From a bacterium (GTDB taxonomy: Bacteria > Auribacterota > UBA3054): a stretch of DNA of 64,000 bases. The DNA is taken from contig JAFYXV010000002.1 of assembly GCA_017557885.1 (NCBI GenBank), positions 131,056 to 195,055 of the forward strand, in the 5' to 3' direction. Position numbers and translations under genes: made by a program. Within the stretch, counting starts at the first letter, position 1. Every line of letters starts with the position of its first letter. Of the stretch, positions 1 to 64,000 are shown one piece after another. The notes beneath the pieces are model-generated. The model searched no databases. It was not told where the DNA came from and worked only from the letters and a program-made list of their open reading frames with translations.

Positions 1-1159
1 CGTCGCCGAACATCATGCCGAAAAGAATAAGGAAGGTTATGGCCACGAAAAGCGTGGGGTCGATGCCATTGTATTCCGGATACCCGTAAGTGGTCACCAA
101 AGGCTCGAAGGGCTTCAGGAAATCGGGATGGTCGAATTTCGTGGGCACCGCCGAGGCGCCGCTGTCGACCACGCTGCGGGCTTCGCCGCTTTGGTCTTCC
201 GGGCAGGAAATATCGTAGATAAGCCTGCCCTCCAAAAGCGAGGAAAGATCCTCCGCCACCTTTGCGGCTTGCTTTTTGGGCACCCAGCCGCTGATGTAAG
301 TCGTGCTGGCGGTCTTGCCGAAAAGCTTCATAGCCGCCAAAACTCTCAGATTGGCGTCCAGCATGACCCGCCACCTGGCGTAAGCTTTCCTGGCGAATTT
401 CCTGAGCTTCAGCTCCTCGCTCTTAAGAAGAGCCTCCTCCTCCCTGATGCTCCAGAGTTCCAGCTCGATCTCGTCCATGGCTTCTTCCGTTTCCACGGAA
501 TATTTTTCCGGTATCTCAACCTCGCTGAAGAAGACGCTCTTCAAAATATTGCGCATGGTCTCCTGATATTCCTTCAGGGCCAGCACGATGACGCTGACCT
601 CTCTCATGCCCAGTTTGCGTATCTCGGAGCAGGCTCCGATGTTCTGCAAGGCTTTCAGAAGATCCGGCACGAAGCGGGCCGGCATGACGCCGGTCACGCA
701 TTCGAAATATTTCAGTTTCCTGAGGTCGTCCGCGGAGACGCCCGCCAATTCAAGGCTCTGCAAAGCGTCGGAGACGCGTTTCAGATCGTTTTCCCTTTCC
801 GCAAGGTCGCCGCGCTTCTTTTCCAGCTTTTCGATGTTTTCCAAAAGCTGCGCGACGCCCTCGGTTATTTCTTTCTCCGCCTCCAGAGGAGCGATGTCGC
901 CTTCAAAGGGCTTGAAAGCGATGTCCTCGGTCTCGGAGCCGAGCCAGTCCGCCACTTTCTTCAGCGAACCCTGCGCTTTTTCCAAGGAGGCCTGGGCGCC
1001 CAGCAATTCTCCCGGCAGCGCCTCTTTTCCGATGGGATGGAAAAGACTGCGGTCAATAAGATGCATGACCTTCCTGCGCACAAGGAAATTGCAGGCCGTC
1101 ATCATGTCGGAATCCATGACGACGCACTGCAAAAGGCTCATTTTTTCAGGTCTGAACAT
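1..1159 (-). CDS. ntpI: V-type ATPase subunit I (partial, C-terminus beyond left edge)
   Basis: Membrane stator subunit of the rotary V/A-type ATPase, which couples ion flow through the c-ring to ATP hydrolysis or synthesis. About 386 N-terminal codons are present. They hold the long cytoplasmic alpha/coiled-coil half, and the frame runs off the window just as the first membrane segment begins: the last readable residues are FGMMFGD, the conserved start of the membrane half in this family. The family is usually about 600-650 residues, so roughly 40% is missing. The ATG shares one base with the TAA of the upstream subunit C gene (TAATG), which implies translational coupling. Membrane-bound rotor and catalytic subunits presumably lie to the left. 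Confidence 0.85.
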   Translation of the reverse strand, partial: MFRPEKMSLLQCVVMDSDMMTACNFLVRRKVMHLIDRSLFHPIGKEALPGELLGAQASLEKAQGSLKKVADWLGSETEDIAFKPFEGDIAPLEAEKEITEGVAQLLENIEKLEKKRGDLAERENDLKRVSDALQSLELAGVSADDLRKLKYFECVTGVMPARFVPDLLKALQNIGACSEIRKLGMREVSVIVLALKEYQETMRNILKSVFFSEVEIPEKYSVETEEAMDEIELELWSIREEEALLKSEELKLRKFARKAYARWRVMLDANLRVLAAMKLFGKTASTTYISGWVPKKQAAKVAEDLSSLLEGRLIYDISCPEDQSGEARSVVDSGASAVPTKFDHPDFLKPFEPLVTTYGYPEYNGIDPTLFVAITFLILFGMMFGD

Positions 1160-2229
1160 TAATTCGCTCCCGTGTCTCTTCCTTTCAAAGTCTGCGGAGT
1201 AACCAACACGTCCCTCGCCCCTCGCCCGAAGCGCTTCATCTGCAGGACCGCAATGACGTCCCGGAGCTCCTGGCGCTTGAGAATGAAGCAGGCCAGCAGG
1301 GGCAGGAAGGACATGGGCGAAGCGGTCTTCAGAAGTTTCCTGCTTTCCCTGACCATTTCGCTCCTCATGGAACGGATGCACTCGTCAAGACCTCTCAGGT
1401 CTCTTCCGCTCCAGCCTTTTTCCCTAGAAAGTGCGGCAAAAAACGCCTCCTCGGTCTCCGCCTCCATCAAACGCGCGAAAAGCTTTTCGTTGAAACTTTC
1501 GGAAAGCTCCATCATCAAAAGAGGCAATATGGCCGGCGCTTCCAGTTTGTAATGATATCTGAGCCTCGCCATCTGCATAAGAGTGAGCTGGTCCATATAG
1601 CGCTTCAGAAGCCCGTATCCGCCGGACTTCTTCAGCTTTTCGCCCAAAGTGGTGAAATAGCGTTTCTCCAAAAGCGTTTCCAGCCTCAGGATGTCGCCGC
1701 TCTCGTCCAGGGCGTTTTTGCCAATTCTGTAATCCTCGCCGTAATATGTGCCCTCCAGGGAGCGGCCGATCCTGCCGCTGGCGAATTCCTCCCACTTTTC
1801 CCCTGAGACGATGGAATATTTCCCCAGATCGTAAAACTGCACCGAGAGCCTTCCCTGCCTGTCGCGTCCGCCGAACTCCATCCTTACGGCCTTTTTGAGA
1901 TTCATAAGGTCGTAGATCCTCACAAGTTCTATGAGGCTCTCCGCCGGAGCGCCGGAAAGAAATCTCAAATGCGACAGCATGTTTTTGATGAGCGTCTGAT
2001 GCAGGCTGTGCTCGAGGTCGCGCAAAAAGACCGTGGCTCCCGCTTCCCCGGCGCCCTTGGTGCCGGACAAACACTCCCCCAGCGCCGTAGAGGACAAATT
2101 GCCCATGGCCGAGAAAAGGCTGTCGGCGCCGTCCAGGCTCCGCCATTCGTTCCCGTTGAGGAGGAGCGATTTGGCGTAGTGGATGCGGCTGTTTACCGCC
2201 GCGTAAGCGCACAGCGAGAAGATGCCCAT
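1159..2229 (-). CDS. ntpC: V-type ATPase subunit C (AC39 family)
   Basis: 356-residue AC39/d-type subunit that caps the membrane rotor ring and connects it to the central stalk of the V1 head. It is all-helical, with the family's N-terminal pattern of short residues and a repeated helical-bundle layout of about 350 residues. It lies between the G/H stalk subunit (3 nt upstream) and subunit I (1-nt overlap), the usual company of this subunit in bacterial V-ATPase operons. No catalytic motif is expected. The assignment rests on length, overall composition and context; context makes it secure. Confidence 0.85.
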   Translation of the reverse strand: MGIFSLCAYAAVNSRIHYAKSLLLNGNEWRSLDGADSLFSAMGNLSSTALGECLSGTKGAGEAGATVFLRDLEHSLHQTLIKNMLSHLRFLSGAPAESLIELVRIYDLMNLKKAVRMEFGGRDRQGRLSVQFYDLGKYSIVSGEKWEEFASGRIGRSLEGTYYGEDYRIGKNALDESGDILRLETLLEKRYFTTLGEKLKKSGGYGLLKRYMDQLTLMQMARLRYHYKLEAPAILPLLMMELSESFNEKLFARLMEAETEEAFFAALSREKGWSGRDLRGLDECIRSMRSEMVRESRKLLKTASPMSFLPLLACFILKRQELRDVIAVLQMKRFGRGARDVLVTPQTLKGRDTGAN

Positions 2230-2232
2230 CTC

Positions 2233-2547
2233 TTAGGCGCCCTCCCCCAGTATGGCTTCGAGAAGTTCCCTGGCGGCTTTTTCCTTGCCGCTCTCGAAAG
2301 CGGCTTCCCTTCTGGAAAGTTTCTCCTGCAATTCCCTGGCCGCCTTCTCTTTCAATTCGGTCTCTTCCTTTATGATCTTTTCCTTGGCGGCCGAGAGTTC
2401 CTCTTCCTTCCGCTGAGCAGCCTTCTGAAGAATGAGAGCGGCTTCTTCCTTGCCTTTTCTCTTTATCTCCTCAGCCTTCTTCTGGCCTTCCGCCAAAATG
2501 GCGGCGGCCTCCTCCTCGGTCTTCATGATATCTCTGATGCTGCTCAT
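2233..2547 (-). CDS. V-type ATPase peripheral-stalk subunit G/H
   Basis: 104-residue, highly charged single coiled coil with almost no hydrophobic stretch and many KEEA/EEE runs, as expected for the right-handed coiled-coil stator of V/A-ATPases (pairs with subunit E). Its start codon overlaps the stop of the preceding small membrane protein gene (ATGA). It is followed after 3 nt by subunit C. The fold is visible from composition; the specific subunit name is inferred from operon position. Subunit E is not in the window and would be expected further left. Confidence 0.75.
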   Translation of the reverse strand: MSSIRDIMKTEEEAAAILAEGQKKAEEIKRKGKEEAALILQKAAQRKEEELSAAKEKIIKEETELKEKAARELQEKLSRREAAFESGKEKAARELLEAILGEGA

Positions 2548-2729
2548 TGTTCATTGTCCTCATCTTTTAAAGCCGGAGCGTCCTCGTAATCCTCGTCTGC
2601 CGCGGCCTGCGCGTTCTTCCTGCTCCAGCGGCGATACTCGTAAACGGCGTACCAAACCAGCCCGGCAAAGATCAAAAGCCTAAGCAGAATGAAGGTCCAA
2701 GCCACGATCTGTTCGTAAACGCCGTTCAT
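2544..2729 (-). CDS. Small single-pass membrane protein in the V-ATPase operon
   Basis: 61 residues: a short N-terminus, one transmembrane helix (about residues 9-31, rich in L, I, F, A and W), a basic stop-transfer segment (YRRWSRK) and an acidic C-terminal tail (EDYEDAP, KDEDNEQ). It overlaps the next gene by ATGA and sits 4 nt after rpiB, so it is translated with the V-ATPase stalk genes. I do not recognise a family. The predicted topology puts the acidic tail in the cytoplasm, where the ATPase stalk is. A role as an accessory or assembly factor is only a guess from context. Confidence 0.6.
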   Translation of the reverse strand: MNGVYEQIVAWTFILLRLLIFAGLVWYAVYEYRRWSRKNAQAAADEDYEDAPALKDEDNEQ

Positions 2730-2733
2730 AAGA

Positions 2734-3171
2734 CTACTGCTCCTTTTCGATAAGCTTTATCCTCAGGGCGTGCCTCTCGCCGCCGCTGAAGGGCGTGTCG
2801 AAGAAAGTTTTAACAATAAACCTGGCGTCCTCCGGGTAGGTGTACTTCGCCCCCAGGACCAGGATGTTGGCGTCGTTGTGCTGCCTCGTCATGAAAGCCT
2901 CGTCGCAGGAGCGGCACAAAGCCGCCCTGACGCCGGCATAGCGGTTGGCCACCATGCTCATGCCGATGCCGGTGAAGCATATGAGAACGCCGGCGTCAGC
3001 TTCGCCCTTCTGGACTTTTTCAGCCACAGCTTTTCCGTAAACAGGATAATGCACCGACTCAGGCCCGTTGCAGCCGCAGTCAGTGACCTCATGCCCGGCC
3101 TCCTGAAGGAACCCTTTTATTAATTCCTTCAGCGCAAAGCCGGCGTGATCGGAACCGATAGCGATACGCAT
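2734..3171 (-). CDS. rpiB: Ribose-5-phosphate isomerase B
   Basis: 145-residue RpiB/LacAB sugar isomerase, interconverting ribose 5-phosphate and ribulose 5-phosphate in the non-oxidative pentose phosphate pathway (cytoplasm). N-terminal GSDHAGF phosphate/substrate loop (residues 6-12), catalytic Cys65 in LICFTGIGMS, and the RQHNDANILVLG motif near residue 110. The usual CGTGIG has become CFTGIG, a conservative change next to the active cysteine. Length matches the family. It is the first gene of a tight run (4 nt to the small membrane protein) leading into the V-ATPase genes, so it probably shares their promoter in the AT-rich 120-nt gap upstream. Confidence 0.92.
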   Translation of the reverse strand: MRIAIGSDHAGFALKELIKGFLQEAGHEVTDCGCNGPESVHYPVYGKAVAEKVQKGEADAGVLICFTGIGMSMVANRYAGVRAALCRSCDEAFMTRQHNDANILVLGAKYTYPEDARFIVKTFFDTPFSGGERHALRIKLIEKEQ

Positions 3172-3294
3172 AAGAAAAAAGAAAGATTATTAAATAATTC
3201 AATCCTAAATTATTTAATATTCTACCATAATCCAAAATAAATATCCCAACGCCCCTGAAAGGAACCCGGGAGGCGCCGTCGCGCCGAAGGGGAA

Positions 3295-4242
3295 CTATTC
3301 CTCTTCCCTTTCGTCTTTAAGCTTTCTGAAAACGCTGGCGAGCAGGGCGCCGGAAATATTGTGCCAGACGGAAAAAAGCGCCCCCGGGACCGCGGCCATG
3401 GGCATATAGGAGAAAGCGGAGCTGGCCAGCGAAGAGGCCAGCCCGGAGTTCTGCATGCCAACCTCGATGCAAAGCGTTTTCTTTTTGGAAACGGGAAGCT
3501 TGAAAACGCAGCCAAGAATATAGCCGCAAAAACAGCCCAGCAAATTGTGCAGCACGACCACAAGAAAGACGACGGCGCCGCAATTCATGATGCTTTCGGC
3601 GTTGCGGGAAATAATGCAGGCCAAAATCAGCATGATGGCCAGGACCGAAACAAGGGGAAGAAAACCCGCGGCCTTGGCGCTGAAATTGGCGAAAAATTTG
3701 TTTATGACAAAACCCAAAGCTATAGGAACGATCACCACTTTTATGATGGAGAAAAACATGGAAGCCACGTCAACGCTCACGGAAGCCTTCAAAAGCAGAT
3801 AAGTGATAAAAGGCGTCAATATCGGCGCCAGGAGCGTGTTGACGCTGGTCATCCCCACCGACAGCGCCACGTCCCCCTTGGCCAAATAAGTTATGACGTT
3901 GCTGGCGGTGCCGCCCGGGCAGGTCCCCACCAAGACCACGCCGGTCAGCAAGGCCGTATCCAGCCGGAAAAGTTTTCCCAAAAAGAAAGCCAGAAGCGGC
4001 ATGATGACGAACTGGGCGGCCGTCCCTAAAAAGATATCCCACGGGCGCTTGAAAACAAGGATGAAAGCCTCCGGCTTCAGGGTAAGCCCCATGCCGAACA
4101 TCACCGCCATCAGGAGATAATTGATCCAACCGGTCCTGATCCAAAGACCCGAAGCGGGGAAAAACAAGGACACGGCGCCCACCGCCAGGGCGAGAAGGGC
4201 CATGTACTTTCCGAGAAAATTACTGACAGATTGCAGGGACAT
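3295..4242 (-). CDS. Bile acid:sodium symporter (BASS/SBF) family transporter
   Basis: 315-residue inner-membrane protein with nine to ten hydrophobic helices. It shows both diagnostic BASS motifs: GTCPGGTASN (about residues 106-115) in the first crossover region and EVGMQNSGLA (about 253-262) in the second, which line the Na+ sites. Bacterial members move organic anions such as bile acids, pantothenate or keto acids with sodium; the substrate cannot be told here. It is an isolated gene between the rpiB/V-ATPase operon and the tmRNA gene. No strong promoter was recognised in the 188 nt upstream, which otherwise holds only a small palindrome. Confidence 0.88.
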   Translation of the reverse strand: MSLQSVSNFLGKYMALLALAVGAVSLFFPASGLWIRTGWINYLLMAVMFGMGLTLKPEAFILVFKRPWDIFLGTAAQFVIMPLLAFFLGKLFRLDTALLTGVVLVGTCPGGTASNVITYLAKGDVALSVGMTSVNTLLAPILTPFITYLLLKASVSVDVASMFFSIIKVVIVPIALGFVINKFFANFSAKAAGFLPLVSVLAIMLILACIISRNAESIMNCGAVVFLVVVLHNLLGCFCGYILGCVFKLPVSKKKTLCIEVGMQNSGLASSLASSAFSYMPMAAVPGALFSVWHNISGALLASVFRKLKDEREEE

Positions 4243-4400
4243 AAAAAGGCAACATTAATGATAAAGCGTTTCCATTCTACCAAAATCCTTCCCGAGCTTC
4301 TGAACGTTGCAAGCAAGACCTTTTATGGCAACCCTAGTGCAGAAAAGTGTTAGAAACGACAAAAAGCTTAAGTCGGAAAACTCAATATCGAGTGCAGAAA

Positions 4401-4415
4401 AAAGCTTAAGCTTTT
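4401..4415 (-). terminator. Possible weak terminator after ssrA
   Basis: Short A/T-closed palindrome (AAGCTTAAGCTT core) followed on the minus strand by a T run, 15 nt beyond the tmRNA 3' end. The stem is weak, so the call is tentative. The surrounding 4243-4429 gap shows nothing else beyond two copies of the 9-mer GTGCAGAAA. Confidence 0.3.
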
Positions 4416-4429
4416 GAAAAACAATAAAA

Positions 4430-4784
4430 TGGTGGAGGCGGCGGGATTCGAACCCGCGTCCTGACGATCCGCACCAGCTGCTTCTACATGTGTAGTCGGA
4501 TGATTAGTTTTATCCCTTACCTAGCCAACCGACGGGCATTGGCAGGGAAAGTCCCGCCTAAGATCTCGCCTTTTCCCGACGGGCGGAAAAAAGGCCAGCC
4601 TGTAAGCCTCGCTCGCAAGTCCCCTACAGGCGAAGGGGACAGGGAGCGTTGTTGCCTTTAATTAGGCAGCAAGAGCGAAATTGTTGTTCGCAGTTAAATT
4701 AGTGCCCGATTGATAACGCGGCCAACGGACCTCCGCGACATGCCACAGAAGGCTTGTGATCCCAGTCGAAACCGGTGCGCCCCC
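4430..4784 (-). ncRNA. ssrA: tmRNA (ssrA)
   Basis: One-piece transfer-messenger RNA that frees ribosomes stalled on broken mRNA and tags the nascent chain for proteolysis. The 355-nt molecule starts GGGGGCG and ends CGCCTCCACCA, giving a 7-bp acceptor stem with one G-U pair and an encoded CCA. The 3' end carries a T-arm with GGTTCGAATCC, and the 5' end the GGTTTCGACTGGGATCA D-domain signature. The tag frame reads GCG AAC AAC AAT TTC GCT CTT GCT GCC TAA (4691 to 4662), giving the peptide ANNNFALAA with the usual ALAA degron. The resume codon is assigned by eye. GC-rich paired segments downstream of the tag fit the pseudoknots. Confidence 0.96.
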
Positions 4785-4812
4785 ATGTATTTTCTTTTTA
4801 AATGGTGTGGAG

Positions 4813-4841
4813 AGGATAACACAAAAGCGTTTAAAAATCAA
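4813..4841 (-). promoter_or_regulatory. ssrA promoter
   Basis: TTGATT (4841-4836), 17-nt spacer, TATCCT (4818-4813). The predicted start lies about 25 nt upstream of the mature tmRNA 5' end, leaving a leader for RNase P to remove. Confidence 0.6.
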
Positions 4842-4850
4842 GAAAGAAAA

Positions 4851-4873
4851 GGCAAGGCGGAAGCCGCCTTGCC
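4851..4873 (-). terminator. Terminator of the feo operon
   Basis: Perfect 10-bp GC-rich stem (GGCAAGGCGG / CCGCCTTGCC) with a 3-nt loop, followed on the minus strand by TTTTCTTTC. It lies 35 nt after the stop of the last feo gene. Confidence 0.8.
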
Positions 4874-4907
4874 GGATTTTACCTACTTTTAACTATGATT
4901 GGAGTAA

Positions 4908-5078
4908 CTATGATTGATTTTCTTTTTGCTGTTTCTCAAGCTCTTCCCTAAATTCCTTGCATTTCGAGCAGCCGGAGCAGGAGCAGATCTCGCACTTCGG
5001 CCCGTGCTTTCCGAAGCCTTTTCTGAAAGCCAGGACGGCCAGGGCAAGGATCACTATAACGACTATGGCGCCTGTCAT
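4908..5078 (-). CDS. FeoB-associated Cys-rich membrane protein
   Basis: 56-residue protein with one N-terminal transmembrane helix (AIVVIVILALAVLAF), then a basic turn and a cysteine cluster C-x2-C-x-C-x2-C-x2-C within residues 28-40, and a charged glutamine-rich tail. This is the architecture of the small FeoB-associated Cys-rich proteins that sit behind feoB in many anaerobes. They are thought to help ferrous iron pass through or reach FeoB, perhaps with the cysteines binding metal. The ATG overlaps the feoB stop (ATGA), so translation is coupled. Too short for ordinary gene calling and easily missed. Confidence 0.85.
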   Translation of the reverse strand: MTGAIVVIVILALAVLAFRKGFGKHGPKCEICSCSGCSKCKEFREELEKQQKENQS

Positions 5079-7669
5079 TTTTTCGCCCTCGCAGGATTGG
5101 GTTTGACTATCGACCAGAGCACAAGCATGTCAAGAATGATCGTGATTATGAAGGCCGCTGTGAATGAGTGCGTGTTCATAAATTTGCCGATCTGATAGGC
5201 GTTCAAAGCCAAGATATAGCCTACGAACATCTGAAAAGCAACGGCAAACCAGCCCCAGGCTTTGCTTCCCATTTCCTTGAAGGTGTTGACCACCGCCACG
5301 ATGCAGGGCGGGATGAAAAGGTTGAAGAGCAGGAAGGCGAGCGCCACGGCCTTGTAATTGATTGGATCGAAGCTTTTGAAGAGCTGGGTTATGTTGGCGG
5401 CGGCGCTCCCGTCGCCTCCAGCCACCATAGCCAAAGTAGCCGTAGCCTGCTCCTTGGCGATCTCAGCGGAAATGCTGGCCGCCGTTCCCTGCCAGTTGCC
5501 AAATCCCAAAGGCTTGGTTATGAATGAGAGCGCTGATCCTATGGAAGCAAGAATGGAATCGTCCAGGTTCTCGACCACCGAGAAGTTCCAGCCGAAGGTC
5601 ATCATGAGCGTCAGAACGACGCAGCAAGGGAAGATCACCACGCCCGCTTTCACAACATAGCCCTTCACCCTGTTCCAGGTATGGATCAAAACACCCTTGA
5701 AAGTCGGGAGATGGTAAGCCGGCAGTTCCATGATGAAGGGCGCGGCTTCCCCGGCGAAGAGGCGGGTCTTTTTAAGCGCGATGCCGCTCAGCACGATGAT
5801 CGCGATTCCGGTTAAGTCCATAGCAGCCGCTATCCACCAGTATTCCCTGAAGAAGACAGCCGCGAACATGGCTATGATGACGGTCTTGGCGCCGCAGGGA
5901 ATAAAGGTGGCGAGAAGCACCGTCATTCTCTGATCGCGCACGTTCTCGATAGTTCTGGCCGCCATTACGGCCGGCACCCCGCAGCCTTTGCCCACCAGCA
6001 TAGGAATAAATGATTTGCCGGAAAGTCCGAACTTCCTGAAGAGCCTGTCCATAATGAAAGCGACTCTGGCCATGTATCCGCAGTCTTCCAGGAAAGCCAG
6101 AAACAAAAAGACCAGTGCGATGATGGGCACGAAACCGAGCACTGTGCAAACGCCTCCTATCACGCCGTCATTGATGAGTGCATAAGCAAGCGTTCCCTCC
6201 TTTAGGCCTACCATCTCGCAGAAAGAGCCTGCCAGGGCGGCTACGCCGGGAATGAAAACTCCGAAACCTTTGCTGGGATCCGGTTCCTCAACTTCGGAAG
6301 AACGTTTGTACATAGAATAATCGCAGACCCACTTAAGCTCACTTTCCGCTTCCTCGTCTTCTTCCGCCGAGATCAGTCCATCCGTTTCGCTGACGTTTCC
6401 TTTCCTTATCTCGCCGGTATCTTCATTTTCAAGCCAGGCCTCGGCAGAAACAATCGCAGCCAGTGATTCATCCAAAACGCTGAATTCCTCTTCGCCTTTT
6501 TCTTTCAGAGCTTTCTCATAGGCGTCTTCGCCGTACTTTTCATTATAAGCCTCTATATAAGCAGCCTGCCACTTCTCGACGTTGGCGCCGTGCGGCTCGA
6601 ATTCTCCGCTGGCCTCTTCGTAAGTCTTGCCTTCGTACCAAGGTATTTCAGCGCCGACTTCCCTCGTTTCATAAGCATGCTGCGTGAAGGGAAGGAACCA
6701 GCCGTCGCCTAGCAATCCGTCGTTAGCCCAATCCGTCAGTTTCGTGCCGGGGCCGTTGTCCGCCACCGCCACCCAGTACATGGCGGTCAAAGCTAAAGCG
6801 AAGACCGGCAGCGCCCATATGCGGTGCGTCACGATCCTGTCGATGCGGTCGCTGAAGCTCTCTTTCTGGCGAGCTTTGACATTGAACGTCACGCACTCGT
6901 CTATCAGTTTTTTAATGAACTCATAGCGCTGAGAGGTGATGATAGACTCCGCATCGTCGTCCAGTTCTTTTTCGCAATCTACGATGTGGTCTTCGACGTG
7001 CTCTATTATTTCGGGATCGATGTTAAGCTGCGAAATGATCTCTTTGTCCCTTTCGAAGATCTTGATGGCATACCAGCGTATGGCGTTCTTGGGAACGATA
7101 CCCTGGATGGATTCCTCAATGTGCGCCAGCGCGTGTTCGACGGAACCGCTGAAGACGTGCGGAGCTTCGCGCATCTTGCCTTCCTTGGCGTAGTTGAACA
7201 TGGCTAAAGCGCACTCTTTGCAGCCTGTGTTTTTCTGGGCGCTGATGCCCATGACCTTGCAGCCGAGGCGGCGTCCCAGTTTCTCCAGGTCGTATTTGTC
7301 CCCTCTTTTCTCTACCAGGTCCATCATGTTGACGGCTACCACCATGGGAACGCCCAATTCCGCCAGCTGGGTGGTCAGATAAAGGTTTCTTTCTATATTG
7401 GTGCCGTCAACGATATTCAGTATGCCGTCGGGGCTTTCCTTCACCAGATACTGCCTGGAGATGCGCTCTTCCAAAGAATAAGGTGAAAGCGAATAGATGC
7501 CGGGCAGATCCTGGATCACGAATTCCTTGTCGCCTTCGTAAAAGCCTTCCTTTTTCTCTACTGTTACGCCCGGCCAGTTGCCCACGTACTGATGGGCTCC
7601 GGTCAGGTCGTTGAAAAGCGTTGTCTTGCCGCAGTTGGGGTTGCCGGCCAATGCTATCTTTATGCTCAT
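5075..7669 (-). CDS. feoB: Ferrous iron transporter FeoB
   Basis: 864-residue GTP-driven Fe(II) permease of the inner membrane. The N-terminal G domain shows G1 GNPNCGKTT (9-17), the G2 threonine at T36, G3 DLPG (54-57), G4 NMMD (114-117) and G5 SAQ (143-145), followed by the helical GDI-like domain. The membrane half carries the Gate motifs around CGYMARVAFIMDR and GKGCGVPAVMAARTIE. The odd part is an acidic soluble segment of about 165 residues (304-468) between the first and second membrane helices, far longer than in typical FeoB and the main reason for the extra length. Lies 14 nt after feoA in the same transcript. Well supported as FeoB; the insertion has no recognisable fold. Confidence 0.95.
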   Translation of the reverse strand: MSIKIALAGNPNCGKTTLFNDLTGAHQYVGNWPGVTVEKKEGFYEGDKEFVIQDLPGIYSLSPYSLEERISRQYLVKESPDGILNIVDGTNIERNLYLTTQLAELGVPMVVAVNMMDLVEKRGDKYDLEKLGRRLGCKVMGISAQKNTGCKECALAMFNYAKEGKMREAPHVFSGSVEHALAHIEESIQGIVPKNAIRWYAIKIFERDKEIISQLNIDPEIIEHVEDHIVDCEKELDDDAESIITSQRYEFIKKLIDECVTFNVKARQKESFSDRIDRIVTHRIWALPVFALALTAMYWVAVADNGPGTKLTDWANDGLLGDGWFLPFTQHAYETREVGAEIPWYEGKTYEEASGEFEPHGANVEKWQAAYIEAYNEKYGEDAYEKALKEKGEEEFSVLDESLAAIVSAEAWLENEDTGEIRKGNVSETDGLISAEEDEEAESELKWVCDYSMYKRSSEVEEPDPSKGFGVFIPGVAALAGSFCEMVGLKEGTLAYALINDGVIGGVCTVLGFVPIIALVFLFLAFLEDCGYMARVAFIMDRLFRKFGLSGKSFIPMLVGKGCGVPAVMAARTIENVRDQRMTVLLATFIPCGAKTVIIAMFAAVFFREYWWIAAAMDLTGIAIIVLSGIALKKTRLFAGEAAPFIMELPAYHLPTFKGVLIHTWNRVKGYVVKAGVVIFPCCVVLTLMMTFGWNFSVVENLDDSILASIGSALSFITKPLGFGNWQGTAASISAEIAKEQATATLAMVAGGDGSAAANITQLFKSFDPINYKAVALAFLLFNLFIPPCIVAVVNTFKEMGSKAWGWFAVAFQMFVGYILALNAYQIGKFMNTHSFTAAFIITIILDMLVLWSIVKPNPARAKK

Positions 7670-7683
7670 GTGTATTTCCTTTC

Positions 7684-7899
7684 TTACTTGTGCACGATTA
7701 TTCTGGAAGCGACCTTGTCGTCGATCGCCAGACGCGTTCCGTAGAATCCCAGTATCATTTTCCCTCCCTGGCTGAAGATCACTTCGACTTCCACGCCTTC
7801 CACCAAACCAAGTTCCTGCAAACGATGGCGGACGTCATCGTTGCCCTGGATCTCCCTTACGCGGCCCTTCTCGCCTTTCTTTAATAATGTTATAGGCAT
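7684..7899 (-). CDS. feoA: Ferrous iron transport protein A
   Basis: 71-residue SH3-like FeoA, a cytoplasmic partner that modulates FeoB. The family pattern is clear: RHRLQELGLVEG (24-35), then V-EV-IFSQGG and a C-terminal LAIDDKVASRIIV strand pair. Preceded by AAGGAG eight nt before the ATG. First gene of feoA-feoB-Cys-rich peptide, driven from the promoter at 7958-7985, whose predicted start site is covered by an inverted repeat. Confidence 0.93.
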   Translation of the reverse strand: MPITLLKKGEKGRVREIQGNDDVRHRLQELGLVEGVEVEVIFSQGGKMILGFYGTRLAIDDKVASRIIVHK

Positions 7900-7932
7900 T
7901 TATATTGCTCCTTGTTTATTTCGTTTTTATTT

Positions 7933-7952
7933 CAGTTAGCCAAAACTAACTG
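7933..7952. promoter_or_regulatory. Candidate metal-repressor operator of feoA
   Basis: Perfect 7-bp inverted repeat CAGTTAG-N6-CTAACTG covering about +1 to +20 of the predicted feo transcript. The TTAG...CTAA core resembles iron/manganese regulator sites of the DtxR or Fur type. Which regulator binds is inference. Confidence 0.6.
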
Positions 7953-7957
7953 CCACC

Positions 7958-7985
7958 ATTATACCACATCCCTTTTGAAAGTCAA
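7958..7985 (-). promoter_or_regulatory. feoABC-type operon promoter
   Basis: TTGACT (7985-7980), 16-nt spacer, TATAAT (7963-7958): close to a perfect vegetative promoter, as expected for a gene set held down by a repressor. It begins only 10 nt after the stop codon of the neighbouring lipoprotein gene. Confidence 0.8.
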
Positions 7986-7994
7986 GATGGAAAA

Positions 7995-9635
7995 TCACTC
8001 AATCTTAAAAACGTGCCGTTGAACCGTTTCTTTGCCAGCTTTCCCAATAGTGAAATAATTGGTAAATACGCCGCTCTCTTCCGGCTTGCCAATTACAGCA
8101 GGCATATTTGAATAATTATCTAATCTCAAGCCTTTGGGCAAATCTGATTTAGACTTCACGGCAAATTCATTAGTTTTCCCTAAATTTTTCTTCCATTCCG
8201 ACTGCTTATAGCTATCCGAAAGAAAGAAGACAAAATTCTTGCCGATTTTAAGCTCATGAAAAATAGTCTCTTCCCTTTCATGATAATACGATGAATAATT
8301 ACGAAGCCTTGCCCTGTCAACAGCGCTGCCATCCTTAAGCTTTATTCTTTCCCCTACAGAAAACCAGCTCCATTCTGAAAAGATCGGCCAATCTTTCACC
8401 ACTTCTCTTCTAACGCGCCAAACATACCCTCCCGGAGTAAGCTCTTTCATGTTAAGATCAGAGGCGCTGATAAAATCATTTGACATAACAACTGATGCTG
8501 ACAGATTGTAAAATGTGTTGCCCACTATCTTGTTAAAAAAGAGCCTGTCGCAAAAATTTGAAACCGAAACCGGCACGTTCAATCCCCTTTCCCAAGAAAA
8601 TCTCACTTCCGACACGTCTTTAAACTTTTCTCCAACAATTGGAGAATATAATTTAGGATCCTGTACTAACGCGAAAAAAGCAATCTGCTGTAAAAAGTCT
8701 TCGTCAACTGACAGCACAACGTAAAAAGGGGCAAGAATAGCGTTCTTTAATTTCTCGCTATCGCAAACATAATAAAACTTGACCTTCTTCCCGGGAGGCA
8801 GGTCAAGGGAAATGTCCCCTATTCCGTCGATGTCGCAAGGAAGTTCGCAGCTTATTAAAGGCCTAATAGAATCTATGCTTCCTCTGTCCGCGAAAATCCC
8901 TTCCAAAAGCATTTGCACTTTCAAATTGCAATAAACATTAGTCTCGGTCAAATTTTGAGCATAAAAAATATTGGTTGCAACCGCCCCAGTGCTATAATCA
9001 ACCTCCTGGATCCCCGGGGAAAGATATACCAAATTCGGCACGAAAGGATTGGTCCCCGAATACATTTCTTCCAGGTTCGTAATTCCATCGCCATCCAGAT
9101 CTCCTTCCGAAGAATCCAAAGCGCTTTCATCTAGATTGACGACCGGTTTTGAAAAAGCGCTGCATTCTTCCGCAGAGTCATCATCGTCTAGTTCATCATA
9201 ACATTCTTTGAGGCTTGACGCTTCCGAGATCACTCTCTCCTTCCACCATTCAGGCAATCGTCTGACATTCATTGCTTCGGATATTCTTTTTCCTTCAATA
9301 GGAGAAAACATCCACGAATCACTATTATCATATTTTTCTTTCTCTTCCCTTTCCGCCCGAGCAGCGATATCAGAAGCTATACGTGGCAAAAGCAGATATC
9401 CCGGATAAAGTATTCCGCCGTCAGCGTCAGCCCCTTCATAAACATCCCCCACTCCTAGCAAAAGATCGCTTCCCCCTTCAACAGAACTATCAGAAATACT
9501 TATCAAAATCGGAATCGCATACTCATTAGTAACCACACTATTTGATGCATAGCTTCCCCTGCCGGCATTCTCTTCACGAGAGCAAGCAGACAGTAGTATT
9601 CCAAAAACAATCGAGCAAATATAACGAAACCTCAT
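7995..9635 (-). CDS. TSP3-repeat lipoprotein with C-terminal Ig-like domain
   Basis: 546 residues. N-terminal lipoprotein signal with lipobox LSAC (Cys18), so probably anchored in a membrane facing outwards. Around residue 200 is a thrombospondin type-3-like calcium loop (GDLDGDGITNLEEMYSGTNP), preceded by an acidic stretch. The last 60 residues (LPKGLRLDN ... GVFTNYFTIG) look like a He_PIG-type putative Ig domain. Paralogue of the 576-residue protein just upstream, with the same order of domains. Base composition is clearly more AT-rich than the feo operon. Function unknown; an adhesive or surface-display role is only inferred from domain types. Confidence 0.7.
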   Translation of the reverse strand: MRFRYICSIVFGILLSACSREENAGRGSYASNSVVTNEYAIPILISISDSSVEGGSDLLLGVGDVYEGADADGGILYPGYLLLPRIASDIAARAEREEKEKYDNSDSWMFSPIEGKRISEAMNVRRLPEWWKERVISEASSLKECYDELDDDDSAEECSAFSKPVVNLDESALDSSEGDLDGDGITNLEEMYSGTNPFVPNLVYLSPGIQEVDYSTGAVATNIFYAQNLTETNVYCNLKVQMLLEGIFADRGSIDSIRPLISCELPCDIDGIGDISLDLPPGKKVKFYYVCDSEKLKNAILAPFYVVLSVDEDFLQQIAFFALVQDPKLYSPIVGEKFKDVSEVRFSWERGLNVPVSVSNFCDRLFFNKIVGNTFYNLSASVVMSNDFISASDLNMKELTPGGYVWRVRREVVKDWPIFSEWSWFSVGERIKLKDGSAVDRARLRNYSSYYHEREETIFHELKIGKNFVFFLSDSYKQSEWKKNLGKTNEFAVKSKSDLPKGLRLDNYSNMPAVIGKPEESGVFTNYFTIGKAGKETVQRHVFKIE

Positions 9636-9756
9636 ATGCGATCTCTTTCAATCAAGGAATTTCCCTTATTTCTCTAGTTCCCATCTTGACAGTATAAGGT
9701 TAATTTATATTCCTGTATTAATTCATGTTGTATTTTACCAATTTGCATTTAATAAC

Positions 9757-11487
9757 TTAGTAAAAATCAAATCCTAATCCTTTTTTTATAATAAATATAT
9801 GCATATTGGTTAGAGTTGTTTCTCCATTTGATACTACAAAATGATTAGTAAAAGTTCCTACAGCCAACCTATCGCCTTCCGATTCCAAATGAAATGGGTA
9901 AAAATCATTATCATCATTTTCAATCTCTAAAATACCTAATGGTAATTGTTCAATAAAATAAGCTTTAAACTGTTCTTTTTTGTTATGGCACCGCATTTTA
10001 TAATTGATAAAACAGTTGTTAAAATAATAGCACCAATCATTAAAAGGTCCAATTTTCACTTTATGCTTGACAACTTTATCCTTTATCCTTAGTGTTGAAG
10101 GATCATAAGGAGCAACTTCTTTGCCAATAAACAGGTACTGCCAATCAGAATAAGAAACACTTTGATTTTCTGCGCGTTTGTAAACTCTCCAAAAAAACAC
10201 CCTTGGCGCGAAATAATCATAAAATTGTGGCCAATTAATAAATGCAGCTCTAAAATCTGATTTTTGCTCTAAAAAATCATATCTTCTGACTCTTCCGTCT
10301 TCCTCAATAACATAAGTTTCAATTCCATAAGCTGAGCGTCCGTCATCACTATTCTTTGATTTATCACCACGCCACGTAAACTTCACTTTATCTATATTTG
10401 TAAATTTTGATCCATTAGGAGGTGAGGTTATTACTGGCTTATTAGGAGGTTCTGAAAAATATCCGCAAATAATAGGTTCTACAGAACCATAAAACTCTAA
10501 TATCCTATATGACTCATCACCATACTTGACAAATTCTTTGTTAAGTCCACACCTCGAATTAAAAACTTCTTCAGAAGAGATTTCATTGCCTTTGTAAGCG
10601 AAGCAATTAATATGAATTGATAAATAATCAGGTAAATAAGCAGACTGATTTATAAATGCGATTGTTTCTTGGCAACACGGAGCAATGTCGAAATAATAGT
10701 ACAAATTATTATATTTTAATGAGAACTCTTTTCCGACTAAACATAAATAAGGGTTAAATTTTTCTTTATATGTTCCGTGATCTAAAAATTCCAAAAAAAC
10801 ATGATAAGTGTTTGTTGAGTTGTTTATCACATAAAAATAATTAGTTAAAAATTTATTCCTGTTTACATCAATTCTTAGGGCTGAAGGTCTTACAGCTATC
10901 TCGTTATAAACAAGTGGATTGGAACCACATTCTGCCTCCATAGCATTGTTAAAACCATCACCGTCACAATCAGCTTGGGGATCAGCTATGTTTTTTACCG
11001 CTTTTTCACTTAAATTGGTTAACGAATACAACTTCTTAAAATGTACCCTGTAAAGAAGTGTATTAGTAAGAGTTAATCCAGTATCGTTTAAAGCAGCATT
11101 AAATTCTCTCTTTTTTTCATTTATCCATTCATCGGGCATTCTTTTCAATTTAGAATATGATTCGCACATTAATAATTTTTTTTCTCGACTTGATATTTCG
11201 CCCATATCATGACTACTTGTTTTTGGTAATTTTTCTTTTACATAGTCCGGCATTAAAGCATATTTAGCGTAAACTATCCCATTCCTCCCTTTCCTAGCTT
11301 CATATAGATCCCCCTTGCTTAGCTCTATTTCTAGTGGCTTGTAGCTTTTTGTCCCAGGAGCATAATACGGAACAGTAATCTTAACAGGAAAATCCTCATG
11401 ATTAATATAATTGGTATAAATAATATCCCCATATGAGCAAAAGGTCAATGTATAAATAAATAAGAATAGCGCTTTAATTGTTTTCAT
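9757..11487 (-). CDS. TSP3-repeat secreted protein, paralogue of the preceding lipoprotein gene
   Basis: 576 residues with a Sec signal peptide (residues 1-20, no lipobox), a TSP3-like calcium loop (ADCDGDGFNNAMEAECGSNP, about residue 170), a middle region beginning VITSPPNGSKFTNIDKVKFTW that matches SPIVGEKFKDVSEVRFSW in the neighbour, and a He_PIG-like C-terminus (GTFTNHFVVSN). Very AT-rich, with codons such as AAA, ATA and TTA, unlike most of the window, so probably acquired or evolving under different pressure. Identity to its paralogue is low except in the calcium loop and C-terminus, so this is an old duplication. No enzyme motif seen. Confidence 0.7.
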   Translation of the reverse strand: MKTIKALFLFIYTLTFCSYGDIIYTNYINHEDFPVKITVPYYAPGTKSYKPLEIELSKGDLYEARKGRNGIVYAKYALMPDYVKEKLPKTSSHDMGEISSREKKLLMCESYSKLKRMPDEWINEKKREFNAALNDTGLTLTNTLLYRVHFKKLYSLTNLSEKAVKNIADPQADCDGDGFNNAMEAECGSNPLVYNEIAVRPSALRIDVNRNKFLTNYFYVINNSTNTYHVFLEFLDHGTYKEKFNPYLCLVGKEFSLKYNNLYYYFDIAPCCQETIAFINQSAYLPDYLSIHINCFAYKGNEISSEEVFNSRCGLNKEFVKYGDESYRILEFYGSVEPIICGYFSEPPNKPVITSPPNGSKFTNIDKVKFTWRGDKSKNSDDGRSAYGIETYVIEEDGRVRRYDFLEQKSDFRAAFINWPQFYDYFAPRVFFWRVYKRAENQSVSYSDWQYLFIGKEVAPYDPSTLRIKDKVVKHKVKIGPFNDWCYYFNNCFINYKMRCHNKKEQFKAYFIEQLPLGILEIENDDNDFYPFHLESEGDRLAVGTFTNHFVVSNGETTLTNMHIFIIKKGLGFDFY

Positions 11488-11496
11488 GGTAATATC

Positions 11497-11595
11497 CTAA
11501 TTAGTATTTGGTTCAATTTTACCAGCTCCAATTTTAATCATAGATTGAATTGGAGAGTAAACTTCAATGGTAATTGTTTGTCCCTTCATTATCAT
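11497..11595 (-). pseudogene. 32-codon open frame, possible gene remnant
   Basis: Short frame (MIMKGQTITIEVYSPIQSM ...) ending in TAG 9 nt before the start of the 576-residue protein gene and overlapping only the last few codons of the ATPase gene. Its sequence looks like beta-strand protein rather than random AT-rich DNA. It could be the tail of a gene whose front was lost when the ATPase gene arrived, or a tiny leader peptide. Weakly supported. Confidence 0.25.
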
Positions 11596-12932
11596 ATTTT
11601 GTATATAAGATCTGTCGGCAGAGTATTGTTGGCAATAAACATCGTCGCATAGATGGGGTAATAAGAGATCGTGTTTAATTCCACAATCGGGGAAGCACAA
11701 AACACGCACGCTCCTTTTAGGTTATATTCATCGACGTTAAGCATGTTGTTCAAAGCTTGATGTCTTCTGTAATCTTTTCCAGATTTAACTTCTATGGGAG
11801 AAACGCCTTTGGCTCTCTCAATCAAAAAATCCACTTCACCGTGTTTTTTTGAGTTGAAATAGTATATTTTGCTGTTTCCGTGAGCGCGTAATTCCTGAGC
11901 AACGTAATTTTCATAAATTGCGCCGAAGTTAATTTCAATATTCCCGGAAAGAATCTCTAATTGTATGCCAGCGGCGTATTGGCTGGCTAATAATCCAACG
12001 TCGTTCATAAAGAGTTTAAATAGGTTGGCTTTTTTGGCAAGCTCCAACGGAGGTTTTGGAGCATCGACATTATAGACTGGAATCGCAATTCCCGCTTTTT
12101 CCAACCAAAGAAAATTATCTTCCAACCTATTAAATTTTTCGTATTTTTTAAGATCAGAGGCATAGAATCGTTTGTTTTCGCGATTCAATTCAGAAGGAAT
12201 CAGTTCCAATGTGCGAACTATTTTCATTTTATTTTCTTCATCATATTTTGAGGCATCTTTCTTATACTCAATTACAATTGCCTTTTGTATTTGCAAAACG
12301 TGGCTTATGTTGTTTGAATCAACATATGTTTGCACGGCTGCCGGCATTCCGCCGACAACCAGATATAATTTGAATAGTTTCATGAGAGTGTCGTGAAGCA
12401 CGGAGGGAATCTCTCCGCCTTCATGACATTTCTTTTTAACAAGATCAAGCGCATCAGCGGGGAAACCATTGGCGGAAATAAACTCTTCAAAGTCGAGAGG
12501 GAACATCTCAATTTCCCGCAGATAGCCTACGGGAGCAGAGCGCAGATCATTAAGTTCAATTCCAAGAAGAGAACCGCTTAAGACGTATTTGAAACGGCCG
12601 TCATCAACTAAAAATTTAATAAAGGTAACTACTTCCTTGCATTTCTGGACCTCATCAAAAAATATAAGCGTTTCTCCGGGAACAAGAGATTTATCCGTAA
12701 TAGCTGAAAGAAGGACGAAAAAGTCTTTTTCGCTAGTTGTGTCAGAAAAAAGATTCTTGGCCTTGGGATTTTTTATGAAATTGATCTCAATTATGTTTTT
12801 GAAATAGCGTTTGGCTGTTTCTCGAATAATGAAAGTTTTTCCGACCTGTCTCGCCCCGGATATAAGCAAGGCATATCGGTCATCGCATTTGAAAAATGCT
12901 TCTAATTCATGTTCTATTTTACGTAACAGCAT
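11592..12932 (-). CDS. AAA_14 / DUF4143 family ATPase (first copy)
   Basis: 446 residues. N-terminal AAA_14 P-loop domain with Walker A GARQVGKT (26-33) and Walker B LIFFDEVQKC (about 101-110). C-terminal DUF4143 region with a PD-(D/E)xK-like core: GEVDFLIERAKG followed by PIEVKSG. The family is widespread, often in many copies per genome, and has no agreed function. Start fixed by GGAGGT five nt upstream. It is expressed from its own promoter, which is built into one of three direct repeats (12971-13049). AT-rich like the two surface-protein genes downstream. A second, divergent copy lies at 32640-33983. Confidence 0.85.
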   Translation of the reverse strand: MLLRKIEHELEAFFKCDDRYALLISGARQVGKTFIIRETAKRYFKNIIEINFIKNPKAKNLFSDTTSEKDFFVLLSAITDKSLVPGETLIFFDEVQKCKEVVTFIKFLVDDGRFKYVLSGSLLGIELNDLRSAPVGYLREIEMFPLDFEEFISANGFPADALDLVKKKCHEGGEIPSVLHDTLMKLFKLYLVVGGMPAAVQTYVDSNNISHVLQIQKAIVIEYKKDASKYDEENKMKIVRTLELIPSELNRENKRFYASDLKKYEKFNRLEDNFLWLEKAGIAIPVYNVDAPKPPLELAKKANLFKLFMNDVGLLASQYAAGIQLEILSGNIEINFGAIYENYVAQELRAHGNSKIYYFNSKKHGEVDFLIERAKGVSPIEVKSGKDYRRHQALNNMLNVDEYNLKGACVFCASPIVELNTISYYPIYATMFIANNTLPTDLIYKI

Positions 12933-12954
12933 GATACCTCCATGTTTCTGAGGT

Positions 12955-12984
12955 ATTATAGCAAAAAGTCTGCCACTTTTTCAA
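12955..12984 (-). promoter_or_regulatory. Promoter of the first DUF4143 ATPase gene
   Basis: TTGAAA (12984-12979), 18-nt spacer, TATAAT (12960-12955), giving a leader of only about 16 nt that contains the GGAGGT ribosome site. Direct-repeat copy 1 overlaps the -35 element and the spacer, so a protein bound there would block transcription. Confidence 0.65.
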
Positions 12985-13049
12985 GTCTGTATCGGTATAA
13001 AATGCCACTTTTTCTTATGCAAAACGGAAAAAATGCCACTTTTTCTTAT
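12971..13049. repeat. Three helically phased direct repeats upstream of DUF4143 ATPase
   Basis: Core TGCCACTTTTTC starts at 12971, 13003 and 13034, spaced 32 and 31 nt, close to three helical turns. Copies 2 and 3 extend to TGCCACTTTTTCTTAT. Copy 1 lies within the promoter. Probably an operator array. Confidence 0.8.
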
Positions 13050-13078
13050 TAAAAAGAAAGTCAAGGGGGTGGGATAAT

Positions 13079-13110
13079 AAAAAAGCGGGATCGTATGATC
13101 CCGCTTTTTT
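13079..13110 (-). terminator. Terminator of the six-gene YhcH-to-protease operon
   Basis: 14-bp perfect stem AAAAAAGCGGGATC / GATCCCGCTTTTTT with a GTAT loop, 18 nt after the protease stop codon. The A/T flanks make it usable on both strands. Confidence 0.85.
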
Positions 13111-13128
13111 TGTTGGTTTTTGGGGGCT

Positions 13129-14631
13129 TTAGTCCCAGAAATTGCTGGGCTTGCCTTCCTTCGTTATGACGGGAGAGGACTGGTTGCCGTACTTATCCCA
13201 GAACTTCATCTCGAACTTTTCTTCGGTCTGCATGGCGGCGCGCATTTGCTTTAAGGAAAGCGTGGCGTCTTTCACGCTGCCGTCCAGGGGATACATGTGG
13301 CAGTTCGGGGTGTCGAGGACTTTGTATTTGAGGCCCCAGTAGGAAACGAGGACAAGGCCGTCGTCGTCATGGATGCGGATGGTGTCGCCGTCTTCGTCAA
13401 GTTCGTAGGTGGGAGGCGTTCTGGGAACGGAACCCTTGATCTCGTTGAAAAAGGGCACGGAGGAAAGGATGTGGCACTCGATGCGGCTCCAAATTGGCTC
13501 GTCGCGTTCGTCGAAGAAGGTGACCTCGGGCGTTCTCTTGGTGGGGTTCTCCCAGGAGGTGAAGCAGCGGTTCATGATGTCGTAGGAACGGGCCATGACG
13601 CTGTTGTATTTGTCGCCCTCGATGTGCGGGAGTCCGAAGCCGTGGCCGCCTTCGTGCATATAAGCGCCGAGCGTAGTGGCGGCGTGGCCGTACTGGACGT
13701 CTCTCCAGCAGGAGTCGTTAAGCGTGGTGGTGATGGGAGTGTTGTTGGTGAAGCACTGCACGACTTCGTCAAGGCTGGCGGGCCAGGAGTAAAGGCCGGT
13801 GGCGCCGAACTGACCGAGCAGCGGGCCTCCCAGGGCGGTGTTGCCGCTGACTTTGCCGTCCACGAAAGAGGCGGTGTTCGGGATGCCGAAGACGCGGCGG
13901 AATTCGCCGCCTTTCCTGTCTTCGCCTAAGATCTCGCAGAAGTTCTGATAGAGCTTGCCTTCGTCGAAGCTGCCGTCAGCTCTTTTCCAGGAGCAGACTT
14001 CCGCTTTGGTGTACTGGCTGGTGATGACGTTGATGATGATCTCGCCCTTCTCGTCGCAGTTGAAAGCAAAGCACCTTCTCGGGTAGCCCAGGCGGTACAT
14101 ACTGTCGCCGGTGAAGGACTGCATGAGTTTCAGGCCGGTGGCGAATTTCTTTCTCCAGAGCTCACTGTCTTTGTACTGCGGATCGTTTTCTTTGTCGAGG
14201 TTGGAGATGTAGATGTGGTCTCCGTTCTTATCCACCATGTAGTAAACGTAGCAGAGATAATCGGTGTTGGGGCGTTCGTAGATGAGGCGGATCTGGTTGG
14301 ATTCCGTGCGCTCTTTCGTTTTGACCGTGACGGTCAGGGTGTTGGTGCCGTAAACGAGTTCCGGCCAAACTTTGTAGCGCCTGGAAAGGCCGGTGCCCTT
14401 AATGGTGCGGCCGGTGGTCTCGTTCTTAACGAAAACTTCCGGAACATCGTTGAAGTTATTGTAATCCTTCCTTGGGCAGGTGTAGGTTCCCCTGATCAGG
14501 GGAACGGGATAAGTGATGCGTTCGTAATCCTTGAAGTTGCCGATGGTCAGGCCCTGCTGGTCGGTATCCGCATTGACCAAAAGAGCCGCGGAAAAAAGGG
14601 AAACGAAGGAAATTAGGAAGATCTTTTTCAT
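13129..14631 (-). CDS. Secreted metzincin-like zinc metalloprotease
   Basis: 500 residues with a Sec signal peptide (1-21). The zinc site HEGGHGFGLPH (326-336) fits the metzincin consensus HExxHxxGxxH, and VMARSYDIMNR just after it can supply the Met-turn. N-terminal beta-domain about 30-120. Homologous over the whole catalytic region to the 682-residue protein at 48342-50390 (shared SWPASLDEVVQCF/TWPRSIKEVIPCF and D(S)C..ATTLGA.HE). Best guess is the poorly studied putative-metallopeptidase family that includes yeast YIL108W; that family name is from memory of the motif, not a search. Starts 3 nt after the DUF3857-transglutaminase gene and ends the operon. Confidence 0.8.
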   Translation of the reverse strand: MKKIFLISFVSLFSAALLVNADTDQQGLTIGNFKDYERITYPVPLIRGTYTCPRKDYNNFNDVPEVFVKNETTGRTIKGTGLSRRYKVWPELVYGTNTLTVTVKTKERTESNQIRLIYERPNTDYLCYVYYMVDKNGDHIYISNLDKENDPQYKDSELWRKKFATGLKLMQSFTGDSMYRLGYPRRCFAFNCDEKGEIIINVITSQYTKAEVCSWKRADGSFDEGKLYQNFCEILGEDRKGGEFRRVFGIPNTASFVDGKVSGNTALGGPLLGQFGATGLYSWPASLDEVVQCFTNNTPITTTLNDSCWRDVQYGHAATTLGAYMHEGGHGFGLPHIEGDKYNSVMARSYDIMNRCFTSWENPTKRTPEVTFFDERDEPIWSRIECHILSSVPFFNEIKGSVPRTPPTYELDEDGDTIRIHDDDGLVLVSYWGLKYKVLDTPNCHMYPLDGSVKDATLSLKQMRAAMQTEEKFEMKFWDKYGNQSSPVITKEGKPSNFWD

Positions 14632-14634
14632 ATA

Positions 14635-17600
14635 TTACTCTTGGGGTTGTTCTTCTTTAGTGGAATCCGGTTTTTTGACCGCTATGATATTGAAGCTCTC
14701 GCTCTCCAGTCTCTTGTCGATGAGATGGAGCTTGTGATACTGTTCCTGATCCAGCACGGCGGGCTTGAGGGAGTAGGTGTACTCTATGGTCCAGGTGCTG
14801 CTGCCTTCCTCGTGCTCCGTATGGCAGACGAAGTAGCCCATGGAATCCGAGAAGTCATAATTGCCCTCGGGCATGAAGACCGCTTCCGTGTATTCCTTGG
14901 GGAAGGTTATCCTGATGACAGTCTTGTTGTCGGATCTGGTGGAACTGTAATAAGTGTAGATCCTGTTGGGCTTGTTCATGCCCAGGCTGAAATGATAGAA
15001 AGGCTTCAGATAGATGGTCTCGCCGTCCCGCTGGACGTAATTGTCCGCCTTGACTTTGATGGTGGTGAAGCCGGGGTAGCCGTTGGTCATGCGCTTGAAG
15101 CCTTCAATGATCTGCGCTCCCCTGGCGATGCCGTCGGCGACCGCAAGCTCTTCCCTGCGCAGCTGCTCGGGCAGAGTCTCGCAAACGTCTCTGACCAGCG
15201 AGCCGTAAGCCGTGCCGCCGAAGTTGGACTTCCTGGAGATAAGGGCGGTCAGATCGTCGTTGACGGTGATGTCGAAGACAGTGTCGCGATTGTAGTCGAA
15301 CTCCGAAGGGATGTCCCTTATGGAGATGCTGCCGGTGGAAACGTCCAACACGGCCGCGTGGTCGGGGCCCTGGGTCTCCAGCATGTCGTACTGGCTGCCG
15401 CAGTTCAAATAGATCGTCTGCCCGTTGAGGCTGATCTCAACGAGAGCGTCGTTGAAGACGCCGCGGCAGGGAATGTTGAAGAGCTGGTTGGCGGTGTATT
15501 CCAAAATGTCCTGGCCGGAACCGAGAAGCAGGTTCGGGGAAACGCCCAGGTTTTTGAGCATGGCCATGTACAGCACGGCGGTGTCAAAATCGTTGGCATA
15601 GCCGTCCTTCAGGACAGTGTCGGCGTCGGAAATGGCGCTCAGAGGCAGGCTCTCGAAGGAGGGGCCGTTGCCCCTGATGTTGATCTCGATGAAATCCCTG
15701 ATGGCCATGACCTTCTGGCGCAGAGTTTCTTTGTCCTTGATGAGCTCGGCCACTTTCTCCTCCACCGCCTTCTGGTCGGTGGTGGCTCTTTCCACTTCCT
15801 TTTTCAGTTTGTCAGTGTAGCCTTTCCAGACGTTGCCGCTAAGCTTCTCGTCTTTTCCGAGGCAGATGTAGGAAAGCATGGGGGAACGGAAAGCGAAAGG
15901 CACCAGGTAGCTTTCTTTCTTCACGATGTTGGTCTGGTCGAAAAGCTCGACTTCGTATTTGACCTTGCCGCCTTCCTGATTGTAGATGGAGAAGCCTTTG
16001 ACGTCGGTCTTGGCGTTCAGGAAGTAAATGATGTTGTTGCTCAGACTGTGCACGCGCTTCTCTTCCGGAACGATGACGGCGAAGCGGCGGTAAAGCGTCG
16101 GCTCGGAGGGGTCCTGGTACATGATGCCGGAAAGGAGAGGCAGCTCCTTGGTCACGGTCTCCACCTCATAGTGGACCGTGCTGCCGATCTCGGTGCCGGG
16201 CAGCGTCACCACCACGTGCTTGATGTCCGGATAGCGGGGCGCGGAGGCTTTCCAGTCGGAGTCCATGACGTTAATTTCGGAATCCACCACTTTTCTCACG
16301 GTGCCGTCCTCCAACTCCACGTACATGTTGGTGAGGGAGATCGTGGAGTTCTGGTCGCAATAGTAGAAGTGCAGTTCGGAATTGGCCTTCTTGCCGGCGT
16401 AATCCAGGATCTTCTTCGTGACCTTGCTGGTGGTCTTTACGGTGGAGTCGTCCAGGACTTCATAGGTGTAGTCGTCGCTTATGATGACCACATGGTGGTC
16501 TTTGTAGGGATTGCTGTCCCCTTTTGCAAACACGCGCTTGTAAGCGAAATTCTGGCTCTCCTTCTTGTAATCTTTCAGAGTCTGGTAACTTTCCGCCGGG
16601 ATCTCGTTCTTTCTCAATTCCTGCCTGCGGTGAGAGTAGAAGATTCCGTTGGTGATGGCCAGGGTCTGTTTGTAATAGATCTCCGGGGTGTCGAAGACGG
16701 GGAATTCGGGCAGGGAGAAATCCTTCAGATCCAGAGCGGACATATCCAGCTCGCAATAGCAGTCAGCGCCGCAGGGCGGCACGAGCTTCATGGGGAAGCG
16801 GCGTTTGTCGAGGCTGGTGTTCATGCGGGAGAGGATGATGGGGCAGACGGTGGAGTAAGCCGCCATGGAATACAAGCTGTCCATGACGTAGGAGCCGTTG
16901 TTGTCCATGAGAAGGCCCGTGGCTTTGAAGCGCGCGCTCAGGCTGAAGGGCTCGCTCATGTCGTGGAGATCCTTGGGCGTGATCTCATAGTCGAAGAGTT
17001 CCGAAGCTCCGAAGATTGCTCCCAAAAGGTTCTCGACCATGCGCTTCTTGTCCTCGTCCTTGGCCCTCAGGTAACTGCCGCGGACGTTGGTGTCGTTGAC
17101 GCCGTAATAAGTGGCTTTCAGCTCCGCCAGAAGGTTGCCCTCCTTGTCGAATCTGCCCTTCAAAATTTCCGTGGCCATGTTGTCCTCCACCGGCTCCTGG
17201 GGCATGGTCATCAAAGTCTCGCCCTCAGGCCTGCAGATGAGGTAGCTGGTGTCCGCCTCGTAGGGAGGAATGAAGTTTTTCTCGGTCTCGGGCGTGGGGT
17301 CCATGATGATGTACTCGCCCTTTTCGTCCACCACGGCGTTGATGGCGTGGTTGAACCAGGGGTTGGGAGAATCCTGGTCCTTCTTGGGGCCGACCAGGAT
17401 CAAAACGGGATAGGCTTCCAGGCCCGCCATGCGGTGCATGGCGCAAAGCAGCGCGGCCTTGTCGCGGCAGACGCCGTAGCGGTTCTCAAAGGTTATCTTG
17501 ACGTCGTGTGGCTCGTAGCCGGGAGCCACGGTCTCGGTGGTGAGGCCGCTGTAGCGGACCTTCTTGGCGACCCATCGGAAAATGGCCTCGGCCTTGTCCT

Positions 17601-18495
17601 TGATATTTGTCTTGCCCTCGATGAGTTCCTTGACTTTCTCTTCCATTTCCGGAGTGGTGACGGCCATCCTGGGCTCGCACAGGTCGATGTACCACTTGGA
17701 GATCTCCTCCCAGTTCGGGATGGTGCCGAAATAGTAGCGCTGGCAGGCTACGTAGAAGGGGGCCATGCTGGGTTCCGGGAAGATCTGGGGAACGTTCTTT
17801 ACTTCCCAGCTGTAGTGGATGAGATCGCCGACCTCTTCCTTATTCTCGGTTATGGTGCCTTCTATCTCGAAGCGTTTCGTGATGTAGCTCAGAGGCTTTT
17901 CCTTGGGAGCGTAAACTTCCACGGTCTCCCTCATCAAGGGCGACATGAATTCGCCCACGAAACCGCCGGACCAGGTGTCGCGCATCCTGGCTTTCCTGCA
18001 GATCTCGATGCTCTCCACGCGGTAGATGTCCCCCACTTCCAATCCCGGCAGGTTGATCTTCACGATCTTGGAGGCCGGGTCGTAGATGTTGGAGCTCATC
18101 TGGCTGGTGTCGATCATGGTCTCGGAGGTGTTCACGTCTATCTCTATCTCCATGCCATTGGGCTTCAATATGGACACTCTGGTGAAGTAAGAGGTCCCGT
18201 AGGCCGCGTTGTAGCTGATGGAATAGACCAGGGAGTCCCTTTTGCCCGGCTCGGTCAAAACCTTGGAGATCTCCTCGGAAACGGCGACGTAAGCGCCGTT
18301 CGTCAGATACTGAGCGCCTTCGTGCAGGAACATGATGACCGTGTCCGCGTCGGGATAAATGCTCAAATCGCAGGGTGTCTTGAGAACGTCCTCGTTGGAT
18401 GGCCTGTCATAGTTGAAGATGGGACTCTCGGTCTCCCAAGAGGCGTAGGCTGCCGCTGATGCGAGAAGCAGGATCGTGAACGTAAGGATTCGCAT
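14635..18495 (-). CDS. Giant exported DUF3857-transglutaminase protein, second half catalytically dead
   Basis: 1286 residues, Sec signal peptide 1-18. First half: DUF3857 domain (about 60-250) and transglutaminase-like cysteine-protease fold with an intact triad Cys343 (YGVCRDKAALL), His383 (WFNHAINAV) and Asp399 (IIMDPT). Second half repeats the plan: DUF3857-like about 660-850, then a second transglutaminase fold in which the triad aligns to Ala967, Asp1016 and Asn1031, so it cannot catalyse. DUF3857-transglutaminase proteins are common in Bacteroidota and PVC bacteria; their substrates are unknown. Follows murJ by 28 nt and precedes the metalloprotease by 3 nt. Likely acts in the periplasm or on the surface. 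Confidence 0.85.
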   Translation of the reverse strand: MRILTFTILLLASAAAYASWETESPIFNYDRPSNEDVLKTPCDLSIYPDADTVIMFLHEGAQYLTNGAYVAVSEEISKVLTEPGKRDSLVYSISYNAAYGTSYFTRVSILKPNGMEIEIDVNTSETMIDTSQMSSNIYDPASKIVKINLPGLEVGDIYRVESIEICRKARMRDTWSGGFVGEFMSPLMRETVEVYAPKEKPLSYITKRFEIEGTITENKEEVGDLIHYSWEVKNVPQIFPEPSMAPFYVACQRYYFGTIPNWEEISKWYIDLCEPRMAVTTPEMEEKVKELIEGKTNIKDKAEAIFRWVAKKVRYSGLTTETVAPGYEPHDVKITFENRYGVCRDKAALLCAMHRMAGLEAYPVLILVGPKKDQDSPNPWFNHAINAVVDEKGEYIIMDPTPETEKNFIPPYEADTSYLICRPEGETLMTMPQEPVEDNMATEILKGRFDKEGNLLAELKATYYGVNDTNVRGSYLRAKDEDKKRMVENLLGAIFGASELFDYEITPKDLHDMSEPFSLSARFKATGLLMDNNGSYVMDSLYSMAAYSTVCPIILSRMNTSLDKRRFPMKLVPPCGADCYCELDMSALDLKDFSLPEFPVFDTPEIYYKQTLAITNGIFYSHRRQELRKNEIPAESYQTLKDYKKESQNFAYKRVFAKGDSNPYKDHHVVIISDDYTYEVLDDSTVKTTSKVTKKILDYAGKKANSELHFYYCDQNSTISLTNMYVELEDGTVRKVVDSEINVMDSDWKASAPRYPDIKHVVVTLPGTEIGSTVHYEVETVTKELPLLSGIMYQDPSEPTLYRRFAVIVPEEKRVHSLSNNIIYFLNAKTDVKGFSIYNQEGGKVKYEVELFDQTNIVKKESYLVPFAFRSPMLSYICLGKDEKLSGNVWKGYTDKLKKEVERATTDQKAVEEKVAELIKDKETLRQKVMAIRDFIEINIRGNGPSFESLPLSAISDADTVLKDGYANDFDTAVLYMAMLKNLGVSPNLLLGSGQDILEYTANQLFNIPCRGVFNDALVEISLNGQTIYLNCGSQYDMLETQGPDHAAVLDVSTGSISIRDIPSEFDYNRDTVFDITVNDDLTALISRKSNFGGTAYGSLVRDVCETLPEQLRREELAVADGIARGAQIIEGFKRMTNGYPGFTTIKVKADNYVQRDGETIYLKPFYHFSLGMNKPNRIYTYYSSTRSDNKTVIRITFPKEYTEAVFMPEGNYDFSDSMGYFVCHTEHEEGSSTWTIEYTYSLKPAVLDQEQYHKLHLIDKRLESESFNIIAVKKPDSTKEEQPQE

Positions 18496-18523
18496 ATTCG
18501 CTCCTGAAAATGGAAGTTGTTAT

Positions 18524-20125
18524 TTATTCTTTGTTTTTATTCGCTTTGGGTGAAAAATATGCCTTGAAAAGCTCCCGCCATTCGTCCTGCCTGAGGATCA
18601 GCGCGAAGAGCGAATAGACGAAAAGTCCAATCGTCATCGGGATGACGACCATTAAAAGCTTGGCCGAGAAGGCTTCGCCGGAAGGAAGGTGCGATCTCAG
18701 GAAACTGAGGGCGCAGATTATGGCCAGCGACATCAGGACGCTGTTCAAAAGCGTTTTCAAAAAGCTGAAGCTTACGCCCATGAGGCCGAGAGGCCCGCAC
18801 TTTCTCCTAAGGAAAAACAAAAGCAGGCTGATGTTGATGTAAGTGCTTATGGCGGTGGCCAGCGCCAGGCCGCGCTCCTCCATCAGATGCATCAGAATTA
18901 GGTTCAAGGTCAAATTGAGGACCATCATGGCCAGGCCTATGACAACGGGAGTCTTCGTATCCTTTGCGGCGTAAAAGGCCGGCACCAGGATCTTGACTAT
19001 GGCGAAGCCGGGAAGGCCGAGCGTGTAATAGAAGAGCGCCTTGGCGGTGTAGGAAGTGCTTTCCGCCGTGAATTCGCCGTGCTCCAAAAGCAAGCGGATG
19101 ATGGGCTCGCCCAGGATCATCAGCCCGCACATGGCGGGGATCATCACAAAGCTTGAGTGCCTCAAAGAAAAGCCTAAGGCGTCCTTGAAACGGTCCTTGT
19201 CGCCGCTGGCATGGGCGAAACTCAGGACGGGCAGCGCCGCCACGGCCAAAGCCACGCCGAAGATGCCCAGCGGGAATTCCACCAATCTGTCGGCGTTGTA
19301 AAGGACCGCGGCGCCCCGCTCGTTGACGGAGTTGGCGAGGTAGCGGTCCACCATGATGTTTATCTGCGCCACGCCCGTGCCCAGAACCGCCGGCATCATG
19401 ACCGTCACGATCTTTTTTACGAAGGGATGGTCCGTGGGGATCGAAAAGGAGAAGCGGTATCCCCTTTTCCAAAGTTCCGGGATCTGCAGGGCCAACTGCG
19501 CCAGGCCGCCCAAAAGAACGCCCAGGGCGGCGTAGAAGATATGCGCCTGGGAGCCGTTCTGGCAGAAGAAGGCGCCGATCCAGACCGTCGTGATTATGCA
19601 GATGTTCAAAAAGACCGGGGCCAGAGCCGGCATGCTGAAATGCCCAAGGGTGTTGAGCATCGCGCCGCACAAGGCCGTCAGGCAGATGAATATGCAGTAC
19701 GGCATCATGACGGCGATCAAAAGCGCCGTCAAGCGCCACTTCGGCGAAAAATCAAGGAAAGGCACGGCCGCCAGGGCAACGGCCGCCACCACGATGGTGA
19801 TGGAAGTGAGGATGACCGCCAGCCAGGAAAGCGTCATGGAAGCGCACTTGTAAGCCTCCTCTTTGCCCTTTTCCTGCATGACCTGGGCGAACTGCGGAAC
19901 GAAGACGGAAGCGAGGGCTCCCTCGCCGAAAAGCCTCCTCAAAAGGTTTGGCAGCGTGAAGGCCGTGACGAAAGCGGAGCAGCAGAAGCCGGTGCCGAAA
20001 TAATTCGCCATCAGCATGTCCCTCACGAGGCCGAAAATGCGGCTAAGCGTCGTGAAGAAACTGTTCACGCCGGCCGCCCTGGTCATTTTCCGCTGGCTGT
20101 CGCTTCCTTCCATAATCTTATTCAA
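18524..20125 (-). CDS. murJ: Lipid II flippase MurJ
   Basis: 533-residue MOP-superfamily membrane protein with about 14 hydrophobic helices, moving lipid-linked peptidoglycan precursor across the inner membrane. The conserved MurJ start (TRAAGVNSFFTTLSRIFGLVRDMLMANYFG) and the LPNLLRRLFGEGALASVFVPQF motif with its functionally important arginines (around residues 54-70) are present. Overlaps the SUMT gene by 8 nt. Presence supports a peptidoglycan-making cell, which is of interest within the PVC group. Confidence 0.93.
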   Translation of the reverse strand: MNKIMEGSDSQRKMTRAAGVNSFFTTLSRIFGLVRDMLMANYFGTGFCCSAFVTAFTLPNLLRRLFGEGALASVFVPQFAQVMQEKGKEEAYKCASMTLSWLAVILTSITIVVAAVALAAVPFLDFSPKWRLTALLIAVMMPYCIFICLTALCGAMLNTLGHFSMPALAPVFLNICIITTVWIGAFFCQNGSQAHIFYAALGVLLGGLAQLALQIPELWKRGYRFSFSIPTDHPFVKKIVTVMMPAVLGTGVAQINIMVDRYLANSVNERGAAVLYNADRLVEFPLGIFGVALAVAALPVLSFAHASGDKDRFKDALGFSLRHSSFVMIPAMCGLMILGEPIIRLLLEHGEFTAESTSYTAKALFYYTLGLPGFAIVKILVPAFYAAKDTKTPVVIGLAMMVLNLTLNLILMHLMEERGLALATAISTYINISLLLFFLRRKCGPLGLMGVSFSFLKTLLNSVLMSLAIICALSFLRSHLPSGEAFSAKLLMVVIPMTIGLFVYSLFALILRQDEWRELFKAYFSPKANKNKE

Positions 20126-20870
20126 ACCACTTCAATTCCGATCTCAAACCCACCACGTCGCCCACGATCAAGACCGCCGGCATGGGGATCTCTCTCGCCT
20201 GCTTGTCCTGCTCAGTCATAGCCCGCAACTCTCTTAAAGTGCTGGCGATGGTGCTCTGGTTCTTGCGGGTGCCGGCGCTGACGATGGCCGCCGGCGTCCT
20301 GGGATCGCGCCCATGCTCCAGAAGCTTTTCTATTACCATGGCAAGGGACTCTTCGTTGATGAAGAAGACCAGCGTCTGCATGCCAAGGGCCACCCTGGGC
20401 CAGTCCACGTCGGTGTAGCGCCTGTTCAGGTTAGAGTGGCCGATGGCGAAAGCCAAGGTCGAGGCGTATCCCCTGTAAGTAAGGGGAATGCCGGCATAGA
20501 TGGCCGCCGCCGAAGCGGAGGTTATGCCGGGCACCAGTTCGAACTTGCAGCCGGCCTCCACGGCCTTCCTGGCCACTTCCGCGCCGGTGCCGAAAATGAA
20601 CGGGTCACCCTCCAGGAGCACGGCCACCTTCTTGCCGCTCTTCACGGCCTCTATCACGGCCTTCACGGCCTCGGCGGAAATCGTCTCGCCGTCGCTTTCA
20701 TTTGACAAAGACACAAGCTTGGCCTTCTTCGCGTAAGCCAAAAGCTCCTCGGCCATCGGCTCGTCATGATATACGACGTCGCACTCCTCCAGAAGACGGG
20801 CGGCCTTGATGGTCAGAAGCTCGGGGTCGCCAGGTCCGGCGCCTATGATGTAAAGTTTTCCTTCAGCCAT
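20118..20870 (-). CDS. cobA: Uroporphyrinogen-III C-methyltransferase (SUMT-like)
   Basis: 250-residue TP_methylase. SAM-binding loop GAGPGDPELLT (11-21), second glycine motif LLEGDPFIFGTGAE (about 85-98), third region VPGITSASAAAIYAGIPLTYRG. Methylates uroporphyrinogen III at C2 and C7 on the way to sirohaem or cobalamin. Two departures: the usual YDALV after the first motif is YHDEPM, and the RLKGGDP motif is LLEGDP. So it may be specialised, or act on another tetrapyrrole. No other tetrapyrrole gene is adjacent. It sits between pfkA (15 nt) and murJ (overlap). Confidence 0.8.
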   Translation of the reverse strand: MAEGKLYIIGAGPGDPELLTIKAARLLEECDVVYHDEPMAEELLAYAKKAKLVSLSNESDGETISAEAVKAVIEAVKSGKKVAVLLEGDPFIFGTGAEVARKAVEAGCKFELVPGITSASAAAIYAGIPLTYRGYASTLAFAIGHSNLNRRYTDVDWPRVALGMQTLVFFINEESLAMVIEKLLEHGRDPRTPAAIVSAGTRKNQSTIASTLRELRAMTEQDKQAREIPMPAVLIVGDVVGLRSELKWFE

Positions 20871-20885
20871 AACAAAATTCTCAAT

Positions 20886-21866
20886 TTATGTGCAGAGCAC
20901 GTCGGCCACTTCTAGGAAGTTCTTCTTGAAAGGCTTCTTTTTCCCTATGATCTCTTCGATGGGCGTTATTGCGACCTTGTCATCCCTGACGCCCAGGAAA
21001 ATATTCTTCTTGCCTTCGCAGAGCGCTTCCACGGCGCGATAGCCTAAAACGGAAGCGAGGATCCTGTCGAAGGCGCAGGGTGAGCCGCCTCTCTGAATAT
21101 GCCCCAGGACGCAGACTCTGCCTTCCACGCCGGAAAGCTCCCTGACTTTCTTTTCGATGCTGATGGCGTCGCCGGCCTCGTCGCCCTCCGCCACTATGAC
21201 GATGAAACTCTTGTGCGCCCTGGCAAAAGACTTCTTGATCTTCTCAGCCAAAGCCGGCAGATTCGTCGGTGTCTCAGGGATCAAAACGGAGTCGGCGCCG
21301 GTGGCCACTGCAGCGGCCACCGCCAGCGCGCCAGAATGACGCCCCATGGTCTCCACGAAAAAGAGCCTGTGGTGCGATCTGGCGGTGTCCCTGATTTTGT
21401 CAACGGCCTCGACTATGGTGTTGAGAGCCGTATGGAAACCGATGGTGTAGTCCGTCCCGTACATGTCGTTGTCGATGGTGCAGGGAAGTCCCGCGAAATG
21501 GATACCCTGCTCCTGGCACAGAGCGCTGCCTCCCCTGAAGGAGCCGTCGCCGCCCATGATGATAAGCGCTTCTATTCCGCGCTTCCTGACATTCTCAGCC
21601 GCTTTTGTTCTGCCCTCGACGGTCATGAATTCCATGCTCCTGGCCGTTCCCAGGACCGTTCCGCCTATGGAGGAAAGTCCGGAGGCGTAAGTACCCTCAA
21701 GTTTCACGAAGCGGTCCTCTATGAGGCCCTGGAGGCCGTCCTTGACTCCGTAGATCTCAAGTCCCCTGGCCAGGGCCGTCCTGATGGCCGCCCTGATGCA
21801 GGGATTCATGCCGGGGCAGTCGCCGCCGGAAGTCAGAATAGCGATCTTTTTGACTGCGTTTTCCAT
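20886..21866 (-). CDS. pfkA: 6-phosphofructokinase
   Basis: 326 residues, group-A PFK phosphorylating fructose 6-phosphate in glycolysis. N-terminal TSGGDCPGMN nucleotide loop, GGDGS (105-109) and the catalytic TIDND (Asp132) are present. Gly108 (E. coli Gly104 equivalent) points to ATP rather than pyrophosphate as donor. The second donor-determining site, Gly124 in ATP enzymes and Lys in PPi enzymes, is Cys129 here, which is uncommon. Followed by the SUMT gene after 15 nt and preceded by the YhcH-like gene at 3 nt. Confidence 0.93.
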   Translation of the reverse strand: MENAVKKIAILTSGGDCPGMNPCIRAAIRTALARGLEIYGVKDGLQGLIEDRFVKLEGTYASGLSSIGGTVLGTARSMEFMTVEGRTKAAENVRKRGIEALIIMGGDGSFRGGSALCQEQGIHFAGLPCTIDNDMYGTDYTIGFHTALNTIVEAVDKIRDTARSHHRLFFVETMGRHSGALAVAAAVATGADSVLIPETPTNLPALAEKIKKSFARAHKSFIVIVAEGDEAGDAISIEKKVRELSGVEGRVCVLGHIQRGGSPCAFDRILASVLGYRAVEALCEGKKNIFLGVRDDKVAITPIEEIIGKKKPFKKNFLEVADVLCT

Positions 21867-21869
21867 AGA

Positions 21870-22352
21870 TCACACCCAGTTTTCCATTACGGAATTAACG
21901 GCGATCTTGATGACCGCCTTCTGAATTGGCAGACTCTCGCCCTCAAAGACCCACATCTGGGAAGCGTGGGCCTCGTAAGGCGGAATAACGGCGATATGCC
22001 CGGGATCGAGTATCCCGGACTGGCAGGCCACGGCCCCTGCCTTAAAAAAGCCCAGGTCCTTCGCCTCGTCGTAAGGCGTATCCTCTACAAGTTCAGAGGG
22101 CAGATAGCAGCGCACGAGCTCCATATTCTGCAAAACCGTCTGCACGTCGATGAAGCGATGGTGCACTTCCGGCCTCAGAAGCACCGGATCCTTAGAGGAA
22201 TACTCCTCCTTGTTGACGTACATGACGCCCGGGATGATATCCGTCCTGCCCAAAGGAAGAGTAGGGAGAAGTTCCAGAACTTCCCCCGCCTTTTTCCAGA
22301 CAGACTTATCGCCCGGAAGATCGCCCAATACCGAATAATTGCCGAAATACAT
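21870..22352 (-). CDS. YhcH/YjgK/YiaL (DUF386) family sugar anomerase-like protein
   Basis: 160-residue cupin-like DUF386 protein. Family hallmarks: the VHHRFIDVQTVLQ segment (about 65-77), the PPYEAHASQMW segment with metal-binding Glu and His, and a final strand with AVIKIAV. The best-studied relative, NanQ, is a sialic-acid anomerase; others act next to sugar kinases or lyases. The substrate is not evident here. First gene of the six-gene operon, directly ahead of pfkA, in keeping with sugar catabolism. Confidence 0.85.
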   Translation of the reverse strand: MYFGNYSVLGDLPGDKSVWKKAGEVLELLPTLPLGRTDIIPGVMYVNKEEYSSKDPVLLRPEVHHRFIDVQTVLQNMELVRCYLPSELVEDTPYDEAKDLGFFKAGAVACQSGILDPGHIAVIPPYEAHASQMWVFEGESLPIQKAVIKIAVNSVMENWV

Positions 22353-22384
22353 AATTTTTTCTAATTTTAAGTGAGTAATAGTTT

Positions 22385-22412
22385 ATTATAGCAAAAAAAC
22401 GACCAACCCCAA
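22385..22412 (-). promoter_or_regulatory. Promoter of the YhcH-pfkA-murJ operon
   Basis: TTGGGG (22412-22407), 16-nt spacer, TATAAT (22390-22385), about 35 nt before the first start codon and diverging from the tRNA-Lys promoter. Confidence 0.6.
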
Positions 22413-22423
22413 CACGGCCCCAC

Positions 22424-22452
22424 TTGACTTTCAGGCACGGTTGTAGTACACT
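22424..22452 (+). promoter_or_regulatory. tRNA-Lys promoter
   Basis: TTGACT (22424-22429), 17-nt spacer, TACACT (22447-22452), 23 nt before the mature tRNA 5' end. Confidence 0.7.
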
Positions 22453-22475
22453 TTTCGCTACTTAATTGAAGTAAA

Positions 22476-22551
22476 GCGCCATTAGCTCAGCTGGTAGAGC
22501 AATTGACTCTTAATCAATGGGTCCTAGGTTCGAATCCTAGATGGCGCACCA
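22476..22551 (+). tRNA. tRNA-Lys (CTT anticodon)
   Basis: 76-nt cloverleaf with encoded CCA. Acceptor GCGCCAT/ATGGCGC, D stem GCTC/GAGC, anticodon stem ATTGA/TCAAT around the loop CTCTTAA (anticodon CUU, reads AAG), T stem CCTAG/CTAGG around TTCGAAT. It is a standalone gene with its own promoter and a terminator 8 nt downstream. Confidence 0.97.
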
Positions 22552-22559
22552 ATAATAAA

Positions 22560-22585
22560 AAAAGCCGCGGGTGACCGCGGCTTTT
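22560..22585. terminator. Bidirectional terminator between tRNA-Lys and nucleotidyltransferase gene
   Basis: 11-bp perfect stem AAAAGCCGCGG / CCGCGGCTTTT with GTGA loop and T runs on both strands. It serves the tRNA on plus and the convergent gene on minus. Confidence 0.85.
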
Positions 22586-22607
22586 CCTTTTTTCAGGCGA
22601 AAAACTC

Positions 22608-23513
22608 TTACTTGAAGAGCGGCGTGGGATACTTCCCGGCGTCCACCAGGGCCTGAATGTTTCTTTGAACGATGGGCTTGTCCTCGGGATAAGTGACGCC
22701 GAACCAGTTTCCGCTGGTGGCCAGGCACTTCAGATGCCCCTTGCCGGCGCCGATCAGGTCGTTCACGGAAGTCGGGATGAGGTATTCGCTCTTCATAGCC
22801 GTGCCTTCCTTTTCCAGGAACGTCACGAAGCCTTCTTCCAAAAGCTTGAAGATCCCCGGCGTAAAGCCGAAGAAGTTCATGCTGGTGAGATCCATTAGTC
22901 CCAGTTCGCGCCATTCCTCGGCCTTGTTGCAGCCCTTGGCGTGGTCGCCGTCCTTCTGGATCTTGAACATTTCCTCAATGCGAGTGAGATACCCTTCTTC
23001 ATCCGTGCGGCAGATAGCTCTCGTCACGCCGCCGTATTCGCTTAAAACGTTGCAGAGCTTGTAGCCGGACATGCACCATTCGTTGGTCGCGGGATCGACC
23101 TTGGAAAGATACTCGCCCACGATCTCATAGGATTCCGCGCCGTAGAAGTCGTCGGCGTTCACCATGGCGAACGGCTCTTTGATGACGTTCCTGGCGGAAA
23201 GGATGGCGTGGCTGGTACCCCAGGGTTTCTCGCGGCCTTCGGGAACCGTGAAGCCCGCCGGGATGTCGTTGAGATCCTGGAAAGCGTATTCCACCGGAAG
23301 CATATGGGCATACTTGTTGCCGACTTTGACTCTGAATTCTTCCTCGAAGTCATGCCTGATGACAAAAACGATCTTGCCGAAATTGGCTCTGACGGCGTCG
23401 AAGATGGAATAGTCCATGATGACTTCCCCGGAGGGACCCATGGAGTCGATCTGCTTAAGACCGCCGTAACGGCTGCCCATGCCGGCCGCCAGGATAAGAA
23501 GAGTAGGTTTCAT
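22608..23513 (-). CDS. Sugar-phosphate nucleotidyltransferase-like protein
   Basis: 301-residue NTP-transferase fold. Signature loop LAAGMGSRYGGLKQID (8-23) binds the nucleotide; Asp in VNADDFYG (about 118-125) is the metal ligand. Related to glucose-1-phosphate uridylyl/thymidylyltransferases, but GSRYGGLKQ is a variant of GxGTRxxPxTxxxPK in which the usual threonine and proline are absent, so the exact sugar and nucleotide are not assigned. Likely supplies an activated sugar for cell-surface glycans. Single-gene unit ending at the shared hairpin; divergent from efp. Confidence 0.8.
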   Translation of the reverse strand: MKPTLLILAAGMGSRYGGLKQIDSMGPSGEVIMDYSIFDAVRANFGKIVFVIRHDFEEEFRVKVGNKYAHMLPVEYAFQDLNDIPAGFTVPEGREKPWGTSHAILSARNVIKEPFAMVNADDFYGAESYEIVGEYLSKVDPATNEWCMSGYKLCNVLSEYGGVTRAICRTDEEGYLTRIEEMFKIQKDGDHAKGCNKAEEWRELGLMDLTSMNFFGFTPGIFKLLEEGFVTFLEKEGTAMKSEYLIPTSVNDLIGAGKGHLKCLATSGNWFGVTYPEDKPIVQRNIQALVDAGKYPTPLFK

Positions 23514-23596
23514 TATTTCTCCTTTGAAATTAAAAAATATAACTGACCTTCTTAAATTCTAGTCTTTTCGCCCCTAAGGAGCAAGTGCCGAACATA

Positions 23597-23625
23597 TTGC
23601 GCCTAAAACCCCCTTCTGCTATAAT
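23597..23625 (+). promoter_or_regulatory. efp-epmA promoter
   Basis: TTGCGC (23597-23602), 17-nt spacer, TATAAT (23620-23625), giving a leader of about 28 nt before the efp ATG. Confidence 0.65.
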
Positions 23626-23659
23626 TACGGCATCAATTAACCAAAAAGAAAGAAAACTT

Positions 23660-24226
23660 ATGTACGAAGCCAGCGATCTAAAAAAAGGCATCAAAATCGA
23701 ACTCGAAGGCGAACCCTACATCATCACCGACTTCGAATTCTCTAAGCCCGGCAAAGGCCAGGCCATCTACCGCGTCCGCATGAAAAATTTGCTGACCGGC
23801 TACTCTATCGACAAATCCTATCGTTCCAACGATAAGTTCCAGCCCGCCAACGTCAGCAACCTGAAGCTGCAGTACTCCTACTTTGACGGCACGAACTACG
23901 TCTTCATGGATCCCGAAACTTTCGAGAACTACGCCGTGAACGCCGAATTGATGGAAGACAAGAAGGACTACCTCATGGAGAACATGGAAGTGGACGGCAC
24001 CCTCTACAACGAGATGGTGATCGACGTCACTCTCCCCTCCTTCGTCGAGATGAAAGTCACCCGCTCCGATCCGGGCGTCAAGGGCGACACCGCCACCAAC
24101 GCCACGAAGCCCGCCACCATGGAGACTGGCCTTGAGATCAAGGTCCCCCTCTTCGTCAACGAAGGCGACGTCATCCGTATCGACACCCGTACCGGCGAGT
24201 ATCTCGCCCGCGTCTCCACGAAGTAA
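23660..24226 (+). CDS. efp: Translation elongation factor P
   Basis: 188 residues, three beta-barrels. EF-P enters the ribosomal E site and rescues stalling at consecutive prolines. The tip loop SKPGKGQA carries Lys32, the residue lysylated in the EpmA pathway (Lys34 in E. coli). The start was set at the ATG giving MYEASDLKKG, since the frame extended upstream lacks family similarity and reaches into the promoter. The partner modification gene epmA follows after 2 nt, so EF-P here is predicted to be beta-lysylated or lysylated. Confidence 0.95.
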   Translation: MYEASDLKKGIKIELEGEPYIITDFEFSKPGKGQAIYRVRMKNLLTGYSIDKSYRSNDKFQPANVSNLKLQYSYFDGTNYVFMDPETFENYAVNAELMEDKKDYLMENMEVDGTLYNEMVIDVTLPSFVEMKVTRSDPGVKGDTATNATKPATMETGLEIKVPLFVNEGDVIRIDTRTGEYLARVSTK

Positions 24227-24228
24227 GG

Positions 24229-25110
24229 ATGACCAACAAATTCCAAAATTTAACGCGCCGCGCCGAGATCATTCGGGCGGCGCGTTCTTTTTTCCATCTG
24301 GAAGGCTTTTTGGAAGTCGAGACGCCCATTCTTACCTCCGAGCCTCTCCCCGAAGCCAACATCGAGGCCATAAAGACTGAAAAAGGCTTCCTCATCACGA
24401 GCCCGGAAGTCTATATGAAGCCTCTCCTGGCCCAGGGCTCACCCAACATTTTCCAGATCACCAAGTGCTTCCGCAAGAACGAACACGGCTCCCGCCACCG
24501 GGAGGAGTTCACCATGCTGGAGTGGTACCGCGCCGACTCCGATTACGCGAAACTCAAAGAAGACACGGTAAAACTTATCCGTTTCATCGCGGAAGTCCTG
24601 AACACCCAGGCGATCGAGTGCGGGGATCGCGAAATAGATCTATTCTCAATGTGGGAAGACGTTACGATCGCCGAAGCCTATCAAAAATACGCCGGCCACC
24701 CCGCTCCGGAGGACGACTTCCAGTTCGACGAGGAGATGACAAGACTAGTGGAACCCAACCTCGGCTGGAACAAGCCGACTTTCCTTTCCGACTATCCCGT
24801 CAAATACTGCCCCATGTCCGCCGCCTGCCAAAGCAACCAATCCAATGGCCAGCGCTTTGAGCTTTACATCGCGGGGCTTGAACTCGCCAACGGCTGCACG
24901 GAACTGTCCGACTGGGAAAAGCAGCGCCAAAACATCGAAAACGAGCAGCAAAGAAGGGCGCAAAACGGGATGCAGCCCTATCCCTTCCCAAATAAATTCC
25001 TGGAAGCCATGAAGACCTTCCCGCCCGCCGCCGGAGCCGCCCTCGGCATAGACCGCCTCGTCATGCTCTTCACCGGATCAGACGACATCCAGGACGTCCT
25101 GGCATTCTAA
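24229..25110 (+). CDS. epmA: EF-P lysine ligase EpmA (PoxA/GenX)
   Basis: 293-residue class-II LysRS-like enzyme that attaches (beta-)lysine to EF-P Lys32. Class-II motif 2 is FRKNEHGSRHREEFTMLEWYRA (from about residue 81) and motif 3 is AALGIDRLVML near residue 275; there is no anticodon-binding domain, as expected for EpmA. EpmB, the lysine 2,3-aminomutase, is not in the window. The last codons (IQDVLAF) lie in a 22-bp sequence repeated at 25586-25607, which brackets the orphan antitoxin gene; the palindrome CCAGGACGTCCTGG is at its centre. Confidence 0.95.
   Translation: MTNKFQNLTRRAEIIRAARSFFHLEGFLEVETPILTSEPLPEANIEAIKTEKGFLITSPEVYMKPLLAQGSPNIFQITKCFRKNEHGSRHREEFTMLEWYRADSDYAKLKEDTVKLIRFIAEVLNTQAIECGDREIDLFSMWEDVTIAEAYQKYAGHPAPEDDFQFDEEMTRLVEPNLGWNKPTFLSDYPVKYCPMSAACQSNQSNGQRFELYIAGLELANGCTELSDWEKQRQNIENEQQRRAQNGMQPYPFPNKFLEAMKTFPPAAGAALGIDRLVMLFTGSDDIQDVLAF
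25085..25106. repeat. Left 22-bp direct repeat (epmA 3' end), att-like
   Basis: ACATCCAGGACGTCCTGGCA plus TT, inside the last codons of epmA, identical to 25586-25607. It contains a 14-bp palindrome. The two copies, 501 bp apart, enclose the HigA-like gene. Confidence 0.75.
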
Positions 25111-25117
25111 ACAAACA

Positions 25118-25417
25118 TCACACCACTTCTGTGATCGGCTTTATCTTAGCAATTTCTGCTGAAATTTTACGCCTTGCTACCCTGAGTTCATATTCTTCCT
25201 GATATCTCAGAAAAAAACCCTGGGAAAGGCCGAAATACTTAGTCAATCTGAGATCAGTATCAGCCGTTACTCTTCTTTGATTGTTCACTATCTGATGGAT
25301 CCGGTTAGGAGGAACGAATATCGCCTTTGCCAAAGCGTTCTGCGTCAGGTCCAGCGGTTCCAGGAATTCCTCCTTCAGCATTTCTCCGACAGTCGTAAGT
25401 TTTATGTATCTGCTCAT
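25118..25417 (-). CDS. HigA-family antitoxin / XRE regulator, orphan
   Basis: 99-residue helix-turn-helix protein. The opening TVGEMLKEEFLEPLDLTQNALAKAI and the IVNNQRRVTADTDLRLTKYFGLSQGFFL segment are typical of the HigA/VapI antitoxin family (addiction-module antidote). These normally repress their own operon and neutralise a HigB ribonuclease. No toxin gene fits in the 190 nt upstream or the 7 nt downstream, so this is a solitary copy. Its promoter (25448-25476) has a 12-bp palindrome in the spacer, a likely autoregulatory site. The whole cassette is bounded by 22-bp direct repeats, so it is probably mobile. AT-rich relative to epmA. Confidence 0.82.
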   Translation of the reverse strand: MSRYIKLTTVGEMLKEEFLEPLDLTQNALAKAIFVPPNRIHQIVNNQRRVTADTDLRLTKYFGLSQGFFLRYQEEYELRVARRKISAEIAKIKPITEVV

Positions 25418-25447
25418 TCTTTCATCTCCTCATTTTATTCTTCTAAT

Positions 25448-25476
25448 ATTATATAGTACGTACTACGTAAAATCAA
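25448..25476 (-). promoter_or_regulatory. higA-like promoter with palindromic operator in the spacer
   Basis: TTGATT (25476-25471), 17-nt spacer, TATAAT (25453-25448). The spacer contains the perfect palindrome TAGTACGTACTA (25454-25465), so a bound dimer would exclude RNA polymerase. Confidence 0.75.
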
Positions 25477-25585
25477 GATGACGCAAAAAAACTCAGTCAT
25501 AATCTTTCACTATTAAAAGCAAACTTATACACTGAAATAGATAGAACTGAAGTAACCAAAACCAAAAAGCCTACACCGCCCTAGA

Positions 25586-25607
25586 ACATCCAGGACGTCC
25601 TGGCATT
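25586..25607. repeat. Right 22-bp direct repeat, att-like copy of epmA 3' end
   Basis: Exact copy of 25085-25106. After one differing base it also continues to TAA, so both copies encode IQDVLAF-stop in the plus direction. It abuts the stop codon of the secreted-protein gene. Confidence 0.75.
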
Positions 25608-26426
25608 TTAATTTTTATCTGCGTCGCGTTTCTGCTCTATCGCTCTTAGCATATAATAAGCTTTCTTCACTCTTAATATTCCTTCGTCGTAATCCCGCCA
25701 TTTTTTGACTTCGTCTGCTGTCATGTGTTTTTCATATTTTTTTAAAACACATTCCTCGTAATTGTCGATTTCCATATAATAATTACCTGGTAGCAGGGAG
25801 CTAAACTCGCAATGTTCATATTTTGTTGTGGCCGCTTTCTTATATAGTTCAAAGAAGTCGTTTTTAGCCTTTTCAAATTCGTCCTTTTTGTCGAATATCA
25901 AAGAAAGCGCCATAACCTTTTCATACAATCCCATTCTTTCCAAATTGTGATCAGGATCACTCTCCGCGTAGCAGAGTATCTGAAAACCGCAAAGAGGCAA
26001 ATAAGTCTTGTCGCTCGGCACCGCTTCTATTTTTCCCCAGAATTCCTGAAACTTGAAATGGCCGTCCTTTTCACATTCCTTCAGGAAAGACTCCTTCAAG
26101 CCCTTCACAATTGAGCCGTCGTCATCCTTAAGATTCTCCATAGGAAAATTAACGAACTTCAGCCAATTGACCACAGATTGGGAAAGATCTCCCGAAGGAA
26201 TGATCTCCTTCCACAAAGGCAGCCATTCTTTGCTGTCAGTATGAGAATAATATGACCGTTCAAGGTCTATACACATGGCGCAGAATTTGTCACGTTCCTG
26301 GATCTTTTTGTTCAACTCATACCAAAGAGTATCGTTTCCTTTTTTCTCTTCAGCAAAAACAAGCGAAGCGAAAAAGAAAAAAACAAGAAAAAGACCAAAA
26401 CTAATTTGAAAAGCGAAACATTTCAT
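25608..26426 (-). CDS. Exported protein of unknown function
   Basis: 272 residues with a strong signal peptide (MKCFAFQISFGLFLVFFFFA, cleavage near residue 25). The start was chosen at 26426 because AGGAGGAG lies 6 nt upstream; an in-frame ATG 21 nt earlier has no ribosome site. The mature part is helical, charged and contains eight cysteines, in a pattern with no family I recognise. It stands alone between a hairpin terminator and the right-hand 22-bp repeat. Upstream lies a three-half-site TTTAGGTAA operator-like element. Lower GC than the neighbouring SUMF1 genes. Confidence 0.65.
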   Translation of the reverse strand: MKCFAFQISFGLFLVFFFFASLVFAEEKKGNDTLWYELNKKIQERDKFCAMCIDLERSYYSHTDSKEWLPLWKEIIPSGDLSQSVVNWLKFVNFPMENLKDDDGSIVKGLKESFLKECEKDGHFKFQEFWGKIEAVPSDKTYLPLCGFQILCYAESDPDHNLERMGLYEKVMALSLIFDKKDEFEKAKNDFFELYKKAATTKYEHCEFSSLLPGNYYMEIDNYEECVLKKYEKHMTADEVKKWRDYDEGILRVKKAYYMLRAIEQKRDADKN

Positions 26427-26461
26427 ATGCAACTCCTCCTTCAACATTTTAGCATAAAATT

Positions 26462-26498
26462 GCTTACCTAAATTTAGGTAACTTAATTTTAGGTAAGC
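26462..26498. promoter_or_regulatory. Operator-like triple half-site upstream of the exported-protein gene
   Basis: Outer inverted repeat GCTTACCTAAA (26462-26472) and TTTAGGTAAGC (26488-26498) with a further TTTAGGTAA half-site between them, so the first two form an 18-bp perfect palindrome. It sits just upstream of the probable -10 region. Regulator unknown. Confidence 0.55.
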
Positions 26499-26526
26499 AG
26501 ACGAGGGGCGATTTCTGTATAAAAAA

Positions 26527-26553
26527 CGACCGGCGGCAAAACGCCGCCGGCCG
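26527..26553 (-). terminator. GC hairpin, copy 1 of the island family
   Basis: 11-bp stem CGACCGGCGGC / GCCGCCGGCCG followed on minus by six T. It lies 22 nt after the stop of the decayed SUMF1 domain. It works as an intrinsic terminator and also resembles hairpins found after DGR variable regions. Confidence 0.75.
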
Positions 26554-26574
26554 TTTCACATTATTTGAGCTTGT

Positions 26575-26787
26575 TTATTCCGGGATCAAAGCCACGCGGA
26601 AGCCGTAGTGGCTGTCGTAATCAGCCGGTCTGATGTTGATCCTGTACGCCGACCGGCAAAAGTACGCGCCGTTATCGAAGCTGCCGCCGCAAAGAACGCG
26701 GCGAGCGCCTTCGCTCGGCCCAGCCGGGTCAGTCGCGTCGCCCTTATATTCAGAAGGATTGCTGCCCGGGATCGTCATCGTCGTCAT
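26575..26787 (-). pseudogene. Remnant of a SUMF1/FGE-fold domain with internal deletion
   Basis: 70 codons that join two distant parts of a SUMF1 domain. PGSNPSEYKGD corresponds to the middle of intact copies (GSNPSEYTGD in the 840-residue protein). The frame then jumps straight to DPAGPSEGARRVLCGGSFDN and the C-terminal GFRVALIPE. About 110 residues between are gone. It is out of frame with the gene upstream (26750-28465), whose own product runs 13 residues past its GFRVALTV end and stops inside this remnant. So the ancestral gene most likely had two SUMF1 domains, as its neighbour still does. The last 33 codons look like a DGR-type variable region. Confidence 0.8.
26599..26690 (-). other. 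Variable-region-like segment in the SUMF1 remnant
   Basis: C-terminal lectin-fold segment between GGS and YGFRV. It has the same length as in the 840-residue protein. Differences fall mainly at codon positions 1 and 2, with third bases kept as C or T, as expected from adenine-to-any-base mutagenesis of AAC codons. Confidence 0.5.
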
Positions 26788-28465
26788 CAGACACAGTCAA
26801 AGCCACGCGGAAACCGACGAATTCATAGCGGTCATTCGGGCCGTTGCCGGCTCGGAACGCCGATCGGCATTCGCCCGCAGGGTTGGCTTGTGAACCGCCG
26901 CGCATATGGCGGCTGGTACCTTCGGCGGCGCCCACCGGATCCGTGACCGGATCGCTGGTATAGCTTCCGGGGTCCCCCCACCAATCCAGACACATCTCCC
27001 AAACGTTGCCGTGCATGTCGTAGAGGCCCCAGTAGTTCGGCAGATACGAACCGACCGTGGTGTGAAGATCATCGTAGCCGCCCTTACCATCTTTACCGTT
27101 TTTACTATAGCGGCCAAGTTTGTCCAAGTTTTCGTCGTGATAGGCCTCTTTGCTGGCGTCGGTGTTGTTGTTCCAAGCCTTGAACGTTCCGGCCCGGCAG
27201 GCATATTCCCACTGGGCTTCCGTGGGAAGGTCGAAAGTTTTGGATGTCTTCGCGCGCAGCTTGCCCATGAAGGAGTCCTCGTCCACGTCGTTGTTGGCCG
27301 GCCAGGCGGAGCCTTTTTCCTTTCCTCTGATCATGTTATAGGTAATGGCCTCAACAGGTCTCATGTCGCCTTTGTGACCTGAGGGATCGCTGCCTGTGAT
27401 CATTTTGTACTGTTTCTGAGTAGTCTCAAAGACGCCAATGTAAAAATCTTTTGTTAGCGTGACCTCATGCTGGATCTCATAATCTTTTCTCCAATCTGAT
27501 TCATATTGCGGAGAGCCCATCGTGAAGGTACCGGCCTTAACCCTTCTCAGAACCATCTTGGTAGTCTTGTATTCGTCTGTCCACCCGCCTTCCGGCACGT
27601 CCTTGAGGTAGCTTATGGCGCCACTCTCGAGATCAATCACCATATAAAGGTGTTTCGAAATTTCCACCGCCTCGATTCTGACCATCAGATGATTTACGGA
27701 ATGTGTGAAAACATCATCCGGACGCCAGATCGCTTTGTATTTGCCCGGCCCGGGAAGCGTTCCCACACCGTCTCCGGATAATGACCCCAACAAGAAAAGG
27801 TTGAAGGGCCACGAGCCGTCATCATTTACGGAGCCGTAGAATTTCACCTGCAGCAGAGAATCGGAGTCGCATTCCAGCGTGTAGTTTATGATGACGCTTG
27901 TGTCAAAGGGCCACATCTGCATGCCTTTGACTTCCGTGACGGTGCATTCAGCCTGAGCGCTCAAAGCGCTGACTAAGATCAGCGCGGCGATCGCGAGCAG
28001 GCTCTTTACTCGTTTGCGCAAAAAGAAAACCGCGATAAGACCAAGAAGCAAAAATCCCGCGGGCTCCGGCAGTATCGTCACGTCCTTGGTGAAGACCTTT
28101 GTCTCCTTGTCGCTCACAACAGTCTCGGTCAGGCGGTAGGTGTCGTCTATCGGGAAATCCTTGTAGATCTTGTCGGTGTATTTCCAAACGACGGTTCCTT
28201 CCACTGGGGTAGAGGAATCATCCTCGAAGATACTTGCCGTTATTGTGGAGTCGCTCGTATCTTTCACCGTGATCGTCAAAGACTTCGGCTCTCCCTCGGC
28301 CATGGCGCTGCTGTAGGCCAGCTTGTCCGTTGGCTTCAAAACGATGTTATCTTTGATCTTTCCCCCGCAGAAATCGAAGGGCTCGGACCAGGGTGAAGTG
28401 TCGGCCAAAAGCGCGCCCGCGCAGACGAGCGCCGCCAGAACAATGAAAGCTAATAATTTTTTCAT
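26750..28465 (-). CDS. SUMF1/FGE-fold surface protein with internal PEP-CTERM signal (571 aa)
   Basis: Starts at 28465 (AAGGGGG ahead of the ATG), 45 nt after an in-frame alternative. Order: signal peptide 1-21; beta-rich domain 22-130; PEP-CTERM-like sorting signal LPEPAGFLLLGLIAVFFLRKR (132-152) in mid-chain; a second signal-peptide-like stretch ending ALSAQA (about 153-172); beta domain 175-270; SUMF1 domain about 285-558 (TKMVLRRVKAGTFTMGSP ... LPTEAQWEYACRAG ... GLYDMHGNVWEMCLDWW ... CRSAFR ... GFRVALTV). Only one of the two cysteines used by true formylglycine-generating enzymes is present, so a binding role is more likely than catalysis. The C-terminal 13 residues (SDDDDDDPGQQSF) come from a frameshift into a decayed second domain. 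Confidence 0.8.
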   Translation of the reverse strand: MKKLLAFIVLAALVCAGALLADTSPWSEPFDFCGGKIKDNIVLKPTDKLAYSSAMAEGEPKSLTITVKDTSDSTITASIFEDDSSTPVEGTVVWKYTDKIYKDFPIDDTYRLTETVVSDKETKVFTKDVTILPEPAGFLLLGLIAVFFLRKRVKSLLAIAALILVSALSAQAECTVTEVKGMQMWPFDTSVIINYTLECDSDSLLQVKFYGSVNDDGSWPFNLFLLGSLSGDGVGTLPGPGKYKAIWRPDDVFTHSVNHLMVRIEAVEISKHLYMVIDLESGAISYLKDVPEGGWTDEYKTTKMVLRRVKAGTFTMGSPQYESDWRKDYEIQHEVTLTKDFYIGVFETTQKQYKMITGSDPSGHKGDMRPVEAITYNMIRGKEKGSAWPANNDVDEDSFMGKLRAKTSKTFDLPTEAQWEYACRAGTFKAWNNNTDASKEAYHDENLDKLGRYSKNGKDGKGGYDDLHTTVGSYLPNYWGLYDMHGNVWEMCLDWWGDPGSYTSDPVTDPVGAAEGTSRHMRGGSQANPAGECRSAFRAGNGPNDRYEFVGFRVALTVSDDDDDDPGQQSF

Positions 28466-28481
28466 AATCCCCCTTGGGTAA

Positions 28482-28510
28482 ATTGTAACAATATGCTTAT
28501 ATTCTAACAA
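28482..28510 (-). promoter_or_regulatory. Promoter of the 571-aa SUMF1 protein gene
   Basis: TTGTTA (28510-28505), 17-nt spacer, TACAAT (28487-28482). It begins 4 nt after the hairpin that ends the preceding gene. Confidence 0.6.
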
Positions 28511-28513
28511 AAA

Positions 28514-28540
28514 CGACCGGCCGCGGAATGCGGCCAGTCG
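28514..28540 (-). terminator. GC hairpin, copy 2 of the island family
   Basis: CGACCGGCCGC / GCGGCCAGTCG (one mismatch) with GGAAT loop, 11 nt after the stop of the AlbA_2 ATPase gene, followed on minus by TTTTTG. This copy is not next to a SUMF1 gene end. Confidence 0.75.
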
Positions 28541-28550
28541 CTTAATAACA

Positions 28551-29939
28551 TTAATCGTCTTTCAGGATCTTATAGTAGCCTTTCTTCCTTGAGCCCACTC
28601 TCTCGATGTAGCCGCTGTCCTTCAAAACAGAGAAGCCGTTGTCCACGGTGGTCTTTCCGAGGTAAAGTGTTTCCGCCACCAAAGCCTTAGTAATGCTTGG
28701 GTTTTCCTTTATCAGCGCCAGGATCTTTTGCTGCGTCTTGGACAAAGGTTTCTGCTTGTTTTTGCTCCCGGATCTCTCCACCATCACGTTGATCCAATTG
28801 AAGGGGATCTTCACCACTATGGCGTTCTCCAGGAATTCGTAGGCCTTCTTACCGTAAGCCTTGACGATAGTGGGAACGCCCCTGCCTGTCCGCTCGCTTA
28901 TATGCAGCTGCAAAAAGAGATCGGATAGCTTTTTGTTTACCGGGACGGACACCCCGGAATAAAAGCCTTCCAAAGTCTGTTCAGGCGCGAGCGTACCTCT
29001 CGATAATATCTCTATCCTGTCGGAAAAAACCGTGATCATCGGCTCGTTCTTCGTAACCCAGGCGTTGTGCACGAACGCGTTTACGACCGCCTCGCGAAAA
29101 GCATCGCTCTCGAACAAAGGCACTTCCTTTCTCTCCACCACGCGGTCCCTTTCGTCCGCCTGCATAACGTTCAGAACATCTCCGTAACGAAGAATGTCGT
29201 CCAGAGTGTAAAGCAAGCACTGATTGCCGAATTCCCTAACCGCGAACATCATGTCCGCTTTCGTCTTGCCCGAGAAAAGCGCCACCCTTATAGACATATG
29301 GGAATCGTCTGACAAAAGCTGCGCCAGAATATTGTACTTGCCGTCTTCCGTCAGCAAACCGAGATTACGCTTGAAAGTTGTCCGATTTAAGGGAAGTCCT
29401 TTCGCGCCGTAATAAATAAACAGTTTCTCAAAAGTCAGGTCCTGGTAATCGGAGGGCGTGTTCTCCATTGTCGGGAATCCCGTTCTGAGAATTTGAAACA
29501 AGAAGGATTCTTTTTCAGGATACTTCCTGATCTTCTCTTTGCTCGAGCCAATGCGTATGAATCTCTCATCGTTGAAACTTAAGGGAGAGATTTTGGCCGC
29601 GGGGATCGTCAGCAGAACGACGCGCTTGCCGTCGATAACAGTTTCGTCGAAATTGAAATTATTTTCCGGATACAGCTGTCTGGCCAAAAAATGCTTCAAT
29701 GGTTCACCTTTGACCTCGCTGTTCGGGTCAAAAGTCGTTCCTTCCACTTCATGCGTCTTATTGCTTATTCCCCAGACTAGATAGCCGTTTTTGCGTCCCT
29801 CGTAGGCGGCGCTGTTGGCGAGAGCGGATATATATTCCCCTATCTCCTTGGCGTTAGACCAATTCAGCTTAAACTCGAACCATTCGCGCTCACTTTCGTA
29901 AGCCCTAAGCTCGTTTATGATCTCAACAGTTTTCTTCAT
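28551..29939 (-). CDS. AlbA_2 (Schlafen-like) / HATPase transcriptional regulator-like protein
   Basis: About 462 residues. N-terminal AlbA_2 domain (EREWFEFKLNW ... GYLVWGISNKTHEVEG), central histidine-kinase-type ATPase lobe (EAVVNAFVHNAW N-box-like, then FSDRIEILSRG and ERTGRGVPTIVKAYG), C-terminal winged helix (SKTQQKILALIKENPSITKALVAETL). This trio is typical of putative ATP-dependent transcription regulators whose targets are mostly unknown. The start is uncertain: 29939 gives MKKTVEIINELR; an in-frame ATG at 29951 lies inside an operator half-site. Promoter and a 12-bp inverted repeat upstream (29962-29999) suggest autoregulation. It lies between two SUMF1 genes. Confidence 0.8.
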   Translation of the reverse strand: MKKTVEIINELRAYESEREWFEFKLNWSNAKEIGEYISALANSAAYEGRKNGYLVWGISNKTHEVEGTTFDPNSEVKGEPLKHFLARQLYPENNFNFDETVIDGKRVVLLTIPAAKISPLSFNDERFIRIGSSKEKIRKYPEKESFLFQILRTGFPTMENTPSDYQDLTFEKLFIYYGAKGLPLNRTTFKRNLGLLTEDGKYNILAQLLSDDSHMSIRVALFSGKTKADMMFAVREFGNQCLLYTLDDILRYGDVLNVMQADERDRVVERKEVPLFESDAFREAVVNAFVHNAWVTKNEPMITVFSDRIEILSRGTLAPEQTLEGFYSGVSVPVNKKLSDLFLQLHISERTGRGVPTIVKAYGKKAYEFLENAIVVKIPFNWINVMVERSGSKNKQKPLSKTQQKILALIKENPSITKALVAETLYLGKTTVDNGFSVLKDSGYIERVGSRKKGYYKILKDD

Positions 29940-29961
29940 GTTTTTACCCATCGTGTATTAT

Positions 29962-30005
29962 TTATTACCCATGGGTATTATATCACACATGGGTAATAAA
30001 AGCAA
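29962..30005 (-). promoter_or_regulatory. Promoter and dyad operator of the AlbA_2 ATPase gene
   Basis: TTGCTT (30005-30000), 17-nt spacer, TATAAT (29982-29977). A perfect 12-bp inverted repeat TTATTACCCATG-N14-CATGGGTAATAA (29962-29973 and 29988-29999) brackets the -10 element; a further ACCCAT half-site is at 29946-29951. Confidence 0.75.
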
Positions 30006-30006
30006 A

Positions 30007-30033
30007 CGACCGGCCGCGGAATGCGGCCGGTCG
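30007..30033 (-). terminator. GC hairpin, copy 3 of the island family
   Basis: Perfect 11-bp stem CGACCGGCCGC / GCGGCCGGTCG with GGAAT loop, 30 nt after the stop of the 840-aa SUMF1 protein gene and 1 nt from the -35 element of the AlbA_2 gene promoter. Confidence 0.78.
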
Positions 30034-30063
30034 CTTTCAATGCGCTCAACGCTCAACTTCGCT

Positions 30064-32586
30064 TTAAGGGACCAGAACTACGCGGAAGCCGTAGCGGCTG
30101 TTGACCCGCGACGGGATGCCGTTGAACCGGACCGCCGAGCGGCAATTGCACGCGCTGCCGTAGTAGCTGCCGCCGCGAAGGATGCGGTAAGTACCTGTGG
30201 TAGCTCCTGCCGGATCCGTGACCGGATCGCTGGACCAACTTTCGCTGTCATCCCACCAATCCAAGCACCATTCCAAAACATTACCGTGCATATCGTACAA
30301 TCCCCAGGCGTTTGGCAGATATGAACCTACAGCGGTATGCTGCGTATAGCCTCCCTTCCCGTCGCTGTGGTTATATTCATAACGACCTAGTTCATTCAAA
30401 TTTTCGTCTTCATCATCGTTAGTAAGATTCGTCCCGTTGTTGAGAGCGGTCGTCGTTCCCGCTCTGCAGGCAAATTCCCACTGCGCTTCCGTGGGCAGGT
30501 CGAAATCAGCGCCCGTTTTCGCGCGAAACTTACCGAAGAAGGAATCCTCGTCTACTTCGCCGTTGGCCGGCCATCCCGCGCCCTTTCCCGTTCCGCGGAT
30601 CATATTGTAAGGAACGCTTTCCACCGGTCTCATGTCGCCTGTATATTCCGAAGGATTGCTGCCTATGATCGTTTCATACTGCTTCTGGGTGGTTTCGAAT
30701 ACGGCTATGTAAAAATCCTTGGTAAGCGTGACATCATGCTGGACTTCATCTTTGTATCTTCCCAATTCATCTTCCGGCGAGCCCATGGTGAACTTTCCAG
30801 CCTCGACTTTTCTCAAGACCATTTTCGTGGTCTTGTACTCGTCTGTCCAGCCGCCTTCCGGCACATCGCCGAGATAGCTTATGTCGCCGCTCTCGAGGTC
30901 GACCACCATGTATTTTTCCTCATTTATTGTCAAAGCCACACGGAAGCCGTAGCGCTCGTCCTCTTCCGAGGGATCTTCGCGCATCCTGGAAGCGGAACGG
31001 CAATTCTCGGCGTCGTAGTCGTAGGCGGCGCCGCGGCGGACGCGGTATCTGCCGGTGGTCTGCCCCACCGGATCGGTCTCGTCGCCAGCGTAATCGCCGT
31101 ACCAATCCAGGCACCATTCCCAGACGTTGCCGTGCATGTCGTAGAGGCCCCAGGCATTCGGGAGATACGAGCCCACGACGGTATGCTGCGTATAGCCGCC
31201 CTTGCCGTCGTCGCGGTTATAATCATAACGTCCGAGCTTGTTCATGTTCCCGTCTCGGTAAATGTTGGTGATGTTGGAACCGTTGTTCCAGGACGTTGTC
31301 GTTCCGGCCCGGCAGGCGAACTCCCACTGCGCTTCCGTAGGAAGGTCGAAATCAGCCCCCGTCTTCGCGCGCAGCTTGCCCATGAAGGAGTCCTCGTCGA
31401 CCTCGCTGTTGGCGGGCCAGCCTTTGCCTTTGCCAGCCCCTCTTATGGCGTAGTAATCGACATCCTCCGCCGGTCTCGTTTCGCCGACGTAATAGGACGC
31501 ATTGGTGCTGGTAATAAGCTCATACTGCTTTTGGGTGGTCTCGAAGACGCCGATGTAAAAATCCTTGGTGAGGGTGACTTCGTGCTGGACTTCGTCCTCC
31601 CTGCGGCCCAATTCATCCTCGGGAGAGCCCATAGTGAATTTTCCAGCCTTGACTTTCCTCAGGACCAATTTTATGGTCTTGTAAGTGTCTGACCAGCCTC
31701 CCGGCGGCACATCGCTAAGGAAGCTTGTCTCGCCGTTTGTGAGGTCAACTACCATATAAGTATCTTCGGAGGGAGGAACGACAGATTCCGACACCTCGAC
31801 GTTGATCTTCATTTTTCTTGGCTGGGTCTTGTAGAAACTCTCGTCCGGCATCCAGAAGGTTTTGTATTTGCCTGCCCCGAGAAGCGTGCCATCGGCGCCG
31901 TCCTTCGATATTGTCCCCTTCTCGCCAAGTTCGAAAATAGTTTCGCCGTTGTCGAAGGAGCCGGAGAATTTTACCGCCAACGGAGCCACAGAGTCGCTCT
32001 CCACCGTATAGTTGATGATCACGCATCTGTCAAAGGGCCACATCTGCAGGCAGGAGACATCCGTTACGGAGCTTTCCGCCTGAGCGCTCAAAGCGATCAG
32101 CGCAAGAACAGCCACGAGGCTCTTCACGCGTTTGCGCAGGAAGAACGCAGCAACTAAGCCAAGAAGCAAGAATCCGGCAGGCTCCGGCAGTATGTTCACC
32201 TTCCTAGTCAAGACCTTTGTTTCCGTGTCGCTCACGATAGTCTCGGTAAGGAGATAGGTGTCGTCCGTCGGAAGATCCTTGTATTCCCCGGTTTTGTAAT
32301 TCCAGACTGTCGTACCCTCCACCGGTTTCGCGGAATCATCCAGGAAGATATTGGCTGTCACTTCGGGATCAGCAGTGTCCGTTGCCGTGATCGTCAAAGA
32401 CTTCGGCTCCCCCTCGGCCATGGCGCTGCTGTAGGCCAGATTATCCGTGGGTTGCAAAAGGATCGCTTTTTCCGTGATCTCGTTTCCGTCGAAATCAAAA
32501 TCATCGGACCAACATGAAGAGTCCGCCATAAGCGCGCCCGCACAGGCAAACGCCGCCAGGATGGTGAAGGCTAAGAGTTTTTTCAT
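30064..32586 (-). CDS. Two-domain SUMF1/FGE-fold surface protein with internal PEP-CTERM signal (840 aa)
   Basis: Signal peptide 1-21; beta domain; mid-chain PEP-CTERM-like signal LPEPAGFLLLGLVAAFFLRKR (133-153); second signal-like stretch ending ALSAQA; beta domain to about 270; then two tandem SUMF1 domains (about 275-555 and 560-840), each opening with YMVVDL.xG..S(F/Y)L.DVP and ending GFRV(A/V)L. The N-terminal 170 residues are near-identical in plan to the 571-aa protein, so they are recent paralogues. The C-terminal domain ends in a segment (GGSYYGSACNCRSAVRFNG...) in which 14 of 15 presumed variable codons end in C and the other in T, the mark of adenine-directed hypermutation. No clear ribosome site; may be read from the ATPase gene 53 nt upstream. 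Confidence 0.85.
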   Translation of the reverse strand: MKKLLAFTILAAFACAGALMADSSCWSDDFDFDGNEITEKAILLQPTDNLAYSSAMAEGEPKSLTITATDTADPEVTANIFLDDSAKPVEGTTVWNYKTGEYKDLPTDDTYLLTETIVSDTETKVLTRKVNILPEPAGFLLLGLVAAFFLRKRVKSLVAVLALIALSAQAESSVTDVSCLQMWPFDRCVIINYTVESDSVAPLAVKFSGSFDNGETIFELGEKGTISKDGADGTLLGAGKYKTFWMPDESFYKTQPRKMKINVEVSESVVPPSEDTYMVVDLTNGETSFLSDVPPGGWSDTYKTIKLVLRKVKAGKFTMGSPEDELGRREDEVQHEVTLTKDFYIGVFETTQKQYELITSTNASYYVGETRPAEDVDYYAIRGAGKGKGWPANSEVDEDSFMGKLRAKTGADFDLPTEAQWEFACRAGTTTSWNNGSNITNIYRDGNMNKLGRYDYNRDDGKGGYTQHTVVGSYLPNAWGLYDMHGNVWEWCLDWYGDYAGDETDPVGQTTGRYRVRRGAAYDYDAENCRSASRMREDPSEEDERYGFRVALTINEEKYMVVDLESGDISYLGDVPEGGWTDEYKTTKMVLRKVEAGKFTMGSPEDELGRYKDEVQHDVTLTKDFYIAVFETTQKQYETIIGSNPSEYTGDMRPVESVPYNMIRGTGKGAGWPANGEVDEDSFFGKFRAKTGADFDLPTEAQWEFACRAGTTTALNNGTNLTNDDEDENLNELGRYEYNHSDGKGGYTQHTAVGSYLPNAWGLYDMHGNVLEWCLDWWDDSESWSSDPVTDPAGATTGTYRILRGGSYYGSACNCRSAVRFNGIPSRVNSRYGFRVVLVP
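30085..30177 (-). other. Candidate DGR variable region of the 840-aa protein
   Basis: Codons between GGC-GGC-AGC and TAC-GGC-TTC. Compared with the equal-length remnant at 26599-26690, I count 12 differences at codon position 1, 10 at position 2 and 5 at position 3. Constant blocks (GCG, TGC CG-, TCG GCG, CCG) lack adenine, as they would if copied from a template mutated only at A. Confidence 0.6.
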
Positions 32587-32639
32587 ATGTTATTGGGGGT
32601 GAATTATGAAATTTATTTTTGCAATATTACGATCGTTCT

Positions 32640-33983
32640 TTACAAAAACATAGCCATATACAATGGCAAATGGATTATGTCGTCCTTTAGCATGACGTCT
32701 TTGGTGTAAAGAATGAATGTTTCTCCGATGCGCTTCTTGAATTTTTTCTTGAATTTATCAAGAGACAAGTGTGAACGGTAATTTCCACTTTTTACCTCCA
32801 CAGGGCATATCTTGTCTCCGCGGCGGATCAGGAAATCGATCTCCATTCTGTTTTCGGCGCTGCTAAGGTCGTAGCGGGAATAGAAGAAGAGCTTTCTCTC
32901 GCTGCAGGAAAAAGCCTGCGCGACATAATTCTCCATGATCATTCCCTCGTTTATGTAAAGGTCTCCGGAATACACTTCGCTGTATATGCTGCTCTCCGTG
33001 TACGGGCGGTCTCCCAGCGTCTGCGAGATCATCAGTCCGGTGTCCAGAAGATAGACTTTTAAAGTTGAGTCGTCCTCGCTCAGGGAAAGAGCGACGCTGG
33101 GATCAGTGGCGTTGTACGCTATGTTAGCGACTTTCGCCTCGTCGAGCCAAAGAAAGGCTTCCTCGTAATTCCTGTATCTGGCCTCTTTGTCCAAAGAAGC
33201 CAAGGAATATTTCTTTTCCTTTTTGGAAAGCTGACCGGGAATGCCGTCGAAAACTCGCCTGACCTTCGCGGCGTCTTTTCCGGCGTATTTGGCAATATCG
33301 TTGTGGTATAGTCTGAGAATAGATCTTTTCACCATGTCGACTTCGCCAAGATTTCGCGTCTCGATAAACTTATCGACAGCTTGCGGCATGCCGCCTACCA
33401 GAAGATATTCCCGGAAGCGGTGCATAGCCGTTTCATGGAAACTTCTTCCCATAGGACGTCTTTCCTCGAAAGCCTTTTTGATGGCGGGAAAAGTGACCTT
33501 GTCACCTATCGCCCACAAGTATTCCTCAAAGTCCATCGGATACATTCCAATGGCTTCTTCCTCCGACGGGATGGTGATATCCTTCACGTTCATCCTTATG
33601 GAAATAAGCGAACCGGTCTCTACGTAATCGTAGCGTCCGTCCCCCACAAGCGCTTTCAATAGTTGCCTGGCCTCGGGACAGCGCTGCACCTCGTCGAAGA
33701 CGATCAAGGTTTCTCTTTCGTGCAAAACGACATTATAGGCGAAGGAAAGCTCGTTGAAAAAAACGCTCAGATCGTCAGGATGGTCAAGGATGGCTGAAAG
33801 CACTTTTTTGTTCGGTTTCATGAAGTCCACGATAACGTAAGACTTGTATTCGTTTTTACCGAATTCTTCAACAATAGTGCTCTTGCCAACGCGTCTGGCT
33901 CCCTCTATCAAAAGGGCGGATCTGCCTTTGGATCGGCGCTTCCATTCGAGGAGTTTTTCATAGATCTTTCTCTTAAAAAGCAT
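32640..33983 (-). CDS. AAA_14 / DUF4143 family ATPase (second copy)
   Basis: 447 residues. Walker A GARRVGKS (28-35), Walker B LIVFDEVQRCPEA (about 104-116), C-terminal DUF4143 nuclease-like core with NRMEIDFLIRRGD and CPVEVKSGNYRS. Same architecture as the copy at 11592-12932 but clearly diverged and with higher GC. Expressed from a strong promoter (34006-34034) just downstream of three direct repeats whose sequence differs from those of the first copy. May be co-transcribed with the 840-aa SUMF1 gene 53 nt downstream. The biological role of the family is not established. Confidence 0.85.
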   Translation of the reverse strand: MLFKRKIYEKLLEWKRRSKGRSALLIEGARRVGKSTIVEEFGKNEYKSYVIVDFMKPNKKVLSAILDHPDDLSVFFNELSFAYNVVLHERETLIVFDEVQRCPEARQLLKALVGDGRYDYVETGSLISIRMNVKDITIPSEEEAIGMYPMDFEEYLWAIGDKVTFPAIKKAFEERRPMGRSFHETAMHRFREYLLVGGMPQAVDKFIETRNLGEVDMVKRSILRLYHNDIAKYAGKDAAKVRRVFDGIPGQLSKKEKKYSLASLDKEARYRNYEEAFLWLDEAKVANIAYNATDPSVALSLSEDDSTLKVYLLDTGLMISQTLGDRPYTESSIYSEVYSGDLYINEGMIMENYVAQAFSCSERKLFFYSRYDLSSAENRMEIDFLIRRGDKICPVEVKSGNYRSHLSLDKFKKKFKKRIGETFILYTKDVMLKDDIIHLPLYMAMFL

Positions 33984-34005
33984 AATTATCTCCTATTTTG
34001 CGACT

Positions 34006-34034
34006 ATTGTAGTATTTACAACTTAAAAAGTCAA
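34006..34034 (-). promoter_or_regulatory. Promoter of the second DUF4143 ATPase gene
   Basis: TTGACT (34034-34029), 17-nt spacer, TACAAT (34011-34006). Direct-repeat copy 1 ends 9 nt upstream of the -35 element. Confidence 0.75.
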
Positions 34035-34042
34035 TACTCTTG

Positions 34043-34123
34043 CACGTTTTTAAGAGGTCATAGATGGCTGAATTTACACGTTTTTAAGAGGTCAGACAAG
34101 GCCAAATTTACACGTTTTTAAGA
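34043..34123. repeat. Three direct repeats upstream of the second DUF4143 ATPase
   Basis: CACGTTTTTAAGAGGTCA at 34043-34060 and 34077-34094, and CACGTTTTTAAGA at 34111-34123, with an exact 34-bp period. No homology to the repeats before the first ATPase, but the same number and nearly the same spacing. Confidence 0.85.
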
Positions 34124-34137
34124 CTTAAATAACAAAA

Positions 34138-34164
34138 CGACCGGCCGCGGAACACGGCCGGCCG
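34138..34164 (-). terminator. GC hairpin, copy 4 of the island family
   Basis: CGACCGGCCG / CGGCCGGCCG stem, 23 nt after the stop of the 502-aa SUMF1 protein gene, with a TTTTG tail on minus. Confidence 0.75.
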
Positions 34165-34187
34165 CTTTGGATTGCCAGAAGCCGATT

Positions 34188-35696
34188 CTATTCCAAAACT
34201 AGAACTACGCGGATGCCGGAGTCGTTGTTGTAGTTGTCGGTGCGGCTATAGCGGCTCCGGTAAGCCGAGCGGCTTTCTTTCGGATAGAAATAGTAGCTGC
34301 CGCCGCGAAGAACGCGGTAAAAGCCCTTTTCGGGGCCCTTGGGATCGGTGACGGGATCTGCCGCCATGTTTTCACTGTACCAATCCAGACAGTACTCCAA
34401 GGCATTGCCGTGCATGTCATAAAGGCCCCAGGCGTTCGGAAGATAGCAGCCGACCACAGTCGTGTACTCGTAGCCGCCTTTGCCGTCCTTCATGTTGTGA
34501 TAGACTCGGCCAAGCTTGAACATATTGCCGTCGTCAAATTCGTTGGTGATGTTCGTGCCGTTGTTCAAAGCCGTGGTCGTTCCGGCTCTGCAGGCGTATT
34601 CCCACTGCGCTTCCGTAGGCAGATCGAAAGCCTTTCCTGTTTTCGCGCGAAACTTCCCGAAGAAGGAATCGTCGTCGACTTCGCTGCTGGCAGGCCAGGT
34701 AGCCCCTTTATTCCTCCCTCTTATGGCGTCGTAGGAAAGCTGTTCCACGGGCCTCAGATCACCCTTATAGTAGGAGGGATCGTCGCCCGTGACGATAGCG
34801 TACTGCTTCTGGGTCATCTCGAAGACGCCGATATAAAAGTCTTTGGTGAGCGTCACCTCGTGCTGCACTTCCGCTTCTTCCCTGCCGAACTCGTTGGTGG
34901 GAGAGCCCATGACGAATTTCCCGGCCGGGACTTTTCTCAAGACCATCTTCGTGGTCTTGTAAACATCCGACCAGCCTTTCTTGGGTTTATCGTCAAGATA
35001 ACTGATCCCTCCGCTGGCAAGGTCGACGACCATGTATTTTTCCGCGAAAGCCGGACCATCATCAGGTTCTTCGTCACCACCGTCGTCGGGCTTCTGATAG
35101 TTCGCCACGGTGAATTTTTTGGCCTTGCTCCAAGTGGAGTAATAATCCTTGCCGTTCACTTTCTTGAAGGCACGCAAACACACCTGGTAGGTCGTGTTCG
35201 GCTGAAGTCCCGTGACCTGACAGCTCGAGGACTGCTCGCCTGTCACCAAAATGTTGCCGGACTGTGACTCGTCGGGAGCGGTGTAAAGAAGTTCGTAGCC
35301 GTCTACGCCCGAGGAGGGCTTCCAGGTCGCCTCGAAGCCCGATTCGATGCTTTTAATTTTCTTTATTTTCACCGGCTGCGGAACGATCGCGAACTCCCCC
35401 ACCGCCTTGCCGGTATATTTCCCCGCGCCGGTAGCCACCACTCTGGCGGTGCCTATTTGATCGTTGTTCTCATAGGAAAGCGTATATTCCTTCTTTTGTT
35501 TCAAAGGCTTGGCGCCGCCGCAATAGACTTTCGCGGCAGGTTTCAAAGCCTTGCCCTTGAAAACGAGCACGTCCTTTTTCAATACGACCGAACCGTTGGC
35601 GCTCAGATCATTGTCGGAGGAATCCTTGACGTCCGCAAAGATGACGCTTGAAATTGCAAGCGACGCCAATAGTAAAGCGGCAATTAGTTTTTTCAT
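34188..35696 (-). CDS. SUMF1/FGE-fold secreted protein with fibronectin type III domain (502 aa)
   Basis: Signal peptide 1-21; beta domain about 25-105 (KVYCGGAKPLKQKKEYTLSYENND resembles bacterial repeat domains of surface proteins); FN3 domain about 110-195 (SGVDGYELLYT ... LQPNTTYQVCLRAF); acidic linker (DDGGDEEPDDGP); SUMF1 domain about 220-502. No PEP-CTERM signal, unlike its two relatives. The C-terminal segment GGSYYFYPKESRSAYRSRYS is strongly different from the others and has lost the usual Cys before RSA. Own promoter (35746-35774) and terminator hairpin. Probably a ligand-binding surface or secreted protein; no enzymatic role is supported. Confidence 0.82.
   Translation of the reverse strand: MKKLIAALLLASLAISSVIFADVKDSSDNDLSANGSVVLKKDVLVFKGKALKPAAKVYCGGAKPLKQKKEYTLSYENNDQIGTARVVATGAGKYTGKAVGEFAIVPQPVKIKKIKSIESGFEATWKPSSGVDGYELLYTAPDESQSGNILVTGEQSSSCQVTGLQPNTTYQVCLRAFKKVNGKDYYSTWSKAKKFTVANYQKPDDGGDEEPDDGPAFAEKYMVVDLASGGISYLDDKPKKGWSDVYKTTKMVLRKVPAGKFVMGSPTNEFGREEAEVQHEVTLTKDFYIGVFEMTQKQYAIVTGDDPSYYKGDLRPVEQLSYDAIRGRNKGATWPASSEVDDDSFFGKFRAKTGKAFDLPTEAQWEYACRAGTTTALNNGTNITNEFDDGNMFKLGRVYHNMKDGKGGYEYTTVVGCYLPNAWGLYDMHGNALEYCLDWYSENMAADPVTDPKGPEKGFYRVLRGGSYYFYPKESRSAYRSRYSRTDNYNNDSGIRVVLVLE
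34212..34307 (-). other. Variable-region-like segment of the 502-aa SUMF1 protein
   Basis: Most codons between GGC-GGC-AGC and GGC-ATC-CGC end in C or T (for example TAC TAT TTC TAT, AGC CGC TAT AGC). Two codons (AAA, GAA) and a changed Cys do not fit simple adenine mutagenesis. The 3' end TCCGCGTAGTTCT is shared exactly with the 840-aa gene. Confidence 0.45.
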
Positions 35697-35745
35697 GATT
35701 TCGCTTGGTTAAATTTAAGTCAATTTGTATTTCTTCGATGGAAAA

Positions 35746-35774
35746 ATTTTATCAAAGATATATTGGGAAAACAA
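35746..35774 (-). promoter_or_regulatory. Promoter of the 502-aa SUMF1 protein gene
   Basis: TTGTTT (35774-35769), 17-nt spacer, TAAAAT (35751-35746), about 45 nt before the start codon. Confidence 0.55.
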
Positions 35775-35809
35775 GGAAAATTTGTGGTTCCTTGCCTTGA
35801 AAAAATAGC

Positions 35810-36463
35810 TCAAAATCCTACCCCGCCGATGTATTTCATCCCGAGAACCATGATCTTTGTGATGAGCATGCCGAAGTAGCGCCAGACGGGCGTGTTGATG
35901 AGGATTATCATGATGATGAAGCTCGCCATGCTTATCCTGCCGTAATATTTCCTGATGTTGTAGGGCAGGAATGCGAAAAGCAGATGCGAGCCGTCCAGAG
36001 GCGGAATGGGCAGAAGGTTGAAAAGGCAGAGCATGATGCTCATGGCCGCCATAGGAATAATAAGATATTGGAAATAGATCTCCGATTGCTGGTCAGGGAT
36101 GAAGGCGAGGAGCCTGACGATCAGCAAGGTGACGACAAAAATGATCAGGTTGGAAAAAGGGCCGGCCAACGAGACCAAGATATCGTCTCTTCTGGGATGT
36201 TTGAAATATCTGGGGTCCACCGGGACGGGCTTGCCCCAGCCAACCAGCATGAAGGCGCCGGGAGTGAAGATATTTATGAGGGGGATAATGAGCGTTCCCC
36301 ACAAGTCTATGTGGGGAATGGGAGAAAGGGAGATGCGGCCCAAGTTTTTGGCCGTGTCGTCGCCGCACCAATGGGCGGCCAGGGCGTGGGCGCTCTCATG
36401 CCAGGCGATGTTGAAGAGCAGGATCCCGAAAGATATGATCTTTGGCAGAAGATCTTCCATCAA
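35810..36463 (-). CDS. Site-2 protease family (M50) membrane metalloprotease
   Basis: 217-residue intramembrane zinc protease. HESAH (22-26) gives two zinc ligands and the catalytic Glu; the third ligand is in NLLPIPPLDGSH near residue 160. About five to six membrane helices, no PDZ domain, so it belongs to the small S2P group rather than RseP. Substrates unknown. Overlaps the flavodiiron protein gene by ATGA and ends the gpmI operon. Confidence 0.88.
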   Translation of the reverse strand: MMEDLLPKIISFGILLFNIAWHESAHALAAHWCGDDTAKNLGRISLSPIPHIDLWGTLIIPLINIFTPGAFMLVGWGKPVPVDPRYFKHPRRDDILVSLAGPFSNLIIFVVTLLIVRLLAFIPDQQSEIYFQYLIIPMAAMSIMLCLFNLLPIPPLDGSHLLFAFLPYNIRKYYGRISMASFIIMIILINTPVWRYFGMLITKIMVLGMKYIGGVGF

Positions 36464-37671
36464 CTGATCTTGGACTTGAGCTCTTTGGCCAAGGCGCGGC
36501 CGCTTGCGTACGCCTCGAGAAGCTTCTCCTCGTCAGGGATCATCTTGGCCTGAACGTTGGGAACAATAAGAGGAATGCCGGCTTTTTCAAAATAGCCCTT
36601 CAGTTCGTCGAAGGCCATAAGGTTCCAGCCGTAGGATCCGAAGATGGCGCCCAGGATGTTCTGGGGCTTAAGGCCTTTTATGTAAGTGAAGCAGTCGGCT
36701 ACCGTCGGGAAGATGCCGTTGTTCATGGTGCAGGAACCGACAGCCAAGGCTCCGGCGTTCATCAGTTCGCGCATGACTTCGGAGCGGTCGGTGCTTTTGA
36801 GACAGATGACGCGCGGAACACAGCCCTCCGATTCCACGCCTTCCGCGAAGGCGGAGGCAAGTTCCTGGGTGCTGCCCCACATGGTGTCGTAAACGATGAC
36901 GACTTTTTTAGTGTAGGGCTGGGCGACGTAATTGTCGTACCAGGAAAGAACTTTTTCTATGTCTTCTTTGGTGCGCCAAATTGGTCCGTGATCGGGGGCG
37001 ATCATGGCAACGGGAAGATTCATGGCCTTGAACTTGGTAAGCGTAGCGCCCACCATCTTGGCGTACGGAAGGACGATGTTGGCGAAGTATTTGTCGGATT
37101 CGTGCTTCAGGAGCGCCGGGCAGTTCTCATCGGCGAAAAGCTTCGCGGTGGCCAGGTGCATGCCGAAGGCGTCCTGGGAAAAAAGGAGCTGGCGCTCGTT
37201 GAGGTAGGAGAACATGCTGTCCGGCCAGTGGATCATCCTGGTCTCCAGGCAGGTCAGATGAAAGTCGCCGAGATCGATGGTGCCCTTGTCAGGGACGGCT
37301 TCGGCGTTGACTTCGCCGTGGAAGAGATCTTGGATCGCTTTTACGCCCATGGGAGAAGCGTAAACTTTCTCAGGGCTTGCGAGCTTGATCATTTCAGGAA
37401 GACAGCCGGTGTGATCCAGTTCGGCGTGGTTGGAGACGATCACGTCGATTTTTTTTATGTCCGTAACGGAAGAGATGCGTGAAAGCATCTCTTCCATGTA
37501 CGGGCGCTTGACCGTGTCGATGAGAGTTGTCTTTTCGCCAATGATGAGGAAAGCGTTGTAGGTCGTGCCGCGTTCCGTTTTGTACCCGTGGAAATCGGCG
37601 AGCTGCCAGTCGATGGCGCCCACCCAATAGACGTTTTCCGCTATTTTTTTAGCGTTGAAAGGCTTGGTCAT
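36460..37671 (-). CDS. Flavodiiron protein (FprA-type O2/NO reductase)
   Basis: 403 residues: metallo-beta-lactamase-like diiron domain (1-250) with HAELDH ligands (His82, Glu84, Asp86, His87), further ligands in RMIHWPDS, SQDAFG and PDHGPIW; C-terminal flavodoxin domain (about 255-400) with FMN loop VYDTMWGSTQ. Reduces oxygen to water, or NO to N2O, in the cytoplasm of anaerobes, protecting oxygen-sensitive enzymes. No attached rubredoxin domain, so an external donor is needed. Its presence supports an anaerobic lifestyle. Follows the FKBP gene by 24 nt. Confidence 0.93.
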   Translation of the reverse strand: MTKPFNAKKIAENVYWVGAIDWQLADFHGYKTERGTTYNAFLIIGEKTTLIDTVKRPYMEEMLSRISSVTDIKKIDVIVSNHAELDHTGCLPEMIKLASPEKVYASPMGVKAIQDLFHGEVNAEAVPDKGTIDLGDFHLTCLETRMIHWPDSMFSYLNERQLLFSQDAFGMHLATAKLFADENCPALLKHESDKYFANIVLPYAKMVGATLTKFKAMNLPVAMIAPDHGPIWRTKEDIEKVLSWYDNYVAQPYTKKVVIVYDTMWGSTQELASAFAEGVESEGCVPRVICLKSTDRSEVMRELMNAGALAVGSCTMNNGIFPTVADCFTYIKGLKPQNILGAIFGSYGWNLMAFDELKGYFEKAGIPLIVPNVQAKMIPDEEKLLEAYASGRALAKELKSKIS

Positions 37672-37695
37672 CTGTCTTCTCTTTGTTTTGCGATT

Positions 37696-38631
37696 TTATT
37701 TTTGGGGATTGATCTCTATGAGTTCAACGTCGAAGATAAGAGCGGCGCCGCCGGGGATATCAGCACCAGCGCCCCTGTCGCCGTAGCCGAGGTCGCTGGG
37801 AATGAAGAAACGGTAAGTGGAGCCGACCGGCATGAGCTGCAGCCCTTCCGTCCAGCCTTTGATAACTCCGTTCAGGGGGAAAGAGATGGGTTCGCCGCGC
37901 TTGTAAGAGCTGTCAAATTCCGTGCCGTCCACCAGGGTGCCCTTGTAATGGACCTTCACCGTGTCGGTGGCTTTCGGCTTGGCGCCTTCGCCTTCCTTGA
38001 TGACAGTGTACTGCAGGCCGCTTTCCGTGGTCTTGACGCCTTCCTTCTTGGCGTTCTCCTCCAGGAACTTCTTGCTTTCGACCTTGACGGCTTCCGCTTT
38101 GGCCTTGGCTTTGGCTTGGGCTTTTTCATCCATCGCTTCCATGACCGCCTTGCGTGCGTTCTCGTCAAGACGGGGCTCTTTGCCTTCCTTAGCGTCGTTG
38201 ATGCCGGCTAATGCCTCGTTCTTGTCAAGCTCGTCGATGCCGTTGGCAGCGAAATTGGAGCCGATCTTATAACCGGTGAAATAGCTCAGGATACCTTTCT
38301 CATCCGTGAAATCCTTTTCGCCGTCAACCTGCATTTGCGTCATGAAAGCGCCGTGCTGGGCTTTCACATCCTCCTGCTTGACGCCCATGGGCTTTTTGGC
38401 ATAGCCGTCGGAAAAGCCTTCCAAAAGTTTTTCCGGGGAGAGGATCAGTTTGTATTTTTTGTTGCCGGAGAAGATCTCGTAGCCGAAGGAATAGGAAAAG
38501 TCTTTCATGGAAATCTCGGTCTTGGGGGTTGCGATTTCAGCGGCGGCTTCGGCGGGCGTAGTCGCTTCGGCGGCGCTCAGGGTGATTGCCCCGAATAAGA
38601 GGGCGGAAATTGTCAAAAGGTAAAGTTTCAT
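37696..38631 (-). CDS. Periplasmic FKBP-type peptidyl-prolyl isomerase
   Basis: 311 residues. Signal peptide 1-20 (MKLYLLTISALLFGAITLSA), helical Mip/FkpA-like N-terminal dimerisation region with an Ala/Lys-rich helix (about 150-190), C-terminal FKBP domain with VKVHYKGTLVDGTEFDSSYKRGEP and YRFFIPSDLGYG. Helps proline-limited folding of exported proteins. The start at 38631 was preferred over an ATG overlapping the gpmI stop, because AAGGA is well placed and the signal peptide is cleaner. Confidence 0.88.
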   Translation of the reverse strand: MKLYLLTISALLFGAITLSAAEATTPAEAAAEIATPKTEISMKDFSYSFGYEIFSGNKKYKLILSPEKLLEGFSDGYAKKPMGVKQEDVKAQHGAFMTQMQVDGEKDFTDEKGILSYFTGYKIGSNFAANGIDELDKNEALAGINDAKEGKEPRLDENARKAVMEAMDEKAQAKAKAKAEAVKVESKKFLEENAKKEGVKTTESGLQYTVIKEGEGAKPKATDTVKVHYKGTLVDGTEFDSSYKRGEPISFPLNGVIKGWTEGLQLMPVGSTYRFFIPSDLGYGDRGAGADIPGGAALIFDVELIEINPQK

Positions 38632-38642
38632 AGTCGTCCTTT

Positions 38643-40337
38643 TCATTTAACTTTGATTAGAGAATCGAAGTATCCCTCCGGCTTCTCATAGCCCAGAAGC
38701 GTAAGAAGCGTGGAGGCGATATTGCCAAGCCCCGGTTTGTTGCTGGTCTCGGCTAATTCGTAGCGCGCGGTGTCGGGGCCGGCGATCACGAAGGGGACCG
38801 GATTCAGGGTGTGGCTGGTAAGCTGTTTGTATTGTCCGCCGGCGCCCATTTCCGGTTCGCCGGTCTTCTTGTTGCAGGAGATCATCTGCTCGCAGTTGCC
38901 GTGGTCCGCCGTAAGGACCAAGGTGCCGCCCTTTTCTTTCACGGCGGCATAGATCATGGCCACGGCCTCGTCAACGGCCTTTACGGCTTCCGTAGCGGCC
39001 GCCATGGAGCCCGTATGGCCGACCATGTCGCCGTTGGCCAGGTTACAGCGCAGGAATTTGTATTTGCCGCTCTCGATGGCGGCGACAAGGGCCTTGGCGA
39101 TCTCGATGGCTTTCATCCTGGGCGCCTGGTCGAAGGGCACCTTGTCGGATTCGATCTCCTGCCAGGTCTCCAGCTCGTCGTCGAACTTGGAGGAGTTGTT
39201 GCCGTTCCAGAAATAGGTCACATGCCCGAATTTCTGAGTTTCGCTGATGGCGAACTGGGAGACTTTGTTGCGGGAGAGATACTCCGAGACCGTGCGGTCT
39301 ATTTGCGGAGGGCTGACGAGATAGACGGGCGGCATGTGCGTGTCGCCGTCGTATTCCATCATGCCGGCGTAAACGACTTTCGGGAATCTCTTTCTGTTAA
39401 AGCCTTTGAAATTCTCTTCCGTCAGGGCGCGGCTGATCTCCAGGGCGCGGTCGCCGCGGAAATTGAAGAAGATCACGGAGTCGCCGTCCTTGATGGTGGC
39501 AAGCGGCTTTTCGGGATCCTTGGGATCGCTGACGACGAAAGCCGGAAGATACTGGTCGTCCTGCTTGGAGTCGATCCTCAGGGAACGGATGGCTTCCATG
39601 GCGTTGGGAAATTTGGCGCCTTCGCCCAGAACGTGGGCGTTGTAGCCTCTCTCCACGATCGTCCAGTCGGCTTCGTATCTGTCCATGGTGGTTACCATGC
39701 GGCCGCCGCCGGAGGCGATGAAGTAGCGCCTTACTTTGCCGCTCGATTCAGCCTGGCGTCTAAGAGACCAAAGATAATCCTCGAGCTCGCCGAAATATCT
39801 GAGGGCGGAAAGGGGCGGAACGTCGCGGCCGTCCAGAAGCGCATGGACGTAAACTTCCTCCACGCCTTTCTCGTCGCACTCCCCTATCATGGCGATAAGG
39901 TGAGCGATGTTGGAGTGCACGTTGCCGTCGGAAAGAAGGCCGATGAAGTGGATGGGGGCCTTGTTATCGAGGGCGTTGCCCATGATCTTTTTCCAACCAG
40001 CGCCTTCATAGATCCTTTTTTCCGCGATAGCCTTGGCCACAAGACTGGCGCCCTGGTCGAAGACACGGCCGGCGCCCATGGCGTTGTGGCCAACCTCGCT
40101 GTTGCCCTGATCGGCGTCGCTGGGCATGCCCACGGCGGTGCCGTGAGCCTGAAGCCTGGTGCTGATCTTCTCATTGTCGATGAGGGCGTGGAGAGTCTTG
40201 GGTTCAGCCGCTTCGTAGGCGTTTCCGGGATAGCCTTCCTTCGTGCCTTTAAAAATGCCGACGCCGTCCATGATGACGAAGACCAGCGGTCCTTTTACGC
40301 CGTCATAGTTGGGAAGTCTTTTCAACGTGAAATCCAT
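38643..40337 (-). CDS. gpmI: Cofactor-independent phosphoglycerate mutase
   Basis: 564-residue alkaline-phosphatase-superfamily enzyme interconverting 3- and 2-phosphoglycerate in glycolysis. Metal site VIMDGVG (22-28), phosphoserine nucleophile in DQGNSEVGHNAMGAGR (about 76-91), HALLDGRDVPP and the C-terminal TADHGNCEQM. About 50 residues longer than the E. coli enzyme because of several loops, a length also seen in plant-type members. A -10 box TATAAT lies at 40374-40369. Heads gpmI-FKBP-flavodiiron-S2P. Confidence 0.94.
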   Translation of the reverse strand: MDFTLKRLPNYDGVKGPLVFVIMDGVGIFKGTKEGYPGNAYEAAEPKTLHALIDNEKISTRLQAHGTAVGMPSDADQGNSEVGHNAMGAGRVFDQGASLVAKAIAEKRIYEGAGWKKIMGNALDNKAPIHFIGLLSDGNVHSNIAHLIAMIGECDEKGVEEVYVHALLDGRDVPPLSALRYFGELEDYLWSLRRQAESSGKVRRYFIASGGGRMVTTMDRYEADWTIVERGYNAHVLGEGAKFPNAMEAIRSLRIDSKQDDQYLPAFVVSDPKDPEKPLATIKDGDSVIFFNFRGDRALEISRALTEENFKGFNRKRFPKVVYAGMMEYDGDTHMPPVYLVSPPQIDRTVSEYLSRNKVSQFAISETQKFGHVTYFWNGNNSSKFDDELETWQEIESDKVPFDQAPRMKAIEIAKALVAAIESGKYKFLRCNLANGDMVGHTGSMAAATEAVKAVDEAVAMIYAAVKEKGGTLVLTADHGNCEQMISCNKKTGEPEMGAGGQYKQLTSHTLNPVPFVIAGPDTARYELAETSNKPGLGNIASTLLTLLGYEKPEGYFDSLIKVK

Positions 40338-40368
40338 AAATGTTCCTTAATAATTGGTTATTAATGTA

Positions 40369-40374
40369 ATTATA
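40369..40374 (-). promoter_or_regulatory. Possible -10 element of the gpmI operon
   Basis: TATAAT 31 nt before the gpmI start codon. The matching -35 is poor (TTATTT at 18 nt), so only the -10 is claimed. Confidence 0.4.
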
Positions 40375-40411
40375 TCATTATTTTGCCCATGAAAATAAGG
40401 GCGAAAAGAAA

Positions 40412-40444
40412 AAGCTTCGGGCCTTTTTAAAAAGTCCGAAGCTT
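40412..40444 (-). terminator. Terminator of the GspK-like gene
   Basis: AAGCTTCGG / CCGAAGCTT outer stem extended inward by a second A/T helix, followed on minus by TTTCTTTTC. Lies 27 nt after the stop codon. Confidence 0.75.
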
Positions 40445-40471
40445 CTCTTTGGGAAGAAAAAAAGCGGAGGC

Positions 40472-43400
40472 TTATTCCTTGGAAATGACCTTGAACTGCG
40501 CCTTCCCGTCGTCTTCGCCGGTCTGGGCCAGATCTCCGCGGTCAACGATAACGTCCATCAGGGAGCGGGCGATTATCTTGTCCCCGGCCGCTTCGTTGAA
40601 TTCAGGCGAAGAGGAGACTTTTTCCAAAGCGTCCGCGATGACTTTTATCCTGTACTGATCGCTGCGCACGGTTATCAGATTTGAGATCTCGCTGAATATT
40701 TTCGACGTGACGCCCTTTATTTCCAAAAGATCCGCCGTGTTATGGTAGGGCTTGATCTTGTTGCCGGAGCGGTCCACGCCCTTCTCTATGGCTTTGGCGA
40801 TGGTGGGGGTTATGCCCTTCAGAGCGCACAGCACCCTTGCGGAGGCGGTGTTGATGTTGATCCTGCCGCTGCTTTGGCCGGGGGCCAGGAAAGCATAGTC
40901 GAACCAGGCTTTGCCGGAGGTCTCGGCGCCCCTCAGGTTGTGGGGTATGATCTTCAATTTAATGCCGTTCTTGGGCGAGATGTGGCAGGCGTGTATAAGA
41001 CCGCAGTAAACGCGGTCGTTCTTGTCGATCTGGAGGCGCTGGGTGGCGCTGCCCATGAGGTAGGGATTGTCGGAGGTGATGCGCATCTTGTCATCCGCAA
41101 GAGGCAGCCTGTCGAATTCTCCTTTCTGGTAATTGTAAACGTAAACTTCCAGCGTGGCGTTGTGGTTCTCCTCCAGAAACTCCGTGGTCTTGATGGAGTC
41201 GTTCAGGCCGAAAACATAAAGGCCGTAATCGCCCTTGACAAGTCCTTTGTTCTCCCACTCCCAGATGCCTTCGTCGCCTTCCGAGTCGGTGTAGTACATG
41301 GCCGTGGCATAGCCCGGGCCCACGCTGACCATGTCGCCTTTTTTAAGGCGCAGCTGCTTGAGGTTCGGCGCGGTCAGGCCTTCCACCAGAAGGCCGCTGC
41401 TGGAGTTGACCTTGATGGGGATCTTTTCACCCTTGAAGTTGCCGGACAAAACTCTCATGGTCTGACCGGTCCAGGTGTTGGCGGCCCAGCCCATGTTGTC
41501 GAAGGTCAGGTTGTCGCCGGAGGCGGTCTTGACCGTGCCGAAAGCCTGCTTCCAGCCGCTCTGGTGCACGCCTTCCTCTTCGCCGTCCAGCCTGATGCCG
41601 GAAGTGGTGAAATATTTGCTGAGGGCCTTCAGGGTGCTCACGCCGCCGCGGCCCTTGGTGCCCACGGTGGACCAGGAATCGGCGGTCCTGACGTTCAGGA
41701 CTTCGCCAACGTTGGCCAGATGGTTGTTCTTGATGTGGGTGAGGCTGTGCTTTTTGAAGGAGCGGCTGCGGGCCTTGTCGACGGTTCCGCCGAAACTGGG
41801 TTTGCTGACTGAACGCCAGATATAGTGGGCCGGGTCGGATTTTTCCGTGGAGTAGCCGATCTCGTCCTTGGTAAGGCTGCCGTATTCCGTGGTACGGGCG
41901 GCGATCTGACCGTATTCGTTCTTCAAGGTAAAGGAGACGAATCCGCCCTGCCTGGGAAGACCTCTCACACGGATCTGGTCGCCGGCTTCCAAGCCGCTGT
42001 TGACGGCGTCGCCCACGCCGATGTCGATGACGTGGGAGGTGTTGTTGTAAACGTATTTGAACATCCCGTTGGGGGCGTCGTAGCCGCCTCTTGGGTGACG
42101 GGTGGAGACGAACTCGATGATCTCGCCCTTAAGCTGGTCTTTCTTCCAGTCGGCGCCGGTCACGGTAATGTAGCTGTGGCCGTAGTTGTAGCCGGAGACT
42201 TTGATGACGTCGTAGAGAATGCCCCAGTTGTCCGCCGGCAGTTCGAAGACCGGAATGGCGTTTTCCTTGTTGTGGCCGTAGCCGCCGGTGCCGTTGCAAT
42301 ACTCGATGTCGAAGATCTGCTTGTTGGAGGTCAGATAAAAATAGCCGCCGGGCTCGATCAAGGGGTTGGGATCGTCGTAGTAGCCGCCGTAAGCTTGGCT
42401 GTAATGCTCGGCGGATTCTATTTTGGCCAGGTCGAAGGATTCCACGCCGGTGTTGACCACCACGGACCAGTTCCTCAGGGAAATGGGAGCGGAGCTGATG
42501 TTGATGAGCTCCACGACGTCCGGACGGAAGAAATAGAGAGAGTCGCTGCTGTTGACGTTCTTGCCAGCCTGGTTGGCGCCGGATTTCTTGCATTTCCTGG
42601 AAGAGGTCAGATAAAGGGAAATGAAGCCGTTGTGGTTCGGTTTCTGGGGCTTGCCGTCCTTGTATTTATACCTGAGGAGGTAGTTGCCGCGCTTATCCTT
42701 GTCTTCCTTCTGGACGGAATATTTGGAGGGAATGCCGTCCATGTCCATCTCCCTCAGGTCGGAACGCTTGAAACCGCACCAGTTGTTCTTGAAGGCCTGG
42801 TTGGCGCTGTAAACGAGATAGTAGAATTTTTCCTGCTTCGGGGTGTTGGGCCTGGTGTAGAAGAGGCCCGTCTGCTCCTTGCGGTCGGTCCAGACCGCCG
42901 CGGAAGTCATCCAGTGGGACCAGATGGCAACTCTGTCGTTGGCGGTGTTGGTCTTGACGCCTTCCAGGAAAGCTTCCGCTCCGCTGGGAACCTTGAGGGT
43001 GATGCTTTTGTTTCTGCCGGCGGAACTGGCGGTGATCTCAAAGCCCTTGCTGACGGCGGTTCTGGTGCCGGTGACATGGTGGACTATGCAGGTGGCGTTC
43101 TTCCATTGGTCCTTGAGCCAGCCGTCGGTCTCCGCTTTCATGAAGGTGGCGTAGTCGCCGCTGGTGAACATGGGCTCTTCCAGCCTAAACTCAACCTTGT
43201 TGCCGTTGCCGTGGACATCTTTGATACGCCAGTAGGTTCGCATCAAACTGGCCTTATAAGAACAGTCGTCATAGTCCCATTGGCCGGCGTAGATGCGGTT
43301 GGCGAACATCACGTGGTAGCTGTTTTCGTCTTTCCTGCCGTAGCCCTGGTGGTCGGTCTCCACGATCCAGCTGCCGTCGTGGGCCATGATCTCGTTGAAG

Positions 43401-44464
43401 CAGACCGCCTCGATGCCGTAGGTGCTCTCGATGGTGGACAAAACATGATTCTCATCGGTGTAGTCCGCCATGTTGACCACCAGTTCGCGCAAACTGGAGG
43501 AGGAGGATTCGAAATTATACTCGAGGTTCGCGTTTCTCAAAACACGCCTCAGCTGCTTCATGTCGGCGTTGTTGATGTTCAGCTGGCGGAAGACCTTTCC
43601 GGCGTTCTCGTCGAAATAACTTTCCTGGGAGCGGGAAGTGATGGTGGCGTAGTGCTTGATCTGATCCTCGGCGGACTTGCTGAGGTTCTGCTTGTTGGGG
43701 GCGATGACGGAGATCATTTCCCTCAGGTTCAGGAAAGCCTTGTCATCCCAGACAAGATGGTCGGGATTGTATTCCTCCGGCTCGTCAACGCCTTCGTCGC
43801 GCTCGTCAACCAGCTGGTTGCCGTTGTTGTCGATCTCGTCAGCGGCGTACTGGGAAGCGTTCAGATTGTCGTCCACGTTGGCCTGTCCGGGCTTGCCGTC
43901 CCTGCCGTAACGGTAGGCGATGATGTTCTTGGCGGCCTCCGGAGAAATGGGGAGCCCCGCTTTGCCGCCTTCGCCGGTCAGCATAACTTCGAAAGTCCCG
44001 AAGCCCTCGTTCTGGTCTTTCCTGGATAGAGCGCTGGCCGTGTTGATGTTGATCTTCGCCAGCTCGTCCTCCACCATAACGGCGTAGCGGCCCACGATCA
44101 TGTCGTTGGCGTCCCTGACATAGATCCAGCGCGCCATATTGCTTTTGTCGCCGTGGGTGCCGTCCATGTCCACCGCCTGATCGCCCTGCCTGGGCTTGAA
44201 AGTGGTGGACCAGGGCTCGCTGTAGTCATCGTAAGCGGAGGAGCGATAATAGTCTTCCCTCAGAAGGCCGTAGGCGTGCTGAAGCGCGGACTGAGCCAGC
44301 ATGTCGGACTGGGTCTGACCGACCGAGATGGCGCCGGACTGGCTTTCCAAACCTATGAAAGTGGCGAAAGTCGCCGAAAGTATCGAAAGGACGGTCAGGA
44401 CCGTCAGGACCATCAAAAGCGCCACGCCCCTGGGGGCGGAAAGATTTCCGAAAGACTTTTTCAT
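40472..44464 (-). CDS. Giant GspK-like pseudopilin with lamin-tail domain
   Basis: 1330 residues, starting at the ATG giving MKKSFGNLSAPRG; a TTG three codons upstream is a less likely start. The N-terminus has a prepilin-like APRG/VALLMVLTVLTVLSIL segment, then a GspK-type helical region with LAKININTAS (about 135-145). A lamin-tail (LTD) domain follows near residues 670-745 (VELINISSAPISLRNWSVVV ... PGGYFYLTS). The C-terminus has the ComEA/GspK helix-hairpin-helix GRININTASARVLCALKGI. Ordinary GspK is about 320 residues, so some 900 residues are inserted or added. GspK caps the type II secretion pseudopilus; a display or adhesive tip function is inferred. No other secretion genes adjoin it. 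Confidence 0.75.
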   Translation of the reverse strand: MKKSFGNLSAPRGVALLMVLTVLTVLSILSATFATFIGLESQSGAISVGQTQSDMLAQSALQHAYGLLREDYYRSSAYDDYSEPWSTTFKPRQGDQAVDMDGTHGDKSNMARWIYVRDANDMIVGRYAVMVEDELAKININTASALSRKDQNEGFGTFEVMLTGEGGKAGLPISPEAAKNIIAYRYGRDGKPGQANVDDNLNASQYAADEIDNNGNQLVDERDEGVDEPEEYNPDHLVWDDKAFLNLREMISVIAPNKQNLSKSAEDQIKHYATITSRSQESYFDENAGKVFRQLNINNADMKQLRRVLRNANLEYNFESSSSSLRELVVNMADYTDENHVLSTIESTYGIEAVCFNEIMAHDGSWIVETDHQGYGRKDENSYHVMFANRIYAGQWDYDDCSYKASLMRTYWRIKDVHGNGNKVEFRLEEPMFTSGDYATFMKAETDGWLKDQWKNATCIVHHVTGTRTAVSKGFEITASSAGRNKSITLKVPSGAEAFLEGVKTNTANDRVAIWSHWMTSAAVWTDRKEQTGLFYTRPNTPKQEKFYYLVYSANQAFKNNWCGFKRSDLREMDMDGIPSKYSVQKEDKDKRGNYLLRYKYKDGKPQKPNHNGFISLYLTSSRKCKKSGANQAGKNVNSSDSLYFFRPDVVELINISSAPISLRNWSVVVNTGVESFDLAKIESAEHYSQAYGGYYDDPNPLIEPGGYFYLTSNKQIFDIEYCNGTGGYGHNKENAIPVFELPADNWGILYDVIKVSGYNYGHSYITVTGADWKKDQLKGEIIEFVSTRHPRGGYDAPNGMFKYVYNNTSHVIDIGVGDAVNSGLEAGDQIRVRGLPRQGGFVSFTLKNEYGQIAARTTEYGSLTKDEIGYSTEKSDPAHYIWRSVSKPSFGGTVDKARSRSFKKHSLTHIKNNHLANVGEVLNVRTADSWSTVGTKGRGGVSTLKALSKYFTTSGIRLDGEEEGVHQSGWKQAFGTVKTASGDNLTFDNMGWAANTWTGQTMRVLSGNFKGEKIPIKVNSSSGLLVEGLTAPNLKQLRLKKGDMVSVGPGYATAMYYTDSEGDEGIWEWENKGLVKGDYGLYVFGLNDSIKTTEFLEENHNATLEVYVYNYQKGEFDRLPLADDKMRITSDNPYLMGSATQRLQIDKNDRVYCGLIHACHISPKNGIKLKIIPHNLRGAETSGKAWFDYAFLAPGQSSGRININTASARVLCALKGITPTIAKAIEKGVDRSGNKIKPYHNTADLLEIKGVTSKIFSEISNLITVRSDQYRIKVIADALEKVSSSPEFNEAAGDKIIARSLMDVIVDRGDLAQTGEDDGKAQFKVISKE

Positions 44465-44614
44465 ATCACCCAAAAATAAATTATCAATTATAAAATTTTA
44501 CAAAATCCGCCGTTTTTATTCAATGAACAAGCCCGGCCTTAAAATTGTCCGGGGCCATTTATGGTAAAATTTTTCCTGGTCAGTCTTTAAAATTCACAAT
44601 CAGGAAATCAAGTT

Positions 44615-46282
44615 ATGACAAGCGATTCTGTGAAAGTCGGTTTGGAACGCGCCCCCCACCGCGCGCTCCTCAACGCCTGCGGCGTGAGCCGCGAGGACCT
44701 TTCTAAGCCCTTCATCGGCGTCTGCAATTCCTACGTTGGCATCATCCCCGGCCACGCCCATCTCCAGGAGGTCGGCAGAATAGTTAAGGAAGCCATCCGG
44801 GAAGCCGGCGGCGTACCTTTTGAATTCAACACCATCGGCGTCTGCGACGGCATCGCCATGGGACACGAAGGAATGAAATACTCCCTGCCTTCCAGAGAGA
44901 TTATCGCCGATTCCGTGGAGACGATGCTGAGAGCCCACTGCTTCGACGGCGTCGTCTGCATCCCCAACTGCGACAAGATCGTCCCCGGCATGCTCATGGG
45001 CATTCTGAGAGTCAACATCCCGACCATCTTCGCTTCCGGAGGCCCCATGCTGGCCGGCCACTCCAAGGACGGCAAGAAGGCCCTGGACCTTATCAGCATC
45101 TTCGAGGCCGTGGGCGCCCGCAGCCAAAACATCATCAACGACGCGCAGCTGGAAGAAGTCGAGTGCGAATCCTGCCCCGGCGTTGGTTCCTGCTCCGGCA
45201 TGTTCACCGCCAACTCCATGAACTGCCTTTGCGAAGCCCTGGGCATCGCTCTACCGGGCAACGGCTCCATACCCGCCGTCTATCCTGAAAGGAAAGAACT
45301 TTGGAAGAAAGCCGGACATCGCATCGTGGAAATGGTGAAGGAGAACCTCAGGCCCAAGGACATCATAACCGACGCTTCCTTGGAGAACGCCCTGACTCTC
45401 GACATGGCCATGGGCGGCTCCTCCAACACCATACTGCACTCCCTGGCCATCGCCAAGGAAGCGGGTCTGGGCTTCGATCTGAAGCGCATCGACGAAGTCA
45501 GCAAAAGAGTGCCGACCATCTGCAAAGTCAGCCCCTCCTGCTCCTACCATATGGAGGACGTGGAAGCTGCCGGCGGCGTCTGCTCCATACTTTGCGAGAT
45601 CAGCAAAATAAAAGGCTCCCTTAACCTCGACTGTCCGACGGTCACCGGCAAGACCTTGGGCGAAAACATAAAGGGCAAGGAAAGCAAAGACAAAGCCTGC
45701 ATCAGGGAGCTTTCCAACGCCTACGCCCAGAGAGGCGGCCTTACCGTGCTCTGGGGCAACCTGGCCCCGGAAGGCGCCGTGGTCAAATCCGTGGGCGTCG
45801 ATCCCAAGATGATGACCCACCGCGGCCCGGCCGTTATCTTTGAAAGCCAGGAAGAGGCCTGCGAAGGCATCCTGGGAGGAAAAGTCAAACCCGGCGACGT
45901 GGTGGTCATCCGCTACGAAGGCCCCAAGGGCGGTCCCGGCATGCAGGAAATGCTGGCCCCCACTTCTTACATCATGGGCCAGGGTCTGGGCGACAAGGTC
46001 GCTCTTATCACCGACGGTCGCTTCTCCGGCGGCACCAGAGGCGCCTGCATCGGGCACGTAAGCCCGGAAGCGGCCTCCGGCGGCTTGATCGGACTTTTGA
46101 AGGAAGGCGACATCATTGATATCGACATCCCGGCGCAAAAGTTGGAAGCGGAGCTCTCCCCTGAGGAGATCGAAAAACGCAGAGCGGTCTGGCAGCCCCC
46201 GAAACCGAGGCTGGATCACGGCTGGATGGCGCGTTATCAAAAGCACGCCACTTCCGCCAGCCAGGGCGCGGTCCTGAAATAA
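44615..46282 (+). CDS. ilvD: Dihydroxy-acid dehydratase
   Basis: 555-residue IlvD, making 2-keto acids from dihydroxy acids in isoleucine/valine synthesis. Three cysteines at [2Fe-2S]-type positions: Cys37 (GVCNSY), Cys119 (IPNCDK) and Cys193 ([13 protein letters not shown]), the typical spacing for the cluster. Catalytic Ser region near GRFSGGTRG. Preceded by AGGAAATCA. The 150-nt gap upstream, shared with the divergent GspK-like gene, has a TAAAAT box but no convincing -35. Single-gene unit ended by the hairpin at 46298-46336. Confidence 0.95.
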
Positions 46283-46297
46283 AAAAACGCATAAAAT

Positions 46298-46336
46298 GAA
46301 AAAAGAGGCGGCATTTTTCATGCCGCCTCTTTTTTC
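46298..46336. terminator. Bidirectional terminator between ilvD and cupin gene
   Basis: 17-bp perfect stem GAAAAAAGAGGCGGCAT / ATGCCGCCTCTTTTTTC with a TTTTC loop, serving the two convergent genes. Confidence 0.88.
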
Positions 46337-46345
46337 ATGTCCGGA

Positions 46346-46672
46346 TCATTTGTAAAAAACGCAGATCCAGACTGTCGGTCCGTCCTGCGCCGTCTCCTTC
46401 AGCCTGTGGCGTCTGTGAGGCGGGATGTTGATGTGGTCTCCCGGAAGAAGCTGAACGTCCCCTTCTCCCTCGAAAGTTACCGTCGCGCTGCCTTTCAAAA
46501 GCAGCACCCATTCGCTTTCCTCCTGGTCGTACCAGAAGCCATCGGGGCTTGCTTGCCCGGTGGAGACGATCTTCTCAACGCGGCAATTGCCGCTCTTTAC
46601 GATCGTCTCCGCGATCTCATCGGGCAATGAAACGGGAAGATCAGAAAAGATGTTCCGCTTTTCCGTCATCAA
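46346..46672 (-). CDS. Small cupin-domain protein
   Basis: 108-residue single-domain cupin. Motif 1 is reduced (ESEWVLLLKGSATVTFEGEG) and motif 2 reads PGDHINIPPHRRHRL, so His residues for a metal are present in motif 2 while motif 1 keeps only Glu. Similar small cupins are annotated as phosphoribosylaminomonophosphate-type or mannose-6-phosphate isomerase-like proteins, but the function is not fixed. Overlaps the alkaline phosphatase gene by ATGA and ends that operon. Confidence 0.8.
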   Translation of the reverse strand: MMTEKRNIFSDLPVSLPDEIAETIVKSGNCRVEKIVSTGQASPDGFWYDQEESEWVLLLKGSATVTFEGEGDVQLLPGDHINIPPHRRHRLKETAQDGPTVWICVFYK

Positions 46673-48312
46673 TAGTGGACGTAGGGTTTCTTGTAAGGCT
46701 TAGAGGGTATTTCGCCGTTGGGATCGACGAGTTTCTCCATGCTGATGGCGTTGTTGGTGTTTTCCTTGAAGCCGCCGAACAATTCGGCGCCGACGCCGAT
46801 GGCGAAGACCGGGGTGGGAGCCGCGGAGTGGCCGCCGGTGTTGTACTTGGCGCCGAAGTGGGCGTTCAGTTCGCGCTGCGCCACAAAGCAGAAGGGATCA
46901 TGGCCTTCGTAGAGCGCCTGGTTCAGAGGATCGTCCTTGTTGTAGTTGGGATCCATGCTAGCCTTGAAGGCTTTTTTCAGCCTGTCTTTTTTGCCCTGAC
47001 TGAGATGGATGTCGCCGTACCATTCCTTGATGAGGGCGTAGGCTTCGGAGAATTCGCCTTTCAGCTGGGCGCTGTGGTTTTCCTTGCAGTCGCGGACTTT
47101 GTCGCGGTATTCCCTGAACTTGTTTTTGAATTCGCCAAATTCGCACTTGGCGCCTTTCATGTCTTTCACGCGGTCGCCGACGTAGCCGTAGCTCAGGGCG
47201 CCGGTCTCGTGATCAGCCGTCACGACGATCAAGGTCTCGTCGGGATGCTGGTTGTAGAATTCAAGGGCCACGCCGATGGCGTCGTCGAAGTCCAGCAGTT
47301 CGTAAAGCGTCTTGGGGGCGTCGTTGGAGTGGCCGCCGTGGTCGATGAAGGAGCCTTCACACATCATGAAGAAGCCGTTCTCGTTGTCCAATAGTTCAAT
47401 GCCTTTCCTGACAAAGTCCTTGAGGAACGGGCCGTCCTTGTAGCCTACGCGGTAAGGGATGCCCCAAGCCTTGCAGGGGTGCGAGACATAAACTTTGCCG
47501 CAGCCGGGCTGCAAAGCGTTGAATTCCGCTTCGGTATCGACATACTTGTACCCGCCTTCCTTTAAGATCTCGTCGGAAGTTTTCCATTTGATGACGGGCT
47601 TGCCGTCCTTGTCCAGAAGACAGGAGACCACGCCGCGGGAAAGCACGTTTGTCGCTTCCTGCCAGGTCTTTTCGGGCAGCTTTTTCAAGATCTCTTCGTT
47701 GAAGTCCTTGCCTTCCCTGTCCCAAAGGTCGCCGCCGGCAAAATACTCGAAGCCGGAATCTACAAGGTCGTACGCTCCGGGATAATAGCGGCCGCGGTAG
47801 CCCTGGTGCATGAAGAAAGCGCCGGGCGTAGCTTCCATTATAGTCACGGTGGCGCAGATGCCGACCTTCATGCCGCGGTTATGGCAATAGACCGCGATGG
47901 AATCGATGGCGTCACCGTTCACGTCGATGCCCGCCGCGCCGTAATTGGTCTTGTGGCCGGTGGCCAGGGCCGTTCCGGAAGCGGAGGAGTCCGTCACGAA
48001 TTTGTTGGCGCAGTAAGTTCTGTTGGCGCCCATAATGGGGAATTTCTGCATGTTGAGCTCTTCTTTCCCGCCGGTCGTCTGGGCCTTGTAGTCAATTCCC
48101 ATCTGCACCTGGTTGATGCCCATGCCGTCGCCGATGAAGTAGAAGATGTACTTCGGTTTCTTGACCTGGGTCTCTTCCTTTACAGCGGCCTGCTCCTCGG
48201 GGGGCACGATCTGCTGCATGATCTTGTTGACGTTTCTCAATCCCTGGATCACGTCGGCGTTGAGAGCCAGCGCCAGGGAAAATGCCAAAGCGGCAAAGAT
48301 GTACTTGCGCAT
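46669..48312 (-). CDS. Alkaline phosphatase (PhoA type)
   Basis: 547 residues with signal peptide 1-19. Metal and catalytic motifs: FIGDGMG (59-65), nucleophile Ser109 in TDSSASGTALATGHKT, CEGSFIDHGGHSND, VTADHETGA and a C-terminal HSAAPTPVFAIG. Hydrolyses phosphomonoesters in the periplasm. About 75 residues longer than E. coli PhoA, partly through a Lys/Glu-rich helical insertion near residues 385-450. Positioned 29 nt after the metalloprotease gene, so co-transcribed with it and with the cupin. Confidence 0.9.
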   Translation of the reverse strand: MRKYIFAALAFSLALALNADVIQGLRNVNKIMQQIVPPEEQAAVKEETQVKKPKYIFYFIGDGMGINQVQMGIDYKAQTTGGKEELNMQKFPIMGANRTYCANKFVTDSSASGTALATGHKTNYGAAGIDVNGDAIDSIAVYCHNRGMKVGICATVTIMEATPGAFFMHQGYRGRYYPGAYDLVDSGFEYFAGGDLWDREGKDFNEEILKKLPEKTWQEATNVLSRGVVSCLLDKDGKPVIKWKTSDEILKEGGYKYVDTEAEFNALQPGCGKVYVSHPCKAWGIPYRVGYKDGPFLKDFVRKGIELLDNENGFFMMCEGSFIDHGGHSNDAPKTLYELLDFDDAIGVALEFYNQHPDETLIVVTADHETGALSYGYVGDRVKDMKGAKCEFGEFKNKFREYRDKVRDCKENHSAQLKGEFSEAYALIKEWYGDIHLSQGKKDRLKKAFKASMDPNYNKDDPLNQALYEGHDPFCFVAQRELNAHFGAKYNTGGHSAAPTPVFAIGVGAELFGGFKENTNNAISMEKLVDPNGEIPSKPYKKPYVHY

Positions 48313-48341
48313 TTTTCAGCCCTTATTGTTGAAATTTATTT

Positions 48342-50390
48342 TTATTTTGTTTTAGGTTCGATGTTGACAATGAGGGAGCGGAAGGAAGCGAAATTAGAGC
48401 TGTCGGTGTTCTTCAGCCAGACGCTGGCGACCGTGTTGAATTTGCTGCCCAAGGGAAGCGTTTCAGAGCCGAGGAAATCCTTTCCGTTGATCGTGAAAGC
48501 GGAGACCGTTCTGCTTTCAAGATCAAGCGTGAAGGCCACGTTCTGCCAGGAGGAACCGAACTCCGATTTAAAAGTCTTGGAGACGTATTGGCCGTCCTTG
48601 TCGTGGGTGTGGATCATGAGCTCTCCCCCTTCCTTGTACTCGAGATACAAGAAGGAGGTGCCCTCGACGTCCTTCATGTCCAGAATGGTTCCGCCCAAAA
48701 CGGGCTTCACTTCACAGGAGAAATTGATGACTTCGGGAACGTCGCCCTTGGCTTCCGTGCCGACGGAGACGGGAATCTTTACGCCGTGACCGGTGCCCCT
48801 AACTTTCAGCAAGAATTCCTTTTCGTCGAAGAGGTCGCCGTTCTCGGATTTTACCAATACCGCCTCGGTATCGGAGCGGACGATGGGAGGGTTGGCGTCC
48901 TTCAGGTCTTTGATCATGCCTTCCGGCTGCGGTCCTTCCTTGTAGCCTTTTTCGGGAGTGAAGGCGGAGGCGTAAGATTTTTTCAGCGGGTAGGGATAAT
49001 CGAGGTCCACTGAATGGGCGTAGCCTTTAGCGTTGCTGGCGATGATGTGCAATGCGCCGGACTGCTTGTCAGCCTGCGGGAGCCTCGTGATGGAGACTTT
49101 CTTGGGGTACGGCTTCTCGAAGGCCACGGTGTCGCTGAAGTGGTAGGCGTCGGAATCGCGGTAAGCGTACCAGACGATGCCCGCTTCATCCTCTATGACG
49201 ATGGTAGAATTCTGGCGGCCTTCCCTGATCCTGGGCCCTTCCCCGCCGGCGGGACGGTTGGGATTGAAGAAGGGGTGCTCGTTTAGGAAAGCCGCGGCGG
49301 AATCGCTCCAGCGGGCCACTTCGGTAGTGTCGAAATAGTTCGTATAAGGAACGCGGACGGTCGGGGGATCGAAGAAGGTGAAGACTCTGTTGAGCTGGTC
49401 GTGGCCGCGGCTCATGATGACGTACTTCCCGTAGAAGTGCGGCAGGCCGAGAGCGTGCCCGTTCTCGTGGATCGTGGCGCCCAGCGTGGTGGCCAGGTGT
49501 GCCCAGCGGCGGTGGCGTCCGCAGGAGTCGTCGATCTCAGTTTCGGGGTTCATGGGCGTGTTGTCCAAAAAGCAGGGAATGACTTCCTTGATGCTTCTGG
49601 GCCAGGTATAGACCGCGCCGGAACCGAAGGCGCCGAAGCTGCCGCCGCCCGTGGCGGTGTGGCCGACGCACAGGCCGTCCTTCAGTTCGGAGAAGTTGCC
49701 GATGGCGACGTACTGGGTTTTGGAACTGTAGCTTCTTTCATCATGGCCGGCGGCTTCGCGGAGCTTCGCGTGGAATTTGTAGTTGTCGTATTGGCCGTTG
49801 GCCTTGCGATAACTTTGGATTTCCGCTCTGGTGTATTTGCTGGTCACGACGTGCACCACCACATGGTACTTGTCGTCCAGTTCCAGCTGGAAGGTCTTCT
49901 TGCCGTAATGCAAGGGATTCTCGTCCAGGTCGTGGGCCGAGAAGGTCTGCATGATCTTGGCGGCTCTGTCGATGCGGTCCCAGTAGTTGGTGTTCTCGCC
50001 CTCGTATCCGGGCGGAATATAGAAATCAGATGTGTCGTCTTTGCCAACCACGTAGAAGAACTTCACCATATTCTCGCTGTCCAGCTTCGTGAACACGATG
50101 GGGATCGCGAGCGTTTCTTCTCCGGCTTTCAATTCCACTTCGTTCACGCCGTAGTGCAGATCGACTAGAGCTTTGTAGCGGCCGTTGTACCAGGTCGCGT
50201 CGCCCTCTTCACCGGTCGTCTTGTTGACGATCGTAACGGGCGTATCGGCGGGGCAAGCGCCCTTCAACAGGGCCATGGAGTAGTGGATCTCTTCCCCAGG
50301 CTGAAAATTGTCGCAGGTAAGCTCAGCATGTAAGCCTAAACTGACGAAGAGAGCGAGGACGGGTAAGAGAAGGAACGTGTTTTTTCGCAT
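48342..50390 (-). CDS. Secreted metzincin-like zinc metalloprotease with C-terminal LamG-like domain
   Basis: 682 residues. Signal peptide 1-22, N-terminal beta domain, catalytic domain with HENGHALGLPH (308-318) matching the metzincin HExxHxxGxxH motif, and YVIMSRGHDQLNR as Met-turn candidate. Residues about 555-682 look like a concanavalin/LamG sandwich (SWQNVAFTLDLESRTVSAFTINGKDF). Paralogue of the protein at 13129-14631, which lacks the C-terminal sandwich. Head of protease-phosphatase-cupin. Probably degrades or processes host or dietary glycoproteins; that is inference. Confidence 0.82.
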   Translation of the reverse strand: MRKNTFLLLPVLALFVSLGLHAELTCDNFQPGEEIHYSMALLKGACPADTPVTIVNKTTGEEGDATWYNGRYKALVDLHYGVNEVELKAGEETLAIPIVFTKLDSENMVKFFYVVGKDDTSDFYIPPGYEGENTNYWDRIDRAAKIMQTFSAHDLDENPLHYGKKTFQLELDDKYHVVVHVVTSKYTRAEIQSYRKANGQYDNYKFHAKLREAAGHDERSYSSKTQYVAIGNFSELKDGLCVGHTATGGGSFGAFGSGAVYTWPRSIKEVIPCFLDNTPMNPETEIDDSCGRHRRWAHLATTLGATIHENGHALGLPHFYGKYVIMSRGHDQLNRVFTFFDPPTVRVPYTNYFDTTEVARWSDSAAAFLNEHPFFNPNRPAGGEGPRIREGRQNSTIVIEDEAGIVWYAYRDSDAYHFSDTVAFEKPYPKKVSITRLPQADKQSGALHIIASNAKGYAHSVDLDYPYPLKKSYASAFTPEKGYKEGPQPEGMIKDLKDANPPIVRSDTEAVLVKSENGDLFDEKEFLLKVRGTGHGVKIPVSVGTEAKGDVPEVINFSCEVKPVLGGTILDMKDVEGTSFLYLEYKEGGELMIHTHDKDGQYVSKTFKSEFGSSWQNVAFTLDLESRTVSAFTINGKDFLGSETLPLGSKFNTVASVWLKNTDSSNFASFRSLIVNIEPKTK

Positions 50391-50484
50391 AGTTTACCTC
50401 ATTTTGTTGTTATTTGCCTTATTTTATCAAAAAAACCGACAGGAAGTCAGCCCTTATGAGAAGCGCGGTTTTTCCCTTTTTCCC

Positions 50485-50513
50485 TTGAATAATTTGGGCC
50501 AATCGGCTAGAAT
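50485..50513 (+). promoter_or_regulatory. Promoter of the NifA-like gene and guaA
   Basis: TTGAAT (50485-50490), 17-nt spacer, TAGAAT (50508-50513), about 30 nt before the start codon. It is a vegetative-type rather than a sigma-54 promoter. Confidence 0.65.
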
Positions 50514-50542
50514 TAACAGAAAATGTAAATGGAAAAAGAAAA

Positions 50543-52060
50543 ATGCGCGAAAAACTGTCGATCGAAATAGAGATACTGCGTGAAATCAGCAACGTACTGG
50601 TTTGGGAGAATGATCCCCAAGTCCTTTTAGACAAGGTCATAGAGATCCTGGAAAAAAGGCTCGGCATGCTAAGAGGCACCTTCACGCTGATCGAGGGCAG
50701 CGAACTGAAGATCGCCGCCTCCGCCTGGGAACTGAACGCCGAAGAAAAAGCCCTGGGCCGCTACGGCATCGGCGAAGGCGTAACGGGAACAGTCGCCAAG
50801 ACCGGCAAAGCGGAAATAATCCCGGACGTCAGGAAGGACAAGCGCTTCCTCAATAAGACCGGCGCCCGCCCAAAAGGCAAAGCCATCGCCTTCATCTGCG
50901 TCCCAATTATCCGCCACGGGCAGATCATCGGCACGCTTTCCGTTGACAGGAACGTCAGCAAGAACGCCTCCTTCGATCTGGAAAAAGACGCGGCATTGCT
51001 CTCTATCATCGCCAACATCGTGGGCGAAGCCGCCGCCGTCAGGAAAGACCAAAGAGAAGAGCGCGAGAAGCTCATCAACGAAAACAAAAAACTCCGCAAC
51101 ATGCTGATAGACAACCCCGGCAATTTGATCGGCAACTGCCAAGAGATGCGGGTGGTCTATGAGCAGATCCGCCAGGTCGCCCAAAGCGACGTGACGGTCC
51201 TAATAAGGGGCGCCAGCGGAACAGGCAAAGAGCTGGTCGCCCGGGCGATCCAGAGCCTCTCCCAAAGAAAGGACAAACCCTTCGTCATCGTCAACTGCGC
51301 CTCCCTTCCGGAAAATCTCATCGAATCCGAGCTTTTCGGCCATGAGAAGGGCTCCTTCACCGGCGCCTTCGAACGCCGCATCGGCCGGGCCGAGGAAGCG
51401 GACGGAGGCACGCTTTTCCTTGACGAGATCGGAGACTTAAGCCTCCCCATGCAGGTGAAGATCCTGCGTCTTCTGCAGGAGCGCACTTTCTCCCGCCTCG
51501 GCTCCAACGCGGAAATAAAAACCAACGTCCGCTTCATCGCGGCGACAAGCCGCGACCTGGAGGAGCTGATGAGCAGAAACCTCTTCCGCGAGGACCTCTA
51601 TTACCGTCTCTGCGTCTTCCCTATCACCATGCCGGACCTTTCCAGACGCTACGACGACATTATGCTTTTGGCCAAATATTTCCTGGAGAAATTCAATCTC
51701 AAATATTCCAAGAACATCTCCGCTTTCTCCACGGCCGCCGACAGCAACATGCGAAGCTACTCCTGGCCCGGCAACGTCCGGGAACTTGAGAACTGCGTGG
51801 AAAGGGCGGTCCTGACGGCCAAGGACAACATCATCCACACCTACGACCTGCCGAAACAGATCCAGCGCGAGAAATACTCCGACGATCCTTACAACATCAA
51901 GCAGAGCAAAACACTCAACGAGCAGATCGGCGAAGCAATAAAAGTCTTCGTGAAAAACGCCCTGGACGAAAACGGAGGCTCCCAGAAAGAAGCCGCCAAA
52001 TCTTTGGGCATCTCCTCCAGAATGATCAACTATTACATCAAGCAATACAACGTCAAGTAA
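50543..52060 (+). CDS. NifA-like sigma-54-dependent regulator with GAF domain
   Basis: 505 residues: N-terminal GAF sensor (about 15-170), a short coiled linker, AAA+ activator domain (about 185-420) with Walker [15 protein letters not shown] (the sigma-54 contact, normally GAFTGA), and Walker [14 protein letters not shown]-terminal Fis-type helix-turn-helix ([27 protein letters not shown]). This is the NifA/NorR domain plan, but there are no nitrogen-fixation or nitric-oxide genes nearby. Ends 4 nt before guaA, an unusual partner that hints at nitrogen or purine signalling. The ligand of the GAF domain is unknown. Confidence 0.88.
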
Positions 52061-52064
52061 AGCT

Positions 52065-53600
52065 ATGCAGAAGATCCTTATCCTAGACTACGGTTCCCAA
52101 TACACCCAGCTGATAGCCCGCCGCATCCGCGAGCAGGAAGTTTACGCTGAGATAATCTCCTATGAGACGACGGCCGAAGAGCTCAAAAAATTAGCCCCCA
52201 AAGGCATCATCCTCTCCGGCGGTCCGAACTCCGTCTTCGAAAAAGACGCTCCCTCGATAGACAAAGGCATCTTCGAGCTTGGCATCCCCGTCCTCGGAAT
52301 CTGCTATGGTATGCAATTGATGAGCCAAATTTTAGGCGGCAGAGTCGTTCCCGGGAAAGAGCGCGAATACGGCAAAATGCCCATCGAGACAGCTAAGGAC
52401 AATCCCCTCTTCAAAGGCATCCCCTCGACCATCACCGTCTGGATGAGCCACGGCGACAGAGTGGAAGCGATCCCCTCAAGTTTTGAAAGGGGCGCGCTTT
52501 CCGCCACCTGCCCTTTTGCCTCCATGTTCGACAACAAGCATAAATTCTACGGACTGCAGTTCCATCCGGAAGTCGTGCACACCCAGTACGGCACCGAGAT
52601 CCTGAAAAATTTCGTCTTCTTTATCTGCCAATGCAAAAACGACTGGAAGCTCACCAACTGGGTGGACGCCACCGTAAAAGAGCTTAAAGACCGCATAGGC
52701 GGCGAAGAGGTGATACTGGGCCTCTCCGGCGGCGTGGACTCCTCTGTGGCCGCCGTGCTGCTTCACAAGGCCATCGGCAAGAACCTCCACTGCATCTTCG
52801 TTGACAACGGTCTTCTGCGCTACCGCGAAGCCGAGCAGGTGGAGGAGATGTTCAAGAAGAATCTGGGCCTCGACCTCACCGTCGCCAGAGCCGCCGAACG
52901 CTTCTATGAAAAACTGAAAGGCGTTGACGAACCGGAAGCCAAACGCAAAATAATCGGCAAGGAATTCATCGAGGTCTTCACCGAAGAAGCCAGGAAATTC
53001 AAGCACTGCCGCTACCTGGCCCAGGGCACCATCTACCCGGACGTCATCGAATCCAAGTCCCCTAAAAAAGGCCCCTCCCAGACCATAAAGAGCCACCACA
53101 ACGTGGGCGGCCTTCCCCCGGATCTGAAGTTCGAATTAATAGAGCCCCTGAAAGAGCTCTTCAAGGACGAAGTGAGAGCCGTGGGCCGCGTCCTCAAGAT
53201 TAGCGACGAACTCTTAGACCGCCAGCCCTTCCCGGGCCCCGGCCTCGGCGTCAGGATCCTTGGCGAAGTTACCAAAGAAAAAGTCGAGCTTCTTCAGCAG
53301 GCCGACAGAAGAGTCCAGGAAGAAATTAAAAAGCTCCCCGACTACAAGACCATCTGGCAGACCTTCGCCGTCCTTTTGCCCTGCCGCAGCGTAGGCGTCA
53401 TGGGCGACCAGCGCACTTACGAATACACCTGCGCCATAAGGTCCGTCAACTCCCTGGACGCCATGACCGCGGACTGGACACGCCTCCCCTACGACACCCT
53501 GGCCACCATCTCCAACCGCATCATCAACGAAGTCCGGGGCATCAACAGAGTCGTTTACGACATTTCCTCTAAACCCCCCGCCACCATCGAGTGGGAATAA
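52065..53600 (+). CDS. guaA: GMP synthase (glutamine-hydrolysing)
   Basis: 511 residues. Class-I glutamine amidotransferase with Cys80 (LGICYGMQ) and FHPEVVHT; ATP-pyrophosphatase domain with P-loop LSGGVDSSVA; C-terminal dimerisation domain ending in PPATIEWE as in essentially all GuaA. Converts XMP to GMP. Follows the NifA-like gene by 4 nt and shares its transcript; ended by the strong hairpin at 53605-53638. Confidence 0.97.
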   Translation: MQKILILDYGSQYTQLIARRIREQEVYAEIISYETTAEELKKLAPKGIILSGGPNSVFEKDAPSIDKGIFELGIPVLGICYGMQLMSQILGGRVVPGKEREYGKMPIETAKDNPLFKGIPSTITVWMSHGDRVEAIPSSFERGALSATCPFASMFDNKHKFYGLQFHPEVVHTQYGTEILKNFVFFICQCKNDWKLTNWVDATVKELKDRIGGEEVILGLSGGVDSSVAAVLLHKAIGKNLHCIFVDNGLLRYREAEQVEEMFKKNLGLDLTVARAAERFYEKLKGVDEPEAKRKIIGKEFIEVFTEEARKFKHCRYLAQGTIYPDVIESKSPKKGPSQTIKSHHNVGGLPPDLKFELIEPLKELFKDEVRAVGRVLKISDELLDRQPFPGPGLGVRILGEVTKEKVELLQQADRRVQEEIKKLPDYKTIWQTFAVLLPCRSVGVMGDQRTYEYTCAIRSVNSLDAMTADWTRLPYDTLATISNRIINEVRGINRVVYDISSKPPATIEWE

Positions 53601-53604
53601 AAAG

Positions 53605-53638
53605 AAAAAGAAGGAGCCCGCAAAGGCTCCTTCTTTTT
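53605..53638. terminator. Bidirectional terminator after guaA
   Basis: 14-bp perfect stem AAAAAGAAGGAGCC / GGCTCCTTCTTTTT with a CGCAAA loop; serves guaA and the convergent PEP-CTERM gene. Confidence 0.88.
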
Positions 53639-53653
53639 GCTGTCACAGCTCGC

Positions 53654-55129
53654 TCAGCGCTTGCGCAGGAAAACAACGAGCGCGACTAGTCCGATGGCCA
53701 GAAGGCCGGGTTCCGGGATCTCCTCCTCAACGGCATACACAGTAAGGTGGCTGACAAAGCGGGGCCACTGCTGCCCCCAATCCCAAATGTGATAATAACC
53801 GACGCCTCTCACGCCTCCTCCGGCATTGAGATCGTTGTAGCCGAAGGTGTGGTCCGGAGAATTATAAAAATCGTATCCGCCGATGGCGCGGAAAGCGTTT
53901 CCGGGGTTGCCGGTGTCGATGCGGCCCATTCTGTAAAGTGTGGCGTCCTCGTTGAAGAAGAAATTGTTTATGCACCACTTTTTGATGGGGCCGTCGTTGC
54001 CGTATTGGATCTCCTGGTTGTCCCTGGAGCCGTCAACTTTGAAGCAGGTCTTCCAATGCCAGTTGTCCCAGAAACGCCAGAAGATCTTGCCTTCCGAATC
54101 GCTGATATCAAAGTGATACCAGCCGTCCATGACTTCGGAAAGATAGCCGAACTGCGCCACAAGCGTGCGGCCTTCAAAGTCTTCGCCAGGAACATCGGCG
54201 ATAAAGCCGGTGTTGTGTATCGCGGGGATGTAGAGGCAGACGAAGTCCACGCCGCTTTCATCAATAACAAGGTTGGTGATATAGCAGTCTGCTCCGGCTT
54301 CGACCTGATGGAGCCATTCCGGAGCTATCTCTTCCAAAGTCTGGCCTTCCTGGTAATCTGAGAAATCGATCTGGCGGATCAGCTCCTTGCCTACTTCCTC
54401 AAACTCGACCCGAACGTCGTCATAATAGACAGGCGGAATAGAAGATATGGTGGCGTCAGCCGCGTTGGCAAAAACGAGAAGCTTCATGCCGTCGTAGCGT
54501 TTGATGATAAGCTCGTACTGGTCGTGTTTCTGAAATTTTCCGTCAAGATAAAAATCCACGAAGCCGGTGGACATGTCGATCTTGAAAAGGAAAGTCTGCC
54601 AGCTGTCCTCTTTCAACACCCTGGGGAAGGAGGTAGTAAAGCCTCTCTGGGATTCCTCAAAGCTCAAATTGCAGCCGTTCTTGACGAAATTGAGCTGAAG
54701 ATCTTCGTTTTCGAAATTCAAGACCGGGCGCGCCATGTCATCCAAAGTGCTGGTGGCGTTTTCATTGGCGTTAAGCTGCATTAAGCTCAAAGTGTTGCCT
54801 TTTGTCTGATAACGCTTGAAGCTGATATTGACGTAATTGCCGTCGGCGTTCAAAAGGATCGAATCGTCGATGGGAATGGCGATGCCGCCCTGTCCGCTCT
54901 CAGTCGTTTCAACTTTCAAAACTTTGTTGCCGTTGAAATCGAAAATAGTCGCGCCGTCGGAATACACTTTTCCCCAGTCGTTGTCGGGAGCGGCGACCAT
55001 ATCGCCCTGACCGAGAGCCATTCCTTCGGCCAAACCTTCAAAATTCTGGTCAACGAGCACCGTGACGGTGTTCGCCATAGCGAAGGCAGCGCTCAGAGCC
55101 AGGCATAAAATAAGCAAGTGCTTTTTCAT
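53654..55129 (-). CDS. PEP-CTERM sorted extracellular protein
   Basis: 491 residues. Signal peptide 1-19; a beta-rich body in two lectin-like halves (about 25-255 and 260-460), each opening with Q.(N/D)F.(G/D)(L/Y).EG; C-terminal PEP-CTERM signal: IPEPGLLAIGLVALVVFLRKR, that is the PEP motif, one hydrophobic helix and a terminal RKR. Such proteins are cut by exosortase and released to or anchored at the surface. This canonical copy shows that the organism uses the pathway and makes the mid-chain versions in the SUMF1 proteins notable. No glycosidase motif was recognised. Just downstream of the GH3 gene (32 nt gap). Confidence 0.8.
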   Translation of the reverse strand: MKKHLLILCLALSAAFAMANTVTVLVDQNFEGLAEGMALGQGDMVAAPDNDWGKVYSDGATIFDFNGNKVLKVETTESGQGGIAIPIDDSILLNADGNYVNISFKRYQTKGNTLSLMQLNANENATSTLDDMARPVLNFENEDLQLNFVKNGCNLSFEESQRGFTTSFPRVLKEDSWQTFLFKIDMSTGFVDFYLDGKFQKHDQYELIIKRYDGMKLLVFANAADATISSIPPVYYDDVRVEFEEVGKELIRQIDFSDYQEGQTLEEIAPEWLHQVEAGADCYITNLVIDESGVDFVCLYIPAIHNTGFIADVPGEDFEGRTLVAQFGYLSEVMDGWYHFDISDSEGKIFWRFWDNWHWKTCFKVDGSRDNQEIQYGNDGPIKKWCINNFFFNEDATLYRMGRIDTGNPGNAFRAIGGYDFYNSPDHTFGYNDLNAGGGVRGVGYYHIWDWGQQWPRFVSHLTVYAVEEEIPEPGLLAIGLVALVVFLRKR

Positions 55130-55161
55130 AAGGCCGTTTTTTATATTGATTAAAAGTTGTT

Positions 55162-58100
55162 TTATTCCTTGATCAGGTCGATGTAGTTGATGTTGAAATG
55201 GCCGCCCAGGGAAACGACCTTAAGGGTCTGTTCGCCTTCCGGAAGCTCGATAGTAGTCACGTTCTCGGCGGTCTCCCATTTCTGCCAGTCGCCGGTCTTG
55301 ACCGTGTTTTCCCAAACGCACTGCTCTTTGCCGTTCAATAAGATCCTGGCTCCGCCTGTGCCGTAGGGCGAAGAGAAGCGCAGGTTGACTTTGTATTTGC
55401 CGCCCTTCTTAACGTTGAGCTTGAATTCCATGTAGGTGCCTTTAGAGCTGATGTTGGTAAGATTCTCGCCGCCGTCCGTTTCGTCCTGACAGGTTTCCTT
55501 GCCCATGCCTGGGGCGACTCTGCTGGCTTGCGAACCCTTCAGGCGCCAGAAATTCACTTCCGGCTGCTCGGCCGTCTTTACTGGCTTTCTCGGCACTTTT
55601 CTCATGTACTGGGCGGCAACCTCCAGGATCTTCCTGGTGCTTTCTTTGAGTTCCTCAAGGGAGATAAGCCCGGCTTTGTAGGCCGCAGTAAGCTCATTGC
55701 CCTCGCCCCAGGGCATCTGCACGTTGCAGCCGGCTTTTATTTCTTTCCAGCCGACGCTCTGGCTGCCCCAGTCGGTGGTGACGAAGCCCTTGAAGCCCCA
55801 CTCGCCCCTAAGAAGGTCAGTCAGCAGCGCTTTCGATTCGGCGGTATGGATGCCGTTGAAGCAGTTGTAGGAGGCCATAATAGCCCAGGGCTGGGCCTCT
55901 TTCACGGCGATCTCAAAAGCCTTGAGATAAATTTCCCTCAGCGCTCTTTCGCTCACTCTGGAATCGTTGTTAAGGCGGTTTTCCTCGCGGTTGTTGGCGC
56001 AGAAATGCTTCATCTCCACGCCGCGGTCGCCCTTACACTGCACGCCCTTTATGATGGAGGCGGCCAGCGTTCCCGTAAGATAAGGATCTTCGGAATAATA
56101 CTCGAAGTTGCGGCCGCAAAGGGGGTCGCGGTGAATGTTGAGGCCAGGAGCCAGCCAAATGGCGACGCCGGCAGCTTCCATTTCCTCCCTTAGGGCCTCG
56201 CCGATCTTGTAGAGGATCTCGGTGTCCCAGGTGCAGGCTAAAAGCGCTTCCACAGGCCAGGCGGTCTGGGGAGTATCAAGGCGCAAGCCCGCCGGTCCGT
56301 CGGAGGTCTCGAGCGCTTCCACGTTGCGTTCGGGCATGGCGCCGACGCTGCCGGTGGCGTTTATGGCGCTGCCGTGTCCGCTGGCAAGGAAGGCGAAATC
56401 TTCTAAGGTAAGCGAGTCAAGAAAATCGTTCATCTTGCCGGTATCGCTGACGACTTCCTCGAAAGACATGTCTTTTCCTTCAGGAAGAGATCTAAGGCTG
56501 AATTCCTTTGCTTTTATCTCGCCTTGAGCGTTAAGCGCCAGGCCGTAGAGATAAGCGTGATCGTCTTGGCTGTAGTTTCTTATTTTCAGTCTGTGATAAC
56601 CGGAGGTGGTGTGGAAACGGAAGGGAGCGGAATTAACTATCCCGCCTTCCTCCGGGATCACAAGATCTTGATATTTTCCGCTGTCGATGGAAACGCTTAG
56701 TTTCGCTTTGGAATTAACGATAAGCCTGAGTTCGTCATCCTCGCCGTCGTTATTGTAGATCAAGTATTCGATCCAGTTTCCTTTCGGCAGAATCAAGTTA
56801 TAATCTTTTGAGAAATCCAGGTTGTTGCCGGTCCAAGCGTTCCAGGATCTGAGGCGGAAGCAGAAAGGCGGCATAGTCTGCCCGTTGTCTTTGACGAGCC
56901 CCAGCTCTTCCTGATCCTCTATCGTTCCCTGATAGGGAGCGTCATAGGTTCCGTCTGCTCTAAGAATGTTGGAAAGAAGAACAGGCGGCGGAAGCTTAGC
57001 CAGTCCGGCGTCGCTGTAGATCTGGTTGCAGGAGCGCGAGTAGGTGGCCATAACGCCTTTTTCCCTGGCGTCCTTCACGGAATTGCCCACGTAGATGTTG
57101 TAGGTGCCACTTTCCAGAATATAGCAGCGCTTGGGGCTTTCCTGGAAAGTCTTCATTTGCTCCAGCGGGAAGGAGATCGTCAAAGTTTCGCTTTCGTTGG
57201 GCTGCAGCAATTTGGTCTTCTTGTAAGCGGCCAGTTCAATAGCGGGATTGCCAAGCCTTCCCTGGGGGCGGGAATAATAGACCTGCAATACTTCGCGGCC
57301 CGCCCTCGGACCGACGTTTCTTATCGTTATCTCTATCGAGAATTTTTCGTCGTCTATGGCCGGCTTGAGAGACTCGTACATGAACTTCGTGTAGGAAAGC
57401 CCGTAGCCGAAAGGATAGCGGACTTTCAGGCCCTGGGGATCGAAAGTCTCGAAATAGCGGTAGCCGACGTAAATGTCTTCCCGATACTCCGTGTATTCGT
57501 TGCTTTCCCTGAAGCTGGAGGAGGAGGGAAGATCCTTATAGCTTTTGGGAATGGTGTCGGCCAGTTTGCCGCAGGGAGAAACTTCGCCCAGCGCCACGTC
57601 CCAGAAGGCGTTGCCGCCTTCCATACCGGGCTGCCAGACCAGCATGAGAGCGTCGATGGGATAGCGGTCCAGGAAGGAAAAATCAATTAAAGCGCCGCTG
57701 TTTATGACCAGGACGATTTTGGAGAAGCCGGCTTTCGTGGTAATGTCAAGGAGTTTCTCTTCTTCGTCGGTCAGATAGTAATCGCCTTTACTGAGCTGCC
57801 TGGCGCTGCCCTCGCCGCAGTTGCGGGAGATAAAGACGAAAGCGGCGGGATAATCTTTCGCCGTTTCGATCAGCTCTTCCAAAGTCGGGAAATAGTTCTC
57901 TTCGGCTTTGTATTTTTCCGCCAGTTCGGAGCAGAAAGTCAGCTGGCCTTTTTCGGATCTGTTCTCGGCGCCCTTCAAAAAGTTGACGGAATAATAGGCG
58001 TTGACGTAGCCGCTTCCGTAGCCGGTCTGGCTGAAGTGGATCTGGGCTTTGCCTATAAGAGCGACTTTTTCCCCGGTGGACAGGGGCAGGGCGTTCTTTT

Positions 58101-58248
58101 TGTTCTCCAAGAGAACCATGCCCTCCGCGGCGGCCTGGCGGCAGAGCGCGGCATGTTCAGGTTTGGGAGCGGGGGTCTTTTCTTCCGCAAAAATTAAACT
58201 GGCAATGCCGAAAAAAAACAGTGCCGACAAAATCAGGCGGGTTTTCAT
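55162..58248 (-). CDS. Circularly permuted GH3 beta-glycosidase with C-terminal CBM6-like domain
   Basis: 1028 residues, signal peptide 1-21. Domain order is reversed from common GH3 enzymes. The alpha/beta-sandwich GH3_C domain comes first (about 35-285, with MVLLENKKNALPL and VWQPGMEGG), then an FN3-like domain (about 300-400), an inserted beta domain (about 440-590), and then the TIM-barrel GH3_N domain (about 610-880). The latter has the KHF(x)2NN(x)E motif and nucleophile Asp826 in FVTTDWGS. Residues about 900-1028 form a CBM6/malectin-like sandwich. Permuted GH3 enzymes are known from rumen Ruminococcus and Butyrivibrio. Probably a periplasmic or secreted beta-glucosidase-type enzyme; sugar specificity unassigned. 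Confidence 0.88.
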   Translation of the reverse strand: MKTRLILSALFFFGIASLIFAEEKTPAPKPEHAALCRQAAAEGMVLLENKKNALPLSTGEKVALIGKAQIHFSQTGYGSGYVNAYYSVNFLKGAENRSEKGQLTFCSELAEKYKAEENYFPTLEELIETAKDYPAAFVFISRNCGEGSARQLSKGDYYLTDEEEKLLDITTKAGFSKIVLVINSGALIDFSFLDRYPIDALMLVWQPGMEGGNAFWDVALGEVSPCGKLADTIPKSYKDLPSSSSFRESNEYTEYREDIYVGYRYFETFDPQGLKVRYPFGYGLSYTKFMYESLKPAIDDEKFSIEITIRNVGPRAGREVLQVYYSRPQGRLGNPAIELAAYKKTKLLQPNESETLTISFPLEQMKTFQESPKRCYILESGTYNIYVGNSVKDAREKGVMATYSRSCNQIYSDAGLAKLPPPVLLSNILRADGTYDAPYQGTIEDQEELGLVKDNGQTMPPFCFRLRSWNAWTGNNLDFSKDYNLILPKGNWIEYLIYNNDGEDDELRLIVNSKAKLSVSIDSGKYQDLVIPEEGGIVNSAPFRFHTTSGYHRLKIRNYSQDDHAYLYGLALNAQGEIKAKEFSLRSLPEGKDMSFEEVVSDTGKMNDFLDSLTLEDFAFLASGHGSAINATGSVGAMPERNVEALETSDGPAGLRLDTPQTAWPVEALLACTWDTEILYKIGEALREEMEAAGVAIWLAPGLNIHRDPLCGRNFEYYSEDPYLTGTLAASIIKGVQCKGDRGVEMKHFCANNREENRLNNDSRVSERALREIYLKAFEIAVKEAQPWAIMASYNCFNGIHTAESKALLTDLLRGEWGFKGFVTTDWGSQSVGWKEIKAGCNVQMPWGEGNELTAAYKAGLISLEELKESTRKILEVAAQYMRKVPRKPVKTAEQPEVNFWRLKGSQASRVAPGMGKETCQDETDGGENLTNISSKGTYMEFKLNVKKGGKYKVNLRFSSPYGTGGARILLNGKEQCVWENTVKTGDWQKWETAENVTTIELPEGEQTLKVVSLGGHFNINYIDLIKE

Positions 58249-58344
58249 GATCTCTCCTTGATTTTAGTTTTGTTACTCAAATATCAGTCTGTCCGGCTAT
58301 TCCCGGATCAGAGGGTTCAAAATGTGCGGAAGAGGAACTTCTTG

Positions 58345-60186
58345 TCAGTCCAGCTCTTCTTCCTCGTCTTCCTGAGGAACAGATCCGCTCTGCTGGCGGC
58401 TTTTCTGCCTGGAGGCTTCGTCAACTTCCTTCCCCAAAGCGATGGTCATGTCCCTGATCTGCTTGAAGAATTTGTCGTTCCAGTCCACGCAGGATTTGAA
58501 GTGGCGGAAAGTCCGGCCCGCTTCTTCCGCTTTGCCGTTGTTGATGGCGGCCCGCACGAACCAGGCCGTCAGGCTCATGCAGTCCGCGGACTCCTTGTTG
58601 AACTTCTTGACGAATTTCCTGACTTCCTCCCCCGCTTCTTTCCATTTGCCTTCGCTCATCAGCTGGGTGGCTTTGTCGCGGTAAACTTTCAGGCTCAGGT
58701 CGTAACGCTCCCTCTTGGTGGTGTCGATGATCTTCTTCTCCATCTGCACAGCCAGCTCCTCGTTGCCGGCGGCTCTGGCCGCCTTGATGAGTTTCTGACG
58801 GCAGGCGGAGGTGATGTCCTCGATATAGCGGAATTGTCCGATCATGGCGTCCAGGTGGGCGATCAAATTGGTGGAATTGGTCTTCTCCAGAAGCTGAGTC
58901 TTGAAGTTCCAGGCATAGACGTTCTTGGGCGCCAGCTTGATGGCGTTGTCGATAATTTCCAGGGCCCTTTCAGGATACTTGGTGAAGGAGAAGACATGGG
59001 ACATATAGACCATGCGGTTGGCCTGCTTGTAATCGCTCTTAGTGTAGATGTCGTCGGTCAGAAGCAGCAGCTGATGGTCGGAGAGGTTCTCCTTGGTCTG
59101 GGGATCCTGGGCATGGCCCACCACGTAGTTCTGGGAGGCGTAGCGTCCGCATTCCAGATCCCAGTTGTCGTCGCCCTTGAGATATCCCAGCCAGGCGTGC
59201 CAGCCGACTCGGCCGGCGCCGCCGAAATACAAGGTCGGGATGCCGCAGGCCTTGCCGACGGTGGAGGCGTAGTAGGCCTGGTCGCAGCAGATGCCGCCTC
59301 TTTTTTTGATCTCCTTCAGGGAATAGATCTCATGGGGCCAGCTGAACTGGGATTTTTCCACGCGCTCATAGACGTAGTGGATGGAGCCGTAGGCGTTGCC
59401 AAGACGCGTCCTGGTGTAATGGGTGTGCTTTTGAGCCCATTCAAGTTCGGAGATCGGCGCCGGAGCGTTGATGATGAACTTGATATACACCGGATCAGTC
59501 TTGGTGAAGTTGCAGTCGATGTCGCCGTGCTCGTTGGATTTCACCCAGAAATCATAACGCTGCAAATCTGTGTCGGTGTTGGGAACAACAGCGCTGTCGG
59601 GCACCTGGCCGTGAGGCTTGGCGGAAGGCGGCTGATCCCAGACGATGGCCAAAGCGATGGCCAGCTTGTTATACTTCGGGAAAGTGTTCGTCCTTTGGAG
59701 ATAGAATTCCTGCAAAAGCCTCATCACGTTGTTAAGATCGTCCTTGGAGGAATAGACCTCGAAGAAGTTCTCCGTGAAATCGCGGTTGGACATGATGTAG
59801 GTCACGAACCTCTGGTCCAGGTCCTTTAAGTCCGCGCGGTGGGCGTGCAGGAAAGTGCACCATCTCTGCAATCCGACCATGGAGCACCAGGATTCCTCCT
59901 TGATCTTCTCGCCGTCGTAATTGTTGACCATCCATTGGGTCAGGGCCATTACGTAGTAGGCGTAGGGCGGAGTCTGGGAAATTGCCACAGCCAGCTGCTC
60001 GAATTTTTTCGGCGTCCAGTTTTCCAGCGTTATGCGCTGGATAGCCTGGGTGATCGCCGGCATTCCGACTTCCTGGGCCGGCTTGACGTTTTTGTCGTCC
60101 TTTTCTTCCTCCGCCCTCAAATTAGGAACGCAAAGGAAGAAGACGAACGCTCCGAAAAGGAAAAAAAGACTTTTTGCTTTAGTCAT
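58345..60186 (-). CDS. Exported transglutaminase-like protein with TPR-like helices
   Basis: 613 residues, start at 60186 with AGGTGAG just upstream; a GTG three codons earlier is possible. Signal peptide 1-25. Helical N-terminal half, then a transglutaminase-like fold with candidate triad Cys300 (RGGICCDQAYY), His330 (GWHAWLGY) and Asp343 (NWDLE). From about residue 390 there are TPR-like helical repeats (FSFTKYPERALEIIDNAIKLAPKNVYAWNF). The acidic C-terminus is EDEEEELD. This could be a papain-like protease or a peptide-crosslink processing enzyme; family not named. Last gene of the polysaccharide cluster, 17 nt after galE. Confidence 0.75.
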   Translation of the reverse strand: MTKAKSLFFLFGAFVFFLCVPNLRAEEEKDDKNVKPAQEVGMPAITQAIQRITLENWTPKKFEQLAVAISQTPPYAYYVMALTQWMVNNYDGEKIKEESWCSMVGLQRWCTFLHAHRADLKDLDQRFVTYIMSNRDFTENFFEVYSSKDDLNNVMRLLQEFYLQRTNTFPKYNKLAIALAIVWDQPPSAKPHGQVPDSAVVPNTDTDLQRYDFWVKSNEHGDIDCNFTKTDPVYIKFIINAPAPISELEWAQKHTHYTRTRLGNAYGSIHYVYERVEKSQFSWPHEIYSLKEIKKRGGICCDQAYYASTVGKACGIPTLYFGGAGRVGWHAWLGYLKGDDNWDLECGRYASQNYVVGHAQDPQTKENLSDHQLLLLTDDIYTKSDYKQANRMVYMSHVFSFTKYPERALEIIDNAIKLAPKNVYAWNFKTQLLEKTNSTNLIAHLDAMIGQFRYIEDITSACRQKLIKAARAAGNEELAVQMEKKIIDTTKRERYDLSLKVYRDKATQLMSEGKWKEAGEEVRKFVKKFNKESADCMSLTAWFVRAAINNGKAEEAGRTFRHFKSCVDWNDKFFKQIRDMTIALGKEVDEASRQKSRQQSGSVPQEDEEEELD

Positions 60187-60203
60187 TTCTCTCACCTAAA
60201 AAA

Positions 60204-61163
60204 TTATTTTAAGCTTTTCCAGGCAGTCTCGACGATGAATTCGAGATCGCTCTCCTTGGGCTGCCAGCCAAGGACAGTTTTGGCCTTCGTGGAGTCGGCC
60301 ACAAGTTTGGGGGCGTCGCCGGGACGGCGTTCCACCATGACTTCGGGGATCTCGGATCCCGTCACCTTGCGGCAGACGTCGATGACTTCGCGGACGGAGA
60401 AACCGTTTTCACTTCCAAGATTGAAGATGCCGTTCTTCTTTTCTCTCTTCAGGTATTCAAGGCCCAGGATGTGCGCGTCGGAAAGATCGTCCACATGGAT
60501 GTAGTCCCTGATGCAGGTGCCGTCGGGCGTGGGATAGTCCGTGCCGAAAACTTTGATGTTCTGACGCTTTCCGCTGGCGACCTGCAGCACCAGAGGGATG
60601 AGATGCGTCTCGGGATCATGGCGTTCCCTTAATTGGCCTTCCGGATCGGCGCCGGCGGCGTTGAAGTAGCGGAAGATGCAGTAGTGCATTCCGTAAGCCT
60701 TGCTGAAATCGTCAAGTATGAGTTCGACCATGCGCTTAGACCAGCCGTAGGGATTAAGAGGAGCGATCGGCGTGTCTTCGCTGATGGGGACTTTCTTGAC
60801 GTCGCCGTAGGTGGCGCAGGTGGAGGAGAAGATGAAATTGTCGATGCCGAAATCCTTGCAGGCAGTGACAAGCGTCAGCGTCTGGGCCACGTTGTTCTTG
60901 TAATACATGTCGGGGTGCTCGACGCTTTCGCCGACCGCCGCGAAAGCGGAGAAATGCATGACCGCTTCTATTTTGTGCTCGTTGAAGATCTTTTCCAAGA
61001 TCTCCCTGTCGCCGATATCGCCTTCATAAAAATAAGGGGTCACCACCGCATCGCGAAAACCTCTGGACAGATTGTCTAAGACGACAACCTCGTAACCCTT
61101 GGACATAAGACGTTTCACACAATGGCTACCAATGTAGCCGGCTCCACCGGTAAGCAGGATCAT
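60204..61163 (-). CDS. galE: UDP-glucose 4-epimerase
   Basis: 319-residue extended short-chain dehydrogenase. NAD loop TGGAGYIGSH (5-14), catalytic Ser in SSTCATYG and YGWSKRMVE (Tyr-x3-Lys). Interconverts UDP-glucose and UDP-galactose for surface glycans or galactose use. The start at 61163 was chosen because AAAAAGGAAAA precedes it and it overlaps the methyltransferase stop by ATGA; a start 42 nt upstream adds an unrelated basic tail. Confidence 0.94.
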   Translation of the reverse strand: MILLTGGAGYIGSHCVKRLMSKGYEVVVLDNLSRGFRDAVVTPYFYEGDIGDREILEKIFNEHKIEAVMHFSAFAAVGESVEHPDMYYKNNVAQTLTLVTACKDFGIDNFIFSSTCATYGDVKKVPISEDTPIAPLNPYGWSKRMVELILDDFSKAYGMHYCIFRYFNAAGADPEGQLRERHDPETHLIPLVLQVASGKRQNIKVFGTDYPTPDGTCIRDYIHVDDLSDAHILGLEYLKREKKNGIFNLGSENGFSVREVIDVCRKVTGSEIPEVMVERRPGDAPKLVADSTKAKTVLGWQPKESDLEFIVETAWKSLK

Positions 61164-62848
61164 ATTTTTTCCTTTTTGGTTGCGAGAATGACGCAGTCGC
61201 GGCATCCCCAGATTAAATCGTTTATCTTTTCAAAATTCTTTTTCGCTTCCTCTCCTAACCCCGGCGCGTCGCAAATCAATTGCTCGCTCTCAGGGAAGGG
61301 GTGCAGGAACTTGATGTCAATGTCCTTGTAGCCCATCTGCTTCATGCGGTTCCTGAGGGCGACCGGATGAACGGGCCTGACATGCGTTATATCGCTGAAA
61401 AAGTCGCAGGAGGCCACGTGCAGATTCATGATGTTGGGCGTTTCCATGGCGATCAGTCCGCCGGGCTTCAAAGCCTTCAGGGCAAGGGAAAGGAATTCTC
61501 CCTGCTGGGAAGGCGTCAGATGCTCTATGACGTGCATGGCGGTGACGGCCGCAAGGCTTCCCTCTTTCGCTTCCCTAAGATAAGCGAAGAGGTCTTTGCA
61601 TTCCATATCCAGTCCGGCTTTTTTGCCCCTGATGACCGCGGCCTCGTTGTTGTCGATGCCGATGGCAGCCAAGCCATTTTCCTTCAGCAGTTCCAATAGC
61701 TCGCCGCGGCCGCAGCCCAGGTCGGCTATCAAACCACCGCCATTTGCGGCCTTTTCAAGCAGCGGAACGTAAAATTCGAGGCGTTCCCTGATGTCCGCGA
61801 CATCTCCCCTGCTCTCGTCTTCGAAAAGCTCGTAATCGGCGCTTTGCCAGGCTTTCTCGAAGTCGTCGATGACGCTGGGGGCGGCTTCTTTCTTTCCGCT
61901 TTGCGTCACCGTGAAGTTTCCGCTGGCGAGTTTTTCCTTCAGCTCGGAGAAAACTCCGCCGATGGCGGCGTTCCTGAGCTGCAGATCGTCCACCAGCCCG
62001 TGCAGTTCCTTGAAGCCCTGCTCAATGGAACCAATGCGCAAAGCCGCTTTTTCGCTGACGTCGCCGAGGCTCTTCACGCCTTCGTCCGCAGCGTTCAGAC
62101 GCTTCACAGTCTCTTCGTTAGTCTTGCCGAGCGTTTTGATGCCTTCGTCCGCGGAATCAAGGCGCTTCACGATTTCCTCGTTGAACTTGCCGATCGCCTT
62201 GATGCTTTCGTCGGCGGCGTTCAAGCGTTTTGCGGTCTCCTCGTTAGTCTTGCCCAAGGTCCTTATGCCTTCATCGGCGGACGCAAGACGCTTGGCAGTG
62301 GTCTCTTCAGCCTCAGCCAAAGCGCGGACTGCGTTTTCCAAACCTTGCAGACGCTCCTGCAGAGCGTTGACGCCGGCGGCGATATCGTTGACCTTGGCGC
62401 CCCATTCCTCAAGTTTTTCCAGCCTCGAGTCTATGACTCTCAGCGCTTCCTCGTTTCTCACTTCCGCCTGGCGGAAATAATTGAAGCGCTCCACCGTTTC
62501 CTCGAAGCGGTCCTGGAACATGTTGAGGAGCTTCACCACCGTGGCGTTGAACTCCACCTGGCGCGTGGCGTAAAGCCGCATGACGCGCATGAGAAGGCCC
62601 TTTATGCGGCGGAACCTGGTGTTCTGCGGGACTGTTCTGGGGTCGTAGATCTTGGCGGCGTAGTCAAGCTGGAAATACATCTCGTTGCCGAGATGGAGAT
62701 TGTCGAAATCGGCGGCCTTGGGCGTTTCCATAGCAGGCCGGCTCTCCTTAGCGTCAGGGTTTTCCAGATGGAATTTTACCCGGCGCAGAAGCTGCTCGGT
62801 TTCCATCTCTTCCACCCGCATGTCAAAATCACCTTTGTAGTCAGGCAT
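61160..62848 (-). CDS. SAM-dependent methyltransferase with long N-terminal coiled coil of 21-residue repeats
   Basis: 562 residues. An N-terminal helical region resembles the membrane-proximal part of surface-glycan methyltransferases. A coiled coil at about 120-290 includes five tandem 21-residue units (185-289) of the type AKRLNAADESIKAIGKFNEE. The C-terminal class-I methyltransferase has motif I ADLGCGRGE (375-383), GIDNN, and AMHVIEHL. 21 residues is exactly three heptads, so each unit lengthens the rod by a fixed step. The layout recalls WbdD, whose coiled coil sets O-antigen chain length while its enzyme caps the chain. Starts 1 nt into the glycosyltransferase stop codon and overlaps galE. 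Confidence 0.82.
   Translation of the reverse strand: MPDYKGDFDMRVEEMETEQLLRRVKFHLENPDAKESRPAMETPKAADFDNLHLGNEMYFQLDYAAKIYDPRTVPQNTRFRRIKGLLMRVMRLYATRQVEFNATVVKLLNMFQDRFEETVERFNYFRQAEVRNEEALRVIDSRLEKLEEWGAKVNDIAAGVNALQERLQGLENAVRALAEAEETTAKRLASADEGIRTLGKTNEETAKRLNAADESIKAIGKFNEEIVKRLDSADEGIKTLGKTNEETVKRLNAADEGVKSLGDVSEKAALRIGSIEQGFKELHGLVDDLQLRNAAIGGVFSELKEKLASGNFTVTQSGKKEAAPSVIDDFEKAWQSADYELFEDESRGDVADIRERLEFYVPLLEKAANGGGLIADLGCGRGELLELLKENGLAAIGIDNNEAAVIRGKKAGLDMECKDLFAYLREAKEGSLAAVTAMHVIEHLTPSQQGEFLSLALKALKPGGLIAMETPNIMNLHVASCDFFSDITHVRPVHPVALRNRMKQMGYKDIDIKFLHPFPESEQLICDAPGLGEEAKKNFEKINDLIWGCRDCVILATKKEKI
61982..62296 (-). repeat. Five tandem 63-bp units encoding the coiled-coil rod
   Basis: Units encode residues 185-205, 206-226, 227-247, 248-268 and 269-289 of the methyltransferase. 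Units 1-4 are close (KRL-(A/N/D)-(S/A)-ADE-(G/S)-(I/V)-K/R); unit 5 has diverged. Units with high DNA similarity could gain or lose copies by slippage without breaking the frame. Confidence 0.8.
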
Positions 62849-64000
62849 TAAAACAACCTCCCTTTTTCAAGTATGGCGCGGTATTGCTCAAGAGCTTCCG
62901 CCGTGGTCTTTTTCAGAGAGAATTTGGCGACCTGGGCGGGCGCGGCTTCCAATAAAGTTTTCCTTACGCTTTCGTCCTCGTCGAGCTTCACTACGGCCTG
63001 GGCGAGAGCGCTGATGTCTTTGGGATCGTCTATTAAAAGCGCAGCGTTTCCGGCTACTTCGGGCAAGGATGCGACGTTCGTTGTGACGGAGGGCGTGCCG
63101 CAGGCCATGGCCTCCAGAACCGGGAGACCGAAGCCCTCGTAAATGGAAGGATAGACCAAAAGACGCGCCGCGCTGTAAAGACTCGCCAGATCGTTTTCGT
63201 CAACGTAGCCTATCGGGACTATGCGGCCCTTGGAACTCTCTATCCTTTCTTTCAGTTTGTCGTTCAGCCAGCCCTGGGCGCCAGCCACGATGAGAGGAAG
63301 CGAGAGCTTTTCGCTAAGCCAGGCTTCCACGACAGTGGCAAGATTTTTTCTCGGCTCCATGCTGGCCAAGAAGAGTGCGAAGCGTTCCGGAAGCTGGTAT
63401 TTTCGCTTGACTTCCGCGATCTGGTCAATGCTTGCTCTCTTGAATTTCCGCTCGTCATAGGAGCAATAGTTCACGCCGCAGCGCTCCGCTGGCACTTTCA
63501 GTATCTTCATAAGGTCGCGCCTGGTGTGCTCGGAAATGCAGGTGAAGAAAGCCCCTTTCTTTATGGACTCTTCGATATTCTTTGTGCAGAACTCGATGGT
63601 CTCCTTCGTATGGAAATGGGGATGCGTCAGGAAGGAGAGGTCATAAATGGTGGAAAGAATAGGCCCCGTAAATTTCGGCGTGGTCCAGCCGGTGGAATGG
63701 ACAAGATCCGTTCCCGGGACCGTTGACTCAGGCGAGACAAATGCCGGCGTCACGCCGCGCCAGAGATTCAGATTTTTAGCGTCCGGACAAGTGAAATCAA
63801 AACGCGTCAAATATTCCGGATGAGTGAAAGTCGTGAAACCCGGCATGAGCGTGATCTCCATGTCATCGGCAGGAAATTCTCCCAGTCCTCTGGCGAGGTT
63901 AAGGATGTGGCGTCCGATGCCGGTTATCTGCTCGCCTATGCCGCGGCTGACGTCCAGGGCCACTCTCTTCTTGGCGGGATAAGGAACGTAAGCCGGGAAG
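62848..64000 (-). CDS. Family 4-type glycosyltransferase (N-terminus beyond right edge)
   Basis: At least 383 residues. The frame is open to the window edge and reads FPAYVPYPAKKRVALDVSRG ahead of the first internal GTG (63963), so the true start is probably outside. GT-B fold: N-terminal GEQITGIGRHILNLARGL donor-site region, ERFALFLASMEPRKNL linker, and the C-terminal EX7E motif EGFGLPVLEAMACGTPSVTT. Transfers a sugar from a nucleotide donor, most likely to a lipid-linked surface polysaccharide, together with the methyltransferase and GalE behind it. Confidence 0.88.
   Translation of the reverse strand, partial: FPAYVPYPAKKRVALDVSRGIGEQITGIGRHILNLARGLGEFPADDMEITLMPGFTTFTHPEYLTRFDFTCPDAKNLNLWRGVTPAFVSPESTVPGTDLVHSTGWTTPKFTGPILSTIYDLSFLTHPHFHTKETIEFCTKNIEESIKKGAFFTCISEHTRRDLMKILKVPAERCGVNYCSYDERKFKRASIDQIAEVKRKYQLPERFALFLASMEPRKNLATVVEAWLSEKLSLPLIVAGAQGWLNDKLKERIESSKGRIVPIGYVDENDLASLYSAARLLVYPSIYEGFGLPVLEAMACGTPSVTTNVASLPEVAGNAALLIDDPKDISALAQAVVKLDEDESVRKTLLEAAPAQVAKFSLKKTTAEALEQYRAILEKGRLF

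Follow-up and report, generated by a model that had tools for sequence, protein, structure and literature searches.

Genes and domains of the window

The window analyzed here is a stretch of 64,000 nucleotides with five SUMF1/FGE-fold domains, compared to about 38 (38-39) in the whole genome, the assembly of which measures 2.24 Mb and is 92.7% complete. The features of the array are collected in Table 1. Pfam assigns the FGE-sulfatase domain to the family, and the variable region lies at the C-terminus of the C-type-lectin/FGE fold. The decayed copy behind the 571-aa gene is the remnant of a second FGE domain. A structure model (pLDDT 86) gives Foldseek matches to PvdO, TvpA and FGE, with TvpA (2y3c) among the nearest solved structures.

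Table 1. Features of the SUMF1/FGE array in the window. NNC values are given for variable codons versus variable columns outside.
Feature	Position	Strand	Basis and remarks
Variable region, decayed FGE domain behind 571-aa gene (CGGSFDNGAYFCRSAYRINIRPADYDSHYGFRV)	26593..26694 (about)	-	
586/571-aa FGE protein	26750..28510	-	ORF, Pfam; signature weaker, NNC 0.63 vs 0.37
Variable region, 571-aa gene	26804..26902	-	Same protein sequence in G007
AlbA_2/Schlafen + HATPase_c_4 + winged-helix protein	28551..29951	-	ORF, Pfam; neighbor between target genes
840-aa gene, two FGE/SUMF1 domains (PF03781)	30064..32586	-	ORF; Pfam in two stretches, E 2.7e-73
Variable region, 840-aa gene C-terminal copy (RGGSYYGSACNCRSAVRFNGIPSRVNSRY, up to GFR)	30091..30177	-	Clearest DGR-type signature of the window, NNC 0.84 vs 0.27
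Inner-domain counterpart segment, 840-aa gene	30937..31038	-	NNC signature gone, 0.53 vs 0.48
AAA_14/DUF4143 ATPase	32640..33983	-	ORF, Pfam; neighbor between target genes
502-aa FGE protein + fibronectin III domain	34188..35696	-	ORF, Pfam; DGR signature partial, NNC 0.74 vs 0.40
Variable region, 502-aa gene (RGGSYYFYPKESRSAYRSRYSRTDNYNNDSGIR)	34206..34310	-	Same protein sequence in G007

Codon signature of the variable regions

Between the RGG and GFR motifs the variable codons are for the most part NNC; entropy across the variable columns is near-maximal at codon positions 1 and 2, and position 3 is mainly C. Over the 38 copies of the genome, C occupies the third position of codons from four-fold boxes in 70% of cases within the variable region, versus 39% in the remainder of the domain (Fisher p=1e-24). 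Corresponding values in G048, an FGE-rich control genome without a reverse transcriptase (22 usable FGE copies), are 36% and 32% (p=0.31), and the NNC fraction exceeds that of the gene body by at least 0.4 in 12 of 38 copies here versus none of 22 in the control. The FGE genes of another genome, G059, were dropped as a negative control in favor of G048, since G059 has a DGR and other FGEs enriched in C. This enrichment extends to ten FGE genes, none of them a known DGR target, which may be remote targets, as the genome carries a DGR.

The initial annotation had proposed that the C-termini of the array resemble DGR variable regions, a claim which is correct and even understated, the signature being beyond chance and missing from the control genome. 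Its count of differences between the C-terminal copy of the 840-aa gene and the decayed copy, from GGS to GFRV, was reproduced (12 at first, 10 at second and 5 at third codon positions), and its ranking of the copies (good fit in two copies, partial in the 502-aa gene, poor in the 571-aa gene and the inner domain) is the order of the per-copy NNC values in Table 1.

Homogenized copies and template lineages

Four copies elsewhere in the genome, two on contig C7 and two on contig C9, have upstream parts which are only 59-73% identical. Their third positions are nevertheless identical at 66/66 sites in fixed codons and 57/60 in variable codons, versus only 46/120 first and second positions of the variable codons, and where they share a residue they use the same codon in 61/61 cases in the variable region compared to 418/787 in the body. 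A second pair comprises the C-terminal copy of the window's 840-aa gene and the copy at C7:87081-87812, the third positions of which match, whereas the first and second positions of variable codons do not (agreement 22/22, 11/11 and 9/10 versus 5/20). With the register taken from L203, a canonical DGR described below, identity at template-adenine sites is 0.39 versus 0.96 elsewhere for the four copies, and 0.29 versus 0.98 for the pair. In this borrowed register the differences thus fall at template-adenine sites and the fixed bases are common to the targets, as in DGR targets.

At least two templates have been used, one marked by TCG GCG CGG CCG (the 840-aa gene and its partner on C7) and another by TCC GCT CGC CCC (the four copies on C7 and C9). 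A template of the latter form would have the fixed codons CGG GGC GGG AGC TGG ... GCC ... TGC CGC TCC GCT ... CGC ... CCC ... GGC TTT CGT. High-NNC copies of the genome include those at C7:133438, C7:134575, C9:16987, C9:18124 and C3:24399. The variable regions also differ in length among copies. Adenine mutagenesis cannot by itself produce such differences, and one has to assume either several templates or slippage within AAC runs.

In several copies the variable region is followed by a common 3' flank and a perfect palindrome of 11-12 bp within the reading frame. The IMH hairpin/cruciform of DGRs, located downstream of the variable region, has a GC-rich stem of 7-10 bp and a GRNA loop (PMC3240598); the in-frame palindrome departs from that consensus in being AT-rich and in having a loop of 3 nt, and conservation extends over the entire linker. 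The intragenic palindrome CAAATTCAAAAGNATTTTGAATTTG, a candidate DGR cruciform, is present in three of eight genomes, and only immediately 3' of internal FGE domains. Hairpins behind the window genes were read as ordinary terminators.

Register match with canonical DGRs

Among about 85,000 genomes, the guessed exact template string matched in just 2, and both matches are canonical DGRs in which an FGE target, reverse transcriptase and template occur in the same register: L203 (Candidatus Riflebacteria, JADFYG010000123.1) and L204 (Armatimonadetes, JAGPGE010000539.1). A third canonical FGE-type DGR, L053, comes from the same phylum as the source genome. The templates of all three have the form RGGSWNNN.NN..S.NRN.NNP...GFR, and their AAC codons coincide with the columns that vary in the window family. 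Template-adenine sites have an entropy of 1.79 bits compared to 0.88 elsewhere (p=6e-9). The fixed codons of these templates do not match the window family exactly, and in all three the reverse transcriptase and template adjoin the target, whereas the window family has neither in the assembly.

Searches for the reverse transcriptase and template

The best RVT_1 match in the source genome scored 11.9 bits, under the cut-off, and none of seven congeners contained a DGR-type reverse transcriptase; the same searches recovered DGR reverse transcriptases from two other genomes (G018 and G025). The absence noted near the array in the initial annotation thus extends to the entire assembly. A reverse transcriptase of the congener G006 (L059, 628 aa) is of the IPQGGALSP type and not of a DGR, and those of three relatives in the order (G009, G013 and G014) are without the DGR motif [LIV]GxxxSQ, of which IGNLTSQ is an example. 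The predicted 99-nt template, compared by blastn with eight genomes, gave top matches of 80-84%, located inside FGE genes. When 44 genomes from the phylum were scanned for the template pattern, none appeared at 0-1 mismatches, and the source genome contained no AAC-rich template, either exact or with 3 mismatches. The check for both components proposed at the outset was carried as far as possible, and neither was found in the assembly or the seven congeners. PF05635-type Avd accessory proteins gave no match in the eight genomes, nor did they in the control genomes. The single match of the template in IMG/VR is a chance one, in a phage structural gene, and a phage contig (L205) with a DGR-like locus of its own encodes an FGE protein only 36% identical.

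Comparison with the sister species

The variable regions of the window are protein-identical in the sister species G007. That of the C-terminal copy of the 840-aa gene differs by one synonymous change, and the decayed domain is the same at 204/205 nt in G007, where an extra stop occurs. The window copies are frozen, and their rewriting is over. Between species, most variable regions are at least as conserved as the remaining gene sequence. In close orthologues, the ratios of variable-region to body rates are 2.4, 3.2 and 1.0 at codon positions 1, 2 and 3, and at several loci the changes since the species split are confined to the variable region. At one locus the bodies are 99.2-99.8% identical and each changed pair shows 3-5 variable-region changes, all at positions 1 or 2 of NNC codons.

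The four homogenized copies share 123/126 third positions, a difference of 2.4%, which is below the median of 5% for orthologues of G000 and G007, so that their writing is about as recent as the split between these two genomes. Copies outside the window, both in this genome and across the genus, were likely written recently. The recent changes between orthologues show no adenine bias (41/76 in the variable region versus 180/288 in the body) and could therefore also represent diversifying selection acting on old variable regions; the orthologue comparison is only suggestive of diversification that may be ongoing.

Origin of the variable regions

The C-terminal ~90 bp of these genes are very probably DGR variable regions, belonging to a large repertoire of targets served in trans by a DGR which either disappeared recently or is located beyond the assemblies. 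The initial annotation had suggested either targets of a trans-acting DGR or its fossil remains, and for the window genes themselves the fossil alternative is the better one, their variable regions being protein-identical in the sister species. A DGR origin is supported because an NNC-only, template-homogenized pattern occurs in diverged copies, in a register matching that of known DGRs, and is missing from the negative control. An error-prone reverse transcriptase would have copied AAC-rich templates, placing a random base wherever the template has adenine, and the resulting cDNAs would have overwritten, in trans, the 3' portion of numerous scattered target genes, with two or more templates serving the repertoire. 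Rather than enzymes, the targets are probably exported, surface-exposed binding proteins, the hypervariable face of which would correspond to the FGE/TvpA ligand surface. The element may either have been lost after activity until about the last species splits, or reside on a mobile or unbinned replicon. Against this explanation, the DGR machine itself is unseen in the assembly and the genus; the length differences among variable regions, the missing adenine bias of recent orthologue changes and the C enrichment of the ten G059 genes count on the same side.

Ordinary paralogy, in which diversifying selection, codon bias and gene conversion of the 3' end would generate the pattern, can account for the coincidence of the variable columns with naturally variable FGE loops and for an excess of first- and second-position changes, which selection would also produce. 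Selection, however, does not fix the third base, and the four-fold C shift does not occur in the control without a reverse transcriptase. Conversion would equalize the variable sites, yet these agree at 25-50% compared to 91-100% for neighboring sites. Gene conversion with selection is rejected because the fixed sites agree and the variable ones do not, which leaves ordinary paralogy with hardly any probability. Nearly as improbable is that the proteins are active FGE-type enzymes, engaged in sulfatase activation or PvdO-like oxidation, for which the C-terminal pattern would be irrelevant. PvdO (5hha) is indeed the top match by both sequence and fold, but the residue equivalent to Cys336 of human FGE falls in a hypervariable column, the catalytic pair Cys336/Cys341 is lacking, and no NCBIfam equivalog attains its cut-off.

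The fate of the DGR is more evenly balanced. Its loss long ago, with the NNC pattern persisting by inertia and no rewriting since the genus arose, is a tentative reading to which we give appreciable weight, though rather less than an even chance. It agrees with the failure to find a reverse transcriptase, template or Avd-type accessory in eight genomes (the Avd search being blank in control genomes too) and with the conservation of most variable regions, those of the window being identical at the protein level. The third positions shared by the four copies, set against the orthologue median, and the loci altered only in the variable region after the species split speak against it. The chances are about even that an intact DGR resides on a phage, plasmid or unassembled contig and still rewrites the high-NNC copies in trans. 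The recent homogenization and the divergence limited to the variable region are consistent with such an element. The genome is incomplete, and metagenome-type binning would lose mobile elements. Conversely, IMG/VR is without the template string, viruses, plasmids and phages carry FGE relatives of less than 40% identity, and 80 viral DGR loci carry templates of another type; moreover, a chromosomal, universal reverse transcriptase would be missed in all eight genomes through incompleteness alone with a naive probability of about 2.5e-8. It is rather unlikely, though conceivable, that throughout the genus, with 15-40 hypervariable receptor-like domains per genome, a DGR outside the chromosome that arrives on a mobile element continues to rewrite these domains in trans. 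A mobile DGR would mean that the target repertoire and its mutator are decoupled.

Because DGR surveys as a rule begin from the reverse transcriptase, they miss target repertoires that lack one. In this genome the codon signature by itself, NNC together with identical third bases in diverged paralogues, reveals about 38 domains and at least two template lineages, and thus offers a route to orphan or trans DGR targets. For the source genome, whether the mutator was lost or is mobile can be tested directly. Caution is also warranted with expansions of SUMF1/FGE paralogues, which may represent diversified binding proteins instead of enzymes.

Comparison with known systems

Dispersed CLec-fold paralogues, as found here, are known as remote variable proteins of cyanobacteria (PMC7517822) and as trans targets of Thiohalocapsa PB-PSB1 (PMC10907252), where they are, or formerly were, diversified in trans; Nostoc all3226 has kept remnant homology with no reverse transcriptase nearby (PMC7517822). 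Unlike the present case, those genomes contain DGR cassettes, and their target counts (15 in PB-PSB1) are below those found here. Another close system is the TvpA family of Treponema denticola with its DGR (Nimkulrat et al. 2016, PMC4891356), the targets of which likewise have the FGE-sulfatase fold and occur several per genome, remote from the DGR. Leftover FGE targets without a reverse transcriptase are already known from this species, in which eight isolates lacking both reverse transcriptase and template retain 2-6 FGE-fold targets (PMC4891356). Sister isolates of T. denticola hold the complete element, whereas none of the eight species compared here does, and T. denticola has at most 7 targets compared to the roughly 38 domains of the window genome.

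Variable regions of the FGE/SUMF1 family

Three FGE/SUMF1-domain genes (840, 502 and 586/571 aa) lie in the window, with five domains between them, one of which is decayed, and two unrelated ATPase-type genes are interspersed among them. The bacterium's own assembly (G000; 2.24 Mb, 92.7% complete) contains 38-39 such domains on about ten contigs. The initial annotation had counted, for the 840-aa gene against the decayed copy, 12 differences in first, 10 in second and 5 in third codon positions, and a recount gave exactly these numbers. When 38 domains are put into codon alignment, the first two codon positions of the variable columns between RGG and GFR mostly have 1.5-2.0 bits of entropy, and the third is usually C. 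Codons ending in C (NNC) account for 64% over 19 variable columns; outside this segment, the variable columns of these domains have 31-33%. Among codons of four-fold boxes, C reaches 70% in the variable region against 39% in the body (p=1e-24), and the shift is thus not an amino-acid effect. The best control, a genome that lacks a reverse transcriptase but has 27 FGE places (G048), shows no shift (36% versus 32%, p=0.31); copies exceeding their own body by 0.4 in NNC number 12/38 in the bacterium's own genome and none in the control. The first control, Candidatus Riflebacteria genome G059, was dropped as unsuitable because it carries a diversity-generating retroelement (DGR; L203). Ten further FGE genes of G059 (L206-L216), with a variable-segment NNC of 0.44 versus 0.26, are possibly remote targets of that DGR.

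The fold predicted for the protein (pLDDT 86) is nearest to PvdO, TvpA and FGE. As regards active FGE-type enzymes, the column aligned to the FGE catalytic Cys336 is hypervariable, and none of the enzyme-specific models matched at its cut-off. By analogy with TvpA, the products are most probably exported, with a variable face that would bind ligands. In both the 840-aa and the 571-aa protein, some 150 residues in from the N-terminus, there is a PEP-CTERM-like motif (PEPAGFLLLGL...FFLRKR), and a second signal-like stretch (ALIALSAQAE) comes after it; the arrangement resembles an in-frame fusion of a PEP-CTERM protein with an exported FGE protein. Near-identical GC-rich hairpins (CGACCGGCCGC...) after each FGE gene of the array look like terminators, yet their mutual likeness is above chance expectation. 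At one junction, where the window's decayed FGE remnant directly adjoins a 279-aa gene with no insert, the sister species G007 carries two additional genes, one for a 554-aa FGE protein and one for a 391-aa AAA-type ATPase; such FGE-plus-ATPase modules appear to be gained and lost.

Locations of features in the window and in the loci compared
Feature	Location	Remarks
FGE/SUMF1 genes	window, 26.5 to 35.7 kb	all minus strand
PEP-CTERM-like motif, 840-aa protein	window, 32030-32150	
PEP-CTERM-like motif, 571-aa protein	window, 27960-28080	
GC-rich hairpins	window, 28514-28540, 30007-30033, 34138-34165 (and 26527-26537)	
FGE-plus-ATPase junction	window, 26461-26604	G007 counterpart: L096, 12500-15800
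11-bp palindrome, own genome (G000)	L287, L290, L292, L294, L295	
11-bp palindrome, congener G006	L288	
11-bp palindrome, congener G003	L289, L291	
Canonical DGR L203	Candidatus Riflebacteria JADFYG010000123.1	FGE target; template-string match
Canonical DGR L204	Armatimonadetes JAGPGE010000539.1	FGE target; template-string match
Canonical DGR L053	genome of the same phylum as the window's bacterium	FGE target with PEP-CTERM-like tail

Origin of the pattern

Four copies, two on each of contigs C7 and C9, have bodies that are 59-73% identical in nucleotides and 37-53% at third positions. Their variable regions agree in third positions at 66/66 (fixed codons) and 57/60 (variable codons), and shared fixed residues there have the same codon in 61/61 cases, compared with 418/787 for the body. 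In the variable codons, positions 1 and 2 match at only 46/120. The C-terminal copy of the 840-aa gene pairs likewise with a C7 gene (third positions 11/11 and 9/10, variable-codon positions 1/2 at 5/20). Selection cannot have caused this pattern, being unable to fix third bases, and neither can gene conversion, which would not homogenise neighbours yet leave variable sites random. Mutagenic retrohoming would do exactly this. The fixed codons of the 840-aa/C7 pair (TCG GCG CGG CCG) differ from those of the four copies, and these two distinct sets indicate that at least two templates wrote the variable regions; length differences among the regions would need slippage or several templates.

Writing of the C-termini by a DGR, from at least two templates, is thus the preferred explanation, although the element is in neither the bacterium's own assembly nor those of seven congeners. 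The RVT_1 profile gave no match above the cut-off in the own genome, and no DGR-type reverse transcriptase was found in the congeners; the same searches recover such enzymes in two further genomes from the phylum. The template was sought by blastn in the eight genomes with a 99-nt predicted query, which returned only FGE-gene variable regions and short low-scoring matches, and by pattern in 44 genomes of the phylum, with nothing below two mismatches. The genome-wide check for a reverse transcriptase and an AAC-rich template proposed initially therefore yielded neither, and IMG/VR, plasmid and phage collections gave no close relative. As the assemblies are 83-93% complete, an unbinned or mobile DGR element is possible; this reading and that of a pure fossil are two forms of the preferred explanation and share its probability.

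The phage-type contig L205 (IMGVR_UViG_3300031998_005388) has its own FGE-type variable protein (CRGGCYNYAAAYCRCAYRYNYYVSVSTLNLGLR), whose neighbours are a short gene of accessory type and a frame of reverse transcriptase size that contains YxDD; the locus is apparently a phage DGR unrelated to the window's FGE family. A palindrome of 11 bp, CAAATTCAAAAG(G/A)ATTTTGAATTTG, perfect or nearly so, is found in the set of eight genomes exclusively in frame, a short way past the GFR end of internal FGE domains. It may be a homing hairpin, or simply a conserved linker.

Activity and recency of writing

The window region is syntenic in G007 (94.5%), where the variable regions of its three FGE genes are protein-identical, the C-terminal copy of the 840-aa gene differing by one synonymous change. 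The initial alternative of trans targets or fossils is supported, with the fossil reading the better one for the window's own copies, which are, on this comparison, not active; other copies were probably written recently. Third-position difference among the four homogenised copies is 2.4%, below the 5% median of G000-G007 orthologues, so that writing would have continued until roughly the time when these two species separated, or beyond it. In 68 pairs of close orthologues, which are not independent, the variable region changes at 2.4x and 3.2x the body rate in first and second codon positions, and at an equal rate in third positions. At one locus common to four species, with bodies 99.2-99.8% identical, each differing species pair has 3-5 variable-region base differences, every one of them in the first or second base of an NNC codon. 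Recent orthologue changes do not preferentially involve adenine, and diversifying selection on older variable regions could therefore account for the most recent of them.

Orthologues of G000:C1:427128 (L126, L149, L179, L097, L184, L170) have bodies about 90% identical between species and wholly different variable regions, variable in length and with many non-NNC codons, which resembles the exchange of a cassette more than new mutagenesis.

Comparison with known DGRs

An expected template string composed from the fixed codons, AACAACTGCCGCTCNGCNAACCG, was searched in about 85,000 genomes and matched twice, both times in a canonical DGR with FGE target, reverse transcriptase and template. The templates of these two and of a third canonical DGR from the window's phylum (kinship of the genomes compared being as assigned by the search tool) read RGGSWNNN(A/E)NN..S.NRN(N/R)NNP, and their AAC codons coincide with the variable columns of the window's family, with an entropy of 1.79 bits for template-adenine sites and 0.88 for the others (p=6e-9). 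The codon signature, the homogenised copies and this match with real templates bear out the initial reading as DGR targets. Since a reverse transcriptase and template were looked for and not found, the locus is classed not as a DGR but as a family of DGR-written target genes.

Leftover FGE targets without a reverse transcriptase, and trans targets, have been described: eight T. denticola isolates lacking reverse transcriptase and template retain 2-6 FGE targets (PMC4891356), Nostoc all3226 keeps remnant homology with no reverse transcriptase nearby (PMC7517822), and Thiohalocapsa is reported to have trans targets (PMC10907252). What is new in the present family is its scale, about 38 domains in one 2.2 Mb genome, together with the absence of the element from the whole genus, as sampled, and the evidence of recent writing.
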